NCBI RefSeq assembly: GCF_002209355.2
Contig: NZ_CP106855.1
Span: 2,666,001 to 2,730,000, forward strand
Reading direction: 5' to 3'
Length of the DNA: 64,000 nucleotides
Source: Bdellovibrio sp. SKB1291214
Lineage (GTDB): Bacteria; Bdellovibrionota; Bdellovibrionia; Bdellovibrionales; Bdellovibrionaceae
Shown here: piece after piece, positions 1 through 64,000 of the stretch
How the letters are laid out: every line of letters starts with the position of its first letter
How positions within the stretch are numbered: position 1 is the stretch's first letter
Program-made: the position numbers and the translations under genes
The notes under the pieces: model-generated
Told to the model about the DNA's origin: nothing
Database searches by the model: none
Seen by the model: only the letters and a program-made list of their open reading frames with translations

Positions 1-1268
1 GAAACCGCCTCGATTTGCGTCAGGCGTAGTAATTTTGGGTTTCTGTGAATGGAAGCCTCTATGGCATCTGCAACGATTTCCCAACGGATGAAGGGCTCAA
101 AGCTTTGTCCCAAGTTCGTGGATTTGTAAGAACCCACAAACCACTGACCTTTAGGATGAATGTAAACCGGGTAGTTTTGCTTTCCGAATTGAGGAATCTG
201 TTTCCAAGTTAGGCCGTCCTCCGTCGTGTAAATACCTTCGGCAGAGACAATCCCCCGCACCGAGGATTTGTTTTCAAAAGCGATCGAGTAAATTTCTCGC
301 TTCATCAATTCATCCGTCGTAATTGTGTTTTTGTCAGCGACGGGAGTTATTTCATGGGAAACCGAATTGCGCTTCCACCAAACTTCGCCATGACCATCCA
401 CTTTGCTTAATGCCCAGATGTTGGCTTCAGGCTTTGTGATTTCCACCCTTGAAAGCAATTGGGGGCCGCCCGGTGTTGCGCGAATGACCACTCCGCGAGT
501 GCTACTGGTGACGTAACCTAAAGATCGTTGCAAAGGGATTTGCGCACGTTGCGCGGAAACCAAGTATTCTCCATTTCGATGAGTAATGGGAATCCATTTA
601 TTATCAACGAAAGCCAAATTTGAAAAGTCCGCACGGGAAGCAAAGTGATTCACATCTACAAAGCCCACCATGTTGTTAAAGGAAATTTTCATAAAGCCTT
701 TTTCAAAACCTAAAGGCTGAACACGGCTTAAGCGGGGAACTGTGGTAATCACTTTTGCAAAACTATGAGCTTCACCACGTAAATACGTATCCATGATGTT
801 CACAAAAACGCCGACATCATCGTGGCGATTTTTTAGCATTGATAGTGGAACCCATCCGGTAACTTTGTCTTTGTAAGTTCGAACGCGCGCCCAGTAATCA
901 TCAGTTTCTAAAATCTCAACCGTCGCACCTGCATTTAAAACTTTAATGGCTCCGGAATCATTGCGATTCAACGACAAAAGCTGGCAGGCAGAGTTGGTAT
1001 CAACTAGTTTTGCAACTTGGATATCTTTCAGAATTTGTTTGGCTTCGAGTTCGTATTCTCGACGATCCCATCGAACACGGTAAGTGCTTTCGATTTGCGT
1101 GGAAATGAGTCTGCTTTCCAGAATCGTTCGACTCGCCTGGCCAGAGGAGAAAGGACTCTCTTTTGTTCGGTAAAATGAAATGGCCGCACTCGCATCGGTC
1201 GCTAAAGCCGCGTAAGCAGAAGAGGCTGCAAAAAAAATAGGAAGAACGGACAAAATTATCGAGTGCAT
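1..1268 (-). CDS. Secreted SH3-like/BNR-repeat protein, 3' end outside window
   Basis: The frame is open from an ATG at 1268 to the window edge (at least 422 codons), so the C-terminus is missing. The N-terminus reads as a signal peptide: a hydrophobic run, then SSAYA, cleaving near residue 20. Around residues 95-120 there is a bacterial SH3-like stretch (NAGATVEIL, then DDYWARVR, then GWVPLSML). The later part carries BNR/Ycf48-like strand pieces such as YTTEDGLTWKQIP and STNLGQSFEPF, which suggest a beta-propeller. A role in binding cell wall or surface ligands is inference from these folds. No enzymatic motif is visible. The gene is divergent from the acyl-CoA cluster across a 241-bp gap. 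Confidence 0.7.
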   Translation of the reverse strand, partial: MHSIILSVLPIFFAASSAYAALATDASAAISFYRTKESPFSSGQASRTILESRLISTQIESTYRVRWDRREYELEAKQILKDIQVAKLVDTNSACQLLSLNRNDSGAIKVLNAGATVEILETDDYWARVRTYKDKVTGWVPLSMLKNRHDDVGVFVNIMDTYLRGEAHSFAKVITTVPRLSRVQPLGFEKGFMKISFNNMVGFVDVNHFASRADFSNLAFVDNKWIPITHRNGEYLVSAQRAQIPLQRSLGYVTSSTRGVVIRATPGGPQLLSRVEITKPEANIWALSKVDGHGEVWWKRNSVSHEITPVADKNTITTDELMKREIYSIAFENKSSVRGIVSAEGIYTTEDGLTWKQIPQFGKQNYPVYIHPKGQWFVGSYKSTNLGQSFEPFIRWEIVADAIEASIHRNPKLLRLTQIEAV

Positions 1269-1509
1269 TCCTTATTGTGCTGCTCCATGGAGTCTCCTCT
1301 CAAGACCAGAACTTTTGACCCCAGGTCTAAAGTAAAGTACCTAAAAATGGCAGGAATTGTTGAAAATAGTCCATCTGACTTCGTTGTCGGAACTTTCCCT
1401 CTTGGGGCTTACGTAAAGTAACGCCTCACTGCGGAAATGTCTCCCTGCCTTGCACCTGGACCATTTTGAACAATTCAGTTTTACGAAGGATTTTAACACG
1501 GAGTGGTAT

Positions 1510-2370
1510 ATGGATATCAAATTGATCGGTATTGTGGGCGCGGGACAAATGGGGAACGGGATTGCTCAAGTGGCAGCAAACTTCGGTTTCAACGTCGTCA
1601 TGATGGACGTGAGCGGCGCTTCTCTTGAAAAAGGTATGGCGACAATTTCTGGTAGTTGTGATCGCTTGATCAAAAAGGCGACAATGACTGAAGCAGATAA
1701 AGCGGCCCTATTGGGTCGTATCAAGACAACTCAAGAAACTGCAGGCCTTAAAGATTGCGATATCGTGATTGAAGCTGCGACAGAAAACATTGATCTTAAG
1801 CTTAAAATTTTCAAAGACTTAGACAACACAGTTAAACAAGGTGCTTTACTGGTTTCCAACACGTCTTCAATCTCAATCACTAAAATCGCGGCTGTAACAA
1901 AGCGTCCTGACAAAGTGGCTGGTATGCACTTCATGAATCCAGTTCCTTTGATGAAACTTGTTGAAGGCATTCGTGGTTTACAAACTTCGGATGAAACTTT
2001 CAAAACAGTGAAAGCTTTGGCAGAAAAAATGGATAAAGTTTTCGTCGAAAGCGTGAAAGACATGCCAGGCTTTATCGTAAACCGCATCTTAATGCCAATG
2101 ATCAATGAAGCTGTTTACACTTTGCATGAAGGTATCGCTTCCGTGGAAAGCATCGACTCCGCTATGAAGTTGGGTACTAACCAACCTATGGGGCCTTTGA
2201 CATTGGCAGACTTTATCGGTCTGGACACATGCCTGGCGATCATGAACGTTCTTCATGAGGGTCTGGGTGATTCTAAATACCGCCCATGTCCACTTCTTGT
2301 GAAATACGTTGAAGCAGGTTGGATGGGTCGTAAATCGGGTCGTGGTTTCTACGACTACTCTCAAAAATAG
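1510..2370 (+). CDS. 3-hydroxybutyryl-CoA dehydrogenase (NAD-dependent)
   Basis: This enzyme oxidises 3-hydroxyacyl-CoA to 3-ketoacyl-CoA, or the reverse, with NAD(H) in the cytoplasm. The product is 286 aa, the usual length for short-chain HBDH. A Rossmann motif GAGQMG sits at residues 10-15. The catalytic His is His140 in the [13 protein letters not shown] block, followed by the conserved [11 protein letters not shown] helix. The start is set at 1510 because homologues begin close to the Rossmann strand and a GGAG lies just upstream. The frame also stays open to 1450, but that extension looks non-coding. Only 12 nt separate it from the crotonase gene, so the two are probably co-transcribed, with IcmF next. 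Confidence 0.93.
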
Positions 2371-2382
2371 GATTTAAATACT

Positions 2383-3183
2383 ATGGCAGGTTTTAGTTAT
2401 AAAACACTTCTTCTAGAGCAAAAAGCAAATGGCGTTTGGTTGTTAACGATCAACCGTCCGGAAGCTTTGAATGCTTTGAATTCCACCGTTCTTGAGGAAA
2501 TGGGCGAAGCTCTTCGTCAAATCGGCGAAATGCCGTATGTTGATGCAAGAGCACTTGTAATCACGGGTTCTGGCGAAAAAGCTTTCGTTGCTGGTGCTGA
2601 CATCAAAGAGATCAACGCCTTGGATGAAGAAAAAGGCATGATCTTCGCACAACGTGGTCAATCCGTTTTTCACGAACTCACTCTTTTAAAAATTCCTGTG
2701 ATCGCAGCCGTTAATGGATTTGCCTTGGGCGGCGGTTTGGAGTTGGCTCTGGGGTGCGATTTTATTTATGCGTCTGAAAATGCGAAATTCGGTTTGCCAG
2801 AAGTGAGCCTTGGATTGATCCCAGGTTTCGGCGGCACTGTTCGAATGGCTCGTGCTATCGGTCAACGGAAAGCACGTGAACTGACTTACACAGGCAACAT
2901 GATCACAGCTCCAGAAGCTTTATCGTACGGCCTTGTGAACAAAGTGGTTCCCCAAGCTGAGTTGATGGCAACGGTCATGAAAACTGTTGAAGCCATCTTG
3001 TCTAAAGCTCCGATTGCAGTTGGTATGGCGAAACGCTCGATCAACCAAGGCTGGGATTTGGATGTTGAAGAAGCGATGAAAAACGAAGCAGGAATCTTCG
3101 CCGAACTTTTCAACACAGAAGACGTTAAAGAAGGCACGGGTGCCTTTATCGAAAAACGGAAAGCAGCTTTTAAAGGGCAATAG
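2383..3183 (+). CDS. Enoyl-CoA hydratase/isomerase (crotonase family)
   Basis: A 266-aa crotonase-fold protein expected to hydrate trans-2-enoyl-CoA (crotonyl-CoA) to 3-hydroxyacyl-CoA. Oxyanion-hole segments AFVAGADIKEI and NGFALGGGLELALGCD are present. The two acidic residues used by true hydratases are both there, Glu120 (GGGLELAL) and Glu140 (LPEVSLGLIPG), with the usual 20-residue spacing. This favours hydratase over isomerase or decarboxylase activity. It follows the dehydrogenase gene by 12 nt with AGGA upstream of the ATG, and the two products catalyse consecutive steps. A GC-rich hairpin separates it from icmF. Confidence 0.92.
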   Translation: MAGFSYKTLLLEQKANGVWLLTINRPEALNALNSTVLEEMGEALRQIGEMPYVDARALVITGSGEKAFVAGADIKEINALDEEKGMIFAQRGQSVFHELTLLKIPVIAAVNGFALGGGLELALGCDFIYASENAKFGLPEVSLGLIPGFGGTVRMARAIGQRKARELTYTGNMITAPEALSYGLVNKVVPQAELMATVMKTVEAILSKAPIAVGMAKRSINQGWDLDVEEAMKNEAGIFAELFNTEDVKEGTGAFIEKRKAAFKGQ

Positions 3184-3191
3184 CTTTTCTC

Positions 3192-3210
3192 ACTCCGGCT
3201 CCGCCGGAGT
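3192..3210. other. Intercistronic GC-rich hairpin
   Basis: A perfect 8-bp inverted repeat (ACTCCGGC / GCCGGAGT) with a 3-nt loop lies between the crotonase and icmF stop/start. There is no T-tract, so it is more likely an RNA-stability or attenuation hairpin than a full terminator. A shorter CCGGC/GCCGG hairpin occurs upstream of the Sco gene at 28018-28032. Confidence 0.6.
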
Positions 3211-3260
3211 CGTTCTTATCGGCGGGGTGAAAATCCTTGCTGATGTTACATAAGGTTTTT

Positions 3261-6200
3261 ATGGCATACACTCCAAAGCATCCAGTTAGAATTGTCACGG
3301 CCGCAGCATTGTTCGACGGTCACGACGCCAGCATCAATATCATGCGCCGTATTTTACAAGATATGGGAGCAGAGGTCATCCATTTGGGCCACAACCGTTC
3401 CGTCAGCGATGTGGTGAAAGCCGTTTTGCAAGAAGGGGCGCAAGGCGTGTGCATCAGCTCTTATCAGGGCGGTCACATGGAATACTTCAAATACATGCGT
3501 GATCTTTTGAACGAAGCAGGGGCGGGCTACGTACAAATCTATGGCGGTGGCGGCGGAGTTATCGTTTACGACGAAAAGAAAGAACTTGAAGCCTATGGTA
3601 TTTCCCAAATCTTCCATCCAGACGACGGTCGTCGTTTAGGTCTGGAAGGCATGATCGAGATGATCGTAAAAGGTTGCGACTTCGATCTTTTAGAAAAACA
3701 AAAAGAGTTTAAAACTAAAAAGAACATCTTTTCAGGGGACACGGTTCCATCTGTAGAGCTTGGCGTTGCATTAACCGCTATTGAAAACGGCAGCAAAGAT
3801 GTTTCTTTGTCTTCTTATGGTCTTGATTCATTCAAGGCTAAGCAAGCTCCGTTGGTTTTGGGTATCACAGGTACGGGTGGTGCCGGTAAGTCGTCTTTGA
3901 TCGACGAATTGGTTCAACGTTACTTGAATGCTTATCCTGATAAAAAAATCGCGGTTGTCTGCGTGGACCCATCGAAACGTAAAACCGGCGGTTCCTTGTT
4001 AGGTGACCGTATTCGTATGAACTCTTTGTCTCGCACAAAGGTTTTCATGCGTTCTGTGGCTTCGCGTGGGTCAGGCCGTGAGATCGCATCAAGCCTCCCG
4101 GAAATCTTGAAATTCGTTCGTCAACTTGATTTTGATTTCATCATCGCTGAAACCTCCGGTATCGGTCAGGGCAATATGGCGATCACTGAAGTTTCCGACA
4201 TTTCTATGTACGTAATGACTTCTGATTTCGGTGCTCAGTCGCAGTTGGAAAAAATCGACATGATCGACTTTGCGGATTTGATTGCCGTGAATAAAGCCGA
4301 CCGTCGTGGTGCTTTGGATGCTCTTCGTGATGTGTCTAAGCAATATAGACGCTCTCGCAAGATTTTCGATAATTCCGTCGAGGTCCCGGTTTATTTAACT
4401 CAAGCGTCTCAATTCAATGATGGCGGCGTTAATAAATTATTCTTTAGAATCGCTGACGTTTTAGAAGAAAAACAACCGGGTCGCTGGTTGGTGGATCCTG
4501 CGTTCCGCGCAAACATTTTGTCTGCAGAGGAACACGGAATCATTTCAGCAGATCGTCAAAGCTATTTGGCAGAAATCGTATCCACGGTTCAAAAATACAA
4601 AAAACGCACAGAAGCTTTGGCGGAAGAGGCTTCTAAACTTGGCAGTCTTCAAAAGCTGGCTCCGATGCTTGGAACTTCTGCTGAAACAGTTCAGAAAGTT
4701 CAAGCGCAGCTTGAGTCTGAATTCACAGCCGAAGAATTAGATTCTTTAAAAAACTTTGATAAGTTGATCGAACGTTACTCTGGTGACGAACTTGTATTCC
4801 AAGTTCGTGACAAAGAACTTCGTCAAACTTTAACCCGTGAATCTTTAAGCGGAACTAAAATCCGCCGCGTGGTCGTTCCTAAAATGAAGGACTGGGGTGA
4901 TAGATTCCGTTACTTGAAACTTGAAAACGTTCCTGGTGAATTTCCATTCACAGGGGGAGTATTCCCACTAAAACGCGCGGATGAAGATCCTAAGCGTATG
5001 TTCGCAGGTGAAGGCACTCCAGAAAGAACAAACCGTCGTTTCCATTACCTGACTAAAGGTGAAACGGCTCATCGTCTGTCGACGGCCTTTGACTCTGTGA
5101 CTTTGTACGGACAAGATCCTGATCAACGCCCGGATATTTTTGGTAAAGTCGGGGAGTCCGGTGTCAGTATCTGTACATTGAATGATATGAAAAAGCTTTT
5201 TGCAGGCTTTGATCTTATCAATCCAAATACTTCAGTTTCTATGACGATTAACGGTCCAGCACCAATGATTTTGGCCTTCTATTTTAATACTGCGATTGAT
5301 CAGCAAGTTGAAAAGAAGGAAAAGGAACTGGGTCGCAAGGTCTCTCCTGAAGAATACAACGACATCGCTCTTTGGACGCTTCAACAAGTGCGCGGCACAG
5401 TTCAAGCGGATATCTTGAAGGAAGACCAAGGGCAAAACACGTGTATTTTCTCGATCAACTTTGCTTTGAAGATGATGGGGGATATTGCGGAATACTTTGT
5501 GAAGCAAAAAATCCGTAACTTCTATTCTGTTTCCATCTCCGGTTATCACATCGCAGAGGCGGGTGCGAATCCGATCTCTCAACTGGCGTTTACTCTTTCA
5601 AACGGTTTCACGTTCGTTGAGTACTACTTGTCCCGTGGTTTGAAGGTTGATGACTTTGCGCCGAACTTGTCGTTCTTTTTCTCAAACGGTCTAGATCCTG
5701 AATACTCCGTATTGGGCCGCGTGGCTCGTCGTATTTGGGCGGTGGCGATGCGCGACCTGTACAAGGCGAATGATCGCTCTCAAAAATTGAAATACCACAT
5801 CCAAACATCAGGTCGTTCACTGCATGCTCAAGAAATTGACTTCAATGACATCCGTACAACGTTGCAGGCGTTGCTTGCGATCTATGATAACTGCAACAGC
5901 TTGCATACGAACGCCTACGATGAAGCGATCACGACCCCGACCGAGGAATCTGTTCGTCGTGCAATGGCCATCCAAATGATCATCAACCGCGAGTTCGGTA
6001 TGACCATGAATGAAAACCCAATGCAGGGATCTTATTTCATGGATGAGTTGACGGACTTGGTTGAGGAAGCGGTTCTAAATGAATTCAAAAAGATCAGCGA
6101 GCGCGGCGGCGTGTTGGGGGCGATGGAAACTCAATACCAACGCTCTAAGATTCAAGAGGAATCATTGTACTATGAGCGCTTAAAACATGATGGCACATTG

Positions 6201-6500
6201 CCAATCATCGGTGTGAACACGTTCATCGATCCAAAAACCATGGCGGCGGACTATGTTCCTCCAAAAATTGAGCTAGCTCGTGCATCTTACGAAGAAAAAA
6301 ACCAACAGCTTGATAACGTTCATAAATACCATGAAGATCACAAGACCGAAGGTGAAGCCGCATTGAAAGAACTGAAAAACACCGTCCTTAACGGCGGCAA
6401 CATCTTTGCTTCATTGATGAAGGCCGCAAAATACTGCAGTCTTTACCAAATGACGACGGCCCTCTACGAAGTCGGCGGCCAATACCGAAGAAACCTTTAG
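3261..6500 (+). CDS. icmF: Fused isobutyryl-CoA mutase IcmF (B12-dependent)
   Basis: The enzyme interconverts isobutyryl-CoA and n-butyryl-CoA with adenosylcobalamin. In this family the G-protein chaperone is built into the chain. Domain order over 1079 aa: cobalamin-binding domain (DGHDAS, residues 19-24, with His21 as lower ligand), a MeaB-like GTPase (P-loop around 201-211, GxGGxGKS), then the mutase TIM barrel. The substrate-determining residues fit IcmF rather than methylmalonyl-CoA mutase: Phe568 in GGVFPLKR, and Gln725 in GQNTCIF where methylmalonyl-CoA mutase has Arg. Start 3261 is chosen for TAAGG five bases upstream and because the cobalamin domain begins directly after it. Upstream TTG/ATG codons at 3237 and 3243 are possible but poorly spaced. 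With its neighbours it suggests butyryl/valine-derived acyl-CoA metabolism. Confidence 0.95.
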   Translation: MAYTPKHPVRIVTAAALFDGHDASINIMRRILQDMGAEVIHLGHNRSVSDVVKAVLQEGAQGVCISSYQGGHMEYFKYMRDLLNEAGAGYVQIYGGGGGVIVYDEKKELEAYGISQIFHPDDGRRLGLEGMIEMIVKGCDFDLLEKQKEFKTKKNIFSGDTVPSVELGVALTAIENGSKDVSLSSYGLDSFKAKQAPLVLGITGTGGAGKSSLIDELVQRYLNAYPDKKIAVVCVDPSKRKTGGSLLGDRIRMNSLSRTKVFMRSVASRGSGREIASSLPEILKFVRQLDFDFIIAETSGIGQGNMAITEVSDISMYVMTSDFGAQSQLEKIDMIDFADLIAVNKADRRGALDALRDVSKQYRRSRKIFDNSVEVPVYLTQASQFNDGGVNKLFFRIADVLEEKQPGRWLVDPAFRANILSAEEHGIISADRQSYLAEIVSTVQKYKKRTEALAEEASKLGSLQKLAPMLGTSAETVQKVQAQLESEFTAEELDSLKNFDKLIERYSGDELVFQVRDKELRQTLTRESLSGTKIRRVVVPKMKDWGDRFRYLKLENVPGEFPFTGGVFPLKRADEDPKRMFAGEGTPERTNRRFHYLTKGETAHRLSTAFDSVTLYGQDPDQRPDIFGKVGESGVSICTLNDMKKLFAGFDLINPNTSVSMTINGPAPMILAFYFNTAIDQQVEKKEKELGRKVSPEEYNDIALWTLQQVRGTVQADILKEDQGQNTCIFSINFALKMMGDIAEYFVKQKIRNFYSVSISGYHIAEAGANPISQLAFTLSNGFTFVEYYLSRGLKVDDFAPNLSFFFSNGLDPEYSVLGRVARRIWAVAMRDLYKANDRSQKLKYHIQTSGRSLHAQEIDFNDIRTTLQALLAIYDNCNSLHTNAYDEAITTPTEESVRRAMAIQMIINREFGMTMNENPMQGSYFMDELTDLVEEAVLNEFKKISERGGVLGAMETQYQRSKIQEESLYYERLKHDGTLPIIGVNTFIDPKTMAADYVPPKIELARASYEEKNQQLDNVHKYHEDHKTEGEAALKELKNTVLNGGNIFASLMKAAKYCSLYQMTTALYEVGGQYRRNL

Positions 6501-6525
6501 GTAACAGTTTCCTTTTTGTACTGCT

Positions 6526-6550
6526 CTGCAGAACCGATGCGGTTCTGCAG
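6526..6550. repeat. Perfect 10-bp inverted repeat after icmF
   Basis: CTGCAGAACC and GGTTCTGCAG flank a 5-base loop (GATGC). It lies 26 bp after the icmF stop and 36 bp before a conventional terminator. It may be a 3' stability hairpin or a protein site; no T-tract follows. Confidence 0.6.
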
Positions 6551-6556
6551 GCAGCC

Positions 6557-6575
6557 AAAAGGTACGGCCTTACTT
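6557..6575. repeat. Dispersed intergenic repeat, copy 1
   Basis: The string AAAAGGTACGGCCTTACTT, followed by a CC-containing tail, recurs at 26827-26845 downstream of the YbhR-type permease. Both copies sit 3' of a gene and close to a terminator. The exact match is about 19 bp, too long for chance in 64 kb. Confidence 0.6.
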
Positions 6576-6586
6576 ACTCCATCCAA

Positions 6587-6613
6587 AAGGGAGTCGCAAG
6601 ACTCCCTTATTTA
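6587..6613 (+). terminator. Rho-independent terminator of the acyl-CoA cluster
   Basis: Stem AAGGGAGTC / GACTCCCTT with a GCAA tetraloop, followed by ATTTATTTCT. It is placed to end transcription after icmF. Confidence 0.8.
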
Positions 6614-6764
6614 TTTCTGACAACTAAGGAAATAAGCCTCTTCATTCGGGGAATCTCAATTTGAGAAGTTGCATACCCTAACAGTCACTGTCTAAGTCCT
6701 GGTCTTTCCCCAAGCATTCAGTTTGTTCTCACAGGATGGAACTCATTTTGCTATACTGGGTAGG

Positions 6765-8405
6765 ATGCACTCCAAAAAAGTTCTTTGGTTCACTTTCATT
6801 TTGAGTCTCTTTTCGATGCCGGCCCTTGCTAAGCGCACGGTTTGTACTATCACTTTGAATTCCGACAACGAGAAAAAAATCTTTACATCAAAGTATAAAA
6901 AAGAGGGCGTCGATTTCAAAGAGCTCACGGATTATAAAACAGATAACGACGATAAAAACTGGTTTGATAAAGCCTGCCAAAGTGGAGTCAAGTGTGACGC
7001 TTTGATCATCTCGGGTCATTTCGGCGGTACTTTCTTTGGTGAAGATACGAATCTAACTTTGCCTCTACAAACCTTAGAGCGAAAAGCCTGTTCAAAAACC
7101 TGTGATGGAATTTTGTCCCAGCCTAAAGAAGTTTATTTGTTTGGTTGCAACACCTTAGCGGATAAAGGCAAAGATCGTCGCACGCCTCAGCAGTACCGAG
7201 AAGTTTTATTAAACGACGGTATCTCTGAAGCCTACGTTGATCGCATCGTGGCAGCACGCTATAGTCCGGTCGGCGAATCCTTCAAATCAACGATGCAAAA
7301 AGTGTTTTCAGGAGTGCCACAAATCTACGGATTTGATTCTATTGGTCCCTCTGGAAAAACCGTTTCTTCTTTCCTTAAGAAGTACTTAAATCAAGTTCCA
7401 AATTATTCTCAGCGCCTGGATAATCTTGAAGCGCAAAAGGTGATGAATCAAGTCGCTCAAGGCAGTCAGATAGCGCAAAAGTTTAATGGAGAATGGAATA
7501 CCGCTATGAAGGGGACGGCCTCGGCGGCCTGCAGTGGAGCGGCTCCTGAAGAACGCAAGGAATGTAAGCTATTTGATCCCAATGCGTCCCAGTATGAAAA
7601 GATGCTAACGGTAGAGTCTTTGCTAAATGAGCCCGATCGTAAAAATCATTTCTTGGTGGTTGAAGAGTATTTAAACGGGATTAATATGAAAAAACTCTCT
7701 GCTGACGAGCAAGAGGTTTTGAATCGCATTAAAAATAATACGATTGCCGCAGAAGAGCTCAAATCACTCACGCCTAAATTAAATAATGTGCTGGAAACAA
7801 AACTTCCTTTGATGGATTTAGCGGGTAAAGTCGGCTGGATGTCATCCGATGAAGTGGCTGCAGAAATGGGTAAAACGATGACGGCTGCCATGAAAGGTGA
7901 TGGTTTAACCAACACCAAGGTTCAAGCATTCTGCTCTGTTCGAAACCCTCCAGACGTTGATAAAATCAGCGCTCAAGCAAGCTGGTATCAGAATAGCAAT
8001 TTCTTAACTGTAGTCGGCTGCTGGCAAGGAACAACGGGTAAAAAATCTCTTTCTACGGGTGTGGTCTCTCAGTTGGCTCGCCAGTTGGACAGTTCAGATC
8101 CTGATACCGCCGTCGAGGCCTTAGGCATGGTAAAATCCAGCGTCGGTGCAGACGCAGGCCTGCAAAAGAAAGTCGCTTCCATGCTGTACTCCAAAGATAT
8201 CAATATTTCTGCGGCAGCGATGTCGGTGTTAGGAAACGTGCAAAATCCTTCGCAGGAAGTGATTCAGATCGTGTCGCAAGGTTTAAATTCGCAAAACCCT
8301 GAGGTGGCAAGACGGTCTGCTTTTACAATTCGCAATATGGGTGTGCAAGACCCTGGTTTAAAACAAAAGGCCTTGCAAGTCGCTCCGCAAATGCAACCCT
8401 GGTAA
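6765..8405 (+). CDS. Secreted protein with caspase-like His/Cys pattern and C-terminal HEAT-like repeats
   Basis: 546 aa with a clear signal peptide ending ALA. The N-terminal half alternates hydrophobic strands with ALIISGHFGG (His85) and EVYLFGCNTLA (Cys128), then an IYGFDSIGPSGK segment. A strand ending in His-x-Gly and a later strand ending in Gly-Cys is the arrangement of clan CD (caspase/CHAT-like) cysteine peptidases, so a protease or protease-like role is inferred but not proven. The C-terminal third (about 430-540) shows helical repeats of HEAT type: AVEALGMVKSS, AAMSVLGNVQ, ARRSAFTIRNMG. Such repeats usually bind partners. The frame extends upstream to 6723, but the signal peptide fixes the start at 6765, with GGGTAGG upstream. 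It appears monocistronic. Confidence 0.75.
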   Translation: MHSKKVLWFTFILSLFSMPALAKRTVCTITLNSDNEKKIFTSKYKKEGVDFKELTDYKTDNDDKNWFDKACQSGVKCDALIISGHFGGTFFGEDTNLTLPLQTLERKACSKTCDGILSQPKEVYLFGCNTLADKGKDRRTPQQYREVLLNDGISEAYVDRIVAARYSPVGESFKSTMQKVFSGVPQIYGFDSIGPSGKTVSSFLKKYLNQVPNYSQRLDNLEAQKVMNQVAQGSQIAQKFNGEWNTAMKGTASAACSGAAPEERKECKLFDPNASQYEKMLTVESLLNEPDRKNHFLVVEEYLNGINMKKLSADEQEVLNRIKNNTIAAEELKSLTPKLNNVLETKLPLMDLAGKVGWMSSDEVAAEMGKTMTAAMKGDGLTNTKVQAFCSVRNPPDVDKISAQASWYQNSNFLTVVGCWQGTTGKKSLSTGVVSQLARQLDSSDPDTAVEALGMVKSSVGADAGLQKKVASMLYSKDINISAAAMSVLGNVQNPSQEVIQIVSQGLNSQNPEVARRSAFTIRNMGVQDPGLKQKALQVAPQMQPW

Positions 8406-8550
8406 AGCAATTCAAGGACTGGCGGCAAAAGTCGTCATTTTCTGATGAACTCGAATATATCGAATCTCATTCCGAGAATTCCGATTTAAAAGTCAATATA
8501 ACAGAATAGACGAACAGGCCCAGGCCCGGCGATTGCAATAGTAGTTCTCT

Positions 8551-8706
8551 ATGCAAAACAAAATATCCAAACTCAAAAAAGCAGTGGTTTACGTGACTAT
8601 CATTTTAGCAGGCGTCAATGTTCTTCTGACAGCGGTTAATGCTGTTTCCGGGGAACACGAAACGAAAGCCAGCTCCTTCCATAACTTAGCTTGGGAGAAA
8701 AGATAG
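8551..8706 (+). CDS. Small membrane or secreted protein (51 aa)
   Basis: A short frame, MQNKISKLKK onward. It has a basic N-terminus, one hydrophobic segment (residues 12-30) and a short polar tail ending in AWEKR. It could be a signal peptide with a short mature peptide, or a single-pass membrane peptide. An intrinsic terminator starts 13 bp after the stop, which supports a real transcription unit. No strong Shine-Dalgarno sequence is visible. No family is recognised. Confidence 0.5.
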   Translation: MQNKISKLKKAVVYVTIILAGVNVLLTAVNAVSGEHETKASSFHNLAWEKR

Positions 8707-8718
8707 AACCCAACAAAA

Positions 8719-8747
8719 AACGCCAGGCAGAACCTGGCGTTTTTTTT
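8719..8747. terminator. Bidirectional intrinsic terminator
   Basis: Stem CGCCAGG / CCTGGCG with loop CAGAA, flanked by A6 on the left and T8 on the right. It can serve the small gene on the plus strand and the convergent YeaQ-type gene on the minus strand. Confidence 0.9.
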
Positions 8748-8775
8748 CACAAGAAGTGAAATCTATTTTTTTGAT

Positions 8776-9021
8776 TTAATTTCTAGCAAGAAGGCGCGCC
8801 AACAACAGAATCACCATGGCTCCAAACACGGAAGCAAAAAAACCTGCCGGTTCTCCCTCCGCATACCAGCCTAATGCTTGACCGATATAAGTTCCGACAA
8901 CAGCTCCCACAATTCCCAGAACTGTCGTCATGATGATACCAAGACCTTGCTTACCAGGCATAAAGAAACGTGCAACAAGTCCTACAAGGAAGCCAATCAA
9001 CAATGTACCTAAAATGTGCAT
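8776..9021 (-). CDS. GlsB/YeaQ/YmgE-family (transglycosylase-associated) membrane protein
   Basis: 81 aa, almost entirely hydrophobic, with three predicted membrane segments and glycine-rich turns. It shows the family pattern LIGFLVGLVARFFMPGKQG at the N-terminus, then a glycine-zipper helix (GIVGAVVGTYIG) and a C-terminal helix. The family is a small stress-induced inner-membrane protein of unknown biochemistry; the name transglycosylase-associated is historical. AGGTATT-like purines precede the ATG. It is transcribed alone, convergent to the small gene at 8551. Confidence 0.85.
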   Translation of the reverse strand: MHILGTLLIGFLVGLVARFFMPGKQGLGIIMTTVLGIVGAVVGTYIGQALGWYAEGEPAGFFASVFGAMVILLLARLLARN

Positions 9022-9112
9022 CCAATACCTCCAGAGGAAAGTATTGGGGACTGCCGCCTGATAATCAAGTGGCTTTGTGGTTTAACAAAAACCAAGGGAA
9101 CCAGGCACCGTT

Positions 9113-10660
9113 TTACTGTAGTTGTTCGATGATTTTCTCTGCGATCTTGATGCCGTCGCAAGCGGCAGACGTAATCCCGCCCGCATAACCAGCGCCTTCG
9201 CCTGCGGGGTATAAACCTGCGTGAGTGATGGACTGGAGGGTTTCGTTATCGCGAGTCACACGTACTGGGCAGCTCGTTCTAGATTCAATTCCGTAAAGCT
9301 GAGCGTTCTCAACAACAAAGCCCTTCATGTTGCGATTAAACTTATTCAAACCCTCTTGAATACGTTTCGTCATATGGGAAGGTAAAATTTCATCCAAACG
9401 AATGTTGATCGCACCGGAAGGTGACGAACCCGGACGCAGATCGCGAGGTCCTTTTTTAGAATGAGTTCCACCCAAGAAATCCAAAAGATTTTGCGCCGGC
9501 AATTCCTTAGTTCCACCCGCCGCGCGAACGGATTTCAAAGCTTGAGTTTCAAGCTGACGGCGAAGCTTCATTCCGCCAAAGACGTCATTGCCGAATAATT
9601 TATTGTGATCGATAGAAACAACAATCGCCGCATTCGCAAACGGCGAGTTGCGATTGTAGTTACTCATCCCGTTACAAACGATACCGTCCTCTTCAGTTCC
9701 TGCAGATAACACATATCCACCTGGGCACATACAGAATGAATAAACACCGATACCGGTTTTATCATCATGATCAGCCAGTTTATAGTTTGCAGCTCCTAAT
9801 TTTGGATGTTCTGAAAACTGACGATATTGGATTTTATTAATATCAGCCTGGGAGTGTTCAATTCGCAGACCCATCGCAAAGGACTTACCATCCAGATGAA
9901 CGCCAATGTCGTTCAAGTGATTGATCATGTCTTCCGCTGAATGGCCCGTCGCTAAGATCACATGGGGAGATCTAAATTCAGTGCCATGTTCAGTGCGCAC
10001 TCCGACAGTTTGTTTTCCTTCCATCAAAATCTCAGTCACTTGAGTATTGAAATGGATTTCGCAGCCATTGGCTTTTAAGAATTCACGAAGCTTAGGAATC
10101 ACACGACGGATACGATCTGAACCGACGTGTGGATTTGACAACCATTGAATTTCCGCGGGGGCACCGAATCGGACCAAGCGATTCATCACGTAAGGAATAT
10201 GCGGAGATTTAATACGAGTGATAAGTTTTCCGTCTGAATATAAACCCGCGCCACCTTCGCCGTAACAGACGTTATTGCGAGTGTCGAGCTTACCATGACG
10301 CCAGTACTGATTGATGCCCTTCATGCGAGCGCCGGAATCAGAACCACGTTCAAATAATACGCAAGGAACTCCACGCTCCACAAATCGCAAAGCTGCAAAC
10401 AATCCCGCGGGACCTGTGCCGACGATTAAAGGCTTTTCTTTGGGAGTCGCGATTTTTTCTAAATTGAATTCGGGAATATTCAGAGTTTCGCCTTTTTCAG
10501 CGACCTCGATCGAATATACAAAGTGGGGAGAGTGAGCGCGTCTGGCATCAACGCTTTGTCGGAGAATGCGGTACGGTCCGTGCTCGGGAACCATCCATTG
10601 AAGTTTTTCTTCAAGGTCCTGATCAATAGGAATCTCGATATTATTAAATATCTTTGCCAT
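9113..10660 (-). CDS. FAD-dependent dehydrogenase, COG2509-like
   Basis: 515 aa. The dinucleotide-binding motif is GTGPAGLFAALRF at residues 81-93, after an N-terminal domain of about 75 residues that is typical of this flavoprotein group. Later FAD-contact motifs are ILATGHSAEDM and, near the C-terminus, GLYPAGEGAGYAGGI. A MCPGGYVLSA loop with cysteine is also typical. The family is widespread, but its substrate is not established; a general oxidoreductase call is all the sequence supports. It is divergent from the phosphatidylserine decarboxylase gene (146-bp gap), so the two promoters share that interval. Confidence 0.85.
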   Translation of the reverse strand: MAKIFNNIEIPIDQDLEEKLQWMVPEHGPYRILRQSVDARRAHSPHFVYSIEVAEKGETLNIPEFNLEKIATPKEKPLIVGTGPAGLFAALRFVERGVPCVLFERGSDSGARMKGINQYWRHGKLDTRNNVCYGEGGAGLYSDGKLITRIKSPHIPYVMNRLVRFGAPAEIQWLSNPHVGSDRIRRVIPKLREFLKANGCEIHFNTQVTEILMEGKQTVGVRTEHGTEFRSPHVILATGHSAEDMINHLNDIGVHLDGKSFAMGLRIEHSQADINKIQYRQFSEHPKLGAANYKLADHDDKTGIGVYSFCMCPGGYVLSAGTEEDGIVCNGMSNYNRNSPFANAAIVVSIDHNKLFGNDVFGGMKLRRQLETQALKSVRAAGGTKELPAQNLLDFLGGTHSKKGPRDLRPGSSPSGAINIRLDEILPSHMTKRIQEGLNKFNRNMKGFVVENAQLYGIESRTSCPVRVTRDNETLQSITHAGLYPAGEGAGYAGGITSAACDGIKIAEKIIEQLQ

Positions 10661-10806
10661 CTTTTACCTCGCGGGCACCTGTTAAGCGCCAAACTTGGCG
10701 GTTTTAAAAATCTTAAAACGCGCCTAGGTGAACATTTTGTTTCAAAGCTTATACCAGAGGTCCCGAGTCGTGACAAAGGGGCTATCTTCGGTTAGATAAT
10801 TTATAT

Positions 10807-11634
10807 ATGTCAGCAATCACTCGTATTTTACCTAAAAGAAGCCTTAGCCGATTCGTCGGCAAACTTATGCATTTTAAAGGGCCTAAAATGTGGGCACGTA
10901 TCTCCGTTAAGGGATTCGCCTGGTGGTACAACATCGCCCTTCACGAAGCCGATAAAGCTTATAACGAATACCCCAGCATTGGGGAGTTCTTTATTCGCAA
11001 ATTAAAGCCAGGTCTTCGACCGATTGGCTCGGCGTGGGCTGTCCATCCCGCTGACAGCGTGATCACCCAGGCGCAAACGATTGAGAAGGGTACTTTGATT
11101 CAGGCAAAAGGTCACACCTATGAACTGAAAGAGTTCACGATGGACCCTGACGCCTATAAAAAATGGGATGGTGGGTTTTTTATGACTTATTATCTTTGCC
11201 CTACGGACTACCACCGGGTGCACTCTCCCGTGGACGGTGGCATTAGCGATGTTCGTTATATGCCCGGCGAGCTCTGGCCCGTCAACGAATGGTCCACAAC
11301 CAACGTTAAAGACTTATTCTCCATCAACGAGCGTGTTTTGGTCGAAATCCAAACCGATATGGGTCCCGTGGGAGTTGTCTTTGTGGGAGCCACGAACGTC
11401 GGTCACATCGTTCTTAGTTTCGATGAAACTATCCGCGGAAATCAGGCGGGTGTTCCAGAGTATCAACACAAAAAATACTCTCCCGCATTGACGGTCAAAC
11501 GCGGTGACGAACTGGGAATGTTCCGAATGGGGTCAACGATTGTGATGTTGTATCCACCTTCGTTTCAGCAGAAATTCTCCCATAATTTAGATCTGGGACC
11601 TTCTGTGAAAGTAAATGCTTCGTTGATTAAATAA
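10807..11634 (+). CDS. psd: Phosphatidylserine decarboxylase proenzyme
   Basis: It converts phosphatidylserine to phosphatidylethanolamine at the inner membrane. The 275-aa proenzyme is expected to self-cleave at the MGST motif (Gly242-Ser243), where Ser243 becomes the pyruvoyl group. The other members of the Asp-His-Ser set are visible: Asp in HPADSVI, and His in DYHRVHSPVDG. FFIRKLKPGLRP is the typical early block. A terminator follows directly, and the gene appears to be a single unit. Its presence fits a PE-rich membrane and complements pgsA at 47.4 kb. Confidence 0.95.
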   Translation: MSAITRILPKRSLSRFVGKLMHFKGPKMWARISVKGFAWWYNIALHEADKAYNEYPSIGEFFIRKLKPGLRPIGSAWAVHPADSVITQAQTIEKGTLIQAKGHTYELKEFTMDPDAYKKWDGGFFMTYYLCPTDYHRVHSPVDGGISDVRYMPGELWPVNEWSTTNVKDLFSINERVLVEIQTDMGPVGVVFVGATNVGHIVLSFDETIRGNQAGVPEYQHKKYSPALTVKRGDELGMFRMGSTIVMLYPPSFQQKFSHNLDLGPSVKVNASLIK

Positions 11635-11640
11635 AAATAA

Positions 11641-11666
11641 AGGACTCGCACAGAGTCCTTTTTTTT
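11641..11666 (+). terminator. Terminator of psd
   Basis: Stem AGGACTC / GAGTCCT with loop GCACA, then T8. It lies 6 bp after the psd stop. Confidence 0.88.
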
Positions 11667-11682
11667 ACGAAAGCCCCTCGGC

Positions 11683-12774
11683 CTAAAAGCGGGAGCCAAA
11701 ATACAGACCAGCCGCTTGCGAGAAGAACGACATATCCATTGTTTTTAAATCCACGTTAACTGGTTGAGTGTGCCCGATGATGCTCATATACCAAGGGCCC
11801 CAGTCGTAGCCGATTGCCATCTTTGCTTGAATCCACCAGGTGTATTTTAAATTATCCCAGCGAGTGGTGGTCGTTTCATAAACTTGTTTTTGCGGGCCCG
11901 CCTGTGCGCTCCCGAATACTGCAATATAAAATCTTGTCCACTGCCACACGTAAGAAGACCCAAGACCCGCGGCCATGCTTTGATACTTTCCTTTAACCAA
12001 AGTTGCGTCTTCACCGTAATCAGCAGGAGTGCTTTGCGGAAGAAAGGGCTCGGGATTTTCTATTTCGACTTGGGAAAGACTCATTAAGGCATAAAACGCG
12101 ATACCATCCACCGAAGGTTTTCTCCAGTTAGGACCAAAAGCTTCTAAAGCACTTACACCATAGTAAGCCCATTCAAACTGAGCTTGTAGCATCGAAATTT
12201 TAAGGTCCGGTAATGAGTACTCATCAGTTGTGATAAAGCCGTCATTGTTCGCATCAGAAGTAGGGCTTTGATTGAATCCCTTGTAGCGTTGATAGATGAA
12301 TTCAGCACCCAAGCGTCCACTGAAGTAACGAAGTTGGTAATCCTCGGCTGACGTCGCTACTTTATCGGCCTTGGCTGCGCCATAAGCAACGTTAGCCTCC
12401 AACGAAACACCTAAAGGACGATTGGAATAACCAAGGGCATAACCAGGGGGAGTGTTCGGATCAAGAGCGACGTTGTGATTGTTACCTGCACCCGAAGTCG
12501 TAGCCTTGAGAGTTTTTAACAGCATACCCACTTGGAGGGAGTTTTCATATTCTGATTTAATCGCTTTTTTCGTCGCCTCGGAAGTCGTAACCGGGGGAAC
12601 TGCTGTCTGTGGTGGTGGGGGAGAAGTTTTCGATGGAGTGAGTACCGGTTGCGAGGTGATCGTGACCGGTGTTTTTCCGTTACGTTTTGCAGGTGTGTTC
12701 GGCGCCGCCGACACCCCGTTGCTCAAAACTAAAAGGCTGATTAGTATCGATCCTTTTAAAAACAAAAAACTCAC
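11683..12774 (-). CDS. Secreted/outer-membrane protein, family not recognised
   Basis: 363 aa with a signal peptide (hydrophobic run, NGVSAA) followed by a low-complexity Pro/Thr/Ser stretch (residues 25-65). The remainder alternates aromatic-rich amphipathic strands (YFSGRLGAEFIYQRYKG, WYMSIIGHTQPV) and ends in ...GLYFGSRF, a C-terminal Phe as in many outer-membrane barrels. A DANNDGFITTDE segment near residue 180 resembles an EF-hand-type Ca2+ loop and may bind calcium. Initiation is at GTG 12774 or, with better GGAG spacing, TTG 12765. A membrane-barrel role is inference. Confidence 0.6.
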   Translation of the reverse strand: MSFLFLKGSILISLLVLSNGVSAAPNTPAKRNGKTPVTITSQPVLTPSKTSPPPPQTAVPPVTTSEATKKAIKSEYENSLQVGMLLKTLKATTSGAGNNHNVALDPNTPPGYALGYSNRPLGVSLEANVAYGAAKADKVATSAEDYQLRYFSGRLGAEFIYQRYKGFNQSPTSDANNDGFITTDEYSLPDLKISMLQAQFEWAYYGVSALEAFGPNWRKPSVDGIAFYALMSLSQVEIENPEPFLPQSTPADYGEDATLVKGKYQSMAAGLGSSYVWQWTRFYIAVFGSAQAGPQKQVYETTTTRWDNLKYTWWIQAKMAIGYDWGPWYMSIIGHTQPVNVDLKTMDMSFFSQAAGLYFGSRF

Positions 12775-12856
12775 TCCATCTGAGTCCTTATCTTACAAGG
12801 TCTATGGAGTGAGTTTAAAGTCTAAAACTGTCAAACGACGCAGTCTGGACCCGTCT

Positions 12857-13216
12857 TTATGCTGGGTACGCGCACTCTGTCGCCGGAGTCTCCGCTACCG
12901 ACACGCGAGTGAGTATCGGTAAAACTTTTTTTGCATGATTAAAGATCCATTTTGCCAGGAGTTCAGAGGTGGGATTTTCAAGGCCCGGCACCTCATTCAA
13001 AACCCGGTGATCAATCTGTTCCAACAGGGGTTTCATAGCGGCTTGAATGTCGTTGTAGTCGATCACCCATCCAATTTTTTCATCAAGAGGGCCCACTAAA
13101 GTCAGCACGATTTTAAAGCTGTGGCCGTGCATACGCGAGCACGGGTGGCTTGCTGGCAAATGGGGCAGGAAACGGGCGGATTCAATTTGAAAATGCTGCT
13201 TCAGTTCGAATTTCAT
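12857..13216 (-). CDS. queD: 6-carboxy-5,6,7,8-tetrahydropterin synthase (QueD)
   Basis: 119 aa, the canonical QueD length. It converts dihydroneopterin triphosphate to 6-carboxytetrahydropterin for queuosine and other 7-deazapurines. The zinc/catalytic signature CSRMHGH is complete (Cys, then two zinc histidines), with the third zinc histidine in the N-terminal block FLPHLPASHP. A VAETPATECAYPA tail carries the pterin-anchoring Glu. The start at 13216 is preferred because homologues begin MxFEL; an in-frame ATG at 13282 would overlap the divergent neighbour. The divergent paralogue starts only 28 bp away. The other que genes are not in this window. Confidence 0.88.
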   Translation of the reverse strand: MKFELKQHFQIESARFLPHLPASHPCSRMHGHSFKIVLTLVGPLDEKIGWVIDYNDIQAAMKPLLEQIDHRVLNEVPGLENPTSELLAKWIFNHAKKVLPILTRVSVAETPATECAYPA

Positions 13217-13244
13217 GCTATGGATATAACCATTAGGGAGACAT

Positions 13245-13727
13245 ATGTCCACGACCTTGCATTTGGCTAAGCAAAATTTCAAATTTTCAGCGGCGCACTT
13301 TCTGATCTTTGATGAAAAGCACGCGGAAAAGCTTCATGGCCACAATTATCAAGTGAAGGTGGATATTAAAGCCCCAGCAGACGATACTCAGCACGCTGAT
13401 GGCTATTTCATGGATTTCAATGTCTTTAAAAAATACATCAAGGCGGCCTTAGATCGCTGGGATGAAATCGTGCTTTTGCCGGAAAAACATCCAGACATGA
13501 AATTCAAAAGCACCGAGAAATCCCTCGAAGTCACATTCCGTGACCGCTTCTATGTATTCCCCCTGTCCGAAGTGATTCTGTTGCCAGTGACGAACACAAG
13601 CGTCGAAAACTTGTCGCGTTTATTGGCTGAGGATTTTTATCGGGAATTTAAAAAGTACGGGGTTCAGTCAATCACGGTGACAGTCGAAGAAACCACTGCT
13701 CAGGGTGCCTCCACGACGATTCCCTAG
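13245..13727 (+). CDS. PTPS/QueD-family paralogue lacking the QueD cysteine
   Basis: 160 aa, a pyruvoyl-tetrahydropterin-synthase fold. FSAAHFLIF holds the first zinc His and LHGHNYQVKVDI the HGH pair. The residue four before HGH, Cys in QueD, is Ala here (HAEKLHGH), so QueD chemistry by that cysteine is unlikely. An insertion around residues 75-105 makes it longer than its neighbour. It may be a PTPS-III-like or other pterin enzyme. AGGGAG five bases upstream of the ATG fixes the start. Its 3' end overlaps the convergent gene by 4 bp. Confidence 0.78.
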   Translation: MSTTLHLAKQNFKFSAAHFLIFDEKHAEKLHGHNYQVKVDIKAPADDTQHADGYFMDFNVFKKYIKAALDRWDEIVLLPEKHPDMKFKSTEKSLEVTFRDRFYVFPLSEVILLPVTNTSVENLSRLLAEDFYREFKKYGVQSITVTVEETTAQGASTTIP

Positions 13728-14782
13728 GGATTTAAAACACCGGTACTTACTTCTGAAGGCGTCAGTTCGCGCACTACGCGGTAACGCCAAAAACAGATAC
13801 GACCGCCTTCGTTGATTTTTTGTTGCAGGCGTTCCTCGACCAGATCAGGATTTCCATCGCAATCGATGTGGGCAAAATCACCGAAAGCATCCACGTCTGT
13901 CACGTTCCAGGAATAAGGCGCTTTGTCTCGCGCTTGAAAGTTGCGGTTGATGCCTGGGCCTGTGTTCAATGCAATTCGCGCGACAACGATTTTTTCCAAC
14001 TCGGGACGACGTATCTGTTCCCGTGCTGTCGCAATTGTTTCTGCGTCATCCAGGGCAATCACGAAGGATCCGTTTTCACTGGGTGTTTTTGTCGAGATCA
14101 GAAAATACTTTTTGGAAATATCTGCAGGCAGTCTGACGGGATTCATCACAAGGGGAGGGCTTTGTTTTTCCTCATCCCCATAGATGATTTCTGAATGGAA
14201 CCTTTGAAAAGATGATGCTTCAATGCGTGCTACTAAACGATTCAAGTTCCACTTTAAGTTCTGCGTCTCGTAGTGTTTTGTGAAGTGCAGAGTCTTTTCT
14301 TCGATCAGCAGTCCACTCAAATCAAAGGCCTTTAAGGTGACCTCGCTAGAGTTCATGTAAAGGTTTAATACCGATAGCTTCACCGAGGATAACCCCATTG
14401 GAAGATAATGTGTTACTTGAGGTGAAGTGGTCGAGCTTAATAAAAGCTTTTGTGAATCACAAGTTGCAGTAAAGCGAAGAGCGTTAGCACTTCCAGCTTT
14501 CAGCGAAAAGCCCCGCTTATCGGAAAGGAAGTCTGTGCCGGCAACTTTCATTTCTGATTTGCCGTCGAGTTCTTGATAGCCTTCTTTAATCGCACCATTT
14601 TCGTGAACTTGAGTCCACCATTTTTCAGATTCTGCAGATTTATTCTGAACAAAGACAGTCAAAGCTTTGGGATCGCAGAATCCTGGGGCGTAAAATACCT
14701 CCGCAGCGTCTGCTTTCGAGCACGCGATGGAGGCAGATAAAACAAGGCCCGCAACAAAGGTGGTTTTTACTTTTTTATGCAT
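13724..14782 (-). CDS. Secreted protein of unknown family
   Basis: 352 aa. The basic N-terminus MHKKVKT and hydrophobic core end in CSKADA-AEV, so signal peptidase I cleavage after ADA is likely. A weak lipobox-like SIAC precedes it, so a lipoprotein is an alternative. The rest is beta-rich, with no motif I recognise. Near the C-terminus two cysteines (HIDCDGN and RICFWRY) could form a disulfide. The stop overlaps the convergent PTPS paralogue. No operon partner is on the same strand. Confidence 0.6.
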   Translation of the reverse strand: MHKKVKTTFVAGLVLSASIACSKADAAEVFYAPGFCDPKALTVFVQNKSAESEKWWTQVHENGAIKEGYQELDGKSEMKVAGTDFLSDKRGFSLKAGSANALRFTATCDSQKLLLSSTTSPQVTHYLPMGLSSVKLSVLNLYMNSSEVTLKAFDLSGLLIEEKTLHFTKHYETQNLKWNLNRLVARIEASSFQRFHSEIIYGDEEKQSPPLVMNPVRLPADISKKYFLISTKTPSENGSFVIALDDAETIATAREQIRRPELEKIVVARIALNTGPGINRNFQARDKAPYSWNVTDVDAFGDFAHIDCDGNPDLVEERLQQKINEGGRICFWRYRVVRELTPSEVSTGVLNP

Positions 14783-14887
14783 CTAGTTTCAGATCGGTGA
14801 GAGGGGGATGAACTTAATCTAAGCCCCTAAAATCACGACCATTGTCTTCGATTTGTCCTCACTTTTAGGCTGAGATCGAGGGGCGCG

Positions 14888-14959
14888 ATGAAATTCATTA
14901 TCAACTGGTTTTCAACGGCTGGACCCGGGGGTAAAGAACTTCACTTTGCGGGGGGATGA
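14888..14959 (+). CDS. Possible 23-codon leader ORF upstream of feoA
   Basis: A short frame (MKFIINWFST...) with GAGGGG six bases before its ATG ends 36 bp upstream of feoA. It could be a leader peptide or chance. I see no Fur-box-like palindrome in the 212-bp gap upstream of feoA. Confidence 0.2.
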   Translation: MKFIINWFSTAGPGGKELHFAGG

Positions 14960-14995
14960 TCTTAACTAGTAATTCGCGCAGTTTCAGAGGGAAAA

Positions 14996-15226
14996 ATGAC
15001 TTTGTTAGACACCAAAATAAAGCCTGGTCAGACAGTGGAAATCCTGAAAATCGCAGGGGAGCATCTCTTGCGTGAACGTCTTCATGAGATGGGACTGCGT
15101 GCAGGCATGGAGCTAACAATTCTGGGAAGAGCTCCCTTCGGCGGGCCTCTTTTAGTTCGCTTTAAAACAAGCTTCCTGGCTTTGCGTAATGAGGAGGCGG
15201 CATGTGCCCAAGTGACGTTGAAATAG
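14996..15226 (+). CDS. feoA: Ferrous iron transport protein A
   Basis: 76 aa, a cytoplasmic SH3-like FeoA domain. It has the signature ERLHEMGLRAGMELTILGRAPFGGP, in which the MGL-x-G turn and the PFGGP loop are diagnostic. FeoA is an accessory subunit of the FeoB Fe(II) transporter. AGAGGGAAAA precedes the ATG. The last 25 bp overlap feoB, and the feoB ribosome site (GAGGAGG) lies inside feoA, so translation is coupled. Confidence 0.92.
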   Translation: MTLLDTKIKPGQTVEILKIAGEHLLRERLHEMGLRAGMELTILGRAPFGGPLLVRFKTSFLALRNEEAACAQVTLK

Positions 15227-17136
15227 TAAACGTTGCAGCCGCTGGCAATGAAGAGCGTGTGATCGCTCTTGTCGGCGCTCCCAACTCTGGAAAAACAACT
15301 CTTTATAACTGGTTGACGGGTTCTCGGTTTAAAACTGTGAACTATCCAGGTGCGACTGTTGAATACTCTTTAGGGAGATTAGCTCCTCATTTGGGAACTG
15401 GAATCCAGGCGATGGATACACCAGGGACCTACAGTCTTCATCCCAAAAGTGCTGACGAAGTCGTTACCATCAAATCTATTTATGAAAATCCTGAATTTGG
15501 AGAAGCCACGGGTATTGTAGTCGTGATCGACGGAACTCAGTTGTCGCGTCACTTGCAACTTGCTTTGCAAGTGAAAGAAACTGGTTTTCCAATGATCGTG
15601 GTTATCACCATGGCCGATCTTTTGCGCCGTGAAGGTATCGAAATCGACATGGATTACTTGCGTAAAACTTTAAATTGCCCTGTGGTGCAATTTGATGGGT
15701 TGCTTGCTGGGGGCTTGCTTGAGATCGTGGCTGAAGCGCAGAAAATTCCTTTGGATTCATTTCCAAAGCGCCCCCGCGTTTGGGATTTTGATGAGTTGGA
15801 TTTAAAAATGAAAGAGTGCGATCGCATTGCAAAGGAAGCACTTTCTCATAAAACCGATCATCCTGAAGTTCGTTTGAAAAAGATCGTAGCAACGACTGAA
15901 AAAATCGACCGCCTGCTATTACATCCGATACTTGGGCTGGTGATGTTCCTAGTGATTATGGGGGCTTTGTTTTCTTCGATCTTCTGGTTGGCAGCTCCAT
16001 TCATGGATTATGTCGATCAAGGTTTTAGTTTCCTGAATAAAGTGGTGGGTGATTTAGGACCTGGCACTTTGTGGGCAGATTTCTTGGCAAACGGTGTCGT
16101 ATCAAGTTTTGGTGCGGTTTTGGTTTTTGTTCCGCAAATCTTTATTTTATTTTTTGGTATAGGACTACTTGAAAGCTCGGGTTACTTGGCTCGGGCAGCG
16201 ACGTTGATCGATCGTCCCTTTTCCGCACTGGGAATGAGCGGTCGTTCTTTTGTTCCGATCTTATCAGGGTTTGCATGTGCAGTTCCTGCGATCATCGCGA
16301 CAAGAAATATCTCTTCAAGTCGAGACCGCTGGATCACATCTTTCGTAATCCCACTGATGCAGTGTTCGGCTCGTTTGCCGGTGTACGCTTTGCTTATTGC
16401 GTTCTTGTTCCATGGGGAATCGGCAGTTATGGCAGGGATCGTCTTTGCATCCTTGTATTTAGGTTCGCTATTCGTTGGTGGCTTAGCTGCGGGAATCGTT
16501 AATAAGTTCTTACCTCATAACGACAACTCGTTCTTTATGATGGAGCTTCCGATTTATCGTAAACCTAAGTTGCGCGTTCTGCTTCGTCAGTCTCTGACTC
16601 GCACGATGAACTACGTGAAGCGTGCAGGTCCCATGATCTTTGTCTTTGCTGTGATCATTTGGGTGGGAACAAACTTCCCGAACTACAATATCGAAAATCC
16701 CCACGACAAGCTTGAACAATCCTATGCCGGTCAATTGGGTAAAGTGATTGAGCCTGTGGTGGCTCCGATGGGTGTTGACTGGCGAGTGGGTGTCGGTTTG
16801 ATTTCCGCGTTTGCGGCTCGTGAAGTATTTGTTTCTTCGTTAGCGGTGACGTTTAATATCGCAGACGACAACGAAGATACTCAGCAACAGTCCTTGCTTG
16901 CGCAGATGAGTACCGCTGTAAATCAACACGGGGAGAAGGTCTTCACCATGAGCAGTGTGATAGGTCTTATGATCTTCTTTATGATTGCACTCCAATGTAT
17001 GACCACGGTCGCGATTCAAGCAAAGGAAAGCGGTTCTATCAAAATGGCCCTGGGCCAGCTTGTGGCCTTTAACGTCTTCGCCTATGTTCTAGTGGTGATA
17101 GTTGTTCAAGGACTCCGCGCCCTCGGCGTCTCCTAA
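15202..17136 (+). CDS. feoB: Ferrous iron transporter FeoB
   Basis: 644 aa inner-membrane Fe(II) transporter with an N-terminal G domain. G1 is GAPNSGKT (residues 25-32), the G2 region is NYPGATVEY and G3 is DTPGTYSL. The G4 position reads TMAD (136-139) where most FeoB have NxxD, so the guanine-specifying Asn is replaced by Thr. The membrane part has about eight segments with the Gate motifs LSGFACAVPAI and MQCSARLPVY, each carrying the conserved cysteine. The C-terminus is shorter than E. coli FeoB. The start is set by GAGGAGG six bases upstream of ATG 15202. Confidence 0.94.
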   Translation: MCPSDVEIVNVAAAGNEERVIALVGAPNSGKTTLYNWLTGSRFKTVNYPGATVEYSLGRLAPHLGTGIQAMDTPGTYSLHPKSADEVVTIKSIYENPEFGEATGIVVVIDGTQLSRHLQLALQVKETGFPMIVVITMADLLRREGIEIDMDYLRKTLNCPVVQFDGLLAGGLLEIVAEAQKIPLDSFPKRPRVWDFDELDLKMKECDRIAKEALSHKTDHPEVRLKKIVATTEKIDRLLLHPILGLVMFLVIMGALFSSIFWLAAPFMDYVDQGFSFLNKVVGDLGPGTLWADFLANGVVSSFGAVLVFVPQIFILFFGIGLLESSGYLARAATLIDRPFSALGMSGRSFVPILSGFACAVPAIIATRNISSSRDRWITSFVIPLMQCSARLPVYALLIAFLFHGESAVMAGIVFASLYLGSLFVGGLAAGIVNKFLPHNDNSFFMMELPIYRKPKLRVLLRQSLTRTMNYVKRAGPMIFVFAVIIWVGTNFPNYNIENPHDKLEQSYAGQLGKVIEPVVAPMGVDWRVGVGLISAFAAREVFVSSLAVTFNIADDNEDTQQQSLLAQMSTAVNQHGEKVFTMSSVIGLMIFFMIALQCMTTVAIQAKESGSIKMALGQLVAFNVFAYVLVVIVVQGLRALGVS

Positions 17137-17149
17137 AATCCCACAGCCT

Positions 17150-18301
17150 TTATAGTTTCTGATAAAGCTCTGTGAAATGCTTTAAAGTGTTCGGCCAGTT
17201 GTGATTGTGCAAAGCCCACTCGCGGCCTTTTTCGCCATGTTTGTGGGCTTTCTCGGGATGCTTTAAGTAATAACGAATACATTCCGCCAAGGATTGACCC
17301 GAGCGTGGTTCTGCTAGGATTCCGCGCTCCGTGCCGCCAACTTGCTCAGGTGTGCCACCTGCGTTTGTTCCAATCACCGGCTTTGCCATCATCATGGCAT
17401 CAATGACGCTAAGGGAATAAGTTTCGTTGTAAGAAGCCAAAGTAAAGATATCCAAGGCTTCGATGTAAGGAACATACTCGCGTTGGAAAGGAATCTGATG
17501 CAGATGACCTTTTAAACGATCTGAAGCCGCGCGAGCTTGAACCCATTCATACAAAGCTTGTGATTCGGGTTCATACGTTGTTTCGCCAGAATCATTGTGA
17601 CCTACGATGGTGCGATCGCCGATCACCCAAATCTGTACTTTTTGAATGTCTTCGTCGGAAAGATAATCCAAAGACTCAACCAGTTCGCGAACTCCTTTGC
17701 CCGCATCCACGCGGCACAAAGTTCCAACGACGATTTGTCCAGGCTTCACATCAAACTTCTGGCGAATTTCATCGCGAGCACCGGGAGTTGAGACAAATTT
17801 ATCAGTCTCTCGTCCGTAACGAATCAATTTCAATTTTTCAGGAGCGATGGGAAAATTCTTACGAACGTCTTTTAAAATATCTTCTGAAGAACTGCACAAG
17901 GCATCCACACGTCGGAATAAGGCTTTGTGAACAAAATCCTGCTTGGGCAACGCATTCATATAAAGATTGTAGACATGTTTAATCTCGCCATTAAACCAAC
18001 GAGCCACACACGTCGCCCACATGTCTTTACGGGTGTGAGAATGGAGGTGAGTGATGTTATGAGCTGAGATCGCTTTACGAACTAAAGAAGCTTCTTTTAG
18101 CTTAGAAAGTTTTTTTGCAGAAGTCTCAATCGTGCGAACGCCCGCAGCGTGAAGTTCTTTGGCGATGCGTGAGCCTGCAAAGCACAGCACCCACTGTTCA
18201 ACGCTGGTGTTTTGCAGCTTAATGATCAGCTCTGTGGAGTAAAGCTCCAGTCCGCCCCATGAGTACGAATGAATAACATGCAGAACGCGAACTGGTTTCA
18301 T
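17150..18301 (-). CDS. Glycosyltransferase, GT-B fold (GT4-like)
   Basis: 383 aa. The N-terminal acceptor half begins RVLHVIHSYSWGGLELY, a glycine-rich loop typical of GT4. The donor half carries GTLCRVDAGKGVRELVE, then SYNETYSLSVIDAMMMAKPVIGTNAGGTPEQV, which holds the EX7E-type nucleotide-sugar site. It probably transfers a hexose to a lipid-linked or surface glycan. The ATG follows the aminotransferase stop by 9 bp with AGGAA inside the junction, so the two genes form an operon. This suggests a surface polysaccharide containing an amino-deoxy sugar. Confidence 0.85.
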   Translation of the reverse strand: MKPVRVLHVIHSYSWGGLELYSTELIIKLQNTSVEQWVLCFAGSRIAKELHAAGVRTIETSAKKLSKLKEASLVRKAISAHNITHLHSHTRKDMWATCVARWFNGEIKHVYNLYMNALPKQDFVHKALFRRVDALCSSSEDILKDVRKNFPIAPEKLKLIRYGRETDKFVSTPGARDEIRQKFDVKPGQIVVGTLCRVDAGKGVRELVESLDYLSDEDIQKVQIWVIGDRTIVGHNDSGETTYEPESQALYEWVQARAASDRLKGHLHQIPFQREYVPYIEALDIFTLASYNETYSLSVIDAMMMAKPVIGTNAGGTPEQVGGTERGILAEPRSGQSLAECIRYYLKHPEKAHKHGEKGREWALHNHNWPNTLKHFTELYQKL

Positions 18302-18310
18302 GAGCTATTC

Positions 18311-19447
18311 CTATTTGCCTTTATAGAACTCGTGAACTTTATCGATCACGAAAGCGACTTCGTCTTTGCTTAAATCCGCATACATTGGCATCCGCAAGAT
18401 ACGGTTTGCCAAATCATCTGTTACGGCCATGGACCCGACAACGCGACCAAATTTTAAACCTGCGGGCGCAGAATGTAGTGGCACATAATGAGTTGTCGAT
18501 TGGATGTCATTCTCTTTTAAGAAAGCCCACAGTTTTCCACGTTCTTCAGCCGTTTTGCAGGCAAAATAGTAGATATGTGCATTGGTTTGGCAATCACCGG
18601 GAACGTGCATACGAGCGATGTGACCTTGTTTTTCAAGGTCGGCAAAGCCTTGGTGATATTGATTCCAATGAGCCAGGCGGTGAGCCGTGATTTTTTCGCC
18701 GTCTTCAAGTTGGGCATACAGGAAGGCCACAGCAAGTTCCGATTGCAGATAGGAGGAACCCTTATCCTGCCAAGTGTACTTGTCAACTTGGCCATTGAGG
18801 AACTGCTGACGGTTTGTTCCTTTATCACGAACGATTTCTGCACGTTCAACGAAACGCTTGTCATTAATGATTAAAGCTCCGCCTTCGCCGCACACGATGT
18901 TCTTTGTTTCGTGAAAGCTATAGGCGGCCATGTGCCCCCAAGCGCCTGTTGGTTTGCCCTTATAAGAGGAGAAAATTGCTTGCGCCGCATCTGCAACGAC
19001 GATGAAACCATGCTTTTCGGATAAGGCCATGATGCGATCCATCTGGCACGCGACCCCTGCGTAATGGACGGGCATAACGGCCTTGGTTTTGGCTGTGATC
19101 GCTTTTTCCATCGCATCAATGTTCATATTCAGAGTATCAGCATCAACATCTACGAAGACGGGGATAGCACCATACAGGGCAATTACGTTGGCAGTCGAAG
19201 TGAATGTAAACGAAGGAAGAATAACTTCGTCGCCAGGACCGATGTTAGCTAAAACCATCGCCATTTCCAAAGCCGATGTACAGCTTGGAGTGATGACAGC
19301 CATTTCGCATTTCAGATGAGTTTTAAACCACTCAACGACTTTTTTGTTGAAAGCGCCTTCGCCAGATAATTTACGATTGGCGATGGCTTGAGAGATATAT
19401 TTTTCTTCGTTGTGGCTATGCGGGGGCAAGTTAAATGGAATTTTCAT
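18311..19447 (-). CDS. wecE: dTDP-4-amino-4,6-dideoxygalactose transaminase (WecE/RffA-like)
   Basis: 378 aa DegT/DnrJ/EryC1 aminotransferase. The close pattern match to enterobacterial WecE runs end to end: IPFNLPP, TPSCTSALEMA, PGDEVILPSFTF, PVHYAGVACQMD, and SFHETKN with PLP-lysine Lys182. Asp153 in the VADAAQA segment contacts the pyridine nitrogen. The reaction is dTDP-4-keto-6-deoxyglucose to the 4-amino sugar using glutamate, feeding Fuc4NAc-type glycans. It is followed by the glycosyltransferase gene. The specific product is inferred from similarity. Confidence 0.88.
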   Translation of the reverse strand: MKIPFNLPPHSHNEEKYISQAIANRKLSGEGAFNKKVVEWFKTHLKCEMAVITPSCTSALEMAMVLANIGPGDEVILPSFTFTSTANVIALYGAIPVFVDVDADTLNMNIDAMEKAITAKTKAVMPVHYAGVACQMDRIMALSEKHGFIVVADAAQAIFSSYKGKPTGAWGHMAAYSFHETKNIVCGEGGALIINDKRFVERAEIVRDKGTNRQQFLNGQVDKYTWQDKGSSYLQSELAVAFLYAQLEDGEKITAHRLAHWNQYHQGFADLEKQGHIARMHVPGDCQTNAHIYYFACKTAEERGKLWAFLKENDIQSTTHYVPLHSAPAGLKFGRVVGSMAVTDDLANRILRMPMYADLSKDEVAFVIDKVHEFYKGK

Positions 19448-19489
19448 GCCCCGTGAGAATAATACTAAATTTGGAAGGTCGGCAACGGA

Positions 19490-21157
19490 TTAAAATCCAT
19501 CCGTTGTTCCGACTTTACCTCTTGGACCTTCATCGTCGAAAGGGATCACATCAGCGGCTGCGCTGCTCTGTGCCTTTTTTGCTACGGTTGTTTTGCCGGG
19601 TTGGGAAGCTGAAGCGGTCTTAGTTTTAAACTGAACAACTTTACCTGCGGGTGCTTCCTTTTTGGAAGGGCTGCGGTAAGTTTCACCTTTGGTCGCCTCT
19701 ATGTGCTCGTCTCCTGTCACAACCATGTTTAAGTCCGCCACCAATTGACGCATCAATTCAGCTTGAGCCGAGATCTCTTCAGATGACGCTGCAATTTCTT
19801 CCGAAGAAGCCGCATTCCCTTGCACGCCCGCATCGAGTTGGTTCATAGCTTGAGAGATTTGGGAGATGCCTGTCGTTTGTTCAGAGCTTGCCGCCGAGAT
19901 TTCGTTATTAAGATCAGAAACTTTTTTAACGGACGTCACGATCGTGTTTAAAACTTCAGCAGAGCGGTCGGCGACCTTGGCACCGTTTTCAACCTGTTGA
20001 ACACTGTCTTTAATTAGAGATGAAATGTCTTTCGCAGCTACCGCGGAACGTTGCGCCAAAGAGCGAACGGCCTCAGCCACTACGGCAAAACCTTTACCTT
20101 GTTCACCAGCGCGAGCCGCTTCCACCGCCGCATTCAATGCCAGCAAGTTCGTTTGGAAAGCGATGTCATCGATAACATTGATGATCTCCTCGATCTTTTT
20201 AGAAGATTGAGAGATACCTTGCATCGATTGGATCAAAGCTGCCATTTCTCGTTGGCCTTCTTCGGCCGAGTCTTTAGAAGACTGGGACAAAGTAGCTGCT
20301 TGTTTTGCGTTATCGGAGTTCATTTTAACCATGGAAGACATTTCTTCCAAAGAGGCGACTGTTTCTTCTAATGAAGCTGCGGATTCAGTGGAAGCTGTGG
20401 AAAGAGTTTGACCCGCCAAAGACAACTGACCGATGGCTGTGGAAACTTGGTTTCCAGAGTCCGTTAATTTATCAGAGATACTACTAACCGTATTAGAGAC
20501 ACGGTAGGCGATCCACATCAAGATACCAAACAACGCAAACACACTCATCGCGGCGATCAACACCAACATTTCAGACAATGCTTTACGCTCTTTGATTTGC
20601 GCTGCATTTTCTTCGGTCGCCAGTTCTTGATAATATTTGAAGTTTTGCTCTGACATTTTTTGAACTTGCAGAGCTAAAATATGCCACTCACCACCATTTA
20701 AAGAGGCACGAACTTTTTCATCAACTTCTGGGGAGTCCTTGCGAAGAGCTTCCGTCAACTCTTCAGTGGTCTTATAGAATTTAGCTTTGTTCTCGCGAAC
20801 CAGTTTGTAGTTTTTTTCTTCGTCGCTACCGAATGGAGTTTTTTCGTAATACGCTTGAGCTTCTTTGAAATCCTGCCAAGCATCTTCTGTTTTCTTGATG
20901 AACTTGGTGCGGGACTCGCCATGAAGTCCAACCGAAGCCCAAAAGAAGTAGCCCACGCGAGCACGTTGCATCGCGAGCTGCCCCAACGCATCCATATTCG
21001 GAACGATGTCAGTGTAAGCGGTGGTTAACTTTTCTCCAAGCTTGTTCGTGGAACGTAAAGCTACGATCGTAATCATAGTGAAAGCGATCACCGGCAAGAA
21101 GGCTGAGAATAAAAGCTTGCCGCGCAGTCCGCGAAACCAAGATTTGAAATTAGACAT
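19490..21157 (-). CDS. Methyl-accepting chemotaxis protein (4HB type)
   Basis: 555 aa. TM1 lies near residues 15-35, followed by a periplasmic four-helix-bundle sensor of about 150 residues, then TM2 ([19 protein letters not shown]). The cytoplasmic signalling hairpin has the conserved tip ([24 protein letters not shown]) and flanking methylation helices with paired Glu/Gln. No clear HAMP domain separates TM2 from the coiled coil. The C-terminal tail is low-complexity Lys/Ala/Ser. Initiation at ATG 21157 is preferred: GGGAG lies 9 bases upstream of it but only 3 bases from the alternative ATG at 21163. The ligand is unknown. Confidence 0.92.
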
Positions 21158-21209
21158 AAACATAATCTCCCATACAAAGCTTTATCGAATCTTTACGGAA
21201 ATTACTTAA

Positions 21210-21270
21210 CTCGTATTTATACGAGACGCTTGTACTCGGGAACGTCCACGTCTCTTGCAGGCCTGCAAGA
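21210..21270. promoter_or_regulatory. Two palindromes in the MCP/metalloprotease divergent promoter region
   Basis: CTCGTA-TTTA-TACGAG lies at 21210-21225, and an 18-bp perfect palindrome (TCTTGCAGG followed by CCTGCAAGA) at 21253-21270. Both are in the 229-bp gap between divergent starts. They could be operators or hairpins in the metalloprotease leader. Confidence 0.45.
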
Positions 21271-21386
21271 ACGCCTTAACAGGTTTTTTATTGCCATGCG
21301 GCAGGACTAAAGTTTTATATTTGTAATTGATGCGGACTTAAGGGTAGCATTTTTTCAACGTCTAGACTCAAGGAGGGGAAGTAGTC

Positions 21387-22277
21387 ATGACAAACACAAC
21401 GCTACGTCGTGGATTGGCCGCTGTTGCATTGATCGCAACTGTAGGTTTCACATTCAACACATCAAAAGTAGAAGAAGGTTGCCACGGGTTCGTACCAGAG
21501 AACTCTATGTATATTCCAGTGGGCTTGTTCCAAACTGGCGGCATCACGCAAGATCAATTTATGATGGTTATGGATCGTATTGAGAAAATCTATACTCCAG
21601 AAATTGAAGCTGCAGGCGATAAATTGAAAATCAATCGTCTTTGGACTGATGGTACAGTGAATGCTTCTGCTCAACGTTCTGGAAACACTCGTATCCTTAA
21701 TATGTACGGTGGTTTGGCTCGTCACAAAACAATCGGCGTAGAAGGTATGGCTTTGGTTGCCTGCCACGAAATGGGTCACCACAATGCTGGCGCTCCTAAA
21801 ATCGATTCTTGGTACGGTGGTGCTTGGGCATCTAACGAAGGCGCGTCTGACTATTTCGCATCTTTGAAATGTCTTCGTCTATTCTTCGCACAAGATGACA
21901 ACGCAGCTATCGTTGCTGGCTTGACTATCGATCCAGTTGCTAAAACTGCTTGCGAAGCGCAATACCGCGAAGTTAACGATCAATTGATCTGCCAACGTAT
22001 ATCTGAAGCAGGTCAACAAGTAGCTAACTTGTTCATGGATCTTTCTAAAGATAAAGTTGCTCCAAAATTCGATACTCCAGATAAAACTGTCGTTCGCCGC
22101 ACAGACGATTCTCACCCGAAAACTCAATGCCGCTTGGATACATATTTCCAAGGTGCTTTGTGCCCGGTTGCAATCAACGATCGTTTGTCTGACACAGACT
22201 ACAAACAAGGTTCTTGCTACGCTCCTCGTGACGCTGTAGGAACAAGACCACTTTGCTGGTTCTACCCAGGTAAATAG
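21387..22277 (+). CDS. Secreted thermolysin-like (gluzincin) metalloprotease, short form
   Basis: 296 aa with an N-terminal hydrophobic signal. HEMGH (His127, Glu128, His131) is followed exactly 19 residues later by NEGASD (Glu151, Asp155). This is the HEXXH-x19-NExxSD arrangement of thermolysin (M4), where the Glu is the third zinc ligand. The protein lacks room for the usual FTP/PepSY propeptide and the full M4 C-terminal domain. Seven cysteines after the signal suggest disulfides outside the cytoplasm. Codon use is strongly biased, as in highly expressed genes. A strong AGGAGGGG ribosome site precedes the ATG. Export and peptidase activity are inferred; the substrate is unknown. Confidence 0.7.
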   Translation: MTNTTLRRGLAAVALIATVGFTFNTSKVEEGCHGFVPENSMYIPVGLFQTGGITQDQFMMVMDRIEKIYTPEIEAAGDKLKINRLWTDGTVNASAQRSGNTRILNMYGGLARHKTIGVEGMALVACHEMGHHNAGAPKIDSWYGGAWASNEGASDYFASLKCLRLFFAQDDNAAIVAGLTIDPVAKTACEAQYREVNDQLICQRISEAGQQVANLFMDLSKDKVAPKFDTPDKTVVRRTDDSHPKTQCRLDTYFQGALCPVAINDRLSDTDYKQGSCYAPRDAVGTRPLCWFYPGK

Positions 22278-22286
22278 TTACCTGCT

Positions 22287-22349
22287 GCTTCGACGGAGTC
22301 GAAGCAAAGCAAATGAAAAAAGCCGATGTTTTGTAACATCGGCTTTTTC
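22287..22349 (+). terminator. Double hairpin terminator of the metalloprotease gene
   Basis: The first hairpin is GCTTCGAC / GTCGAAGC with a GGA loop (22287-22305). The second is AGCCGATGTT / AACATCGGCT with a TTGT loop (22321-22344), with A6 before and T5 after. The second is a classical intrinsic terminator. Confidence 0.88.
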
Positions 22350-22395
22350 ATTTTTAACATTTGTGTTTGTTTATGAAGGTGCTAGCCTTTATAGC

Positions 22396-23121
22396 ATGAA
22401 CAAGAAAAAGATCGTTCCAGTTGTTATCATCGTCGTTCTGATCATCACTGCTTTTCTAATTCGCCAATATCTTTTCCGCACAAGTTTCCGATACGCCGGC
22501 ACTGTCGAAGTGACCAAGGTAGACATTCCCGCACGTGTTCAAGCGGTAATTAATTCGCTTCCTGTCAAAGAAGGCATGGTCGTTGATAAAGGCCAAAAAC
22601 TGCTTTCATTGTCCTGTGAAGATCTGAAAATCAGTTATGAACTTGCGAATTCTACCTTTCGTCGTAATGCCAGTTTGTACAAAAGCGGAAATATCTCCGC
22701 GGAAGCCTATGACCAGGTCCGCACCAGAAAAGAAGATCTGCAGACTCGCGTGAGTTGGTGTGAGGTCATGTCTCCTCTTAAGGGCACCGTTCTGACCAAA
22801 TACTTTGAAGAAGGGGAGATGGTAAATCCAGGAGCTAAGCTCTTTACCATTGGTAATCTCGAGGAAGTCTACGCATACTTCTATCTGCCACACGACGAAA
22901 TCGCATCTTTAAAACTGAATCAACAGGTCGAAGCCACGTTGCCAGAGATGGACGATAGAAAATTTCCCGGAGTCATTGAGTTCATCAATCCCGAGGCTGA
23001 GTTTACTCCTAAGAATGTGCAAACTCGCGATGAGCGCACGCGATTGGTTTATGGGGTCAAGATCCGCTTTGAAAACAAAGAAGGCATTTTGAAACCCGGA
23101 ATGACTTTGGAATGGAAATAA
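22396..23121 (+). CDS. HlyD/YbhG-type periplasmic adaptor subunit
   Basis: 241 aa membrane-fusion protein. One N-terminal membrane anchor (VPVVIIVVLIITAFLI) is followed by a split biotinyl-lipoyl domain (VDIPARVQAVINSLPVKEGMVV and MSPLKGTVLTKYFEEGEMV), a short helical hairpin between them, and a beta-barrel. It is expected to connect the ABC2 permeases to an outer-membrane channel. The hairpin is shorter than in E. coli YbhG. Start 22396 places the anchor at the N-terminus. Its end overlaps the first ATPase gene by 10 bp, the first of a chain of overlaps through 26804. Confidence 0.85.
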   Translation: MNKKKIVPVVIIVVLIITAFLIRQYLFRTSFRYAGTVEVTKVDIPARVQAVINSLPVKEGMVVDKGQKLLSLSCEDLKISYELANSTFRRNASLYKSGNISAEAYDQVRTRKEDLQTRVSWCEVMSPLKGTVLTKYFEEGEMVNPGAKLFTIGNLEEVYAYFYLPHDEIASLKLNQQVEATLPEMDDRKFPGVIEFINPEAEFTPKNVQTRDERTRLVYGVKIRFENKEGILKPGMTLEWK

Positions 23122-23852
23122 AGGTTTTCAATCTTCATAAAAAAATGAAGAAAGTGCCAGCGCTGAAGGGACTCGACATGGAATTTGCTGATGGACGGGT
23201 TCATGGGATCATCGGTCCTGAGGGCGCAGGTAAAACTACATTGATGCGTCATCTGATGGGACTTTTAAGGCCAGATAAAGGTGAAATTAAATATCTAAAA
23301 GATGGTGAAACTGCTGAATTTAGTGATGTTCGCCGGACCTTGGCATATATGCCCCAAACACAAAGCCTTTATGGTGAATTAAGTATTCACGAGCACTTGG
23401 AGTTTTTTAAAACCTTGTATGGCTTGGAAGAGCAGCAGTTTCGAGTTCGCAGTCAGAAGCTTTTAGAAATGACTCGGTTGGATCGTTTTCAGGATCGCTT
23501 GGCTTCCCAATTATCCGGTGGAATGTATAAAAAATTGGGGTTGGTGTGTGCGCTCCTCGCTTCGCCGGAGGTTTTATTTTTAGATGAACCCACGAATGGT
23601 GTGGATCCTTTAAGTCGTAGGGATTTTTGGAAGCTCTTGTATGAGTTTCGCGATCAAGAAAATATCACGATCCTGGTTACGACATCTTACATGGATGAAG
23701 CTTTAAAATGTGAAGATGTCCATTTGTTGTTTGATGGGAAAACATTGATCGAGGGATCACCGCAAGAAATACTTCGAACGGAAAAGTGCGAAACCTTCGA
23801 TGAGGTCTTCTTGCGCTATGATTCGTCATTGGATGCCGAGGCTTCGCTATGA
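23112..23852 (+). CDS. ABC transporter ATPase, equivalent to the N-half of YbhF
   Basis: 246 aa nucleotide-binding domain. Walker A is GPEGAGKTT (Lys41), the Q-loop lies in MPQTQSLYGEL, the signature is LSGGMYKK and Walker B is VLFLDEPTNGVDP. The H-loop position has Ser192 (VTTSYMDEA) instead of His, the same change I recall in the N-terminal half of E. coli YbhF. This site is therefore probably degenerate while the partner is competent. It overlaps the adaptor gene by 10 bp and the next ATPase by 4 bp, so stoichiometric translation is likely. Confidence 0.9.
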   Translation: MEIKVFNLHKKMKKVPALKGLDMEFADGRVHGIIGPEGAGKTTLMRHLMGLLRPDKGEIKYLKDGETAEFSDVRRTLAYMPQTQSLYGELSIHEHLEFFKTLYGLEEQQFRVRSQKLLEMTRLDRFQDRLASQLSGGMYKKLGLVCALLASPEVLFLDEPTNGVDPLSRRDFWKLLYEFRDQENITILVTTSYMDEALKCEDVHLLFDGKTLIEGSPQEILRTEKCETFDEVFLRYDSSLDAEASL

Positions 23853-24619
23853 CCCGTGAAGATCAAGCTTCCACACATTCTGTAGAGGTCAAAAATTTAT
23901 CGGTAAAGTTCGGCGATTTTTATGCTGTAAAAAACGTAACATTTGCGGTTAGGCCCGGAGAGATATTTGGATTTTTAGGTGCGAATGGGGCAGGAAAGAC
24001 CACAACCATTCGAGTCCTCTGCGGATTACTTATTCCCACAGAGGGTGAGGCACGGGTTTGCGGCATTGATGTGCGCACTGATTCAATTTCCGTAAAACAA
24101 CAAGTCGGTTACATGTCCCAGAAGTTCACTTTGTATGACGATATGACTGTCGCTGAAAACCTAGCTTTTACCGCGGCCTTAAGAAAAATCGAAGATAATA
24201 AATTTAAAGAAAACAAAGAAAAGCTTCTTCATTTTATCAAATTCCAAAGAAACGAAAAAACCATGGTTCGTGATTTGCCGGGTGGGATCAAGCAACAAGT
24301 TAGCTTGGTCGCATCGATGCTGCATGACCCCCAGGTCGTTTTTTTAGATGAACCCACAGCGGGAGTGAGTCCCGCCTTTCGTCAGCGCTTTTGGCAATTG
24401 ATTGGGGAGTTGGCCTCCCGTGGAAAAACTGTTTTCGTGACGACGCACTATATGGATGAGGCTGAACAGTGCGGACGTATTGCGTTGATGAAGGATGGAG
24501 AGCTGATTGCATTGGATTCACCCGTGAATTTGAAAAAGCATTCCTTTCCCGATAAAAATCCCAAATCTGTCAGTCTTGAAGATGTCTTTATTGCGCAAGT
24601 TGAAGGAGTGCCCACGTAA
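23849..24619 (+). CDS. ABC transporter ATPase, equivalent to the C-half of YbhF
   Basis: 256 aa. Walker A is GANGAGKTT (Lys50), Walker B is VVFLDEPTAG and the H-loop His200 is intact (VTTHYMDEAE). The signature is altered to LPGGIKQQ and the D-loop Asp to Ser (GVSP). Together with the preceding protein this gives an asymmetric heterodimer: one chain has a normal signature but no H-loop His, the other a normal H-loop but an altered signature. The two halves are fused in E. coli YbhF and separate here. It overlaps the permease gene by one base. Confidence 0.9.
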   Translation: MTREDQASTHSVEVKNLSVKFGDFYAVKNVTFAVRPGEIFGFLGANGAGKTTTIRVLCGLLIPTEGEARVCGIDVRTDSISVKQQVGYMSQKFTLYDDMTVAENLAFTAALRKIEDNKFKENKEKLLHFIKFQRNEKTMVRDLPGGIKQQVSLVASMLHDPQVVFLDEPTAGVSPAFRQRFWQLIGELASRGKTVFVTTHYMDEAEQCGRIALMKDGELIALDSPVNLKKHSFPDKNPKSVSLEDVFIAQVEGVPT

Positions 24620-25728
24620 TGCAAGGGTCTGTCTGGGCTGTCGCGAGAAAAGAAGTTTTTCAGATCGTGCGTGATCCTTTCACAATGGCGGTCGCGATCG
24701 TTATGCCAATCGTGATGGTGTTATTCTTTGGTTTTGCGATTGAATTCAACATGGATAAAATTCCGTTGGCGATCTATGATGGCAGTAAAACGGCTGAATC
24801 GCGAGTGCTGATTGATTCTTTCATCAGTTCTAAATATTTTATTCCCAAATACGTTGTCAGTCCTATGCACGCCACAGAGGCGCTGGATGGCGGCAGGGCT
24901 AAAACAGCTCTCATTATCAAACCTGATTTTGCTCGCTATTTAATACCAACCCGGCAGTCACAGGTGCAGATATTAATTGATGGTGCGGATAATTCCTCCG
25001 CAGCTTCTGTAGTGGGATACTTAGGTGGTGTTCAAAAGCTTGCAATTGCCAAAGAATTTCCCGGTGCTGATTTCAAATTTCCCGTGGAAATTCATTCCCG
25101 CTTTTTATTTAATCCTGAATTGAATAGTCAATGGTTCGTCGTGCCCGGTTTGGCTGCGGTGATCATTGCAATCTTATCGATTTTACTAACGGCATTAACG
25201 GTCGCCCGTGAATGGGAAAACGGTTCGATGGAACTGCTTTTGGGAACGCCGGTGCGCCCCTTGGAGATTATTATCGGTAAGTTATTACCTTACGCAGTGA
25301 TGGGAATTGTATCGATTCTGTTTGTATTTATGATGTCAAAGGTTGTTTTCCAAGTTCCGTTTCGGGGAAATTTCCTTCTTTATATGTTTTCAGCATTGAT
25401 TTTTCTATGTACGTATTTGGCGCAAGGGCTGTTGATTTCGGTCCTGACTCGCAGTCAGCAACTAAGTATGCAGTTTGCGATGCTATCGGGTCTTTTGCCA
25501 TCGATGTTGCTCTCTGGTTTTATCTTCCCAACCGAACACATGCCGCCATTTTTCTATTACTTCACGATGCTTTTGCCTGCACGTTGGTTTATCAAAATCA
25601 GCCGCGAGTTGTTTCTACAAGGCAGTGGTCTTATGCAGATTCTGCCATCATTGGGAATGTTATGTCTTTTGCTATTAGGGATGCTGACCTTAGCGACACG
25701 GAAATTTAAAAAGGATGTGGAGCCATGA
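24619..25728 (+). CDS. ABC-2 type permease (YbhS-like)
   Basis: 369 aa. One N-terminal membrane helix follows an amphipathic ARKEVFQIVRDPFT segment typical of the family. Next comes a periplasmic domain of about 130 residues, then five C-terminal helices with the ABC-2 motif TVAREWENGSMELLLGTPVRP. It is expected to pair with the next permease as a heterodimer, exporting drugs or envelope components. The stop overlaps the following ATG by 4 bp. Confidence 0.9.
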   Translation: MQGSVWAVARKEVFQIVRDPFTMAVAIVMPIVMVLFFGFAIEFNMDKIPLAIYDGSKTAESRVLIDSFISSKYFIPKYVVSPMHATEALDGGRAKTALIIKPDFARYLIPTRQSQVQILIDGADNSSAASVVGYLGGVQKLAIAKEFPGADFKFPVEIHSRFLFNPELNSQWFVVPGLAAVIIAILSILLTALTVAREWENGSMELLLGTPVRPLEIIIGKLLPYAVMGIVSILFVFMMSKVVFQVPFRGNFLLYMFSALIFLCTYLAQGLLISVLTRSQQLSMQFAMLSGLLPSMLLSGFIFPTEHMPPFFYYFTMLLPARWFIKISRELFLQGSGLMQILPSLGMLCLLLLGMLTLATRKFKKDVEP

Positions 25729-26804
25729 AGACTCTTTGGGGCTTTATGAAAAAAGAGATGCTGCAAACCCTGCGTGACCCCCGCATGCGGATTTTGCTAT
25801 TCGTGGCACCTTGTATTCAGCTCACCATTTTTGCGACTGCTTTGTCGACAGAGGCGCGTAACATAAGGCTTAGTGTTTTTGGTGCACCCACAGACTCTGC
25901 CTTGATGGATTTATACCGAGACTGCATTGCCTCGGGATGGTTTATTCCAGCCAAGGTAAGTACATCAGACCCTTACAAACAAGTGCAAGGGGGCGAGGCC
26001 GATGCGGTCCTAGTGGCGCCGCCAGGGGGCTTGGATAAGAGCATCGGGCGGGGTGAAGGTCAGATGCAACTTTTGATTAACGCCACCAATGTCACTCGTG
26101 GGCAAAGCATTGAACGTTATGTGAATGCAGTTCAGCTGGCACGACAGCAAAACAAGATTCAACCACCTTTGGAATTCGACGTCAGGGTTTTGTATAATCC
26201 TGCTATGCGCACGGCTTTGTTTTTGGTTCCTGGCGTTATGAGCATGCTAGTGTGTCTGATTACGATCCTCTTAACCAGTATGTCCATCACCAAGGAAAAG
26301 GAATTAGGTACGTTTGAAACTTTGATCGCAGCCCCCGTCAAACCCGAAGAAGTGATCATGGGTAAAACCATTCCTTATGTTCTTCTGGGAATGAGTAATA
26401 TTCCCCTGATCTTGGCTGTCGCGGTTTTCATCTTTGGCCTGCCGATGCGAGGCAGTTTGTGGGTCTTGATGTTTTCAAGCTTCACGTTTATTTGCTGCAC
26501 CGTTGGAATTGGCTTATTAATTTCCACATTGGCTAAGAACCAACAGCAATCCATGATGGGTGGCTTTTTATTTTTGTTACCGGCAATGCTGCTGTCAGGT
26601 TTGGCATTTCCTATCGAGAACATGCCTTGGGCCATGCGAATGTTTTCTTATGTTAATCCCATCACCTATTACATCGATCTTTTAAGAAACATCATGCTAA
26701 AAGGCGGGGACGCAAATCTCGTACTCTATGATGTTTCGATCTTAGCAGCCATGGCCGTCGCCGCCATCGGCTTCAGCTGGCAACGGTTCAAGACAACACT
26801 CTAG
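25725..26804 (+). CDS. ABC-2 type permease (YbhR-like)
   Basis: 359 aa with the same layout as the preceding permease: KKEMLQTLRDPRMR amphipathic helix, TM1, periplasmic domain, then five helices with SITKEKELGTFETLIAAPVKPEE. It is the last gene of the five-gene exporter operon (adaptor, two ATPases, two permeases). The exported substrate cannot be read from sequence; in E. coli the homologous set has been linked to drug and ion efflux. Confidence 0.9.
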   Translation: MKTLWGFMKKEMLQTLRDPRMRILLFVAPCIQLTIFATALSTEARNIRLSVFGAPTDSALMDLYRDCIASGWFIPAKVSTSDPYKQVQGGEADAVLVAPPGGLDKSIGRGEGQMQLLINATNVTRGQSIERYVNAVQLARQQNKIQPPLEFDVRVLYNPAMRTALFLVPGVMSMLVCLITILLTSMSITKEKELGTFETLIAAPVKPEEVIMGKTIPYVLLGMSNIPLILAVAVFIFGLPMRGSLWVLMFSSFTFICCTVGIGLLISTLAKNQQQSMMGGFLFLLPAMLLSGLAFPIENMPWAMRMFSYVNPITYYIDLLRNIMLKGGDANLVLYDVSILAAMAVAAIGFSWQRFKTTL

Positions 26805-26810
26805 TTGCGG

Positions 26811-26882
26811 AAAAAGGTACGTGCTGAAAAAGGTACGGCCTTACTTTGTCCAGAGGAGAAAGCTTACTTTGTCCCCACCGTT
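26811..26882. repeat. Dispersed intergenic repeat, copy 2, with short internal duplications
   Basis: AAAAAGGTACG occurs at 26811-26821 and again from 26826, the latter extending into the GGTACGGCCTTACTT string shared with 6557-6575. CTTACTTTGTCC also appears twice (26840-26851 and 26864-26875). The stretch is non-coding and sits between convergent genes. Confidence 0.55.
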
Positions 26883-26900
26883 TTTTTCTCTCTATTAAAA

Positions 26901-26931
26901 AGAAAAGGCAGATGTTTAGTCTGCCTTTTCT
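26901..26931. terminator. Terminator between the exporter and copper operons
   Basis: A perfect 12-bp stem (AGAAAAGGCAGA / TCTGCCTTTTCT) with a 7-nt loop. The minus-strand T-tract is good and the plus-strand tail is weaker, so it serves mainly the copper operon and partly the exporter. Confidence 0.8.
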
Positions 26932-26961
26932 GGTTTTGGACTAACAAAGAAAGTCATCTAC

Positions 26962-27429
26962 TTAGTGGTGGTGATGTTCTTCTTTTTGTTCTTCTTTTTT
27001 ACTTTCTTTGTTCAAGCGGGAAACTACCGGGAAGTTTACGATTTGCTCTTTGTCGTTAACGAGAAGTTTGATGGCCACCGTTTGCTTTTCTTCAACGGGT
27101 TTCGTCGCATCGAAAAGCATGATGTGGTTGCCGCCTGGTTTTAATTCAAATATTTTGCCAGCTGCAACCTTGATAGTTTCCATTTTGGACATCGTCATAC
27201 GACCGTTCTTTTCAGAAGACTCGTGAAGTTCCACGGCTTTGAAGGGAGCTGCATCAACGACTTTAATCGTCACTTCTGACTTTGTGGTGTTTTTAATTGT
27301 ACCAAAACCAGCCGTCGTGTTTGTGCCTTTTAGCGGAACAAAAACGTGTGGATTGGAAATTTCGATATCCGCTGCCATGGCTGCAGAGGAAACCAAGATC
27401 ATTACTGCTGAAAGAATCATAGACTTCAT
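26962..27429 (-). CDS. Periplasmic copper chaperone PCu(A)C
   Basis: 155 aa with a signal peptide (SSAAMA-ADIE). The copper motif H-x10-M-x21-HxM is exact: His69, Met80, His102, Met104. The family delivers Cu(I) to the CuA site of cytochrome c oxidase together with Sco. The C-terminus is an unusual charged extension of Lys/Glu repeats ending in four histidines, which could bind extra metal. The start overlaps the Sco gene stop by 4 bp, so the two are translationally coupled. Confidence 0.92.
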   Translation of the reverse strand: MKSMILSAVMILVSSAAMAADIEISNPHVFVPLKGTNTTAGFGTIKNTTKSEVTIKVVDAAPFKAVELHESSEKNGRMTMSKMETIKVAAGKIFELKPGGNHIMLFDATKPVEEKQTVAIKLLVNDKEQIVNFPVVSRLNKESKKEEQKEEHHHH

Positions 27430-28037
27430 AGGTTCTCCTTAATTTTTTGGACAATAGAGTCGGCGGAACGGGGATTAGGCAAAGTATCTAAAACAATACC
27501 GTCCTTATCCAAGAAATAAATACGATCTGTGTGAGAAATCGAATATCCTAAGTAGGACTTGGGATCTTTCTCTTCAATATAGCTTGCTGCGAATAGTTTT
27601 ACCGCGGTGTCGATGTTTTCTTTAGTTCCGCTGAGTCCAATGAAAGTAGGATCAAAGTTTTTCGCGTACGTCGCCACACTGGCCGGAGTATCATGCTCCA
27701 CATCTACGCTCATGAAAATCAGACGCACGTTCTTTTTTTGATCCTCATTTAAAGAAGCGAATGCTTGGCTGGTGTAAGATAAAGCCATCGGGCAGACATC
27801 AGGGCATTTCGCATACCCGAAGTACAACAGATTCAATTTTTTAGAATCATCTGAAAATTTCCAGGATGAGCCATTGTAATTTGCCGTGAAATCTCCACCC
27901 AGATCGGGTTGGCGATTTTGATACCACTTTAATGTAAAAACCAACGTGATCGCTAATACAGCGGATACGATAGACGCGATGATGATTTGTTTTTTGATAA
28001 CTCCCCCAACTCCTTGCTCCGGCACAGCCGGAAACAA
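27426..28037 (-). CDS. SCO1/SenC copper-binding thioredoxin-fold protein
   Basis: 203 aa in the longest frame, with an N-terminal membrane anchor (IIIASIVSAVLAITLVF). The Sco motif CPDVCP provides Cys78 and Cys82, and the distal copper His is in SISHTDRIYFLD. The role is assembly of the CuA centre of cytochrome oxidase and/or redox sensing. The start is unclear. The longest frame uses TTG 28037 with no ribosome site. A strong AAGGAG/GGGGGAG cluster (28001-28015) lies just before an in-frame ATC at 27998, where homologues would begin (x-KKQ). No ATG is present near there. Confidence 0.88.
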   Translation of the reverse strand: MFPAVPEQGVGGVIKKQIIIASIVSAVLAITLVFTLKWYQNRQPDLGGDFTANYNGSSWKFSDDSKKLNLLYFGYAKCPDVCPMALSYTSQAFASLNEDQKKNVRLIFMSVDVEHDTPASVATYAKNFDPTFIGLSGTKENIDTAVKLFAASYIEEKDPKSYLGYSISHTDRIYFLDKDGIVLDTLPNPRSADSIVQKIKENL

Positions 28038-28119
28038 GCAGATACTAAGGACTTAACTCATAGCATCTGGGGAGTCACGAGCCAACGCAACAAAGTGCTG
28101 CTATGGCTGTTAGATGACG

Positions 28120-29316
28120 TTATTGAACGTTGCTAAAGGCTTCCAAGTAGCGGGCAGGAAGCCGACGAGACAGCTCGGGTGTCGTTTGAATATCTTTGCG
28201 AACTGCTTTCCTAAATTCCGCAAAGATACTGGGCATCGCATTTAAAGCGCGCCCTAAATCATAGCGCACCACGTGAGTCGCTTTGATCAAGGGTTGTTCG
28301 CGGAAGAATGAATTTACGAAATCCATTTTACTCATGTGCTGATAATCTGCCGAAAACTTTTCGTAAAAAGGAATATCTTTACTAAACGGAACCATCCATG
28401 TCGCGGAAAAAACACCTTTCGGTTCCTGTCCATAGAAAGCTGCCACTAAAACTTCTTTCACAGATTCTCTAACGGCGTGTTCAGGATGAAGACGAACCGG
28501 ATCTAAGGGATTTTCATCGATTTGTAAATGGCCATCACCGCGCGTTTCCCATTGATCTCCATAAGAATTTGCCACAGGGAAAGCTTCCTCGACACCCGTG
28601 CGTAGATTTTTACTTTCGTTGTCATGCAAAAGCATAGTGATCAGATCGCCGCGGTTCTTTTTTAAAAAACCTTCGAGATTGGCTTTAGCCCATTCCACGA
28701 CTTGCACGCGAGGCACACGTACGTGACCCGAGGCAAATGCATCTGTTAAATAATGATCCGCAAAAGCATTTGCAATCAATGCTTGCTGCAATAAAAGCAT
28801 GCTTTTAGCTGGATTCGAGTCCTTCAGCTCATAAGACTGCAAGGCCTTGTCGATGGCTTCTTGGTGATAGCGAACATAATCTTTCATGTTATACCAACCA
28901 AAGTGATTATAGTTCTTAGTTACGACACCCAAATATTTTGGCATGGAAAACAAGGTCGCAACGCCGTTACATGTTTTTGGTTTGTCGCCATGGATCTCAT
29001 CGTGAGTGCACTTGATCACATGCTTGATGCCTTTGCGTTTATCAGCGTACATTTCACCAGGGTTATTGTAAAAGTCAGCCGACATCAAAATTTCGCCGTA
29101 ACGGAAGAAAATCTTTTTATCTGCACGAGGAATTTCGGTAACAGGGCAGTCTGCTTTACTGATGCCAAGCTCGCGGCACGCCGCAAAGGCACCGCTTTCA
29201 CCTAAAGAAAGATGTTCGCTGCCAGCCCATTTGATTTCTAAGGTTTGTGCATGTGCAACATTGGTTGCCACGGAAGATGTGAACGCAAACGCTGTCATCC
29301 AAAAGCCGATTTTCAT
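28120..29316 (-). CDS. Secreted protein resembling zinc-dependent phospholipase C/S1-P1 nuclease fold
   Basis: 398 aa with a signal peptide (TNVAHA-QTL). The central helix-rich region holds NHFGWYNMKDYVRYHQEAI and ALIANAFADHYLTDAFASGHVR. The spaced His and Asp residues (H..D....H-x3-D.....H) resemble the metal-binding helices of bacterial phospholipase C and P1 nuclease. Four cysteines in the N-terminal third suggest a disulfide-bonded exported protein. Lipase activity on prey or host lipids is possible but is inference. It lies upstream of the Sco/PCu(A)C pair on the same strand, with a 82-bp gap. Confidence 0.6.
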   Translation of the reverse strand: MKIGFWMTAFAFTSSVATNVAHAQTLEIKWAGSEHLSLGESGAFAACRELGISKADCPVTEIPRADKKIFFRYGEILMSADFYNNPGEMYADKRKGIKHVIKCTHDEIHGDKPKTCNGVATLFSMPKYLGVVTKNYNHFGWYNMKDYVRYHQEAIDKALQSYELKDSNPAKSMLLLQQALIANAFADHYLTDAFASGHVRVPRVQVVEWAKANLEGFLKKNRGDLITMLLHDNESKNLRTGVEEAFPVANSYGDQWETRGDGHLQIDENPLDPVRLHPEHAVRESVKEVLVAAFYGQEPKGVFSATWMVPFSKDIPFYEKFSADYQHMSKMDFVNSFFREQPLIKATHVVRYDLGRALNAMPSIFAEFRKAVRKDIQTTPELSRRLPARYLEAFSNVQ

Positions 29317-29402
29317 AACGTCCTACCTTTTGAAAGATGTAGGTAAGAGATCGGCAGATTAGAGGATCAGTTGAAATTTTGACGAGAAAATTGGACTTAA
29401 AG

Positions 29403-30425
29403 CTAAAAGACCTTAGAACAGCTGCTAGGGGCGACTTTCGCCTTTTGTTGCACAATTCTCCAGAGGATCTTATTTCCTAAATCGTTATCCATAAGTTCTG
29501 GATGGAACTGAAGTAGGATGCCTCGACCATTTTTGAATTCAGTGGCTTCAGTGACTCCATCAGCTGCCGTGGCAGCGAGTTCCAAAGGACCACCTGCTTT
29601 GAATTTCACGGCTTGATGGTGCAAAGAGTTCACCGTTAACGTCGATGAGCCTTCGGATAACAGAGAAGCTAATATTCCGTGGGTTGTTTTTTTAACTTTG
29701 ATGTCGTGCCAATCATCTGCATGCGGCAGTTCAGGGCCGACTTGCACAGGTACGTCTTGTAAAAGTGTGTATCCTAAGGCGACGGAGGCGATCTGCGAGC
29801 CACGGCAAACTCCCATAAAAAAGCCTTTTTCGCTTGCAACATAATTCTTGATCAGCGCAATTTCAAATTGGTCGCGAGTCGGAACGGTGTTGCGAGCGTG
29901 CAGATTTTCTTTTTTGTAAAAGGCAGGGTCGACATCGTCACCACCCATGGCCACCATCATCGAAAAATTTATCGAAATTTTATCGAACAAACTGCGCGTT
30001 TCTGCCAGAGTGAGACCCAAGTTTGCATTGATCGGCAGAATGTAGCTAACCTGTCCTGCTTGGGCAAAAATCCGCTTAAAACTATTTACGCGTTGTGAAT
30101 TCATTCCATAGTCTTTCGGAAGATTGGCTATCAACAGCGTTCGATTGTCTCGGTCTGCATCCAGCGGAGTCAGGTTTTCAATCCGCATATCAGGACGTTT
30201 CCCTTGAAACAGTTCCATCAGATCAGGATGTTTTTCTAAATTTGAAAGATACCGTTCCGCGGCCGCTTCCGGTTTTTCTCCTGCTTTCACAGGAAGAATA
30301 AATGGCGCCGCCATTTGCCCTGATGGAAGCCACTGATAAAGGGTTACTTCAGCGGCCGCGTGTGCCACGGTAGTCAGAATCATGGTTGAAAGTAAAATAG
30401 TAAAGATCAGGCGTAACTTACCCAT
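29403..30425 (-). CDS. Exported class I glutamine amidotransferase-like hydrolase (peptidase C26 type)
   Basis: 340 aa. The nucleophile elbow GVCRGSQIASVALG, a SLHHQAVK segment and the QFHPE motif match gamma-glutamyl-gamma-aminobutyrate hydrolase/peptidase C26. These normally cytoplasmic enzymes cleave gamma-glutamyl amides. Here the first 23 residues form a convincing signal peptide (LIFTILLSTMILTTVAHA) and an extra N-terminal region of about 90 residues precedes the catalytic fold. Start 30425 is chosen for the signal peptide; the frame is open to 30650. No Shine-Dalgarno is visible. The substrate is unknown. Confidence 0.75.
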   Translation of the reverse strand: MGKLRLIFTILLSTMILTTVAHAAAEVTLYQWLPSGQMAAPFILPVKAGEKPEAAAERYLSNLEKHPDLMELFQGKRPDMRIENLTPLDADRDNRTLLIANLPKDYGMNSQRVNSFKRIFAQAGQVSYILPINANLGLTLAETRSLFDKISINFSMMVAMGGDDVDPAFYKKENLHARNTVPTRDQFEIALIKNYVASEKGFFMGVCRGSQIASVALGYTLLQDVPVQVGPELPHADDWHDIKVKKTTHGILASLLSEGSSTLTVNSLHHQAVKFKAGGPLELAATAADGVTEATEFKNGRGILLQFHPELMDNDLGNKILWRIVQQKAKVAPSSCSKVF

Positions 30426-30550
30426 ATCAGGGGGGAGTTCAAAATGAGTACCAACTCGAGACATCCTAAATTCAATGGATTGGAAATGAAGGCGGACCCA
30501 GTGTCTCAATATGAGACGGTGCGGAGTTTTGTCGACCGTTGTAAATAAAA

Positions 30551-30573
30551 AAACCGGGTGCAAACCCCGGTTT
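30551..30573 (-). terminator. Terminator of the small lipoprotein gene
   Basis: Stem AAACCGGG / CCCGGTTT with a 7-nt loop; on the minus strand it is followed by a T7 tract. Confidence 0.82.
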
Positions 30574-30598
30574 ATGTGAATCAAGTTTTCTGAACATC

Positions 30599-30781
30599 TT
30601 AATAGTAAGACATTCTTGAAGCATCCTTTTGCACGAAAGGATAGTGCCATGGCATAGGCTTCGAAGTTTCTTCCGTATAGTTAGAGGGAGAACGAGGTTC
30701 TTCTTTAACTGGGGAATAAGCACAAGCTCCCATACCTAACATTGCTACTACAAGTGTCATCTTTGCTGTGAATTTTAACAT
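30599..30781 (-). CDS. Small lipoprotein (60 aa)
   Basis: A lipobox GMGAC follows a hydrophobic signal, so the mature lipoprotein starts at Cys20 and is about 41 residues. The mature part is polar with several Pro and aromatic residues (PMPWHYPF). AAGGAG sits seven bases upstream of the ATG and a terminator follows the stop, so this is a self-contained gene. No family is recognised. The residue after Cys is Ala, not Asp, so outer-membrane sorting is plausible if Lol rules apply. Confidence 0.8.
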   Translation of the reverse strand: MLKFTAKMTLVVAMLGMGACAYSPVKEEPRSPSNYTEETSKPMPWHYPFVQKDASRMSYY

Positions 30782-30952
30782 TCTGTTCTCCTTGTTGAAG
30801 CTCTCGCAATAAGAGCTGACCCCTTTATCGGAGTTTTTCAGGACTTAAGAAGGGTGAAGCTGAAAAAAGGTGATTTTCTTCTGATTAGAAACACATTCGT
30901 TTCACTTGGAGACACCTCCCAGAGAAAGTATCGTGAATCTATCGGAGGTCGC

Positions 30953-31321
30953 ATGACGACGCTGGGCTTGTACATTCATTTGGAAGCAAAACCGGGCCGC
31001 GAGTTCGAGCTCGAAAACTTTTTAAGAGACGCCATGAAGATCGTCCGAGAAGAAGTCGGAACCACCGCGTGGTTTGCATGTCGTATCGGACCCTCAACAT
31101 TTGCAATCTTTGATGCATTCCCGGACGAGTATGCGCGTCGAGCCCATCTGGAAGGTAAAGTGGCATCGAACCTTATTGCTCGTGCCTCAGATTTGTTAGC
31201 TCGCCCACCCATTGTGGAACGTTTGGATATTTTAGCAGATAAATTGCCGGGTTCCGTGTCAGCGAAAGCAGATGCTTCGGACATTGATCGTCCTGCGGCA
31301 GATTATCGCAGTCATATCTAA
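30953..31321 (+). CDS. Antibiotic biosynthesis monooxygenase (ABM/YgiN-like) domain protein
   Basis: 122 aa, a ferredoxin-like ABM fold. LYIHLEAKPGREFELENFL starts the first strand and helix, and FAIFDAFPDEYARRAHL is the conserved later block. These small dimeric proteins are quinol or heme-type monooxygenases, or stress proteins without a known substrate. The start is fixed by GGAGG six bases before ATG 30953; the frame extends to 30854 but lacks a ribosome site. The C-terminal 20 residues are polar and extra to the fold. Confidence 0.8.
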   Translation: MTTLGLYIHLEAKPGREFELENFLRDAMKIVREEVGTTAWFACRIGPSTFAIFDAFPDEYARRAHLEGKVASNLIARASDLLARPPIVERLDILADKLPGSVSAKADASDIDRPAADYRSHI

Positions 31322-31441
31322 GACAAAGTCGAGTTGAAATATGAATATGCAACACTTTACCTAGAGCGAAGGTCGGGAAGCAGCACTCTGTTTCCCGCTC
31401 CCAGGAAGGCTTTGATAGCCTTTTTAGAAGGAAGAGGTTGC

Positions 31442-32275
31442 ATGAAAAATATCTTACTGGTTTTGTCGTTGGGTGTTTTGTTCCTGTCTGGTTGCAGTCG
31501 TTTGGATATTGCTTATCGTTGGGCAGATACTTACATTGCTTCCAAAGTCGACGACTACTTTGATATCTCTTCCGATCAAAGCAAGGCTTTAAAAAAAGAC
31601 ATTAAAAAAGACCTGGGCGTCATGAAGACCACGTTGCTTCCGCAATGGACGGATCGCCTGCAAAAAATCCAAAACGATGTCGAAGCAGGAACGTTGAACG
31701 ATAGTAAGGTCGCCTTTTACTTTAGCCAGTTCTTCAAAGACATCGAACAGATCAACTCCCATTTCGCAACCACGGCTGTTGAATTTATTAGCACCACACA
31801 ACCCACGCAGATTGAATATTTTAAAAAGTCTTTCGCTAAGAAAAATCGGGAAGATATCGAAAAGGCTCAGAATATCGCTAAAGCGCAGAAGGAATATAGA
31901 GGTAAGTACGAAGACATCTTTGAGATGTTTGTAGGATCGCTCACTAAGGATCAGGAAAAGATGATCGCAGAGAGCGTTAAAAACTTTCCGTATCCCGCAG
32001 AACTGAAAGCAAGAAACAAGGCCTATATTTTTAATGAATTTATCTCTCATCAAAACTCCATGGAGGAGATGAAGAAGTTCGTTCGCGATTATACTTTGCA
32101 AGCCGAAAAGTTCGATTTGCCAGAGTTCCGTGCCGCGAATCAGGCCTATCAAGAGAATTTGCAAAAGCTGATCACACAGGTGATGACTCAGCTCACTGAA
32201 AAACAGAAGGTCGCTCTTAAAAATAATATCCATGAAAAGACGGAGCAACTGCGCGCCATCTCAGCCATCATGTAA
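31442..32275 (+). CDS. Lipoprotein, DUF6279-like
   Basis: 277 aa. The lipobox LSGC is at the end of a typical signal. The mature protein begins SRLDIAYRWADTYIASKVDDYFDISSDQ, which matches the DUF6279 lipoprotein pattern (a YRxxD block followed by DDYFDL). The rest is helical and highly charged, with many Lys/Glu heptad-like stretches. It probably sits on the periplasmic face of a membrane. AAGGAAGAGG precedes ATG 31442. The function is unknown. Confidence 0.8.
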   Translation: MKNILLVLSLGVLFLSGCSRLDIAYRWADTYIASKVDDYFDISSDQSKALKKDIKKDLGVMKTTLLPQWTDRLQKIQNDVEAGTLNDSKVAFYFSQFFKDIEQINSHFATTAVEFISTTQPTQIEYFKKSFAKKNREDIEKAQNIAKAQKEYRGKYEDIFEMFVGSLTKDQEKMIAESVKNFPYPAELKARNKAYIFNEFISHQNSMEEMKKFVRDYTLQAEKFDLPEFRAANQAYQENLQKLITQVMTQLTEKQKVALKNNIHEKTEQLRAISAIM

Positions 32276-32341
32276 ATAAACAGACTGCTTACCGTCTTAT
32301 CTGTCGCTATCCTTGAAAGCGGCAATGGGATAGGAGGAGTC

Positions 32342-32650
32342 ATGAATTACCACGCACTTATTGCAATCAGTTTATTCTCTTCGTTGGCATTTTCAGAGCC
32401 ACCGCAAAAGGATACTCCACCGGCCCGCGCCGATGAATCTCCCGCGCGCACAGAAGCCCGCGATCGCGTCGCAAAAGATAAAGCAGATCTTAATCAGAAA
32501 CTGAAAGAAAAAGCCCCGACGGCTGAAATCCATGGCGTAAAAACTCGCCTGCAACGAGATCGCACATTCGAGAATCGCGAAGACGTAAATCAAAAGATTA
32601 AGGAAGACCAAAAAGCAAAAGCCGACGCCAACACTCCCCAAAGCCACTGA
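32342..32650 (+). CDS. Small secreted, highly charged protein
   Basis: 102 aa with a short signal (IAISLFSSLAFS) and a mature part that is almost all Lys, Glu, Asp, Arg, Ala and Pro. It is probably unstructured or a single long helix. Two related segments flank a central ALxGVKTRLQRD-type region: RVAKDKADLNQKLKEKA and NREDVNQKIKEDQKAKA. AGGAGG just before the ATG supports translation. No family is recognised. Confidence 0.65.
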   Translation: MNYHALIAISLFSSLAFSEPPQKDTPPARADESPARTEARDRVAKDKADLNQKLKEKAPTAEIHGVKTRLQRDRTFENREDVNQKIKEDQKAKADANTPQSH

Positions 32651-32680
32651 TGGAACAAGGGGAGTAGAACGCAGACTCTT

Positions 32681-32833
32681 TTACCGAGGTAAATTCGGAG
32701 TCTGAATTGTCGGGGGAGGCGGGGGAGATTTTTGAACGTCTTTTCCCCAAATGTAGCCCACAAAATAAGCAGAACACCCTATAAGGGCTAAAATCATCCA
32801 TTTTTTCGCGCGGCTCATCAAAATTGCTTTCAT
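32681..32833 (-). CDS. Small single-pass membrane protein (50 aa)
   Basis: A basic N-terminus, one hydrophobic helix (WMILALIGCSAYFVGYIWG) and a proline-rich tail (PPPPPTIQTP). The start at 32833 is a guess, since no ribosome site is evident and the frame continues upstream across the tRNA promoter and into the tRNA. The short C-tail could be periplasmic. No relatives are recognised. Confidence 0.4.
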   Translation of the reverse strand: MKAILMSRAKKWMILALIGCSAYFVGYIWGKDVQKSPPPPPTIQTPNLPR

Positions 32834-32850
32834 TTTTTTAGTTTTAGCCG

Positions 32851-32879
32851 TTGACAATAGACAGTGGCAACTGTAATTT
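32851..32879 (+). promoter_or_regulatory. Sigma-70-type promoter of tRNA-Gly
   Basis: TTGACA at 32851-32856, a 17-bp spacer, then TAATTT at 32874-32879 preceded by TG. The tRNA begins 17 bp downstream. Confidence 0.85.
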
Positions 32880-32895
32880 TGGTTTCTCTTTGAGC

Positions 32896-32971
32896 GCGGG
32901 AGTAGCTCAGTTGATAGAGCGATGCCTTGCCAAGGCATAGGTCGCGGGTTTGAGCCCCGTCTCCCGCTCCA
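32896..32971 (+). tRNA. tRNA-Gly (anticodon GCC)
   Basis: A 76-nt cloverleaf with encoded CCA. The acceptor stem is GCGGGAG/CTCCCGC, the D stem GCTC/GAGC, and the anticodon stem ATGCC/GGCAT with loop TTGCCAA (anticodon GCC). The T stem is GCGGG/CCCGT. The T loop reads TTTGAGC, with U56 instead of the near-universal C56, and the D loop reads TTGATA, with A19 instead of G19. The elbow tertiary pair is therefore A19-U56. Discriminator base U73 is normal for glycine. Confidence 0.97.
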
Positions 32972-32991
32972 ATTTTTTTGGATAAAATATT

Positions 32992-33019
32992 AAACCCCGA
33001 TAGCAGTATCGGGGTTTTT
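32992..33019 (+). terminator. Terminator of tRNA-Gly
   Basis: An 11-bp stem AAACCCCGATA / TATCGGGGTTT with a GCAG loop, then more T. Confidence 0.9.
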
Positions 33020-33071
33020 CTTTTTCAGCCCCTTCAACAATTAAGACACCGCATTCAGTGCGAGGCTAGCT

Positions 33072-33551
33072 ATGAGTTTACAGATTCGAAAAGCAGATGT
33101 TGCTGATTGCGAACTTATTCTGGATTTTATCAAAGGTTTGGCTGACTACGAAAAGCTGTCCCACGAAGTAGTGGCGAACCCTGAATTACTTCGCGAAAAT
33201 CTTTTTGGACCTGAACCCAAAGCAGAAGTTCTTATCGCCGAATGGGACCAGCAACCGGCGGGCTTCGCTTTATTTTTTCATAACTTCTCTACATTTTTAG
33301 GACGCCCGGGGATTTATCTGGAAGATCTCTTCGTAATACCTAAGTTTCGTGCCCACGGCATCGGCAAGGGTCTTTTAAAACGATTAGCACAGCTCGCAGT
33401 GGAGCGTAAATGCGGTCGCCTGGAATGGTCGGTCCTAGATTGGAATCAACCAGCCATCGATTTTTACGTCAATGTGGGGGCAGCTCCCATGGATGAGTGG
33501 ACAGTATACCGTCTGACGGGTGATAAGCTTTCGGACTTTGCAAAGAGCTAA
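33072..33551 (+). CDS. GNAT-family N-acetyltransferase
   Basis: 159 aa with the GNAT fold throughout. The first strand is IRKADVADCELILDFIKGLADYEKL. YLEDLFVIPKFRAHGIGKGLLKRL holds the acetyl-CoA pyrophosphate loop (R-x-x-G-I-G-K), and DWNQPAIDFYVNVGA is the last motif. This subgroup resembles diamine/thialysine acetyltransferases (SSAT-like), so a small amine may be the acceptor; that is inference. The start at 33072 lies shortly after the tRNA terminator. Confidence 0.88.
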   Translation: MSLQIRKADVADCELILDFIKGLADYEKLSHEVVANPELLRENLFGPEPKAEVLIAEWDQQPAGFALFFHNFSTFLGRPGIYLEDLFVIPKFRAHGIGKGLLKRLAQLAVERKCGRLEWSVLDWNQPAIDFYVNVGAAPMDEWTVYRLTGDKLSDFAKS

Positions 33552-33595
33552 ACTACAGGATTTCTTTTAAAAGAAGTTATGCGATAATAAGTGGC

Positions 33596-34267
33596 ATGTG
33601 TGCAAGTTACGGAGCCGCTTCGGAATTCAATCTTCTAAAAAAAACCTATCGGGTTGAGTTTCCGCCTATCTTAGCAATGCCTCAGCAGATTATCTATCCG
33701 CACACTCCGGCCCCCGTGGTTATAGCCGCCGAGCAAAAACCCCAGGTTCAGCTGATGAATTACTCCCTGATCCCATCGTGGTCCAAGGTGCGAAAACCAA
33801 AATTCGCAACTTACAACGCGCGGATGGAGGAAGTCTTAAATAAGCCTTCCTGGAAAAAACCCTTTGAAACAAAACACTGCTTGGTGCCGATTCAGGAGTT
33901 TTACGAAGCTGTGTATCTAGGGCGTTTTGCTGGGCACAAGATAGCGATTTCGTCTTCGGATGATCAGCTGCTGACCGCTGCAGGTATTTGGGATTCTTGG
34001 CAGGATGACAAAACGGGTGAGGTGGTTGATTCCTTCGCGATTCTTACCACGGAACCCACGCCCGAGATTTTAGATGCGGGTCACGATCGTTGTCCGTTAT
34101 TTTTGAAGGCGGAGTCTTTTGATACTTGGTTGACTGCCCAGATGTCAGGAACTCAGTGGTTGGAGTTTTTAAAAGTAAATCAATCTGACAGTGGATTTCA
34201 GTTTTCTGCGAAGGAACCGCTCAAATCTTACACCGGACAGATGTCATTATTTTCCGACGACGAATAA
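33596..34267 (+). CDS. SOS response-associated peptidase (SRAP; YedK/HMCES-like)
   Basis: 223 aa. SRAP proteins crosslink to abasic sites in single-stranded DNA through the N-terminal cysteine exposed after Met removal. All four active-site residues are in register: Cys2, Asn74 (TYNARMEE), Glu101 (IQEFYEA) and His163 (GHDRCPLF). Start 33596 is certain because Cys2 must follow the Met. It stands alone between the GNAT gene and the convergent EEP gene, whose stop follows its own without a gap. No LexA-like box is obvious. Confidence 0.92.
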   Translation: MCASYGAASEFNLLKKTYRVEFPPILAMPQQIIYPHTPAPVVIAAEQKPQVQLMNYSLIPSWSKVRKPKFATYNARMEEVLNKPSWKKPFETKHCLVPIQEFYEAVYLGRFAGHKIAISSSDDQLLTAAGIWDSWQDDKTGEVVDSFAILTTEPTPEILDAGHDRCPLFLKAESFDTWLTAQMSGTQWLEFLKVNQSDSGFQFSAKEPLKSYTGQMSLFSDDE

Positions 34268-34960
34268 TTAAATCATCTGAATTTCTGCCAACAAGGGATA
34301 GTGATCAGAAAAATATTTTGAATCACTTGTTTTTAAAACCATGGACTCCCTTACCAAAGAGGGGGGACGGCACCACATTCGATCCAATTTTAAAAATGGA
34401 GCCCGTGTCGGGAATGTGTTTCCCGAAGGCACCGCATGCAGGACATTGTTTAAGCGTTTCAAATTTGCAGAATAGCTTTGCCACTCGTTAATATCTCCGC
34501 CCACGATTAACGGGTGGGAGCTGTCGCCTGTGACGAAATCAAAAAGTTTTTTCATCTGCAGGTTGCGTTCCGCAATTTTGAGACCCTTATGCGTGTTGAT
34601 CACATGTAAAAGCCCCTTGGGGGTTTCTAAAAAGGCTTCGACAATATTGCGAGGTTCTCGGTCTGGAGAGCTAATATCCATGATTTTATGACTGAACACC
34701 GGAAATCTGGATAAGATGGCGTTTCCGTACCATCCCTTTTCGCGTTCCATGGTGGGAGCAGCAACGAAATATTTAAAATGATCGGTCTTTAACTCTTGAA
34801 TGTCCCTGATAGGGTCAGAACCCGTGCGTGTGTCCATCTCCTGAATCAAGGCGACGTCGATGTTATGATGTTTTAAGAACAAACCTATTCTTAAATAGTC
34901 CCGTCTGCCATCTATGCCTTTCGCGCCGTGAATATTATATGTCACGATTCTGATGGTCAT
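34268..34960 (-). CDS. Endonuclease/exonuclease/phosphatase (EEP) family protein
   Basis: 230 aa. The EEP metal-site motifs are TYNIHGAKG (Asn9), LIQEMD, GGDINEW and the terminal SDHYPLLAEI (Asp-His). It has no signal peptide, so it is probably cytoplasmic or membrane-associated through its partner. Its ATG overlaps the stop of the phospholipase D gene by 4 bp (ATGA), which fixes the start. In related gene pairs the EEP protein accompanies PLD-VTT proteins, so a phospholipid or headgroup phosphoesterase role is more likely than DNA cleavage, though this is inference. Confidence 0.85.
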   Translation of the reverse strand: MTIRIVTYNIHGAKGIDGRRDYLRIGLFLKHHNIDVALIQEMDTRTGSDPIRDIQELKTDHFKYFVAAPTMEREKGWYGNAILSRFPVFSHKIMDISSPDREPRNIVEAFLETPKGLLHVINTHKGLKIAERNLQMKKLFDFVTGDSSHPLIVGGDINEWQSYSANLKRLNNVLHAVPSGNTFPTRAPFLKLDRMWCRPPSLVRESMVLKTSDSKYFSDHYPLLAEIQMI

Positions 34961-37185
34961 ACATGTTTCCTTTTTCGCCACCATCGAGCCACCCACCAGG
35001 AAGCAAAAACTAAAAGAATCCAAAGCCCGATACCCACAACTAAAATTGCAATGGTTTGAGGATCTGGATGCAAAAGAATCCGAGTCAGCGAATCCCCAAC
35101 AATACCTTTTACAATAAAGGCGGGCAGAAAGCCGAACAAACTTCCTAGTAAAAAATCAGTAAAGCGAATGGAGGAAATTCCTGCTGCCACATTCACTATA
35201 CTAAACGGTGCAATGGGAACAACCCTAAGAATAGTCATGCCGATCACACCTGAATTGCGAAATTGCATATCTATCTTTTGGGCTCTTTCTCCAAAAAAGG
35301 CAGAGGAACCTTTTTTACGTAACCATCGTCCCAATGAAAACATTAATGATCCACTGATCAAGGCTCCTGACAAGCCATAAAGGGGACCAAGAATCGATCC
35401 AAATACAGCCGCTGTTACTAACGACATCAAAGTCACTGGAAATAAAATAAATCCACCGACGATGTAACAAGACCACACGATAAAAACCGCCCAAGGTGAA
35501 TTGCGGGCCGAGCTTAAAAACCTTTCAACGTTTTCGGCAGTGAACCAAGCGATGTGCGAATGGATGAACCAAATTAATAAGGCTCCACCAGCTAACATCA
35601 ATAATCCGGCAAACAAAACCAGACGACTTGGATTTTTCAAACCCAGATTTTGTGAGGAAGACGCCGAAGGGTCGGCCACCATGGTCGCCATAGATTGAAA
35701 GGTCTTACTTGTGAACTTGGAATCATCAATATCGTAAAGGTGGTATTTATCTTCGTCCGTAGATTCTCTTAAAATTGATAAAGCCTGTGGGGAATTAAGA
35801 ATATCCTCAAGCTTGTCTGCGTCGATACCGCAGTGTTCGCTCAGCAGGTCGTTTCGAGCCTGTCCAATTTGCATTTGTTCTTCTGAATTGCGGGCCTCAA
35901 TAATAAAATCGCACTCTGTATCATAAGACATCGAACGATTTGAAATATTCGACGAGCCAATCACCATATAGTGATTATCAACGACCATAATCTTAGAGTG
36001 AATTCTTTTAAAAACAGTGGGACCTTGCTTGCTGCGAATACCAGAGCAAACAAATTGGATGCGGTTAGTATCAATGCCAGCCTCAGCGATATTTTTGAAA
36101 TCAATGCGACTGGCCCACATGGATTCGGATTCGAACAAACCTTGAGGGTCATAGGAGCTGATAAGTAAAACCCGCAGAGTTGGTTTGCTTTTTAATTGCC
36201 GGTTCAAAGCATGGGCGATTTCGGGGGCTGTCAGATATTGATTTTCAATATAGATAAATCGTTCCGCCACCAAAATGAGATCGAGATACATTTTCTGAAC
36301 TTCACGAACGGCCGAGCGATGTCGAGACATGGGAATCGTTCTGGCCAGTGCGGCGTTCATATTTTTGAAGTTGGCATTGATCTGATCGGGCCAGGATTTG
36401 GGATCAGACGCGGTGGTTTCACGGGGTTTCGCTGAGCCCCCCGTTGCCAGGGCCCAACGGCGTCGTACCAGTTCAGAAAAACACTGAACGATAGGCCCAT
36501 CAGTCAATATCTGCACATCGTGATAAGGCCCATATTCGCCGTTTGTGTCCGTTCTTTCAGGTTCAATGATTTTATGATCTCGTTCATCCCACCGTTGGCG
36601 CGCAATATCCATCCCACCAGTGAAAGCGATTTCGTCATCAACTAAAATAACCTTCTGATGATGGCTACCCCATAAAGGGATTGTGCGATCCAAACAGAAA
36701 TGCAAATTGGCGGGTGCTTGAATTTGCCAGGTAAATTCTGGATTCAAATCCCGTTCGCCCAAAAAAGCTATGGATGCATCCCATGGTAAAATATATATTT
36801 GCAGGTCGGGGCTTTCCGTCGCCTTGCGAATCAATAGATCGATCAAAACGGAAGGGTAGGGGCTTTGAGCTTCCTCTTCGCCGCGTAGCAGGCGCGTTCC
36901 ACTATCCACCTCCCAGCCGATGATAAATATGGTGTGACGTGCTTTTATAAACGAAGAGTGAAGGGCCCGATAAAAGTCAGCGGAGTCTATGAGGAGTGCT
37001 GCCTGATTAAATCGAGCGACCTTCCAACAATTTCGATCTTGTTGAAAAACGGAGAGCTTATGTTCATGGAAAGGGTCTTGTTCCAGCATCATACTGATAT
37101 TTTCGTATGATCTTGAAGGAGGCTCGAGATGTTTTGCAGCACAATGACTGCTTTTGTCAGTGTTTGTTAACGTGTCTCCCGGCAA
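34957..37185 (-). CDS. Phospholipase D/cardiolipin-synthase-like domain fused to VTT (TVP38/DedA-like) membrane domain
   Basis: 742 aa. The N-terminal two-thirds has two HKD motifs, HHQKVILVDDEIAFTGG and HSKIMVVDNHYMVIGSSN, as in phospholipase D and cardiolipin synthases. The C-terminal 210 residues are a VTT domain with about five to six helices, including the SNARE-associated segment GPLYGLSGALISGSLMF and the FRNSGVIGMTILRVVPIAPFSIVN block. VTT relatives include scramblase-like lipid movers, so one chain may both cut and move phospholipid; this is inference. It is translationally coupled to the EEP gene. Confidence 0.92.
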   Translation of the reverse strand: MPGDTLTNTDKSSHCAAKHLEPPSRSYENISMMLEQDPFHEHKLSVFQQDRNCWKVARFNQAALLIDSADFYRALHSSFIKARHTIFIIGWEVDSGTRLLRGEEEAQSPYPSVLIDLLIRKATESPDLQIYILPWDASIAFLGERDLNPEFTWQIQAPANLHFCLDRTIPLWGSHHQKVILVDDEIAFTGGMDIARQRWDERDHKIIEPERTDTNGEYGPYHDVQILTDGPIVQCFSELVRRRWALATGGSAKPRETTASDPKSWPDQINANFKNMNAALARTIPMSRHRSAVREVQKMYLDLILVAERFIYIENQYLTAPEIAHALNRQLKSKPTLRVLLISSYDPQGLFESESMWASRIDFKNIAEAGIDTNRIQFVCSGIRSKQGPTVFKRIHSKIMVVDNHYMVIGSSNISNRSMSYDTECDFIIEARNSEEQMQIGQARNDLLSEHCGIDADKLEDILNSPQALSILRESTDEDKYHLYDIDDSKFTSKTFQSMATMVADPSASSSQNLGLKNPSRLVLFAGLLMLAGGALLIWFIHSHIAWFTAENVERFLSSARNSPWAVFIVWSCYIVGGFILFPVTLMSLVTAAVFGSILGPLYGLSGALISGSLMFSLGRWLRKKGSSAFFGERAQKIDMQFRNSGVIGMTILRVVPIAPFSIVNVAAGISSIRFTDFLLGSLFGFLPAFIVKGIVGDSLTRILLHPDPQTIAILVVGIGLWILLVFASWWVARWWRKRKHV

Positions 37186-37225
37186 TTCAACGGAAATTGG
37201 TTAAGAACTTAAGGGCGTAAATAAA

Positions 37226-37256
37226 AAAAAGCCCCGATGTCATTATCGAGGCTTTT
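37226..37256 (-). terminator. Terminator of the pga operon
   Basis: An imperfect stem AAAAGCC(T/C)CGAT with its complement around TCAT; on the minus strand it is followed by T8. It lies 25 bp beyond the pgaD stop. Confidence 0.8.
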
Positions 37257-37280
37257 ACGAGCTCTAGGATTTTTTGGGAG

Positions 37281-37727
37281 CTAGAACGCTTGTGGCAAAA
37301 GAGCCAAAGCGGGTTCATCAGATTTCTGCACAGCGATTGTCACGTGCATTGTTTGGTTTTCGGAGTGAAGAATGGATGCCACCTCTTCGCGAGCAACAAC
37401 TTGGCAAGCAAGGCTGGTGCTTGAAAAGTGCAAGTCCACCACTTTACCCGTTTGCGCATAAGCGAGTTCTTCAGCAGACCACTGAACTGTGTGTTCGTTG
37501 GCTATTGTCTTTTTCGTCGTCTCGTTTTTTGCGAAACGTACAGCAATCAGCATTGAACCAAAGATCAACACCGCAAAAAGCGGAGCCAATGAAATCAAAG
37601 TTAAATGAGAAGAAATCTTTTCTGCAGCTTCAGCATTAAAGAAATAGTCGAAAACAGCAAGGCTGCTTCCCACGATGAAAACGATCCATAATGCTAGTGT
37701 ACTAGTTGTTTCAATTATTTTTCGCAT
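37281..37727 (-). CDS. pgaD: PgaD-like accessory membrane protein
   Basis: 148 aa with two membrane helices (TLALWIVFIVGSSLAVF and LISLAPLFAVLIFGSMLI) followed by a cytoplasmic tail of about 80 residues. The call rests on position after PgaC, two-helix topology and length, since PgaD is poorly conserved. In E. coli PgaD joins PgaC to form the c-di-GMP-responsive poly-GlcNAc synthase. The ATG at 37727 overlaps the pgaC end by 17 bp; the frame runs to 37817, but that part is pgaC shadow. Confidence 0.7.
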   Translation of the reverse strand: MRKIIETTSTLALWIVFIVGSSLAVFDYFFNAEAAEKISSHLTLISLAPLFAVLIFGSMLIAVRFAKNETTKKTIANEHTVQWSAEELAYAQTGKVVDLHFSSTSLACQVVAREEVASILHSENQTMHVTIAVQKSDEPALALLPQAF

Positions 37728-38943
37728 ATGTAACCCCACCTCTGTCGGGACTGATCCAAGAACTAAATTGGCGTTTTGGTCCAAATAGAACTTTTGGAAT
37801 CGCCACGAATAACACAAAACTATTAATCATCCAATAGGCAAACGGGTACCAAATGGCAACAAAGCCAAGACCCGAAGAGCGTTCATAGCGCCCGTGTAGG
37901 AATAAACCTACCAAGAACTGCGTGAAGCTCATGACTCCCGTCAAAAGAATCGCATAGTTCAAATTGATATCATGAAGGTTCGTCCCGAAAATCGCACAGC
38001 CGATCGTCACCGGCAATAGGAAGGCCCAGGATACCGAGAAAATGTATTCTAAAAGGATCAAACGAAGACCGACGTCACGGCCGTTCAAAACCGATTTGCC
38101 ATGCTTAAGAACCACTTCAAATCCGCCTTGAGCCCAGCGAAGTCTTTGTTTCCAAAGACCTTTCAAAGTATCTGGCATCAAAACATCACATGTGGCTTTC
38201 GGTTCATATTTTAAAGCCCAACCTGATGTTTGCAGTTTCCAGCTGATACCAACGTCTTCGGTCACAGTGTCTGTATCCCAATAACCAATGCTTTCGATTG
38301 CAGACTTACGGAACATCACTAAAACACCGGACAACGCAAATAAGCGACCCAGAGTTTGGTGATAACGTTTAATCATTCCAACCAGGGCAGAGAATTCACC
38401 TACTTGCAGGCGGCCCACCAATGTTCCGCGATTTTTTACGCGCGGGTTACCAGTCACACCGGCAACATGGGGATCGGCGAAATGCTCCATCATGATTCTT
38501 GGGGCGTTGCCATCAAGTTCCGAGTCCGCGTCAATGCAGAGGATGAATTCATGACGGCTGGCCATTGCACCCAAAGTCAAAGCCGCCGCTTTACCGCGGT
38601 TTTGAACCAAATTGATCACACGCATATGAGGACGGGACATCGCGAGTTTTTCCAAAACCATTTGAGTTTTATCACGGCTGCCATCATTGATTGCGATGAT
38701 TTCGCACTTGTTCGTCGGCAAGTGGTCCAAAGAGCGAATCGTTGCCTCTGCTGTTTTTTCCTCGTTATAGCAAGGAATCAAAATCGTGTAAGGTTGATCT
38801 GAAAATTCAGTCAGCTCAAGACGTTTGCGCTCGTGCTTAAAGTAGAACAAAAATGCTCCCATGATCCAGATCATTGGCAGCATAAATGGCACGACGATAA
38901 AAATGAATTTTAAAACCGCAGGTAGGTTCGAGATAATCATCAT
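37711..38943 (-). CDS. pgaC: Poly-beta-1,6-N-acetylglucosamine synthase PgaC (GT2)
   Basis: 410 aa processive GT2 glycosyltransferase. One N-terminal helix is followed by the cytoplasmic catalytic domain: AINDGSRDKT, CIDADSELDG, TVTEDVG and QRLRWAQGG (D, DxD, TED, QxxRW). Several C-terminal helices form the translocation pore. It polymerises UDP-GlcNAc and extrudes the chain across the inner membrane. The stop/start overlap with pgaB is 4 bp. No PilZ domain is present. Confidence 0.92.
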   Translation of the reverse strand: MMIISNLPAVLKFIFIVVPFMLPMIWIMGAFLFYFKHERKRLELTEFSDQPYTILIPCYNEEKTAEATIRSLDHLPTNKCEIIAINDGSRDKTQMVLEKLAMSRPHMRVINLVQNRGKAAALTLGAMASRHEFILCIDADSELDGNAPRIMMEHFADPHVAGVTGNPRVKNRGTLVGRLQVGEFSALVGMIKRYHQTLGRLFALSGVLVMFRKSAIESIGYWDTDTVTEDVGISWKLQTSGWALKYEPKATCDVLMPDTLKGLWKQRLRWAQGGFEVVLKHGKSVLNGRDVGLRLILLEYIFSVSWAFLLPVTIGCAIFGTNLHDINLNYAILLTGVMSFTQFLVGLFLHGRYERSSGLGFVAIWYPFAYWMINSFVLFVAIPKVLFGPKRQFSSWISPDRGGVTYAKNN

Positions 38944-40550
38944 TTTGCCTCTCCCTTGTGTGGAGGGAATATAGGGCGAATCGTGAATAAGGATTTAAAG
39001 TCAGCGTCTGGCTGAAACCCTTTGAAATTCACGTCATAAAATAAATTTAAATAACCTTGGGCCAGCAAATGAGAAGCGTCCGACTTGTAGTCTTTCGGAA
39101 GAGCGATGATTTCCTTACTCAAAGAAATACTTTCCGGTTGAGTCGTTTTAGCTTTATCCAATTGCTTGGTATTCAAAATAACATAGTCAAAAAGGGTGCT
39201 ATTGGTTGGTTGTTGACCAATCAGACCAAACTTCATCGCGGGACGAATCGAGCGAACCGTTGCCATCAAAGACTCAAAAGGAATTTCACTTAAGTTGTCT
39301 TTGGCAGAAACTTCAAAGAATAATCCATCGATATCTGTGAACTTGGCCAAGTCACGAAGTGCCGCTTTGGCCGTATCCGTGTTTTTTAGGAATGACTGTG
39401 GCAAACGGCCATAGGACCATGCCACGCGCGCACGGTTCTTAAGGGTGTGAGAAGCGCGATTTAAATAGTCTCCGCGCATCTTCATTTTATCTGTTACGAA
39501 ATAGGCTTCCCCGGAATCGGATACGGCCTGTACCAGCACGGCACTTGGAGACAAATCCAAACCATGTTCTAAAAGATCTCCCAGGCCCTGTTCTGTTTCT
39601 GCTTCATTGTTTTTCCAGATGCTATCCAGATCCACGCGAACCATACGCACCGGGTTTTGATCGACAAAGGCTTTTTCCACGGCCGTTGCGAACTGGGGTA
39701 TATCCATCGCGGCCATGACCAAGCCACGACCGATTTCAGAGATATCGCTGGCGTTATTAAAGCCCGGGCGCAAAGTCATTTGGATTTTCATACCAGCTTT
39801 TTCGGCAGCTTTTTTAGAGACGCCGTTCGTTTGACCATACGGCCACACGATCACTGTATTGTCTTTTCCTAAGTGCTTTTTTAATTGTTCGTTGCTTTTT
39901 CTAAGATCGAACTCCACTCGAGAAGACATTTCTTCTTCGGTTTGATAAGTCTTAGTGACTGGATCGTATTTGAAAAAGCCTGCAACTGCGGCCTGGTTCC
40001 CTTGTGGATTAAAGATGTGCCCTTGGTGTAAATCATGAGTATGAGAGACCACGTCGACAAGACCTGACTTCATCATCTCTTTCAAATGCTTCCACGAAGC
40101 CATTTTTGGATTGGAATCTTTAAATCCATAATCAGGAGCCGCGCCATCTTCAGTCCATTTTGTAACAACGGCAAAAACGGCAGGGAATTTATATTCTTTA
40201 AGTAGGGGATAAACGATTTCATAAAAAGAACCCAAGCCATCATCCACCGTGATAAGCACGGCCTTGGGAGGAAGGTTCTTTTTGCCTTGATTGGCATCGA
40301 TAATGTCTTGAAGGCTGACGACATTATAGTGGGCTTTCAAGTAATCAAACTGATCGACAAGATCTTTTCTGCGGATGCTGAATTCATTGCCCACAAAGCC
40401 ATTGCTGACATCATGGTAACAAAGAGCCACAAAAGAGTTCGCAGGCGCGCCTGTGATTTCTGGCGCAGTCAGATTTTGAGCATGGGAAGTTAGGCTGAAA
40501 GCCAAGAGTAAAACCAATTTAAGAATGTTCACGCCACCGACGGAATTCAT
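38940..40550 (-). CDS. pgaB: Poly-beta-1,6-N-acetylglucosamine N-deacetylase PgaB
   Basis: 536 aa with a signal peptide (LLLAFSLTSHA). The N-terminal polysaccharide deacetylase domain has LCYHDV (His46, Asp47), TVDDG (Asp103, Asp104) and SHTHDLH (His170, His175), the usual metal triad and base. The C-terminal 250 residues correspond to the glycoside-hydrolase-like domain that holds the partly deacetylated polymer (DGLFFEVSAKDN, YLNLFYDVNFKG). It acts in the periplasm on the polymer made by PgaC. It is the first gene of the operon, and no pgaA porin gene is adjacent. The domain is somewhat shorter than in E. coli. Confidence 0.92.
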   Translation of the reverse strand: MNSVGGVNILKLVLLLAFSLTSHAQNLTAPEITGAPANSFVALCYHDVSNGFVGNEFSIRRKDLVDQFDYLKAHYNVVSLQDIIDANQGKKNLPPKAVLITVDDGLGSFYEIVYPLLKEYKFPAVFAVVTKWTEDGAAPDYGFKDSNPKMASWKHLKEMMKSGLVDVVSHTHDLHQGHIFNPQGNQAAVAGFFKYDPVTKTYQTEEEMSSRVEFDLRKSNEQLKKHLGKDNTVIVWPYGQTNGVSKKAAEKAGMKIQMTLRPGFNNASDISEIGRGLVMAAMDIPQFATAVEKAFVDQNPVRMVRVDLDSIWKNNEAETEQGLGDLLEHGLDLSPSAVLVQAVSDSGEAYFVTDKMKMRGDYLNRASHTLKNRARVAWSYGRLPQSFLKNTDTAKAALRDLAKFTDIDGLFFEVSAKDNLSEIPFESLMATVRSIRPAMKFGLIGQQPTNSTLFDYVILNTKQLDKAKTTQPESISLSKEIIALPKDYKSDASHLLAQGYLNLFYDVNFKGFQPDADFKSLFTIRPIFPPHKGEAK

Positions 40551-40913
40551 TTTTTCTTCACCATTATGGGGAGTTAGCTATCCCCGAAAATTTCAGTGAC
40601 AACTCTGTAATCCAGTTTAAAGGGAGCGTCAATAACAACCCTTTGCCGAAAATGCGCATGAAAAGAAACTCATAACAGGATAAAAATTCTTTAATCTGAA
40701 GGGTCTAAAAATCACCACCGTTGAGCTGCCGCCCGAGTTTAAGAAACCTTCAAATCAGGTCTTTAACGTGCTCCGGTAATATTTCCCTGTTCAAGAGGTG
40801 GTCGTTCCATCAAATACAGCCAAGTCGGAGGGGGAAGTCCGTTATGCGCCAGTTGCTCGTTGTCGCCAAAATAAGCTTCCGATAGTCTTAAACCTAATTT
40901 AAGGGGAGTTGTT
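40551..40913. other. 363-bp intergenic region with an antisense coding-like stretch
   Basis: A small hairpin GGGGA/TCCCC occurs at 40568-40585. On the minus strand a frame without a usual start codon, ending TAA at 40763, reads like protein across about 50 codons (segments FGDNEQLAHNG and PPPTWLYLMERPP). It could be a gene remnant. I found no c-di-GMP riboswitch core and no clear promoter. Confidence 0.35.
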
Positions 40914-41531
40914 ATGTCCTTGTTTGAAGCTTTGAAAGATCAAAATCAGCTTTTCATCCGTCAGCGTAAGGAGTTGGCTGAGTTGATCGGCTTTGAAACT
41001 CGCAACAAATACGAAATCCGCAACCAAAAGGGCGAAGTGGTGGGGTTTTGCGCCGAACAACAAAAGGGGTTTTTAGGACTGTTAGTGCGGCAGTTCTTGG
41101 GGCATTGGAGAAGTTTTGAACTGCACTTTTTTAACAATGAACGCCAGCAAGTTTTTACGGTTAAACATCCCTTTCGGCTCTTCTTTCAGCGCTTAGAAGT
41201 CCATGCGAGCGGTGGTCAATATATAGGGGCGCTTCAGCAGCGATTCGGAATTGTGAAAAAGAAATTCGATATCGAGAACGCTCAGGGCCGAGTGATCATG
41301 AATATGCAGTCCGGTTTCCTGCAGTTTTGGACCTTCCCTATATTAAAGAACAACAGGGAGGCGGCCGTTATTAGAAAAAAGTGGTCAGGTCTTTTAAAAG
41401 AAGCTTTTTTGGATGCTGACAACTTCCAGTTAGAGTTCGGGCAGACGGAGTTGGATGAAAATGAAAAGAGTTTGATCCTGGCTTCTGCCATTTTTATTGA
41501 TTTGCAGTATTTTGAACGAAAAGCAGATTGA
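40914..41531 (+). CDS. Phospholipid scramblase/LURP-one-related (tubby-like) protein
   Basis: 205 aa with no signal peptide. It has the scramblase-family pattern: repeated beta-strand pairs with polar turns (YEIRNQKGEVVGFCAEQ, FELHFFNNERQQVFTVKHPFRLFFQ, VKKKFDIENAQGRVIMNM). It is a twelve-stranded barrel in solved relatives. The closing helix of the family is present in outline (EKSLILASAIFIDLQYFE). Lipid binding is the best general prediction; true scrambling is unproven for bacterial members. GGGGAG lies upstream of the ATG. Confidence 0.8.
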   Translation: MSLFEALKDQNQLFIRQRKELAELIGFETRNKYEIRNQKGEVVGFCAEQQKGFLGLLVRQFLGHWRSFELHFFNNERQQVFTVKHPFRLFFQRLEVHASGGQYIGALQQRFGIVKKKFDIENAQGRVIMNMQSGFLQFWTFPILKNNREAAVIRKKWSGLLKEAFLDADNFQLEFGQTELDENEKSLILASAIFIDLQYFERKAD

Positions 41532-41570
41532 TTTTCCTTCGCGGTGCGCCTTAAAAACCGCTCCTAAAGC

Positions 41571-41592
41571 AGGACAAAGGAAACTTTGTCCT
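41571..41592. repeat. 9-bp inverted repeat after the scramblase gene
   Basis: AGGACAAAG and CTTTGTCCT flank GAAA, followed by a second partial TTGGACA...TGTCCAA arrangement to 41622. There is no T-tract. It may be an RNA-stability hairpin. Confidence 0.55.
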
Positions 41593-41742
41593 GACTAAAC
41601 TTGGACAAAGTTGGGTCTGTCCAAAAATCACAAGAACCCCTTTGATTTAAAATTTACTTCTATCGCGAAAAGATGGAAACCCCATCTCGTCCGAACGATT
41701 TAAGTTTTAAAAACGAAAACAATTTTAACAAAGGGAATTATA

Positions 41743-42213
41743 ATGAACAAATTCGTAGCAATGATCGCTCTTTTGGTTTCTTCTTCTGCATTCGCAGCTA
41801 ACTACACTGCTGACACTTCTTGGGAAGTTCTTGAAAAAGACCCAACAATCAAAATCGAAGCTGGCACAGTATTCATGGGTTCTGCTATCGACTACACTTT
41901 CGTATGCGTAGACGGTGCTAACCTTCGCACTAAAAAACCAGTAGCTCAATACGATGTTATCACTATCGGTGACAACTACCGTAAAGAAGTTTACAAAGGT
42001 TCTAAATACTTGACTACTCCAATCAACTACACTCGCACTGCTTGGGAATGCGACTGGAACGTAAACGGTAAACACCGCACTTGCGCTGACAAAGTTGTTT
42101 CTGGAACTTACGCTCTAACTGTAGAAGCTAAAGTTTCTAAAGTTCTTACTACTAAAAACGGTTACGAAAAGTTCTTGTTCACAAAACAATTGAACGTTCC
42201 AAACTGCCAGTAA
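41743..42213 (+). CDS. Small secreted four-cysteine protein, copy A
   Basis: 156 aa with a signal peptide (LLVSSSAFA-ANYT). It is clearly paralogous to the protein at 62853: both share TSWE-L/SSWEEIL, an MGxAIDYTFVCxDG block, LRTxxPV, TPINY, a central Cys-x(8-9)-Cys pair, a GTYxxTV strand and a final LFTK...VPxC. Four cysteines are conserved, suggesting two disulfides in a small beta-rich exported domain. Codon use is strongly biased towards one codon per residue, as in highly expressed genes. AAAGGGAATT precedes the ATG. No known family is recognised. Confidence 0.85.
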   Translation: MNKFVAMIALLVSSSAFAANYTADTSWEVLEKDPTIKIEAGTVFMGSAIDYTFVCVDGANLRTKKPVAQYDVITIGDNYRKEVYKGSKYLTTPINYTRTAWECDWNVNGKHRTCADKVVSGTYALTVEAKVSKVLTTKNGYEKFLFTKQLNVPNCQ

Positions 42214-42237
42214 TTATTACTTGCTAGTTAGGACTCC

Positions 42238-42270
42238 GGGGCTTGACACCAAGCCCCATTGTCTTTTGTC
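42238..42270 (+). terminator. Terminator after four-cysteine protein A
   Basis: A perfect stem GGGGCTTG / CAAGCCCC with an ACAC loop, followed by a T-rich tail with interruptions. Confidence 0.75.
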
Positions 42271-42325
42271 TCGTTGCATTGAACCCCTTCCTGAGATAGG
42301 TAAGCCCATCAATTGAAGGGGAGCA

Positions 42326-43114
42326 ATGGAGATCTTAGAAACCACACTAGCAGCTGAAGTAAGCACTATTCAGGATCAAGTATCCTTGGATATCGAAGCT
42401 TACCTTTCGCGTTTTAAGGACCCTAAAAAGGGCCTTAACATGTTGGCTACTAAGTCTCAGATCCACGTAAAGACGTTGAATCGTTTGCGAGAGAAATCTC
42501 ACAACCCGAATTACACAACGCTTTATAAGCTTTATTCCTGCCTATTAGACGCCAGAGATCTTAATCATCTTGTTGAAAAAGCACCAAAACTGGTTCGTGA
42601 AAAGCTGGAAAAAACGGATCCGCAGCTTAAATCTTCGCCTCTACATCGTTTTAGTTTCGACGTGGAAGCTGATTTACAAAAGGACCCGTGTTTCACAGAA
42701 CTCTATGTCCTGGCTGAAACACGTCCCTTTGACCAAAGCTTCGTGCAACAGAGATTCGGTTCATACGGTCTCGGGGTGCTCGAACGCATGGTAGACCTTA
42801 AAGTTCTCCGACCCCTCGGGAATGGACTTTATGGTCAAGGTGAGGTGAGAGCACCATTTTCTTCGGCAACCATTAAAGCCGTCGGATTAAGACTCACAGA
42901 GCGATTTTTGAAGCCGGAAAATTCCGACGTTAACTTCGCAAACTTGATGAATGTTTACTTCGAATCAATCAGCGAGGAAACATATCGTGAGTGGATTTTG
43001 ATTGAAGAGCGCGCCTTCAAAGAGCGTGTGAAGCTTTTGGAAAAACCGGAAGCTAAAGGAAATATTCCTGTATTTGCGTTTACAGCGATCGATACGCTGT
43101 TGGAGAAAGAATAA
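42326..43114 (+). CDS. XRE-like/TIGR02147-like helix-turn-helix regulator
   Basis: 262 aa without signal peptide. Residues 38-75 (LATKSQIHVKTLNRLREKSHNPNY...) fit a Cro/C1-type helix-turn-helix: ala-rich first helix, S-x-I-x-x-x-T-L-x-R-L recognition helix, then the P-N/S-x-x-T-L-x-K-L continuation. The C-terminal 180 residues are alpha-helical with a winged-helix-like stretch (FGSYGLGVLERMVDLKVLRPLGNGLYG). Overall size resembles the TIGR02147 paralogous regulators, but this is tentative. GAAGGGGAG precedes ATG 42326. Its TAA shares a base with the ATG of the next gene, so the pair is coupled. Confidence 0.7.
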   Translation: MEILETTLAAEVSTIQDQVSLDIEAYLSRFKDPKKGLNMLATKSQIHVKTLNRLREKSHNPNYTTLYKLYSCLLDARDLNHLVEKAPKLVREKLEKTDPQLKSSPLHRFSFDVEADLQKDPCFTELYVLAETRPFDQSFVQQRFGSYGLGVLERMVDLKVLRPLGNGLYGQGEVRAPFSSATIKAVGLRLTERFLKPENSDVNFANLMNVYFESISEETYREWILIEERAFKERVKLLEKPEAKGNIPVFAFTAIDTLLEKE

Positions 43115-43242
43115 TGAAATTATTTATCGCACTACTTATTGGTTCTATTTTAGTTATTGGCGCAGGCCAAAGTGCACATGCTGGTGGCGGATCGTCCGGT
43201 GGGTCTGGCAATCAACCTCCACACGGCAACAAAGACAGATAA
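43114..43242 (+). CDS. 42-residue secreted Gly-rich peptide coupled to the regulator
   Basis: The reading frame begins within the regulator stop (TAATG). Its first 22-24 residues form a textbook signal peptide (FIALLIGSILVIGAGQSAHA) and the mature part is about 19 residues, glycine/serine-rich with a positively charged tail (GGGSSGGSGN...GNKDR). A strong terminator lies 31 bp after the stop. The one-base overlap and intact signal peptide argue for a real product. An exported pheromone or a substrate of the regulator is possible but unproven. Confidence 0.7.
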   Translation: MKLFIALLIGSILVIGAGQSAHAGGGSSGGSGNQPPHGNKDR

Positions 43243-43273
43243 ATTCGTTCTCTGAAATTTTGACTCTCATCGT

Positions 43274-43306
43274 AAACCCAGGCTGTTTTAGTCTGGGTTT
43301 TTTATT
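43274..43306 (+). terminator. Terminator of the regulator/peptide operon
   Basis: Stem AAACCCAG / CTGGGTTT with an 11-nt loop, continued by T residues. Confidence 0.85.
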
Positions 43307-43413
43307 TTCAAACACTGACTCTCGTCAAAAAGTCTTTTGATAATTAGCAGTTCCTCTTTGATCTGCGTGTTTTCAAAAAATCATTTCAACTATGCTGGCG
43401 GCGGGAGGTTGAA

Positions 43414-43746
43414 ATGAAATCATTAGTTTCCGTTTTTGCTATACTGCTTTTGGTTGAATCTGGTTTCGCTGCAGAGGCGACGCAAAACAAAGCCAAAGTC
43501 GCAGACGATCAGGCAATGTCCGAACAGCACGAGACTGACATGACTCGTATGATTCGTCGTAAGATCATGGACGATAAATCCTTATCGATGAATGCTCACA
43601 ACATCAAAATCATCACTGAAAACAACCAGGTTGTTTTGCGTGGTGTGGTTGAAAACGATTCCGAAAGATCCAAAGTCGAAAAGATTGCGAAATCCGTCGC
43701 AAAAAATACTTCAGTCATCAACAACACGACTATCGAAAAGAAATAG
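43414..43746 (+). CDS. BON-domain periplasmic protein
   Basis: 110 aa with a signal peptide (LLVESGFA-AEAT). The BON domain occupies about residues 45-108: TRMIRRKIMDDKSLSMNAHNIKI, then NQVVLRGVVENDSERSKVEKIAKS, then the last strand VINNTTIEK. BON domains bind phospholipid or peptidoglycan and appear in osmotic-stress proteins such as OsmY. GGGAGG lies 7 bases before the ATG. The next gene starts 9 bp after the stop, so they are co-transcribed. Confidence 0.9.
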   Translation: MKSLVSVFAILLLVESGFAAEATQNKAKVADDQAMSEQHETDMTRMIRRKIMDDKSLSMNAHNIKIITENNQVVLRGVVENDSERSKVEKIAKSVAKNTSVINNTTIEKK

Positions 43747-43755
43747 GAGGTTTCC

Positions 43756-44319
43756 ATGGGTAAAAAAGGCGACAAAGTGGTATTCGGTATTTTTAAATCA
43801 AGAAGCGATCTTGAAAGCTGTGTAGAAAACTTAAAGATGGAAAGCTTCCGTAATGAAGACATCTCGGTCTTGATGCCTTCTAAAGGCGATACTCAAACAT
43901 TTGCTCACCAAAAAGACACAAAAGCTCCAGAAGGCGCCACAGCTGGCGGTGGTGCTGGTGCATTGTTAGGTGGTGCCTTGGGTTGGCTTGTCGGCGCCGG
44001 TATGATTGCTACGATTCCTGCTTTGGGTCCGTTGGTAGCAGCCGGTCCTATCATGAGTGCGCTAGCGGGCGCTGGTGTTGGTGGTGCTGTCGGTGGTCTG
44101 GTGGGCGCGTTGGTTGGAATGGGCATTCCCGAGTACGAAGCCAAACGCTATGAAGCCATGGTCAAAGACGGCGGTATGCTGTTGTCTGTTCACGTGGATG
44201 ACAGTGAGTGGAGTGATAAAGCGAAAGAAATTCTTCGCAGAAACGGTGCGATGGATATCTCATCCAGCTCCGAAGTCGGTCCTTCACGCACAGACATGGA
44301 TCACGAAATCCGTCCTTAA
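43756..44319 (+). CDS. General-stress-type protein with central glycine-zipper membrane segments
   Basis: 187 aa. The N-terminal 60 residues form a small alpha/beta unit (VVFGIFKSRSDLESCVENLK, FRNEDISVLMP) like the YflT/GSP17M domain. A long Gly/Ala-rich pair of hydrophobic helices (residues 60-125) follows, then a C-terminal ferredoxin-like unit (GGMLLSVHVDDSEWSDKAKEIL). This layout is seen in stress-induced membrane-associated proteins of unknown activity, often encoded near BON proteins. AGGAGG precedes the ATG. Confidence 0.8.
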   Translation: MGKKGDKVVFGIFKSRSDLESCVENLKMESFRNEDISVLMPSKGDTQTFAHQKDTKAPEGATAGGGAGALLGGALGWLVGAGMIATIPALGPLVAAGPIMSALAGAGVGGAVGGLVGALVGMGIPEYEAKRYEAMVKDGGMLLSVHVDDSEWSDKAKEILRRNGAMDISSSSEVGPSRTDMDHEIRP

Positions 44320-44333
44320 CTGACGATAGAAAA

Positions 44334-44364
44334 AAGCCCCGTCATAACTACGGGGCTTTTTTTT
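44334..44364. terminator. Bidirectional terminator
   Basis: Stem AAGCCCCGT / ACGGGGCTT with a 7-nt loop, with A-rich left and T8 right flanks. It serves the stress pair and the convergent DASS transporter. Confidence 0.9.
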
Positions 44365-45802
44365 AATAGATTCCTAAGACTTTCCACCAAGCGGCCCCAA
44401 GTCCCATCCAGATGATGATATAAACGATCGAGAAAATAAATCCGATCTTCCACCAATCTTTTAAGTCGACGTAACCCACACCATATAAAATAGGGGCAGG
44501 GCCATGCGCATAGTGAGTTAGGACTCCTGAAAGTGATCCTGCAAAACCCAACATCAAAGCCGCAAGCTTGCCTTCTATGCCGACAGCAATCGCTACAGCA
44601 AGCATAGCTGAATACATCGCTGCCACGTGAGCCGTGGCACTTGCGAATAAATATCGAGTGTAGAAATAAACCAAGACAACAGCTGGGAAGGCCCAATACC
44701 ACGGCAGCAACCCTAGTTCCGCTTTGACAAGGCCGCTGAACCAGCTGACAAAGCCCAATTGATTAAGCCCCTCGGCCATCATCACCAAGGCTGAAAACCA
44801 AACCATGGTGTCCCAGGCGCCTTTTTCGCCTTTAACATCTTCCCAAGTTAAAACTCCGCTTAACAGTAAGAACGAAAGACCAACCATCGCTCCAACAGTG
44901 GCATCGATTTTAAGCTGGGGTCCAAAGATCCACATCACTAAAAGCATGACGAAAGCTAGGACCATTAACCATTCGTTACGAGTCACAGCGCCTAAGTCGG
45001 CCAATTTCTTTTTCGTCTCTTGTTGAACTGATTTTGTATCCCTTAGTTCTGGAGGATAGATTTTAAACAAGAGCCACGGAGTTAGTGCGAGTGAAACAAC
45101 CCCTGGAACTAGTGCCGCCATAGCCCAGCCGCCCCAAGAAATTTCCACTCCTAAGTCCTTTGCAAACTTTTGGCACATGGAGTTCGAAGCGGTGCCAGTG
45201 ATAAACATCGCAGCGCCCAACAAATTCGCATAGTACGAATTCAATGTTAGGTAGGCGCCCATTCGGCGGTGAGTTTTTGGATCCGCAGGATCAGAACCAA
45301 AACCCATGGCGATGGATTTCATAATTGGCATCAAAATTCCCCCAGCGCGAGCGGTATTACTGGGCGTTGCGGGTGCGAGCACCAAATCAGAAAATGTCAG
45401 ACCATAAGCAATACCCAGAGGAGTTCCACCAAGTTTTACGATAAACCAATAAGCGATACGACGGCCCAGGCCCGTTTTGATAAAACCCCGGGAAATAAAA
45501 AACGCAATGGTGATCATCCAAATCGTACCGTTTCCAAAACCACTCAAAGCAAGCTTCACGGATTGAGAAATGTCACCGGGAGCACGCAATTGCAATGCTG
45601 CCACCAAAGCCATGGAAATCATCGAAATACTTCCCATGGTCGCCGCTTTGATGACGATTCCAAAGATCGCAGAGATAAAGATCGCAAAAAGCTGCCAAGC
45701 GCCCTCTTTAAGGCCTTCAGGTGGGGGAGTGATCCAAATCAATCCGCCTAAAATTAAAACCGCCAGCCAGGCCTTGTAGTTCATTTCCTGATCTTTATTC
45801 AT
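44363..45802 (-). CDS. DASS-family anion symporter (SLC13/CitT-like)
   Basis: 479 aa integral membrane protein with about 11-13 helices. Family motifs are FGNGTIWMITIAFFISRGF in the first half, LAPATPSNTARAGGILMPI (the SNT Na+/substrate motif) and GTASNSM, then ASATAHVAAMYSAM in the second half. These transport di- or tricarboxylates, or sulfate, with sodium or in exchange. The exact substrate cannot be read. The ATG at 45802 is preceded by AAAGGA; an alternative ATG at 45784 is possible. It lies alone. Confidence 0.92.
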   Translation of the reverse strand: MNKDQEMNYKAWLAVLILGGLIWITPPPEGLKEGAWQLFAIFISAIFGIVIKAATMGSISMISMALVAALQLRAPGDISQSVKLALSGFGNGTIWMITIAFFISRGFIKTGLGRRIAYWFIVKLGGTPLGIAYGLTFSDLVLAPATPSNTARAGGILMPIMKSIAMGFGSDPADPKTHRRMGAYLTLNSYYANLLGAAMFITGTASNSMCQKFAKDLGVEISWGGWAMAALVPGVVSLALTPWLLFKIYPPELRDTKSVQQETKKKLADLGAVTRNEWLMVLAFVMLLVMWIFGPQLKIDATVGAMVGLSFLLLSGVLTWEDVKGEKGAWDTMVWFSALVMMAEGLNQLGFVSWFSGLVKAELGLLPWYWAFPAVVLVYFYTRYLFASATAHVAAMYSAMLAVAIAVGIEGKLAALMLGFAGSLSGVLTHYAHGPAPILYGVGYVDLKDWWKIGFIFSIVYIIIWMGLGAAWWKVLGIY

Positions 45803-45895
45803 GGGAGTCCTTTCCGAAAATCAAGAATAGCGTAAAGGACATAATTCAGACTGTAAAGGAGCTTCAGTTTAACTCAGAAATCGTCTTCGTGCTAA

Positions 45896-46249
45896 ATGTC
45901 AGATGTTTGCACTCTCAAAGTAAGTATGTACCATTTGCTTATGCGCATTCGACAAGTTGGATTTTCATCACGATTAAAAGCCCACCGAAAACTTCTTACG
46001 TTAGAGACTTTAAAGTTTATCGTAGAGTACCTTCGAGATGGAAATGCACGAATGGCAGCGTTTCGCTCCGGGGTGCCTGAAAACTATGCTTCAAGACAGG
46101 GAGCCTGGCTTAAAAAACATCCCATAGTGAAAGCTGCACTTGAAGCGGAAGTGGATGAAAGAGATGCTTTACGCCTGCAAAAAGCTCTCGCGGAAATTGA
46201 TCGGCAGATGGATATTTGCAAAGATATTTTAGGACTACAGGATTTTTAA
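45896..46249 (+). CDS. Terminase-small-subunit-like helix-turn-helix protein
   Basis: Up to 117 aa; the true start may be ATG 45926 or 45941, and no ribosome site decides. The middle reads VEYLRDGNARMAAFRSGVPENYASRQGAWLKKHPIVKAALEAE. This is the pattern of phage terminase small subunits (N-A-x-x-A-A-x-x-A-G..A......L..P.V..A). The remainder is a charged coiled coil ending DICKDILGLQDF. It stands alone, without phage genes nearby. The following outer-membrane protein gene begins on the base after its stop. A DNA-binding regulator role is therefore as likely as a phage remnant. Confidence 0.55.
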   Translation: MSDVCTLKVSMYHLLMRIRQVGFSSRLKAHRKLLTLETLKFIVEYLRDGNARMAAFRSGVPENYASRQGAWLKKHPIVKAALEAEVDERDALRLQKALAEIDRQMDICKDILGLQDF

Positions 46250-47212
46250 ATGAACAAAATGTTATCAAAAGTTATTTTTGCTGTTGCGATTCTTATGCCT
46301 GTGTTTGCAAGTGCGCAGATGTTTTCTGGATTGTTGCCGCCCTCTAAGCAAAGAGCGGTGGTGAACTATTCAGGTTCGGTGCAGCCTGATGCTGATTTTC
46401 AAACCAATGAGAAAGACGCTAGCATCAACAAAGGCACAGTGACTGCAAACATCCCTTTTTATAAAACCGAAGAAGAGTCTTGGAGTGTGGCACTTTTAGG
46501 CCACTGGTTGGATATTTATCCTGATCAAACTGCGATGCCGGATCTTTATCAGTTCGATATTGGTTTTACTTACAGCAAGATGACTCAAAAGCCGAACAAG
46601 GCTTATTGGGCGGTGAACGCCAATTGGGGCTCGGCGAGTGATAAGCCCTTTAAAGACCCCACGGTCGATACCATAGGCGCGAACTATTTTTATATCGATC
46701 CCGTGGATGAAACAGCGAGCTGGATTTATCTAGTCAATTACTCGAACAATCGTCCCATCTTGAATGAAATACCGCTGCCGGGGTTTGCGTATATGTACAC
46801 GCCTTCTAAATCGTTTCGCGGAACTTTTGGCGCCCCCTTCGCAATGATTTATTGGGAGTTCGTTGATAAGTGGTCTTTGAATCTCTTCACGCTGATTCCG
46901 TGGGTTATTAAGACTTCAGTGGATTATTCGATTGCGGGTCCGATGAAGGCTTCCCTGGGTCTGGATTTTTCGCAGTCCACTTATTACCTGTGGGGAAGAG
47001 CTAATCGGAAAGAGCGTTTGTTTTACGATGAAAAGCGTCTTTTCGTGGGATTTAAATCCCCGTTGTCAGCACAGTTTTTGGCCGAGATGGAAGCCGGTTA
47101 CTCTTTTGATCGTCGTTATTTCCAAGACGAAAACTATGAGATCAACCCCAGCAATGCGCTTCGTTTAGGTTCAAGTCCTTACCTAAAATTAAACCTAACA
47201 GCGATATTTTAA
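46250..47212 (+). CDS. Outer-membrane beta-barrel-type protein
   Basis: 320 aa with a signal peptide (PVFASA-QMF). The mature part is a series of alternating aromatic strands (YWAVNANWG, ASWIYLVNYSN, WSLNLFTLIPWVIKTSVDYSI) and ends SSPYLKLNLTAIF, a terminal Phe with the alternating pattern recognised by BamA. It has no TonB box or OmpA domain. It probably forms a small barrel of 12-14 strands. The ATG directly abuts the TAA of the terminase-like gene, so translation is coupled. No family name is assigned. Confidence 0.7.
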   Translation: MNKMLSKVIFAVAILMPVFASAQMFSGLLPPSKQRAVVNYSGSVQPDADFQTNEKDASINKGTVTANIPFYKTEEESWSVALLGHWLDIYPDQTAMPDLYQFDIGFTYSKMTQKPNKAYWAVNANWGSASDKPFKDPTVDTIGANYFYIDPVDETASWIYLVNYSNNRPILNEIPLPGFAYMYTPSKSFRGTFGAPFAMIYWEFVDKWSLNLFTLIPWVIKTSVDYSIAGPMKASLGLDFSQSTYYLWGRANRKERLFYDEKRLFVGFKSPLSAQFLAEMEAGYSFDRRYFQDENYEINPSNALRLGSSPYLKLNLTAIF

Positions 47213-47220
47213 TGATATTT

Positions 47221-47379
47221 TTAGTGAAGAGCGTCTGAGATCAGACGAGATACTGAGGAGCCGGCAGAGGCAAAGAACACCGGCTTCTGCGTTTTTGCAG
47301 AAGCAATCTTCAAGTAGCTGCTCAACAGAAGAGCTAGGAAGATAAAGAACCAATTGCTTGGTGAAAGGTGTAAAAGCAT
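47221..47379 (-). CDS. Small exported or membrane protein behind pgsA (52 aa)
   Basis: The frame starts 6 bp after the pgsA stop, and the stop itself supplies the ribosome site (TAAGGA, then ATG after TTT). The peptide has one hydrophobic segment, WFFIFLALLLSSYLKIASA, which could be a signal ending ASA or a membrane anchor. A polar tail of about 25 residues follows, rich in Ser. Its stop lies 8 bp beyond the convergent barrel gene. The arrangement supports co-transcription with pgsA. No relative is recognised. Confidence 0.6.
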   Translation of the reverse strand: MLLHLSPSNWFFIFLALLLSSYLKIASAKTQKPVFFASAGSSVSRLISDALH

Positions 47380-47385
47380 AAATCC

Positions 47386-47949
47386 TTAAGAGCGCTTTTT
47401 GCTCTTCATGTATCCATAGTAGTATTCAATACCGCTAGTTATACTCAAAATGACGCTTACCCACAAGACTCCGTAGCCAACTTTGTCCAAATAGGGCACG
47501 TATTGGTCAATATTTCCAATAATTACAATGGGAATGGCCACCATTTGCATGGCGGTCTTCCACTTTCCAGCCGGCTTTGCGTCAATAATGATTTGATCAG
47601 CCGCAGCAACTGAGCGGATACCCCCGATAAAATTGTCGCGGGCCAGGATGATGATCACCATCCAAGCATCGATTTTACCCAAAGCAAGCAACATCGCCAG
47701 GATCGAGGTGACTAAAATTTTGTCAGCAATGGGGTCCATGAACTTCCCGAAATTGCTGACTGCACCATATTTGCGGGCGTAATAACCGTCGAAATAATCT
47801 GTAATGGAAGCGAGCATGAAAAGCACGGCAGCGACGATATTCCAAGACAACTTGTCGGGGTACATGGCTCCCACCACAAGGGGCACCATAAAGATGCGAC
47901 TCATGGTGATTCTCATTGGAAGATTTTTTTGCCACTCGGTAACGGCCAT
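47386..47949 (-). CDS. pgsA: CDP-diacylglycerol-glycerol-3-phosphate 3-phosphatidyltransferase
   Basis: 187 aa inner-membrane enzyme making phosphatidylglycerol-phosphate. The CDP-alcohol phosphotransferase motif D-G-x2-A-R-x8-G-x3-D-x3-D is complete (DGYYARKYGAVSNFGKFMDPIAD), preceded by NLPMRITMSRIF, the typical PgsA N-terminus. About five membrane helices. Start 47949 is preceded by CGGAGAA; the frame extends to 47982 but the extra residues are not conserved in type. With psd it covers the main acidic and neutral phospholipid branches. Confidence 0.94.
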   Translation of the reverse strand: MAVTEWQKNLPMRITMSRIFMVPLVVGAMYPDKLSWNIVAAVLFMLASITDYFDGYYARKYGAVSNFGKFMDPIADKILVTSILAMLLALGKIDAWMVIIILARDNFIGGIRSVAAADQIIIDAKPAGKWKTAMQMVAIPIVIIGNIDQYVPYLDKVGYGVLWVSVILSITSGIEYYYGYMKSKKRS

Positions 47950-48030
47950 GGGTTCTCCGTGCGCTCTGCGCTGCTTGCGCAAAAAAATAATGCGTAGACT
48001 TAAACTAACAATTTAGTCTAGAAATAATCA

Positions 48031-48441
48031 ATGTTTATTCATCGTCATAAAGTGCAGTTTTACGAAACAGACCTCATGGGGATTGTCCATCACTCCAATT
48101 ACTTGCGTTTCTTTGAGGAAGCGCGTGTGGCATGGGCTATTGACAAGGGATTGATTGATTACCAAAAACCGGAATCTGCTAGTTATTTTGCCGTTTATGA
48201 AACTCAGGTTAAGCATTTGAAGCCGACTTTCTTTGGCGATGATTTGGAAATTGAAGTGCAAGCAAGAGTCGAGCTGAGTCGCTTGATTTTTCAATACCGC
48301 ATGCGTGGACGTGGGGGCTCGACTTGTTCTGTTGCTCAGACAGTTCACGTGGCCTTGGATAAAGATTTAAAATTGATGAGATTACCGGCCGGGATCAAGG
48401 CCGCAGTGGAGAAAGAATCATGGACAGAAACCTGGCTTTAG
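48031..48441 (+). CDS. ybgC: Acyl-CoA thioesterase, YbgC/4-hydroxybenzoyl-CoA thioesterase type
   Basis: 136 aa hot-dog fold. The active-site block YETDLMGIVHHSNYLRFFEEAR has the conserved Asp, and the second half carries SRLIFQYRMRG. YbgC hydrolyses short acyl-CoA and in Gram-negatives is often tied to the Tol-Pal region, which is not seen here. It starts 81 bp from the divergent pgsA start and overlaps glpX by 22 bp, suggesting coupling. There is no obvious ribosome site, so initiation may be weak or leaderless. Confidence 0.9.
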   Translation: MFIHRHKVQFYETDLMGIVHHSNYLRFFEEARVAWAIDKGLIDYQKPESASYFAVYETQVKHLKPTFFGDDLEIEVQARVELSRLIFQYRMRGRGGSTCSVAQTVHVALDKDLKLMRLPAGIKAAVEKESWTETWL

Positions 48442-49388
48442 AATTTGTACGTGTGACCGAAGCAGCAGCCTTAGAATCCGCTCGTTGGATGGGAAGAGGC
48501 GATGAAAAAGCCGCTGATGCAGCTGCCGTGGATGCCATGAGAAAGGCTTTTGACGTTCTTCGTATGGACGGCACTGTGGTGATCGGCGAAGGGGAGCGCG
48601 ATGAAGCTCCGATGCTTTATATCGGTGAAAAAGTCGGGACTAAAACGGACGATGCTCCAGCTTTGGATATCGCCTTGGATCCGTTAGAAGGCACCACGAT
48701 TTGTGCGACGGGTGGGCCGGGTTCTATCTCCGTGATTGCAGTGGCTGAAAAGGGTAAGTTCTTGCATGCGCCGGATACTTACATGGATAAAATCGCCTGT
48801 GGTCCCGGTGCCAAGGGCAAAATCGATATCGATAAAACTCCGACCGAAAACGTCGAAGCTGTTGCTAAAGCACTGGGAAAAAAAGTCAGCGACATGACAG
48901 TCGTGATCTTGAATCGCCCTCGTCACAAAGAATTGATTGATGAAGTTCGTAAAACAGGTGCACGCATCCAGTTAATCGGTGACGGTGACGTTTCTGCAGC
49001 AGTTTCTGCAGCATGGCCTGACTCTGGTATCGATTTGCTGATCGGTATTGGTGGAGCTCCCGAAGGCGTTATTTCTGCTGCAGCGATGCAGTGCTTGGGT
49101 GGTGATTTCCAAGGTCGCTTAAAGTGGAGAAATGACGAAGAGAAAGCTCGTGCTTCTAAAATGGGTCTAAAGGATCTGGATAAGAAATTCACCTGTGACG
49201 AGCTCGCTAGTGGTTCTGTGATGTTTGTTGCAACGGGTATCACGGATGGATCCTTGTTAAAGGGTGTGCGCTTCCTTCCTGATGGAAAAGCCAAAAGTCA
49301 CTCGATCGTCATGCGTTCTCAGACAGGCACAATCCGTACCATTGAATCCTTCCACGATTTCACTTGGAAGAAAAACAAGAAATCCTAA
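48420..49388 (+). CDS. glpX: Fructose-1,6-bisphosphatase class II
   Basis: 322 aa. Catalyses the gluconeogenic hydrolysis of fructose 1,6-bisphosphate. The N-terminus NLALEFVRVTEAAALESARWMG and GRGDEKAADAAAVDAMR are diagnostic. The metal and phosphate motifs GEGERDEAPMLYIGE, LDPLEGT and IGIGGAPEGV are intact. It overlaps the thioesterase gene and is followed after 3 bp by a zinc-ribbon gene, so the three form an operon. Glucose-independent growth on amino acids would need this enzyme. Confidence 0.95.
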   Translation: MDRNLALEFVRVTEAAALESARWMGRGDEKAADAAAVDAMRKAFDVLRMDGTVVIGEGERDEAPMLYIGEKVGTKTDDAPALDIALDPLEGTTICATGGPGSISVIAVAEKGKFLHAPDTYMDKIACGPGAKGKIDIDKTPTENVEAVAKALGKKVSDMTVVILNRPRHKELIDEVRKTGARIQLIGDGDVSAAVSAAWPDSGIDLLIGIGGAPEGVISAAAMQCLGGDFQGRLKWRNDEEKARASKMGLKDLDKKFTCDELASGSVMFVATGITDGSLLKGVRFLPDGKAKSHSIVMRSQTGTIRTIESFHDFTWKKNKKS

Positions 49389-49391
49389 TCC

Positions 49392-49688
49392 ATGAGTGCA
49401 CAACTTTTTTGTTTTAGTTGCAAAAAAGAGATGTCCTTTGCCGGGAATATCGGCCGACGTGAGGAGTGTCCTCATTGTCGGGCCGATGTGCATGTCTGTA
49501 AAAACTGCGATTTTTACGATCCAAAGGTTTATAACGAGTGCCGCGAAACACAAGCGGACGTCGTGCGCGAAAAAGATCGCGCAAACTTTTGCGATTATTT
49601 CACTCCCCGCAAAGGAGGCGCAGGCCCCGAGGACCAAGCCGCTAAATTAAAAGCTGCAGCTGAAGCCCTATTCAATTTCAAGAAATAA
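49392..49688 (+). CDS. Zinc-ribbon protein (Cys-rich, 98 aa)
   Basis: CFSCKKEM and CPHCRADVHVCKNCDFYD give two CxxC knuckles plus a third CKNC, and further Cys residues occur in YNECRE and NFCDYF. This makes eight to nine cysteines in 70 residues, enough for two zinc sites. The C-terminus is a short charged helix. I do not recognise a named family, although this kind of protein follows glpX in related genomes as far as I recall. It begins 3 bp after glpX. Confidence 0.8.
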   Translation: MSAQLFCFSCKKEMSFAGNIGRREECPHCRADVHVCKNCDFYDPKVYNECRETQADVVREKDRANFCDYFTPRKGGAGPEDQAAKLKAAAEALFNFKK

Positions 49689-49834
49689 TTCGCAGGACAT
49701 TGGATCTGGTGACCGGACTAAGGGTTTTTAGATTTCTGAATCGAAATGGAAAAGGGGTCTTCGGTCTGTAGATAAATTGAAGATCGATGGTAGGATTGTA
49801 CTTGTACCTGCGAGATTTCTTAAAGGAGGGCAAA

Positions 49835-50191
49835 ATGCCTAACAGAGAGACACCTCAAAAACAGAATACAAGTGCGGTTAAACCGGATGTACCTCCCAAG
49901 TTTACCGAGGACACTCATAAAAAGTTTCAGCCGGGCAATCAAAATGAAAATGAAGAATACCTGACTGACGCAGCGGAAAACGAAGGGGAGCATGAACCTG
50001 GACAATCCGATGCTAAATGGGCCAGCGAAGCAGACGAGGCGTTAAGGCTCTCTGAATCCAGCCAAGCCAAATCCAAAGATCTTTGGGACGATGAAGAGCT
50101 GAACGAAGAGACGGATTTTGAGCGAACAGGCCGTGAAAGTTTAATCGATAATGATTCCAGCCAAAGACGCGGTAAAACTTCGACTCATTGA
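49835..50191 (+). CDS. Hydrophilic acidic protein of unknown function
   Basis: 118 aa without signal or membrane segment. It is very rich in Glu, Asp, Asn, Ser and Gln (NENEEYLTDAAENEGEHEPG) and probably largely disordered. AAGGAGG seven bases upstream fixes the ATG at 49835; the frame open to 49787 is not needed. A hairpin terminator follows at 50238. A stress or hydrophilin-like role is only a guess from composition. Confidence 0.65.
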   Translation: MPNRETPQKQNTSAVKPDVPPKFTEDTHKKFQPGNQNENEEYLTDAAENEGEHEPGQSDAKWASEADEALRLSESSQAKSKDLWDDEELNEETDFERTGRESLIDNDSSQRRGKTSTH

Positions 50192-50237
50192 AAGATGAGA
50201 TGAAATAGCACTGCAAATCTTTAGAGCTGAATGAAAG

Positions 50238-50270
50238 TGCGCGACTTAAAATGCCGCGCATTTTCTTTTT
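50238..50270 (+). terminator. Terminator after the acidic protein gene
   Basis: Stem TGCGCG / CGCGCA with a loop of 11 nt, followed by T4-C-T5. Confidence 0.7.
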
Positions 50271-50345
50271 CTCGCGTGTGCGTACAAATGCAAATTACAT
50301 AGCCCACACTATCTTTTGTTTCCTGCGTCTGTTAAGGTGGCCGAG

Positions 50346-51713
50346 ATGAAAGTGCTAAGCCGGGCCGTACTGGACAATATTGAATTAGATTTTTGCCGCC
50401 GCAGTAAAGCGGCCGCAGTCGGCTTTATGGTTGTCTTTACGATTTTGTTGGTAAAACCCGTAGCTACAACTCCATCATATTATCTGTGGCACCAGTTAGC
50501 AGCTGGCTTAGCCTTTACTTGCAGCACCATCCGTCTTTTTCTGGGGCTTTATATCAGCCGCGAGGGTTTGAAAGCTCTTTATCGCTGGGCGCCTCTGCAT
50601 TCGACTGTCATTGTTATCAGCTCTACTTGTTTGGGCGTTGTGTGTTCCATGGGGTTTTGGGATCCTCAAAATCCAGACTCGAAAATATTCGTTACATCAT
50701 TTCTGGTTAGTGCGATCATGGCTGGTTCTGCCACGTCGCTCTCACTAGCTCCTCGAATTTCCGCTTACTTTTTGGTGACAGTCGGAGTAATGCCGGGTCT
50801 GTTTCTTGCCTTTTCCAATCACCACGGAGATTTGCCATACGGTGTGTGGACGATTTTCGTGTTTACGTTTGTGGTCTACGTTTACGGGAACTCCCGTGAA
50901 TTTTATCAAAGCATGGTCACTCGCTATGAAACTGAAGAGGCTTTAAATATAGAAAAGCAAAATCTGACACTGGCGATTCAACAGCTTGAAAACACGCAAG
51001 ATGAGTTATTAGATCAAAAATCACGTGCCGAATACTCTGCGAAGCTGGCCTCTTTAGGCGAGATGGCCGGAGGTATTGCTCACGAAATCAATACACCGCT
51101 GAATGTGATTTTACTCTCAGCAGAACAGCAGATGGATCTATTGCAGGATCAAGATCTTGATCGTCAAACAATGAAGGCTTCCATCGAAAAGGTTCAATCC
51201 ACGACGAACCGTATTGCCACGATTGTACGTGGTTTACGTATTTTTGCGCGGGACGGAGCAAAGGATCCCATTGAGTCCATACCCGTGCAGACCTTGATCG
51301 ATAATACTCTTTCGTTATGTTATGAAAAATTTAAACTGGCGAACGTAGATTTGCGTTTGCCTGCGCCGACAAATTTGATTCTGCGTTGTCGCCCGGTGCA
51401 GATATCTCAGGTGATGTTAAATCTTTTGAACAACTCTTTTGAGGCGATTCAAGATCTGCCAGAAAAGTGGATTGCTATTGATGTTAAAGAGTTGGCAGAC
51501 CAAATTGAAATTCGTATCACCGACAGCGGCCACGGAATTGATGCCGATATCCAAGCTGAGATCTTTAGACCCTTCTATACGACGAAAGAAATCGGCAAGG
51601 GGACGGGCTTGGGGCTAAGTATTTCCAGAGGGTTGATTGAAGCTCATCATGGGCAGTTGTACGTGGATGTCGATCATCCCAATACAAGTTTCGTTATTCG
51701 TTTACCTAAATAG
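50346..51713 (+). CDS. Membrane sensor histidine kinase
   Basis: 455 aa. Six membrane helices (residues about 20-195) form the input domain without a recognisable ligand fold. A coiled coil (EEALNIEKQNLTLAIQQLENTQDEL) follows, then the H-box GEMAGGIAHEINTPLN (phospho-His246). The ATPase has N box QVMLNLLNNSFEAIQ, G1 DSGHGID, and G2 GKGTGLGLSISRGL. The His-kinase type is the NtrB/HPK4-like AHEINTPL group. ATG 50346 has AAGGTGG upstream. It is convergent with a lone receiver-domain gene, which may be its partner. Confidence 0.9.
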   Translation: MKVLSRAVLDNIELDFCRRSKAAAVGFMVVFTILLVKPVATTPSYYLWHQLAAGLAFTCSTIRLFLGLYISREGLKALYRWAPLHSTVIVISSTCLGVVCSMGFWDPQNPDSKIFVTSFLVSAIMAGSATSLSLAPRISAYFLVTVGVMPGLFLAFSNHHGDLPYGVWTIFVFTFVVYVYGNSREFYQSMVTRYETEEALNIEKQNLTLAIQQLENTQDELLDQKSRAEYSAKLASLGEMAGGIAHEINTPLNVILLSAEQQMDLLQDQDLDRQTMKASIEKVQSTTNRIATIVRGLRIFARDGAKDPIESIPVQTLIDNTLSLCYEKFKLANVDLRLPAPTNLILRCRPVQISQVMLNLLNNSFEAIQDLPEKWIAIDVKELADQIEIRITDSGHGIDADIQAEIFRPFYTTKEIGKGTGLGLSISRGLIEAHHGQLYVDVDHPNTSFVIRLPK

Positions 51714-51721
51714 GCCGGCAG

Positions 51722-51758
51722 AACAAGCAGCTTGTTGCCTAGGTCCCCACGCTAGGCA
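51722..51758. terminator. Hairpins between the convergent kinase and receiver genes
   Basis: AACAAG/CTTGTT (51722-51736) and TGCCTAG/CTAGGCA (51736-51758) fold back to back, and the second runs into the receiver gene end. T-tracts are poor, so termination is uncertain. Confidence 0.4.
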
Positions 51759-52117
51759 GGCAGGGCTTGTTTGACCATTTCCAAAAGTTCGGCTCTGTTG
51801 ACCGGTTTTGGAATGAACCCCACGCAGTGAGGATTTTTGCGAAGTTCTTCTTCATCTCCCCCGACGTAGCCAGAAATGAACATAACGGGAGTGTCGTTTT
51901 CAGGGGTGTCTGTTAGGCGCTTTAAAAGTTCAAACCCATCGCAGACAGGCATGCGTATATCGCTGATGACAAGATTAGGTTTCCAGGTCTGAACTTTCTC
52001 GTATCCGACGCAGCCGTTTTCGGCGAGCGCCACCTCATAATTTGCACGAGTCAGGAAATAGGAAATCAAATCACGAAGATCTTGTTCGTCATCAACGATC
52101 AGGATTTTATGCTTCAT
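51752..52117 (-). CDS. Single-domain response regulator (CheY-like receiver)
   Basis: 121 aa receiver domain only. The acidic pocket is VDDEQD, the phosphoacceptor Asp53 (VISDIRMP), with Ser in place of the usual Thr (MFISGYVG) and Lys in FIPKPVN. It has no output domain. The start is set by AAGGAG eight bases upstream of ATG 52117. Its neighbour sensor kinase is encoded convergently. It could be a phosphotransfer output or a CheY-like diffusible regulator. Confidence 0.92.
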   Translation of the reverse strand: MKHKILIVDDEQDLRDLISYFLTRANYEVALAENGCVGYEKVQTWKPNLVISDIRMPVCDGFELLKRLTDTPENDTPVMFISGYVGGDEEELRKNPHCVGFIPKPVNRAELLEMVKQALPA

Positions 52118-52303
52118 GAAATATCTCCTTTCTGTGTCGAACAACGTGGAACAAACGGTATAATTTAAGGTTTAATCCCTTGTCCAGTTAAGAGCCAGAG
52201 GTCGAACGCAACATTATGCCGATGTAACATAACGGTTCTCATTTGGTTCGCAGGTCTAGGCTAGCGTTGACTGTATGTCATCTAAAAGTCACAGTGTTTG
52301 CAT

Positions 52304-52735
52304 ATGGCAAAAGCATCAACTACCGAAGTTTTCAACTGCACACCTGAGCAATTCTTTAAAATCATCTCTGACTACGAAAAGTATCATGAATTTTTGGCTG
52401 AGGTGAAACAATGCAAAGTCCTAAAAACTGAAGGCAATCGCAAATTGGTTGAGTACAACGTGTCGGTTGTAAAATCCTTTAAATATTCATTGTGGATGAC
52501 GGAAACGGCTCCTACAGCCATCACTTGGGAGTTTGCTTCTGGTGATATGTTTAAAACGTCCGTCGGCTCTTGGAAGCTTCAAGATGAGGCTGGAAAAACT
52601 CGCGCCACTTACACGGTTGAAGCGACATTTAACATGTTTGTTCCCGGTCCTATCGCGAATGCCTTGGTAAGTGTGAATTTGCCGAATATGATGAGTTCAT
52701 ACCACAAACGAGTAAAGCAGCTTTATGGCGTCTGA
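52304..52735 (+). CDS. SRPBCC/COQ10-type lipid-binding protein
   Basis: 143 aa START-like fold, resembling polyketide cyclase/COQ10 and RatA. The first block is VFNCTPEQFFKIISDYEKYHEFLAEVKQCKVL, and the C-terminal helix FVPGPIANALVSVNLPNMMSSYHKRVKQL closes the pocket. COQ10 proteins bind quinones; RatA is a toxin in some reports, but nothing here supports toxicity. The start is taken as ATG 52304; an ATG at 52298 is in frame. TTGACT at 52267 may be a -35 element. It overlaps the next gene by 11 bp. Confidence 0.8.
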   Translation: MAKASTTEVFNCTPEQFFKIISDYEKYHEFLAEVKQCKVLKTEGNRKLVEYNVSVVKSFKYSLWMTETAPTAITWEFASGDMFKTSVGSWKLQDEAGKTRATYTVEATFNMFVPGPIANALVSVNLPNMMSSYHKRVKQLYGV

Positions 52736-53102
52736 TTCCAGTCCTAAGAAAGACGAAAAAGAATCCCCAGCCGATATCAAAGGTCTTCTGGGCGACACTG
52801 TAAAAAAAGTTTTTACAGCAGGTGTTTCTGCTGCTTTCATGAGTGAAGAAGGCATCAAATCTTATCTTTCAGAACTCAAGCTTCCTAAAGAGGCTCTCAA
52901 TCTGCTGATTCAAGGTGCCAGCAAATCTAAAGACGAAATCACTCAACGCGTGACCAAAGAGGTCGTGGGTATTATTGAAAAGATCGACTTTGTGAAAGAG
53001 TTTTCCAAATTTGCTGAGACTCATAAATTTAAAATCACCGCAGAGATCGACATCATCAAAAAAGATTCTGCTTCGAAAGATTCAAAGTCTTCTGAATCCT
53101 AG
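52725..53102 (+). CDS. Small acidic/basic helical protein of unknown function
   Basis: 125 aa without signal. A central helical region (LLGDTVKKVFTAGVSAAFMSEEGIKSYLSELKLPKEALNLL) is flanked by Lys/Glu/Ser-rich tails. The last strand FKITAEIDI may pair in a beta-sheet. It overlaps the COQ10-like gene, so the two are co-translated. The helical layout is loosely like small phasins or scaffold proteins, but I do not claim the family. Confidence 0.7.
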   Translation: MASDSSPKKDEKESPADIKGLLGDTVKKVFTAGVSAAFMSEEGIKSYLSELKLPKEALNLLIQGASKSKDEITQRVTKEVVGIIEKIDFVKEFSKFAETHKFKITAEIDIIKKDSASKDSKSSES

Positions 53103-53149
53103 ACCAATATCCGTCTCAAGTTAAGACAGTCGCAGCCGATAAGTTCGTC

Positions 53150-53389
53150 ATGATGAACATGGAAATGGAAATCCTGACATTCTTATCAGTTGTTATGTTT
53201 TGCTTTTGCTGCCGCCAATTGATTCACGCCGTTGTCGCACCGATTCCTTTATTAGCAAATCAAAGACCATACGCTTTTAGAGCCATGCAACTTGGCAAGG
53301 GCTACAAAGTAATGGCATGGGCCTTGATGACATCAGTCTTTATGGTCGGCACCACTGTGTCATTCTATCAGGTGTTTACAACTCTCTAA
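53150..53389 (+). CDS. Small membrane protein with two helices
   Basis: 79 aa. Helix 1 (EILTFLSVVMFCFCCRQLIH) contains CFCC, and helix 2 (YKVMAWALMTSVFMVGTTVSFY) follows a short loop with LANQRPYAF. Several nearby ATGs are in frame (53150, 53153, 53159, 53165) with no clear ribosome site. It has codon use like its neighbours. No known family. Confidence 0.55.
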   Translation: MMNMEMEILTFLSVVMFCFCCRQLIHAVVAPIPLLANQRPYAFRAMQLGKGYKVMAWALMTSVFMVGTTVSFYQVFTTL

Positions 53390-53430
53390 CATCCATGTGA
53401 CTATTCTGGTACTGCATCAGGAGGTCACTT

Positions 53431-54780
53431 ATGGCGTCTTTTTCTACGGTCAATCCTGCGACGGGTGAACAACTTCAAAAATTCGAACATGTGACTTGGG
53501 ATCAAGCTGAATTGATGATCCTGAATGCGAAAAAAGATTTCGAAAAGTGGCGCAAAGTTTCCTTCGCTGAGCGTTCGAAAGTGCTTAATAATCTTGCTGC
53601 AAGTCTTCGTAAACACAGTGATGACTTGGCTTTGCAAATGAACCTCGAGATGGGAAAATTAATCCCTGAAGGTAAAGCTGAAGTTGAAAAATGTGCGGTC
53701 ACTTGTGAGTTCTATGCCAAAGAAGCTCCTGCGATGCTTGCAAATCAGAAAAGCGCATCCCCGTATAAAGAGGCGGAAGTCAGCTTTTTGCCATTGGGTG
53801 TGATTTTTAGCGTGATGCCATGGAATTTTCCACTGTGGCAGGTGATTCGTTTTGCAGCTCCGGCGCTCATGGCAGGCAACGTGGTTATTCTTAAGCACGC
53901 GGATTTAACGGCGGGTGTTTCTGAAAAAATCGGCAAAATTTTTAAAGACCTGACGTCGGAGTACGTTTTATTGCGCAACTGTCAGGTGGATCATGTTGTC
54001 GCTGAAAAGATCATCGGTCACGAATCTGTACGGGGAGTGACTTTCACGGGGAGCACCGAAGGCGGTCGCTCCGTGGCCACAACGGCTGCGAAAAATTTGA
54101 AAAAGATTGTTTTAGAATTAGGCGGCAGTGATGCCTATATTATTTTGGACGATGCGGATATTTCGATGGCAGCCAAAGCTTGTGCAAAAACACGCCTGCA
54201 AAATTGTGGGCAAAGCTGTGTGGCTGGTAAGCGCTTTATCGTGGTCGCAGGGGCCCTGCAAGAGTTCCTGATGGCCATGGAGCATGAAATGAAAGCGCTT
54301 CCCCTGGCTCCGTTGGCAAGCAAACGTTTCCAGGACACCATCGTGACTCAAGTTGAAAAATTAAAGAACTGGGGTGGTAAAGTGATCTTTGGGGGGACTG
54401 CTCCTCAAGGGCCTGGAGCTTACTATCCGGCTTCGATGGTCTTATTTGAGAAAAATAATTCCGAAGTTCATCATGAAGAAGTCTTTGGGCCCGTGGCCTT
54501 AGTGTTTGTGGCTAAAGATGCTGAAGAGGCTTTGCAAATCGCAAACTCATCTCCCTTTGGTTTGGGCGGTGGAATCTTTACCCGTGACTTACAAAAGGGC
54601 AAAGAGCTGGTCGAAAAAGAAATGGAAGCGGGGTTTGTCGTGGTGAACGATTTTGTTAAATCTGATCCACGCGTTCCATTTGGTGGTGTTAAGGAATCAG
54701 GTTACGGTCGAGAGCTAGGCCATTTCGGCATCATGGAATTTGTAAATATCAAGACAGTTGGTGTGGGAGCAGTTGGGTGA
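53431..54780 (+). CDS. NAD(P)-dependent aldehyde dehydrogenase (succinate-semialdehyde-type)
   Basis: 449 aa. Catalytic Cys263 (NCGQSCVAGKR) and general base Glu229 (LELGGSDAY) have the normal 34-residue spacing. NAD-binding FSVMPWNFPLWQ and the G-x-T-G-S-T-E-G loop (FTGSTEGGR) are intact. It resembles short succinate-semialdehyde or glutarate-semialdehyde dehydrogenases (GabD type), but the substrate is uncertain. AGGAGG upstream of the ATG is strong. Its stop overlaps tilS by 4 bp. Confidence 0.9.
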   Translation: MASFSTVNPATGEQLQKFEHVTWDQAELMILNAKKDFEKWRKVSFAERSKVLNNLAASLRKHSDDLALQMNLEMGKLIPEGKAEVEKCAVTCEFYAKEAPAMLANQKSASPYKEAEVSFLPLGVIFSVMPWNFPLWQVIRFAAPALMAGNVVILKHADLTAGVSEKIGKIFKDLTSEYVLLRNCQVDHVVAEKIIGHESVRGVTFTGSTEGGRSVATTAAKNLKKIVLELGGSDAYIILDDADISMAAKACAKTRLQNCGQSCVAGKRFIVVAGALQEFLMAMEHEMKALPLAPLASKRFQDTIVTQVEKLKNWGGKVIFGGTAPQGPGAYYPASMVLFEKNNSEVHHEEVFGPVALVFVAKDAEEALQIANSSPFGLGGGIFTRDLQKGKELVEKEMEAGFVVVNDFVKSDPRVPFGGVKESGYGRELGHFGIMEFVNIKTVGVGAVG

Positions 54781-55757
54781 AGCGATTGACCGGAAATGCG
54801 CGCCCCAAGCTGGATTTAGATCATCAGGTTTGGAAGTTGATTAAAAAATTTGATTTGCAGGATAAAAAGATTCTGGTGGCCTTGTCGGGCGGGGCGGACT
54901 CGGTTGCAACTGTGGCGGTGCTTGCAAAAATCATGAACCCCGAACAATTGGGTGCTTGTTATTTTCACCACGGCGAAGATAAAAACCAAGAATATCGCAA
55001 AGAGGCTCAGATTTTCTGTGAAAAGCTTTGTAAGAAACTGAATGTGCCTTTCTTTGCACTGAAATCCAAAACTCTGGCCAAATCAGAAGCTCAGTACCGC
55101 GACCAGCGTTATGAAGCTTTCGCGCGCCTGCAGAAAACCGAAGGTTTTGAAGTTCTGGCGACAGGCCATCATGCGGATGACCTCTTAGAGACTCGCCTGA
55201 TGAGGATTGTACGCGGAACGGGTGCGCAAGGTTTGATCGCGATGTCGTACTATGGCGGTGGGGTGTTTCGTCCCTTTTTAGAAACTCCCAAGTCGGAACT
55301 TCGTAAGTATTTGCGTGCTGAAAAACTGCGCGCTTTTGAAGATCCCTCGAATGCGATCCTGGACCCTTTTAGAAATTGGGTCCGTGAAGACTGGCTAAAG
55401 TCCCTAGAGAAGCGACAAAAAGGAGCAGTAAATAGTCTGGCTCGCTCTCTAGAAACCCTGGCCCAAGAGCTTCATTCGTTGGAGCACAAACCGGGAACTG
55501 ATTTGCTGAGTCAAAATGAGGCTAATAAGTCACATGGCTTGGATGGACTTTCTCGAGCTTTTTATCTGACTCTGACGCCGTTTGAGCAGAGACGATTGCT
55601 CGCTCAATACCTTTTTTCCCTCGGAAAACGAGATTTCTCTCAATCTCAGCTCGAAGAAATACAAAAGCGTCTAGACAAATCTCAAAAAGTGATCAGCTTT
55701 AAGGTCAGTGGCTGTCATTGGGAAATTAACGCAGAGCAAATCAAGGTCGAGTCCTGA
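54777..55757 (+). CDS. tilS: tRNA(Ile)-lysidine synthase
   Basis: 326 aa. It modifies C34 of the CAU-anticodon tRNA-Ile so that it reads AUA; this is essential in most bacteria. The ATP-pyrophosphatase P-loop is ALSGGADSVATV. Supporting motifs are CYFHHGED, ATGHHADDLLETRLMRIVRGTG and FRPFLETPKSELRKYL. The protein lacks the longer C-terminal substrate domains of E. coli TilS, as in other short forms. The GTG start at 54777 overlaps the aldehyde dehydrogenase stop by 4 bp. Confidence 0.93.
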   Translation: MKRLTGNARPKLDLDHQVWKLIKKFDLQDKKILVALSGGADSVATVAVLAKIMNPEQLGACYFHHGEDKNQEYRKEAQIFCEKLCKKLNVPFFALKSKTLAKSEAQYRDQRYEAFARLQKTEGFEVLATGHHADDLLETRLMRIVRGTGAQGLIAMSYYGGGVFRPFLETPKSELRKYLRAEKLRAFEDPSNAILDPFRNWVREDWLKSLEKRQKGAVNSLARSLETLAQELHSLEHKPGTDLLSQNEANKSHGLDGLSRAFYLTLTPFEQRRLLAQYLFSLGKRDFSQSQLEEIQKRLDKSQKVISFKVSGCHWEINAEQIKVES

Positions 55758-55886
55758 TTTGAGCCCGCCTTTGGGCGGCGGCGTTTCCCCTCGAGAAATC
55801 ACTTAAAGTTGCTTTAATTAGCGAAGCGCTTCTGTTAGTCTAAGGTGGTTCTATCTGGATGAGAGAAGTGAGCGAAAGGAATCGAA

Positions 55887-57842
55887 ATGCGATCTACACA
55901 GAAAACGCTAGCCTTGTGGTTTTTCCTAATCATCATGGCTGTGTTCTTGTTCCAAGCCTACGAGAGCAAGCACCAAAGAATGATTGGTGATTTCAATTAT
56001 TCTAAATTCACTGAAGCGGTTAAAGCGAAAGAAGTTGCTTCTGTAACTTTCCGTCAAGAGACCAGCGAAATTGTCGGTGAGATGAAGCCTGACTTCGAAA
56101 AGAAGTACAACGGCACTCATTTCCAAATCGTCGGTAATACTCAAGATGAAGGATTTAAATTTTTGGAAGCGAACGGTATCACGCCGAATTACGAGCGTGC
56201 TGACAACGGTGGCTTCTTCCAATCTTTAATTGTGAACTGGTTGCCATTGATTTTGATCGTGGCGATGTTCCTATTTATCATGCGCCAAATTCAAGTGGGC
56301 GGTGGTAAGGCGATGTCTTTCGGTAAATCCCGTGCGCGCCTTTTAACTGAGCACAAAAATCGTGTGACGTTCAAAGAAGTCGCGGGTGTTGACGAAGCTA
56401 AAGATGATCTTCAAGAGATTGTGAGTTTCTTGAAGGATCCAAAAAAATACACGAAACTCGGTGGCCGTATTCCAAAAGGTGTGCTTTTGGTGGGTTCTCC
56501 GGGTACTGGTAAAACATTGCTTGCTCGCGCCGTGGCGGGTGAGGCGGGTGTTCCCTTCTTCACAATCTCGGGTTCTGACTTCGTAGAGATGTTCGTGGGC
56601 GTGGGTGCTTCTCGTGTTCGTGACTTGTTTGAACAAGGTAAAAAGAATGCTCCTTGCTTGATCTTCATCGACGAGATCGATGCCGTAGGTCGCCATCGTG
56701 GTGCCGGCATGGGTGGTGGTCATGACGAGCGTGAGCAAACTCTGAATCAATTGCTCGTTGAAATGGACGGCTTCGAATCTTCTGAAGGGGTTATCATGAT
56801 CGCAGCGACGAATCGTCCTGACGTTCTTGATCCAGCGTTGTTGCGTCCAGGTCGTTTCGACCGCCGCGTGGTTGTGAATAAACCAGATCTTAAAGGTCGT
56901 GAGCAAATCTTGGGCGTTCATACGCGTAAGACTCCACTCGGACCTGACGTTGATACTTCTAAAATTGCTCGTGGTACTCCGGGCTTCTCGGGTGCAGACC
57001 TTGAGAACCTTGTGAACGAGGCCGCTCTTGTGGCCGCTCGTACAGACAAAAAGTATCTTGAGATGGAAGACTTTGAAAAAGCGAAAGACAAAGTGATCAT
57101 GGGATCTGAAAGAAGATCTATGGTTATCTCTGACGAAGATAAAAAAGTGACTGCTTACCATGAAGCGGGTCATACGCTGGTGAATAGAAAATTGACGGGT
57201 TTAGATCCGATTCACAAAGTAACGATCATCCCTCGTGGTATGGCTTTGGGTGTAACTCAAACTCTTCCAGAGAAAGAATCTGTGTCTTTGTCGAAATCAA
57301 CTGCTGAGAACATGATTGCCTTCTTGTTCGGTGGTCGTGCGGCTGAAGAAGTGATCTTTAAGGACGTGACGACAGGCGCGGGTAATGATATCGAGCGCGC
57401 AACATCAATCGCTCGCCGTATGGTTTGCGAATGGGGTATGTCGAAACTAGGTCCTTTGGCGTTTGAGAAATCAGGCGGCGAAGTGTTCTTGGGTATGCAA
57501 TATGGTCATCAATCCCACAAAGAATACTCTGAGGCGAAAGCGGAAGAGATCGATGCGGAAGTTTCAAAAATTATCAACACAGGTTACGCAACTGCGGTTC
57601 GAATCTTGACTGAGAACAAACAAGCTCTTGAGTCTATCACTCAAGCCTTGATTGAGTATGAGACAATTGATGGTCACGAAGTTGATATGATGATCAACGG
57701 TGCGGCGGTTTCTGAAATTGAAAAATACAGAAACAACCGTCGTGATACAAACCTGGCGCTGGCAGAGGCTAAAGGGATCGGTAAAAAAGACGATTCTTCA
57801 GGCTCTGATCCAGTAGGAAACACCGGGCCAGTGACAATCTAA
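55887..57842 (+). CDS. ftsH: ATP-dependent zinc metalloprotease FtsH
   Basis: 651 aa membrane-bound AAA protease controlling membrane and regulatory protein turnover. Two N-terminal membrane helices flank a periplasmic domain. The AAA domain has Walker A GSPGTGKT (203-210, Lys209) and Walker [11 protein letters not shown], with [24 protein letters not shown]. The zinc motif HEAGH (425-429) is intact. It is followed by a terminator and then the cdaA operon. AAAGGAATC precedes the ATG. Confidence 0.98.
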
Positions 57843-57853
57843 CGGACTTTTTG

Positions 57854-57880
57854 AAGCTCCAGGGAAACCTGGAGCTTTTT
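57854..57880 (+). terminator. Terminator between ftsH and cdaA
   Basis: A perfect 10-bp stem AAGCTCCAGG / CCTGGAGCTT with a GAAA tetraloop, then T5. Confidence 0.9.
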
Positions 57881-57915
57881 GTGCCTTAACCCCATTACGT
57901 TTTTGATTGGGCATC

Positions 57916-58731
57916 ATGATGTTGCAGCAATTTATCGACAACCTCATCTTCATCGTCCAGCACTTGCGTGTGCAAGATGCGATCGACATGATCCTTGTGT
58001 GGATGGTGGTTTATCGTATCCTGGTTCTGATCAAAAGAACCGGCACGATTCAAATGCTCTCCGGTCTTGGAGTTTTAGCCATTGGCTATATCCTCAGTAT
58101 CTGGCTTGAGCTCTTTACCTTTAACTGGATCCTTGAAAAATTCTTCTCTAACTTGTTCGTGATCGTGGTTGTTTTATTCCAGGCCGAGATCCGCAGAGCG
58201 CTTGCGCATATTGGATCTAATCCATTCTTCACAGATGCCTCCACAATCCAAGAAACTCAAGTTATCGAAGAGATCGCTAAGGGTATCATTTTGACTGCGC
58301 AAAAAGGCTTTGGAGCGCTTGTCGTGGTTGAGAGAGAGATTGTGATTGATTATCACATCGAATTCGGGACGGAGATGGAATCGAAAGTCTCAGCGGAACT
58401 TTTAGCTTCGATCTTTCATCCGGAAAGCCCCATGCATGACGGCGCAGTCCTGATCCGCAATGGTAAAATACACTCGGCGGGATGTTTCTTGCCTCTCTCA
58501 AAAAATCCAGCGTTGGATAAAAACTTGGGAACTCGTCACCGTGCTGCGATTGGTTTAACGGAAGAGACAGATGCCTTGGTGTTCGTGGTTTCAGAAGAAA
58601 ATAAATCTATCGGTATCGTGCAAGGTGGTCACTTAAGCCCGAATGTGGAGCTGGGTGATATCCGTAAAGCTCTGTATGAAACGTTCGGCCTCAAATACAA
58701 AGCCTTCTCTCAGCAAGGAGATTTGTCATGA
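57916..58731 (+). CDS. cdaA: Diadenylate cyclase CdaA
   Basis: 271 aa. It forms c-di-AMP from two ATP at the membrane. Three N-terminal helices (about 20-85) precede the DAC domain, with catalytic DGA (Asp175) and RHR (207-209) motifs in HDGAVLIRNGK and GTRHRAAIG. It begins the canonical cdaA-cdaR-glmM operon. ATG 57916 or 57919 is used; the TTG at 57907 is unnecessary. It overlaps cdaR by 4 bp. Only about 35 bp separate the ftsH terminator from the start, so the promoter is compact. Confidence 0.95.
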   Translation: MMLQQFIDNLIFIVQHLRVQDAIDMILVWMVVYRILVLIKRTGTIQMLSGLGVLAIGYILSIWLELFTFNWILEKFFSNLFVIVVVLFQAEIRRALAHIGSNPFFTDASTIQETQVIEEIAKGIILTAQKGFGALVVVEREIVIDYHIEFGTEMESKVSAELLASIFHPESPMHDGAVLIRNGKIHSAGCFLPLSKNPALDKNLGTRHRAAIGLTEETDALVFVVSEENKSIGIVQGGHLSPNVELGDIRKALYETFGLKYKAFSQQGDLS

Positions 58732-59165
58732 GACGTCGTTGGTCTGATTCATTGACTGAGAATTTCAGCTATAAAGTCGTAGCTTTATTCATTTCTCTGA
58801 TCCTGTGGTTGACCATTTTAGGTCGCCGGGATTTCGTCCTTAGCAAAAATGTGGAAGTTGACTTAATTACAGCCCCCGGAACCCACGTTGTGGCGCAGAC
58901 TACTGACCACATCAAGGTAAAGGTTTCAGGGCCCAGAGCGGCTTTAAAGAAGTTTATGGAAAGCTCTTTGTCTCAGAATATCAATCTTGATATCTCTCAA
59001 AAGGGCGAAGGCGTGGTTTACGTCGATATCCCGTTGAATAAGATTGAGGTTCCGCTGGGGGTTAAAATCCTGGGGGTTCGTCCTAATCAGATTCAGGTTG
59101 AAGTTGTGAAAATTAAAGAAAGCGTCCCAGCAGACGGCACTAGCGAAGAACAAAAAGGTCAGTAA
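58728..59165 (+). CDS. cdaR: CdaA regulator YbbR/CdaR, short form
   Basis: 145 aa. An N-terminal membrane helix (VVALFISLILWLTIL) is followed by a single YbbR-type beta domain (VDLITAPGTHVVAQTTDHIKVKVSGPRAALKKF). Firmicute CdaR has three or four such domains, so this is a reduced form. It is expected to sit outside the inner membrane and modulate CdaA. The overlap with cdaA is 4 bp and glmM starts 1 bp after its stop. Confidence 0.9.
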   Translation: MRRRWSDSLTENFSYKVVALFISLILWLTILGRRDFVLSKNVEVDLITAPGTHVVAQTTDHIKVKVSGPRAALKKFMESSLSQNINLDISQKGEGVVYVDIPLNKIEVPLGVKILGVRPNQIQVEVVKIKESVPADGTSEEQKGQ

Positions 59166-59166
59166 C

Positions 59167-60543
59167 GTGGAAAAAAAATCAAGCAAACTTTTTGGTACAG
59201 ACGGAATCCGTGGAACTGCGAACCAGTATCCAATGACTCCGGATATGGTTGTTAAAATCGGTCAGGCGATCGGTTACATTCTTCAAAAACAAAAATACAA
59301 TGCTCATCCCTCACTTCGTAAAGTGGTTATCGGTAAAGACACGCGTCTTTCAGGTTACATGATCGAACAGGCTCTTGCGAGCGGTTTGAATTCGATGGGT
59401 GTCGCTGTTCAATTGGTTGGACCACTTCCAACTCCTGGTATTGGCTATCTGACACGTACAATGCGTGCGGTGGCTGGTATCGTTATTTCGGCCTCTCACA
59501 ATCCATTTCATGACAACGGGATCAAAGTATTTGGTGCCGATGGTTTTAAAATCTCTGAAGAGATGGAGCGTGAAATCGAACGCCTGGTTCTTGAAGAAGA
59601 CCTGACGGCCTTGTTGCCACCAAGCAAAGAAATTGGTCGTACTCGCCGTATCGATGACTCCCAAGGTCGCTACATCGTCTATGTGAAATCCACATTCCCA
59701 CTAGAATACACTTTGGATGGCATGCGTATTGTTCTGGATACAGCAAATGGTGCGGCTTACAAAGTGGCTCCTTCGATTTTCCAAGAGTTGGGTGCGGAGG
59801 TGATCCAGTTGGGTGATGATCCGAATGGAACGAACATCAACGATAAGGTTGGTGCTTTGTATCCACAAAAACTTGCCGAGGCAGTTGTTCAGTACCGTGC
59901 TGACGTGGGTATCAGTCTTGATGGTGACGCGGATCGCGTGATCATGGTGGATGAAAAAGGTCAGATCGTTAACGGGGATCGTATTCTTGCTATCAGTGCT
60001 CTGCATATGAAAGAGCGGGGCCTACTGAAAAACAACACCCTAGTTGCAACGCAGATGTCGAACTTCGGTCTTGAAAAAGCGATGAACGATGCTGGTATTA
60101 AAGTTGTTAAAGTCGGTGTAGGCGATAAATATGTTGTCGAAGAGATGCGTAAAAACGGCTACAACTTAGGTGGGGAGCAATCAGGTCATATTATCTTCTT
60201 AGATCACACAACAACGGGTGACGGGTGTGTAGCAGCGTTAGGCGTTCTTGCGGTGATGAAGCAAACAAATAAGAAAATGAGTGACCTTGCGCGCGTATTT
60301 GATGACATGCCTCAAGTGTTGATCAACTTGCGTGTTAAACGTCGCATGGAGCTTGATGAGATCAAGGGCTATCACGATTTAATCGCCAATGTTGAAAAGA
60401 AACTGGCGGGCAACGGCCGTGTCTTTGTCCGTTTCTCTGGAACAGAGCCGGTGATCCGCGTGCTTGTTGAGGGTAAAGACAAAACTGAAATTTCCACCTA
60501 TGCCGATGAGATCGCTGCATTCCTTGAGAAAGAACTCAGTTAG
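59167..60543 (+). CDS. glmM: Phosphoglucosamine mutase
   Basis: 458 aa. It converts glucosamine-6-P to glucosamine-1-P for peptidoglycan and LPS. The phosphoserine loop ISASHNPFHDNG (Ser110) and metal loop DGDADR are intact, as are GGEQSGH for the sugar and RFSGTEPVIRV for the phosphate. Its start is GTG 59167. The link to cdaA/cdaR is known in Firmicutes, where c-di-AMP production and GlmM are coupled. It ends in a hairpin region and the next gene pdxJ is 129 bp downstream. Confidence 0.97.
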   Translation: MEKKSSKLFGTDGIRGTANQYPMTPDMVVKIGQAIGYILQKQKYNAHPSLRKVVIGKDTRLSGYMIEQALASGLNSMGVAVQLVGPLPTPGIGYLTRTMRAVAGIVISASHNPFHDNGIKVFGADGFKISEEMEREIERLVLEEDLTALLPPSKEIGRTRRIDDSQGRYIVYVKSTFPLEYTLDGMRIVLDTANGAAYKVAPSIFQELGAEVIQLGDDPNGTNINDKVGALYPQKLAEAVVQYRADVGISLDGDADRVIMVDEKGQIVNGDRILAISALHMKERGLLKNNTLVATQMSNFGLEKAMNDAGIKVVKVGVGDKYVVEEMRKNGYNLGGEQSGHIIFLDHTTTGDGCVAALGVLAVMKQTNKKMSDLARVFDDMPQVLINLRVKRRMELDEIKGYHDLIANVEKKLAGNGRVFVRFSGTEPVIRVLVEGKDKTEISTYADEIAAFLEKELS

Positions 60544-60672
60544 GGCCCTTCTGAAAGGGCTCTCTTCGTTACTGTGTCGTCGGCGTACTACTAGTACGCC
60601 TTCTTCCTTGCGCCTCGGAATCCCTTCCATCAGAACCCTAACTGATATATAAATTCGTCTATTGGAGACCTC
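60542..60672. other. Hairpins between glmM and pdxJ
   Basis: AGGGCCCTT/AAAGGGCTCT-like hairpin at 60542-60564 with a CTG loop, and a perfect GGCGTACT/AGTACGCC hairpin at 60582-60600. Neither is followed by a T-tract. They could be processing or attenuation elements within one transcript. Confidence 0.5.
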
Positions 60673-61398
60673 ATGAAACATAAAATTCGTTTGGGTGTGA
60701 ATGTTGATCACGTAGCTACTCTTCGCCAAGTGCGTGGTGGTACCACTGCTTATCCTAACTTGTTGGACATGGTTAAAAAATCCGTTAAGGGTGGTGCTGA
60801 GCAAATCACGATTCACTTGCGCGAAGACCGTCGTCACATTCAATTGCACGACTTGAAAACGCTTTCTAAATCTTGCCCAGTTCCGTTGAATTTGGAAATG
60901 GCAGCGACATCACAGATGGTGTCTTTCGCCAAAAAATATCGCCCACAATGGGTTTGCTTTGTTCCTGAAAAGCGCGCAGAGTTGACGACTGAGGGCGGCC
61001 TTGACGTTAAAAAAGGCTATAAAAAAATGCTTCCAATGGTTGAGAAACTTCAGCGCATTGGAATCGAAATCTCAATGTTTATCGAGCCTTCCATTGAACA
61101 AGTTGAAGCTTCATATGAAGTGGGTGCAGATGCCGTTGAATTTCATACGGGTAAGTGGGTGCATTTAAAGGGCGCTGCGAAAGCCAAAGAATGGAAGCGT
61201 TTGGTGGAAGCCGCTGAATGGGCCAACTATTTAGGTTTGAATGTTCATGCTGGTCATGGTCTAGATTACGCACACTCTAAAGAAATCAACAAGTTGCCAT
61301 ACCTTCAAGAGGTGAACATTGGCCATTCGCTGGTTTGCTACGCACTGGAAGACGGAATGGAAACCGCTGTTAAGAAAATGCGTAAGATCTTAAAGTAA
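60673..61398 (+). CDS. pdxJ: Pyridoxine 5'-phosphate synthase
   Basis: 241 aa. PdxJ condenses 1-deoxy-xylulose-5-phosphate with 3-amino-acetone phosphate in the DXP-dependent vitamin B6 pathway. LGVNVDHVATLRQVRGG is the diagnostic N-terminus with the catalytic His. Further motifs are EQITIHLREDRRHI, LNLEMAAT and HTGKW near the phosphate site, and NVHAGHGLDY. It starts 6 bp before the preceding GGAG and is followed by tsaE after 6 bp. Confidence 0.97.
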   Translation: MKHKIRLGVNVDHVATLRQVRGGTTAYPNLLDMVKKSVKGGAEQITIHLREDRRHIQLHDLKTLSKSCPVPLNLEMAATSQMVSFAKKYRPQWVCFVPEKRAELTTEGGLDVKKGYKKMLPMVEKLQRIGIEISMFIEPSIEQVEASYEVGADAVEFHTGKWVHLKGAAKAKEWKRLVEAAEWANYLGLNVHAGHGLDYAHSKEINKLPYLQEVNIGHSLVCYALEDGMETAVKKMRKILK

Positions 61399-61404
61399 AA
61401 CTTT

Positions 61405-61854
61405 ATGTCTTCGATCTTGAATTCTCAAAGACAAATCAAATCGCAACAGGAACTTAAAGTGTTTTGGCAGGAATTTCTGCCACACTTAAGTGAACGTTGC
61501 GTTTTGCTTTTAAGTGGTGACGTGGGTGCGGGTAAGACCACTTCCGTGCAAGCCATCGCTGAAATTTTGGGAATGAAAGACGTCCAATCGCCGTCCTTTG
61601 CCATTCATCTTCGTTATGAAAATGCAGAGGGTCTTGCGATGGATCACCTGGATTTATATCGCTTGGACGATGACGACGATCTTGAAAGCTCGGGTTTTTG
61701 GGATTTATTCGCTCCGAAAAAAGGCTTTGTCGTGGTCGAGTGGGCTCAACGTTTAGATTACGACTATCTTCCCCTGAACTGGCAACGAGTCGAAGTCAGT
61801 ATCACCAAAGGTCCATCGGAAACTGAGAGAATTATTACCTCTCGTCTGCTTTAG
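61405..61854 (+). CDS. tsaE: tRNA threonylcarbamoyladenosine biosynthesis ATPase TsaE
   Basis: 149 aa. Needed for t6A modification of ANN-decoding tRNAs with TsaB and TsaD. The P-loop is SGDVGAGKTT. The switch regions SPSFAIHLRYE and MDHLDLYRLDDDDDLESSGFWDLF are typical, and VVEWAQRLDY holds the later conserved Trp. It follows pdxJ at short distance. The other t6A genes are not in the window. Confidence 0.95.
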   Translation: MSSILNSQRQIKSQQELKVFWQEFLPHLSERCVLLLSGDVGAGKTTSVQAIAEILGMKDVQSPSFAIHLRYENAEGLAMDHLDLYRLDDDDDLESSGFWDLFAPKKGFVVVEWAQRLDYDYLPLNWQRVEVSITKGPSETERIITSRLL

Positions 61855-61947
61855 TCACATTTGAACTGTATTTCCTCAAAGATCACTGGGCGTAACGAAC
61901 GAGTGCGTCCGTTTGGTTTAAAATCAAAGGCATCAGGAGGAAAAAAA

Positions 61948-62067
61948 ATGGACAAAAACTCCTCTGAAGTACCAAAACCTGTGTTAACGAAAACGGAAAC
62001 TCCTAAAAACTTCGCCTGGCGGATTTTCCTGCAAGCCGGAGAAAAAGGAAAAGGCTTCTTTCTCTAA
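61948..62067 (+). CDS. Possible 39-residue protein within an inverted repeat
   Basis: A strong AGGAGG eight bases upstream precedes ATG 61948. The peptide is short, basic and without signal (MDKNSSEVPKP...RIFLQAGEKG). Its last codons lie in the left arm of a long inverted repeat (AAGCCGGAGA at 62033-62042 and TCTCCGGCTT at 62074-62083). It ends 3 bp before a GTG that is the alternative start of the acetyltransferase gene, so it could be a leader peptide for that gene. Confidence 0.4.
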   Translation: MDKNSSEVPKPVLTKTETPKNFAWRIFLQAGEKGKGFFL

Positions 62068-62083
62068 AAGGTGTCTCCGGCTT
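62033..62083. promoter_or_regulatory. Inverted repeat between leader ORF and acetyltransferase
   Basis: A 10-bp perfect stem (AAGCCGGAGA / TCTCCGGCTT) encloses 31 nt. Nearby GAGAAA/TTTCTC inside the loop could form an alternative pairing. This looks like a possible RNA switch, but no known riboswitch is recognised. Confidence 0.4.
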
Positions 62084-62133
62084 TTGATACACGTGGCGTT
62101 GCAAAAAACCGGCAGGCACCTTATTTTTTAAGG

Positions 62134-62694
62134 ATGATCGCTCAAAGACCACTTCCTTCGCGTTTATTGGGGCCCCGTTTAATACTTCAAAAGCACCCGT
62201 TGTCATTGGCATCTGAAATGTTTGCGATGATAGACGCCAATCGCGAGCACTTAAAGCACATGCCATGGACTCAGCTTACAAACTCCGTTGAGGATTCAAA
62301 AAATTGGATCAATGCAACCCACAATGAATGGGATAATCTGGCGTTGTTCGATTACGGCATTTATGTCGACCAGAAATACATTGGCAGTTGCGGTGTTCAC
62401 TCGATCAATTGGGAGTTTAAACATTGCGAGCTTGGATACTGGATCGGTCAAGAGTTTGAAGGCAAAGGTTATATCAGCGAGGCGGTAAAGCTTTTAGAAA
62501 ATGAATGCTTCAAAGCGGGCTTTCACAGAGTGGAAATTCGCTGTGCTTCCTTCAATGAAGCCTCCGCTCGTGTGGCTTTAAAAAATGGATATAAATTAGA
62601 AGGGGAGCTTCGCGAAGATTCTATTGTTAACGGAGAATATCGCAGCACTAAGGTTTTTGGAAAACTTCGCCGTGAGTGGAATGCCTTGGCATAA
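62134..62694 (+). CDS. RimJ/RimL-like GNAT acetyltransferase
   Basis: 186 aa from ATG 62134, or 207 from GTG 62071. The ribosome site does not decide: AAGG directly abuts the ATG. LLGPRLILQKHPLSLASEMFAMI is the RimL-type beginning. ELGYWIGQEFEGKGYISEAVKLL contains the acetyl-CoA loop, and RVEIRCASFNEASARVALKNGYKLEGELRE is the conserved end. Family members acetylate N-termini of ribosomal proteins, aminoglycoside-like or other amines. The true substrate is unknown. Confidence 0.85.
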   Translation: MIAQRPLPSRLLGPRLILQKHPLSLASEMFAMIDANREHLKHMPWTQLTNSVEDSKNWINATHNEWDNLALFDYGIYVDQKYIGSCGVHSINWEFKHCELGYWIGQEFEGKGYISEAVKLLENECFKAGFHRVEIRCASFNEASARVALKNGYKLEGELREDSIVNGEYRSTKVFGKLRREWNALA

Positions 62695-62852
62695 AATTAA
62701 TATAAAGAAGATTTTCCTATCAAATTTTCACGAGTTTTTCTGAAGCTGTATTTAATTTTTTCTGGGGGGATTTTAACGTTTCTTTTATTTGAGAATTCTT
62801 TCCGGTTTGTGCAGGTTGCGCTCACAGCAAATCTCACAAAAGGAGAATTTAA

Positions 62853-63329
62853 ATGAAACAAATATTAATGTCCGTGTTCGCTCTACTTATCGCGCAATCT
62901 GCGTCAGCAATGATCACTCAGAATTCATCTTGGGAAGAAATTTTAGCAGCAAAGGGTCCCTATGTTCTTCACTCTCCTGTGATTTACATGGGCCGAGCCA
63001 TCGATTATACATTCGTGTGTCGTGATGGTGGAATGCTTCGTACCCAGGCTCCGGTTGATATCGTTTATGCGATTCAAGAGGGCGCCGGTAAAACTGTCTT
63101 TCAAACCGTTGGCAGAGAAGTCCTTTCTACACCCATCAACTATGTTCAGAAGGAGGATTTCTGTGACACTGGTTCAAATCGCACGGTTTGCAAACCAGTT
63201 ACCTACACTGGCACATACCCTATGACGGTAAATATTCAGATTGGACGTCGTTTGAACAACGGCTTAGAAGTCTACTTGTTCACGAAGTCCTACACAGTTC
63301 CGACTTGTGAAAATGTCGTGGCCGATTAG
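62853..63329 (+). CDS. Small secreted four-cysteine protein, copy B
   Basis: 158 aa with a signal peptide (LLIAQSASA-MIT). It is paralogous to the protein at 41743. Shared elements in order are SSWEEIL, YMGRAIDYTFVCRDG, LRTQAPV, STPINY, FCDTGSNRTVC, TGTYPMTVN and YLFTKSYTVPTC. The four cysteines align. It is a single gene with AAAGGAG upstream of the ATG. Codon use is less biased than in copy A, which suggests lower expression. No known family is recognised. Confidence 0.85.
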   Translation: MKQILMSVFALLIAQSASAMITQNSSWEEILAAKGPYVLHSPVIYMGRAIDYTFVCRDGGMLRTQAPVDIVYAIQEGAGKTVFQTVGREVLSTPINYVQKEDFCDTGSNRTVCKPVTYTGTYPMTVNIQIGRRLNNGLEVYLFTKSYTVPTCENVVAD

Positions 63330-63351
63330 GAAGTACTCGGCCCCTTTGTAA

Positions 63352-64000
63352 TTAGGCAGCTTGAAGGCCTTTGATGAACTCGTTGGAAAGCTTTTCAGCA
63401 AGGTTCAAAGAGGCCTTGTTGTAAGCTGATTTTTCAGCCAAGCCCATCAACATTCCTACCAATTTTTCATTGATAATGATGGGCGTGATTGTCACGTGAT
63501 CAGGGATTGTTCCTTGGTTCCATTGTTCAAAGAAGTTCTCGTTCAGATCGTTCAAAGAGATGTAACCGTGGAAAGGTTTTTGAGTCGCAGCCACGATGTT
63601 AAAGATGCTAGGAGTCTTCAAAGGAATGCGCATCGACGTGTCTTTGATGTCTTGGAAGTTTTCGTCCCAGGCAAACGCAGTCACTTGTGATTCTTGTTCG
63701 TCCAGAGTCAAAATCATGGATTTTTCAAAGTGTGATTTCATTTCTGAAAGAACACGTTTTACTTTGTCGGCAATAACGCCGCTGTTTTTCTTTTTTAATT
63801 TTTCAAGTGCGAAACTGCCGCTCGCAACCGGATTCATTGTCGGTTTTGCGATTCCTGTTGGACGAGTCACAACAGGAATTGGCTTATTGCCAAAGCTTTC
63901 CTCACTCAAGTCAGGCAATTCATCCTTAGGAGGAGGCGGTGGGCCGCCCGCTTTGGAAGCTGCCGGAGCTGGTGCAGAGTTCGGTGTTAACGCTGGAGTC
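63352..64000 (-). CDS. Protein with proline-rich linker and C-terminal GAF-like domain, 5' end outside window
   Basis: The frame is open to the window edge. Read from the edge it starts in a Pro/Ala-rich linker (residues such as APAPAAS and PPPPPK), then a polar linker, and ends with a domain of about 130 residues (VKRVLSEMKSHFEKSMILTL, then TPSIFNIVAATQKPFHGYI, then ITPIIINEKLVGMLMGL). The last part resembles a GAF-like sensor fold, with a strand before a short helix, but no ligand motif is visible. An internal TTG at 63918 is not the real start. The N-terminal part is missing. Confidence 0.6.
   Translation of the reverse strand, partial: TPALTPNSAPAPAASKAGGPPPPPKDELPDLSEESFGNKPIPVVTRPTGIAKPTMNPVASGSFALEKLKKKNSGVIADKVKRVLSEMKSHFEKSMILTLDEQESQVTAFAWDENFQDIKDTSMRIPLKTPSIFNIVAATQKPFHGYISLNDLNENFFEQWNQGTIPDHVTITPIIINEKLVGMLMGLAEKSAYNKASLNLAEKLSNEFIKGLQAA

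Follow-up and report, generated by a model that had tools for sequence, protein, structure and literature searches.

Gene pairs composed of an XRE-type regulator gene and a neighboring small gene with an export signal are known from the RRNPP and ComRS systems of Firmicutes, in which the mature peptide is re-imported and bound by the regulator, and the RRNPP receptors contain TPR repeats. Regulators of another family, TIGR02147 (Fsuc_second; DUF4423-type), consist of an N-terminal HTH, a middle winged helix, and C-terminal helices, and often directly precede an exported ORF. This family is uncharacterized (the literature searched gave no mention of TIGR02147 and a single one of DUF4423), yet it has 9 to 43 matches per genome in the 12 Bdellovibrio-group genomes that we sampled. 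In Bdellovibrio itself, the hit locus (Bd0108/Bd0109) was described as an exported-protein locus tied to growth-mode signaling (PMC3818213), and we name it here as a lead. A literature search for published Bdellovibrio peptide signals found none matching the locus reported below. To our knowledge, the hit locus has no overlapping regulator gene of the present kind.

We analyzed a 64,000-nucleotide stretch of DNA from Bdellovibrio sp. SKB1291214 (hereafter, the window), in which the initial annotation had noticed a regulator gene whose stop codon overlaps the start of a short ORF for an exported peptide. On re-reading, the coordinates, the TAATG overlap, and the translation of the 42-residue ORF were exact; the regulator stop TAA occupies 43112-43114, the peptide ATG starts from 43114, and base 43114 is common to both. 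The translation begins with the signal-peptide-like MKLFIALLIGSILVIGAGQSAHA and continues with the mature part GGGSSGGSGNQPPHGNKDR. The signal peptide, which precedes approximately 19 residues rich in glycine, was judged by eye and with a simple rule. The GGAG located 8 bases 5' of the peptide ATG is a plausible ribosome-binding site, and a similar GGAG or GAG was found before the peptide start in homologous loci. Hairpins comparable to the terminator at 43274-43300 were also visible in three of these loci (L002-L004). At E 1, Pfam and NCBIfam returned nothing for either the regulator or the micropeptide. The observation turned out to be stronger than initially stated and the unit larger, as it also includes an exported protein, here called c0, and a tandem operator upstream (Table 1).

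Table 1. Positions of the regulator-peptide cassette features in the window.
Feature	Position	Strand	Description
Operator half A, palindrome GGACA-N10-TGTCC	41572..41591	.	Exact match; position upstream of c0 conserved
Operator half B, second palindrome GGACA-N10-TGTCC	41603..41622	.	31 bp from the first
c0, exported all-beta protein (by prediction) of ~156 residues; four Cys are invariant	41743..42213	+	Precedes the regulator at all 15 loci
Terminator-like hairpin with a weak T run, separating c0 from the regulator	42238..42257	+	Terminator scan
Regulator	42326..43114	+	262 aa; XRE-type HTH followed by a winged helix and C-terminal helices; distantly related to TIGR02147/DUF4423
Likely ribosome-binding site (GGAG) for the peptide	43102..43105	+	Within the regulator gene; sequence
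Exported glycine-rich micropeptide (predicted)	43114..43242	+	42 aa; signal peptide about 23, mature part about 19
Intrinsic terminator, end of the regulator-peptide operon	43274..43300	+	Terminator scan

Among 66 genomes of the family, 13 contained homologues of the regulator, 15 in total and from 3 of 20 genera. Behind every one of the 15 comes an exported ORF, which either overlaps the regulator stop or lies almost next to it. The overlap is mostly ATGA, with TAATG in the close relatives of the window. In 13 loci, the coupled ORF encodes 39-49 residues with a glycine-rich mature part, and M1, G24-G26, and G29-G30 were invariant in an alignment of 12 micropeptides. In the remaining two (L013 and L015), it encodes 163 and 165 residues, comprising a signal peptide, the same glycine-rich start, and a c0-like folded domain. 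Thus, the proposal that a signal-peptide ORF of 30-60 codons follows each homologous regulator held for 13 of 15, a longer exported protein that shares the glycine-rich start took its place in the other two, and no homologue lacked a following exported ORF. On these counts, we regard the regulator-peptide coupling as real. When a profile of the peptide was searched against 141 genomes of the order, 13 strong matches (E 6e-13 or better) were obtained, all directly behind a regulator homologue. Weaker matches elsewhere (E 4e-5 and worse; 11 loci read) were mostly longer exported proteins with glycine-rich starts, and only two of the 11 (L105 and L109) lay beside a regulator resembling TIGR02147 by eye. 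The micropeptide dN/dS was 0.12-0.24 with mostly synonymous substitutions, which indicates that the short peptide is under purifying selection, and constraint on the glycine-rich mature part exceeded that on the signal peptide in the two larger clades. A chance ORF was ruled out by the conservation and the dN/dS values.

More distant homologues of the regulator are coupled to exported proteins of 102-177 residues. Six such regulators (L043-L047 and L053) also precede exported ORFs with glycine-rich starts, and in L043 and L047 a signal peptide, a glycine-rich start, and a c0-like domain stand in the place of the peptide; at the stop of still more remote regulators (L048-L050 and L054-L057), no such exported ORF was found. 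The c0-like domains in L013 and L015, and in the more distant L043 and L047, bear on the origin of the micropeptide, which is probably a shortened remnant of, or related to, a c0-like exported protein; the folded domain may instead have been gained in the outliers, and not lost in the clade of the window. In L047 (G109, 977-1935), the regulator homologue is open over only 145 residues and has no N-terminal half, and it is still followed by the exported c0-like ORF.

The third gene, c0, was present even in L022, where an antisense ORF masked it in the ORF calls. A hairpin-like G + C-rich repeat between c0 and the regulator was visible in most of the aligned homologous loci. Beyond the cassette, the loci fall into two groups with different surroundings; therefore, it is the cassette and not its neighborhood that is conserved. 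In the window, the gene directly upstream of the cassette (40914-41531) encodes a protein that matches Pfam Scramblase strongly (E 9.6e-43). Directly downstream of the terminator, 43414-44319 encodes a BON-domain exported protein and, behind it, a glycine-rich membrane protein whose match to ActD barely exceeds the cut-off. No Pfam or NCBIfam match was obtained for c0. Its structure model is all-beta (pLDDT 83). Nothing in the PDB resembled this model convincingly (best values, E 0.5 with Foldseek and Z 2.3 with VIA-align), and sequence searches of the PDB with c0 and the regulator likewise gave no convincing match. In three of four clades, c0 showed less synonymous divergence than the regulator (0.34 vs 0.69, 0.44 vs 0.68, and 0.41 vs 0.71), which suggests that c0 is codon-biased and highly expressed. 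Paralogues of c0 exist elsewhere, including an exported protein of the four-cysteine type at 62853-63329 in the window, which has no regulator or tandem operator beside it.

The two palindromes upstream of c0 can also be written in a longer form, with arms GGACAAA and TTTGTCC separated by 6 bases; a spacer of 7 between the same arms gave chance matches only. Even with up to 3 mismatches allowed, the 3.68 Mb genome contains a single copy of the tandem site. In the upstream regions of c0 from the 15 loci, 49 half-sites were counted against 4.8 expected, with a maximum of 14 in 1000 shuffles. We searched the 66 family genomes for the tandem operator with a spacer of 11 or 12 and 2 mismatches or fewer, and found it in 10 of the 13 regulator-bearing genomes, in each case immediately upstream of c0. 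All 53 genomes without the regulator were negative. Allowing 3 mismatches added G025, which has the regulator, and G058 and G060, which lack it. G014 and G034 contain the regulator, and no canonical tandem operator is clear in them. At the c0 paralogue loci examined, all of which are without the regulator, we saw no such palindromes. From this distribution we infer, by a rather short step, that the tandem operator is bound by this very regulator; binding by an unrelated genome-wide regulator is unlikely, because the operator co-occurs with the regulator.

The regulator is predicted to bind DNA through its HTH. In its structure model (pLDDT 72), an XRE-type HTH (residues 11-107) is followed by a winged helix of helices and a beta hairpin (105-200) and approximately 60 further residues. 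Residues 11-107 are predicted to fold like DdrO and lambda repressor (Z of about 7), and Foldseek gave a probability above 0.9 for several XRE domains. Pfam names no HTH in the regulator of the window, and weak HTH_3 matches appeared in 3 of 14 homologues; no TPR family was among the Pfam matches up to E 10 in any of the 14. The curated TIGR02147 model likewise gave no match at E up to 10 for these 14 sequences, and the curated NCBIfam cut-off was not reached. By hhalign, however, a 25-sequence profile including distant homologues gave an alignment of 211 columns with TIGR02147 regulators (probability 95.7, E 1e-8), against 0.3 for a reversed control and only 27 for a 15-sequence profile. Because the curated model is not reached, these profile comparisons identify the regulator as a distant relative of TIGR02147/DUF4423 and not as a member. 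The two share their three-part architecture and the frequent position directly before an exported ORF, whereas the coupled product of the present cassette is much smaller and the cassette has a dedicated tandem operator of its own.

The layout had initially been likened to RRNPP-type pairs. An XRE-type HTH regulator with an adjacent gene for an exported propeptide was indeed found (13/15 loci), and the coupling of a cytoplasmic regulator to a tiny exported product was upheld, but the comparison fails at the regulator, which has a winged helix in the position of the TPR repeats; RRNPP membership was thus ruled out with the moderate certainty that a model of pLDDT 72 affords. In addition, unlike RRNPP/ComRS, the cassette is not from Firmicutes and has homologous loci encoding larger exported proteins.

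We also surveyed the TIGR02147 genes themselves, of which there are 20 in the genome of the window and none were found in 14 control genomes. With a heuristic signal rule, and with orthologues counted separately among the 81 loci, which were the best of the matches listed, an exported ORF lay within 30 bp behind 44 of 81 sampled TIGR02147 members, compared with 10 of 171 neighboring ORFs (Fisher 1.7e-17). Of the 44 coupled proteins, 33 carry an NGG or glycine-rich motif shortly behind the signal, compared with 2 of 104 non-coupled exported controls, using a pattern that was widened after a first count of 25 of 44. Four more of the 44 are lipoproteins with a GNPLV-like motif. In several NGG proteins that we read, a motif containing HE recalls zinc peptidases; no Pfam family exceeded the cut-off.

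We favor the reading that the locus is a self-contained Bdellovibrio-group cassette whose regulator controls c0 via the tandem operator and is accompanied by a co-translated exported peptide, and we consider this reading as a whole reasonably probable. The sequence comparisons show the gene order, the coupling, the purifying selection acting on the peptide, and the operator with its co-occurrence with the regulator. The regulator would bind the two tandem palindromes in front of c0 and thereby switch this exported, probably abundant protein, either activating or repressing it. The regulator mRNA would also encode, by translational coupling, the very small exported glycine-rich peptide, which would probably share a process with c0 at a site beyond the cytoplasm, either the envelope or the cell exterior. 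A simpler explanation is that the peptide is an ordinary surface, adhesive, or antibacterial product carried on the regulator mRNA with no feedback, as exported ORFs behind TIGR02147 regulators are common and most of those are far larger than a signal peptide. However, the strict linkage and overlap with one regulator type in all 15 loci exceed what co-expression needs, and we find this explanation fairly unlikely. The peptide might also report on export itself: the fresh precursor, with its signal peptide and glycine motif, would meet the regulator in the cytoplasm until exported, so that the regulator reads export capacity. The reduction of the partner to a signal peptide and a strongly constrained glycine-rich motif, the motif shared by the diverse exported partners of related TIGR02147 regulators, and a gene overlap that would give matched synthesis all agree with such a sensor. 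Nevertheless, the interaction of regulator and precursor is hypothetical, the NGG motif may belong to the own fold of the TIGR02147-coupled proteins, and its likeness to GGGSAGGSGN is loose; we judge an export sensor to be unlikely.

Peptide signaling is possible in principle, given that the regulator and exported-peptide genes are adjacent and conserved together and that the mature peptide is constrained; in this case the mature peptide would be released, re-enter the cytoplasm, and bind the regulator in an RRNPP/ComRS-like manner without membership. We consider such a pheromone quite improbable, because the regulator has no TPR receptor domain and because coupled products of 102-177 residues fit poorly with a small imported pheromone. 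Moreover, pheromones often diversify along with their receptors, whereas the glycine-rich mature peptide is nearly the same in many species. A short hydrophobic ORF overlapping a regulator gene might finally be a membrane toxin of a toxin-antitoxin-like pair or a non-coding leader element. This seems highly improbable in view of the conserved signal-peptide layout, the conserved mature glycine motif, and a dN/dS well below 1, and the peptide leads no further gene because the terminator comes next.

The cassette is real, conserved, and apparently undescribed in the literature searched. It offers a small testable case, in which a regulator and a predicted operator with one target in the genome are joined by an exported target protein and an exported partner of 42 residues, and would allow one to ask directly what TIGR02147-type regulators sense. 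More broadly, TIGR02147/DUF4423-type regulators and their coupled exported proteins might form a general export-reporting system in Bdellovibrionota, of which the cassette would be the minimal form, a regulator whose partner is cut to a signal peptide and glycine motif and which reports to a dedicated promoter; we hold this generalization to be doubtful. In L158-L213 and others, coupling of TIGR02147 regulators to exported proteins with the NGG motif was widespread, and several of these proteins have the HE-type peptidase-like motif and no Pfam family. In L125 (G048, 1124-3498), a c0-like exported protein is followed by a TIGR02147 regulator, and the next gene, which overlaps, encodes an exported protein that has a glycine-rich start and contains HELGHQ; this is the three-gene order of the cassette with a bona fide TIGR02147 member.
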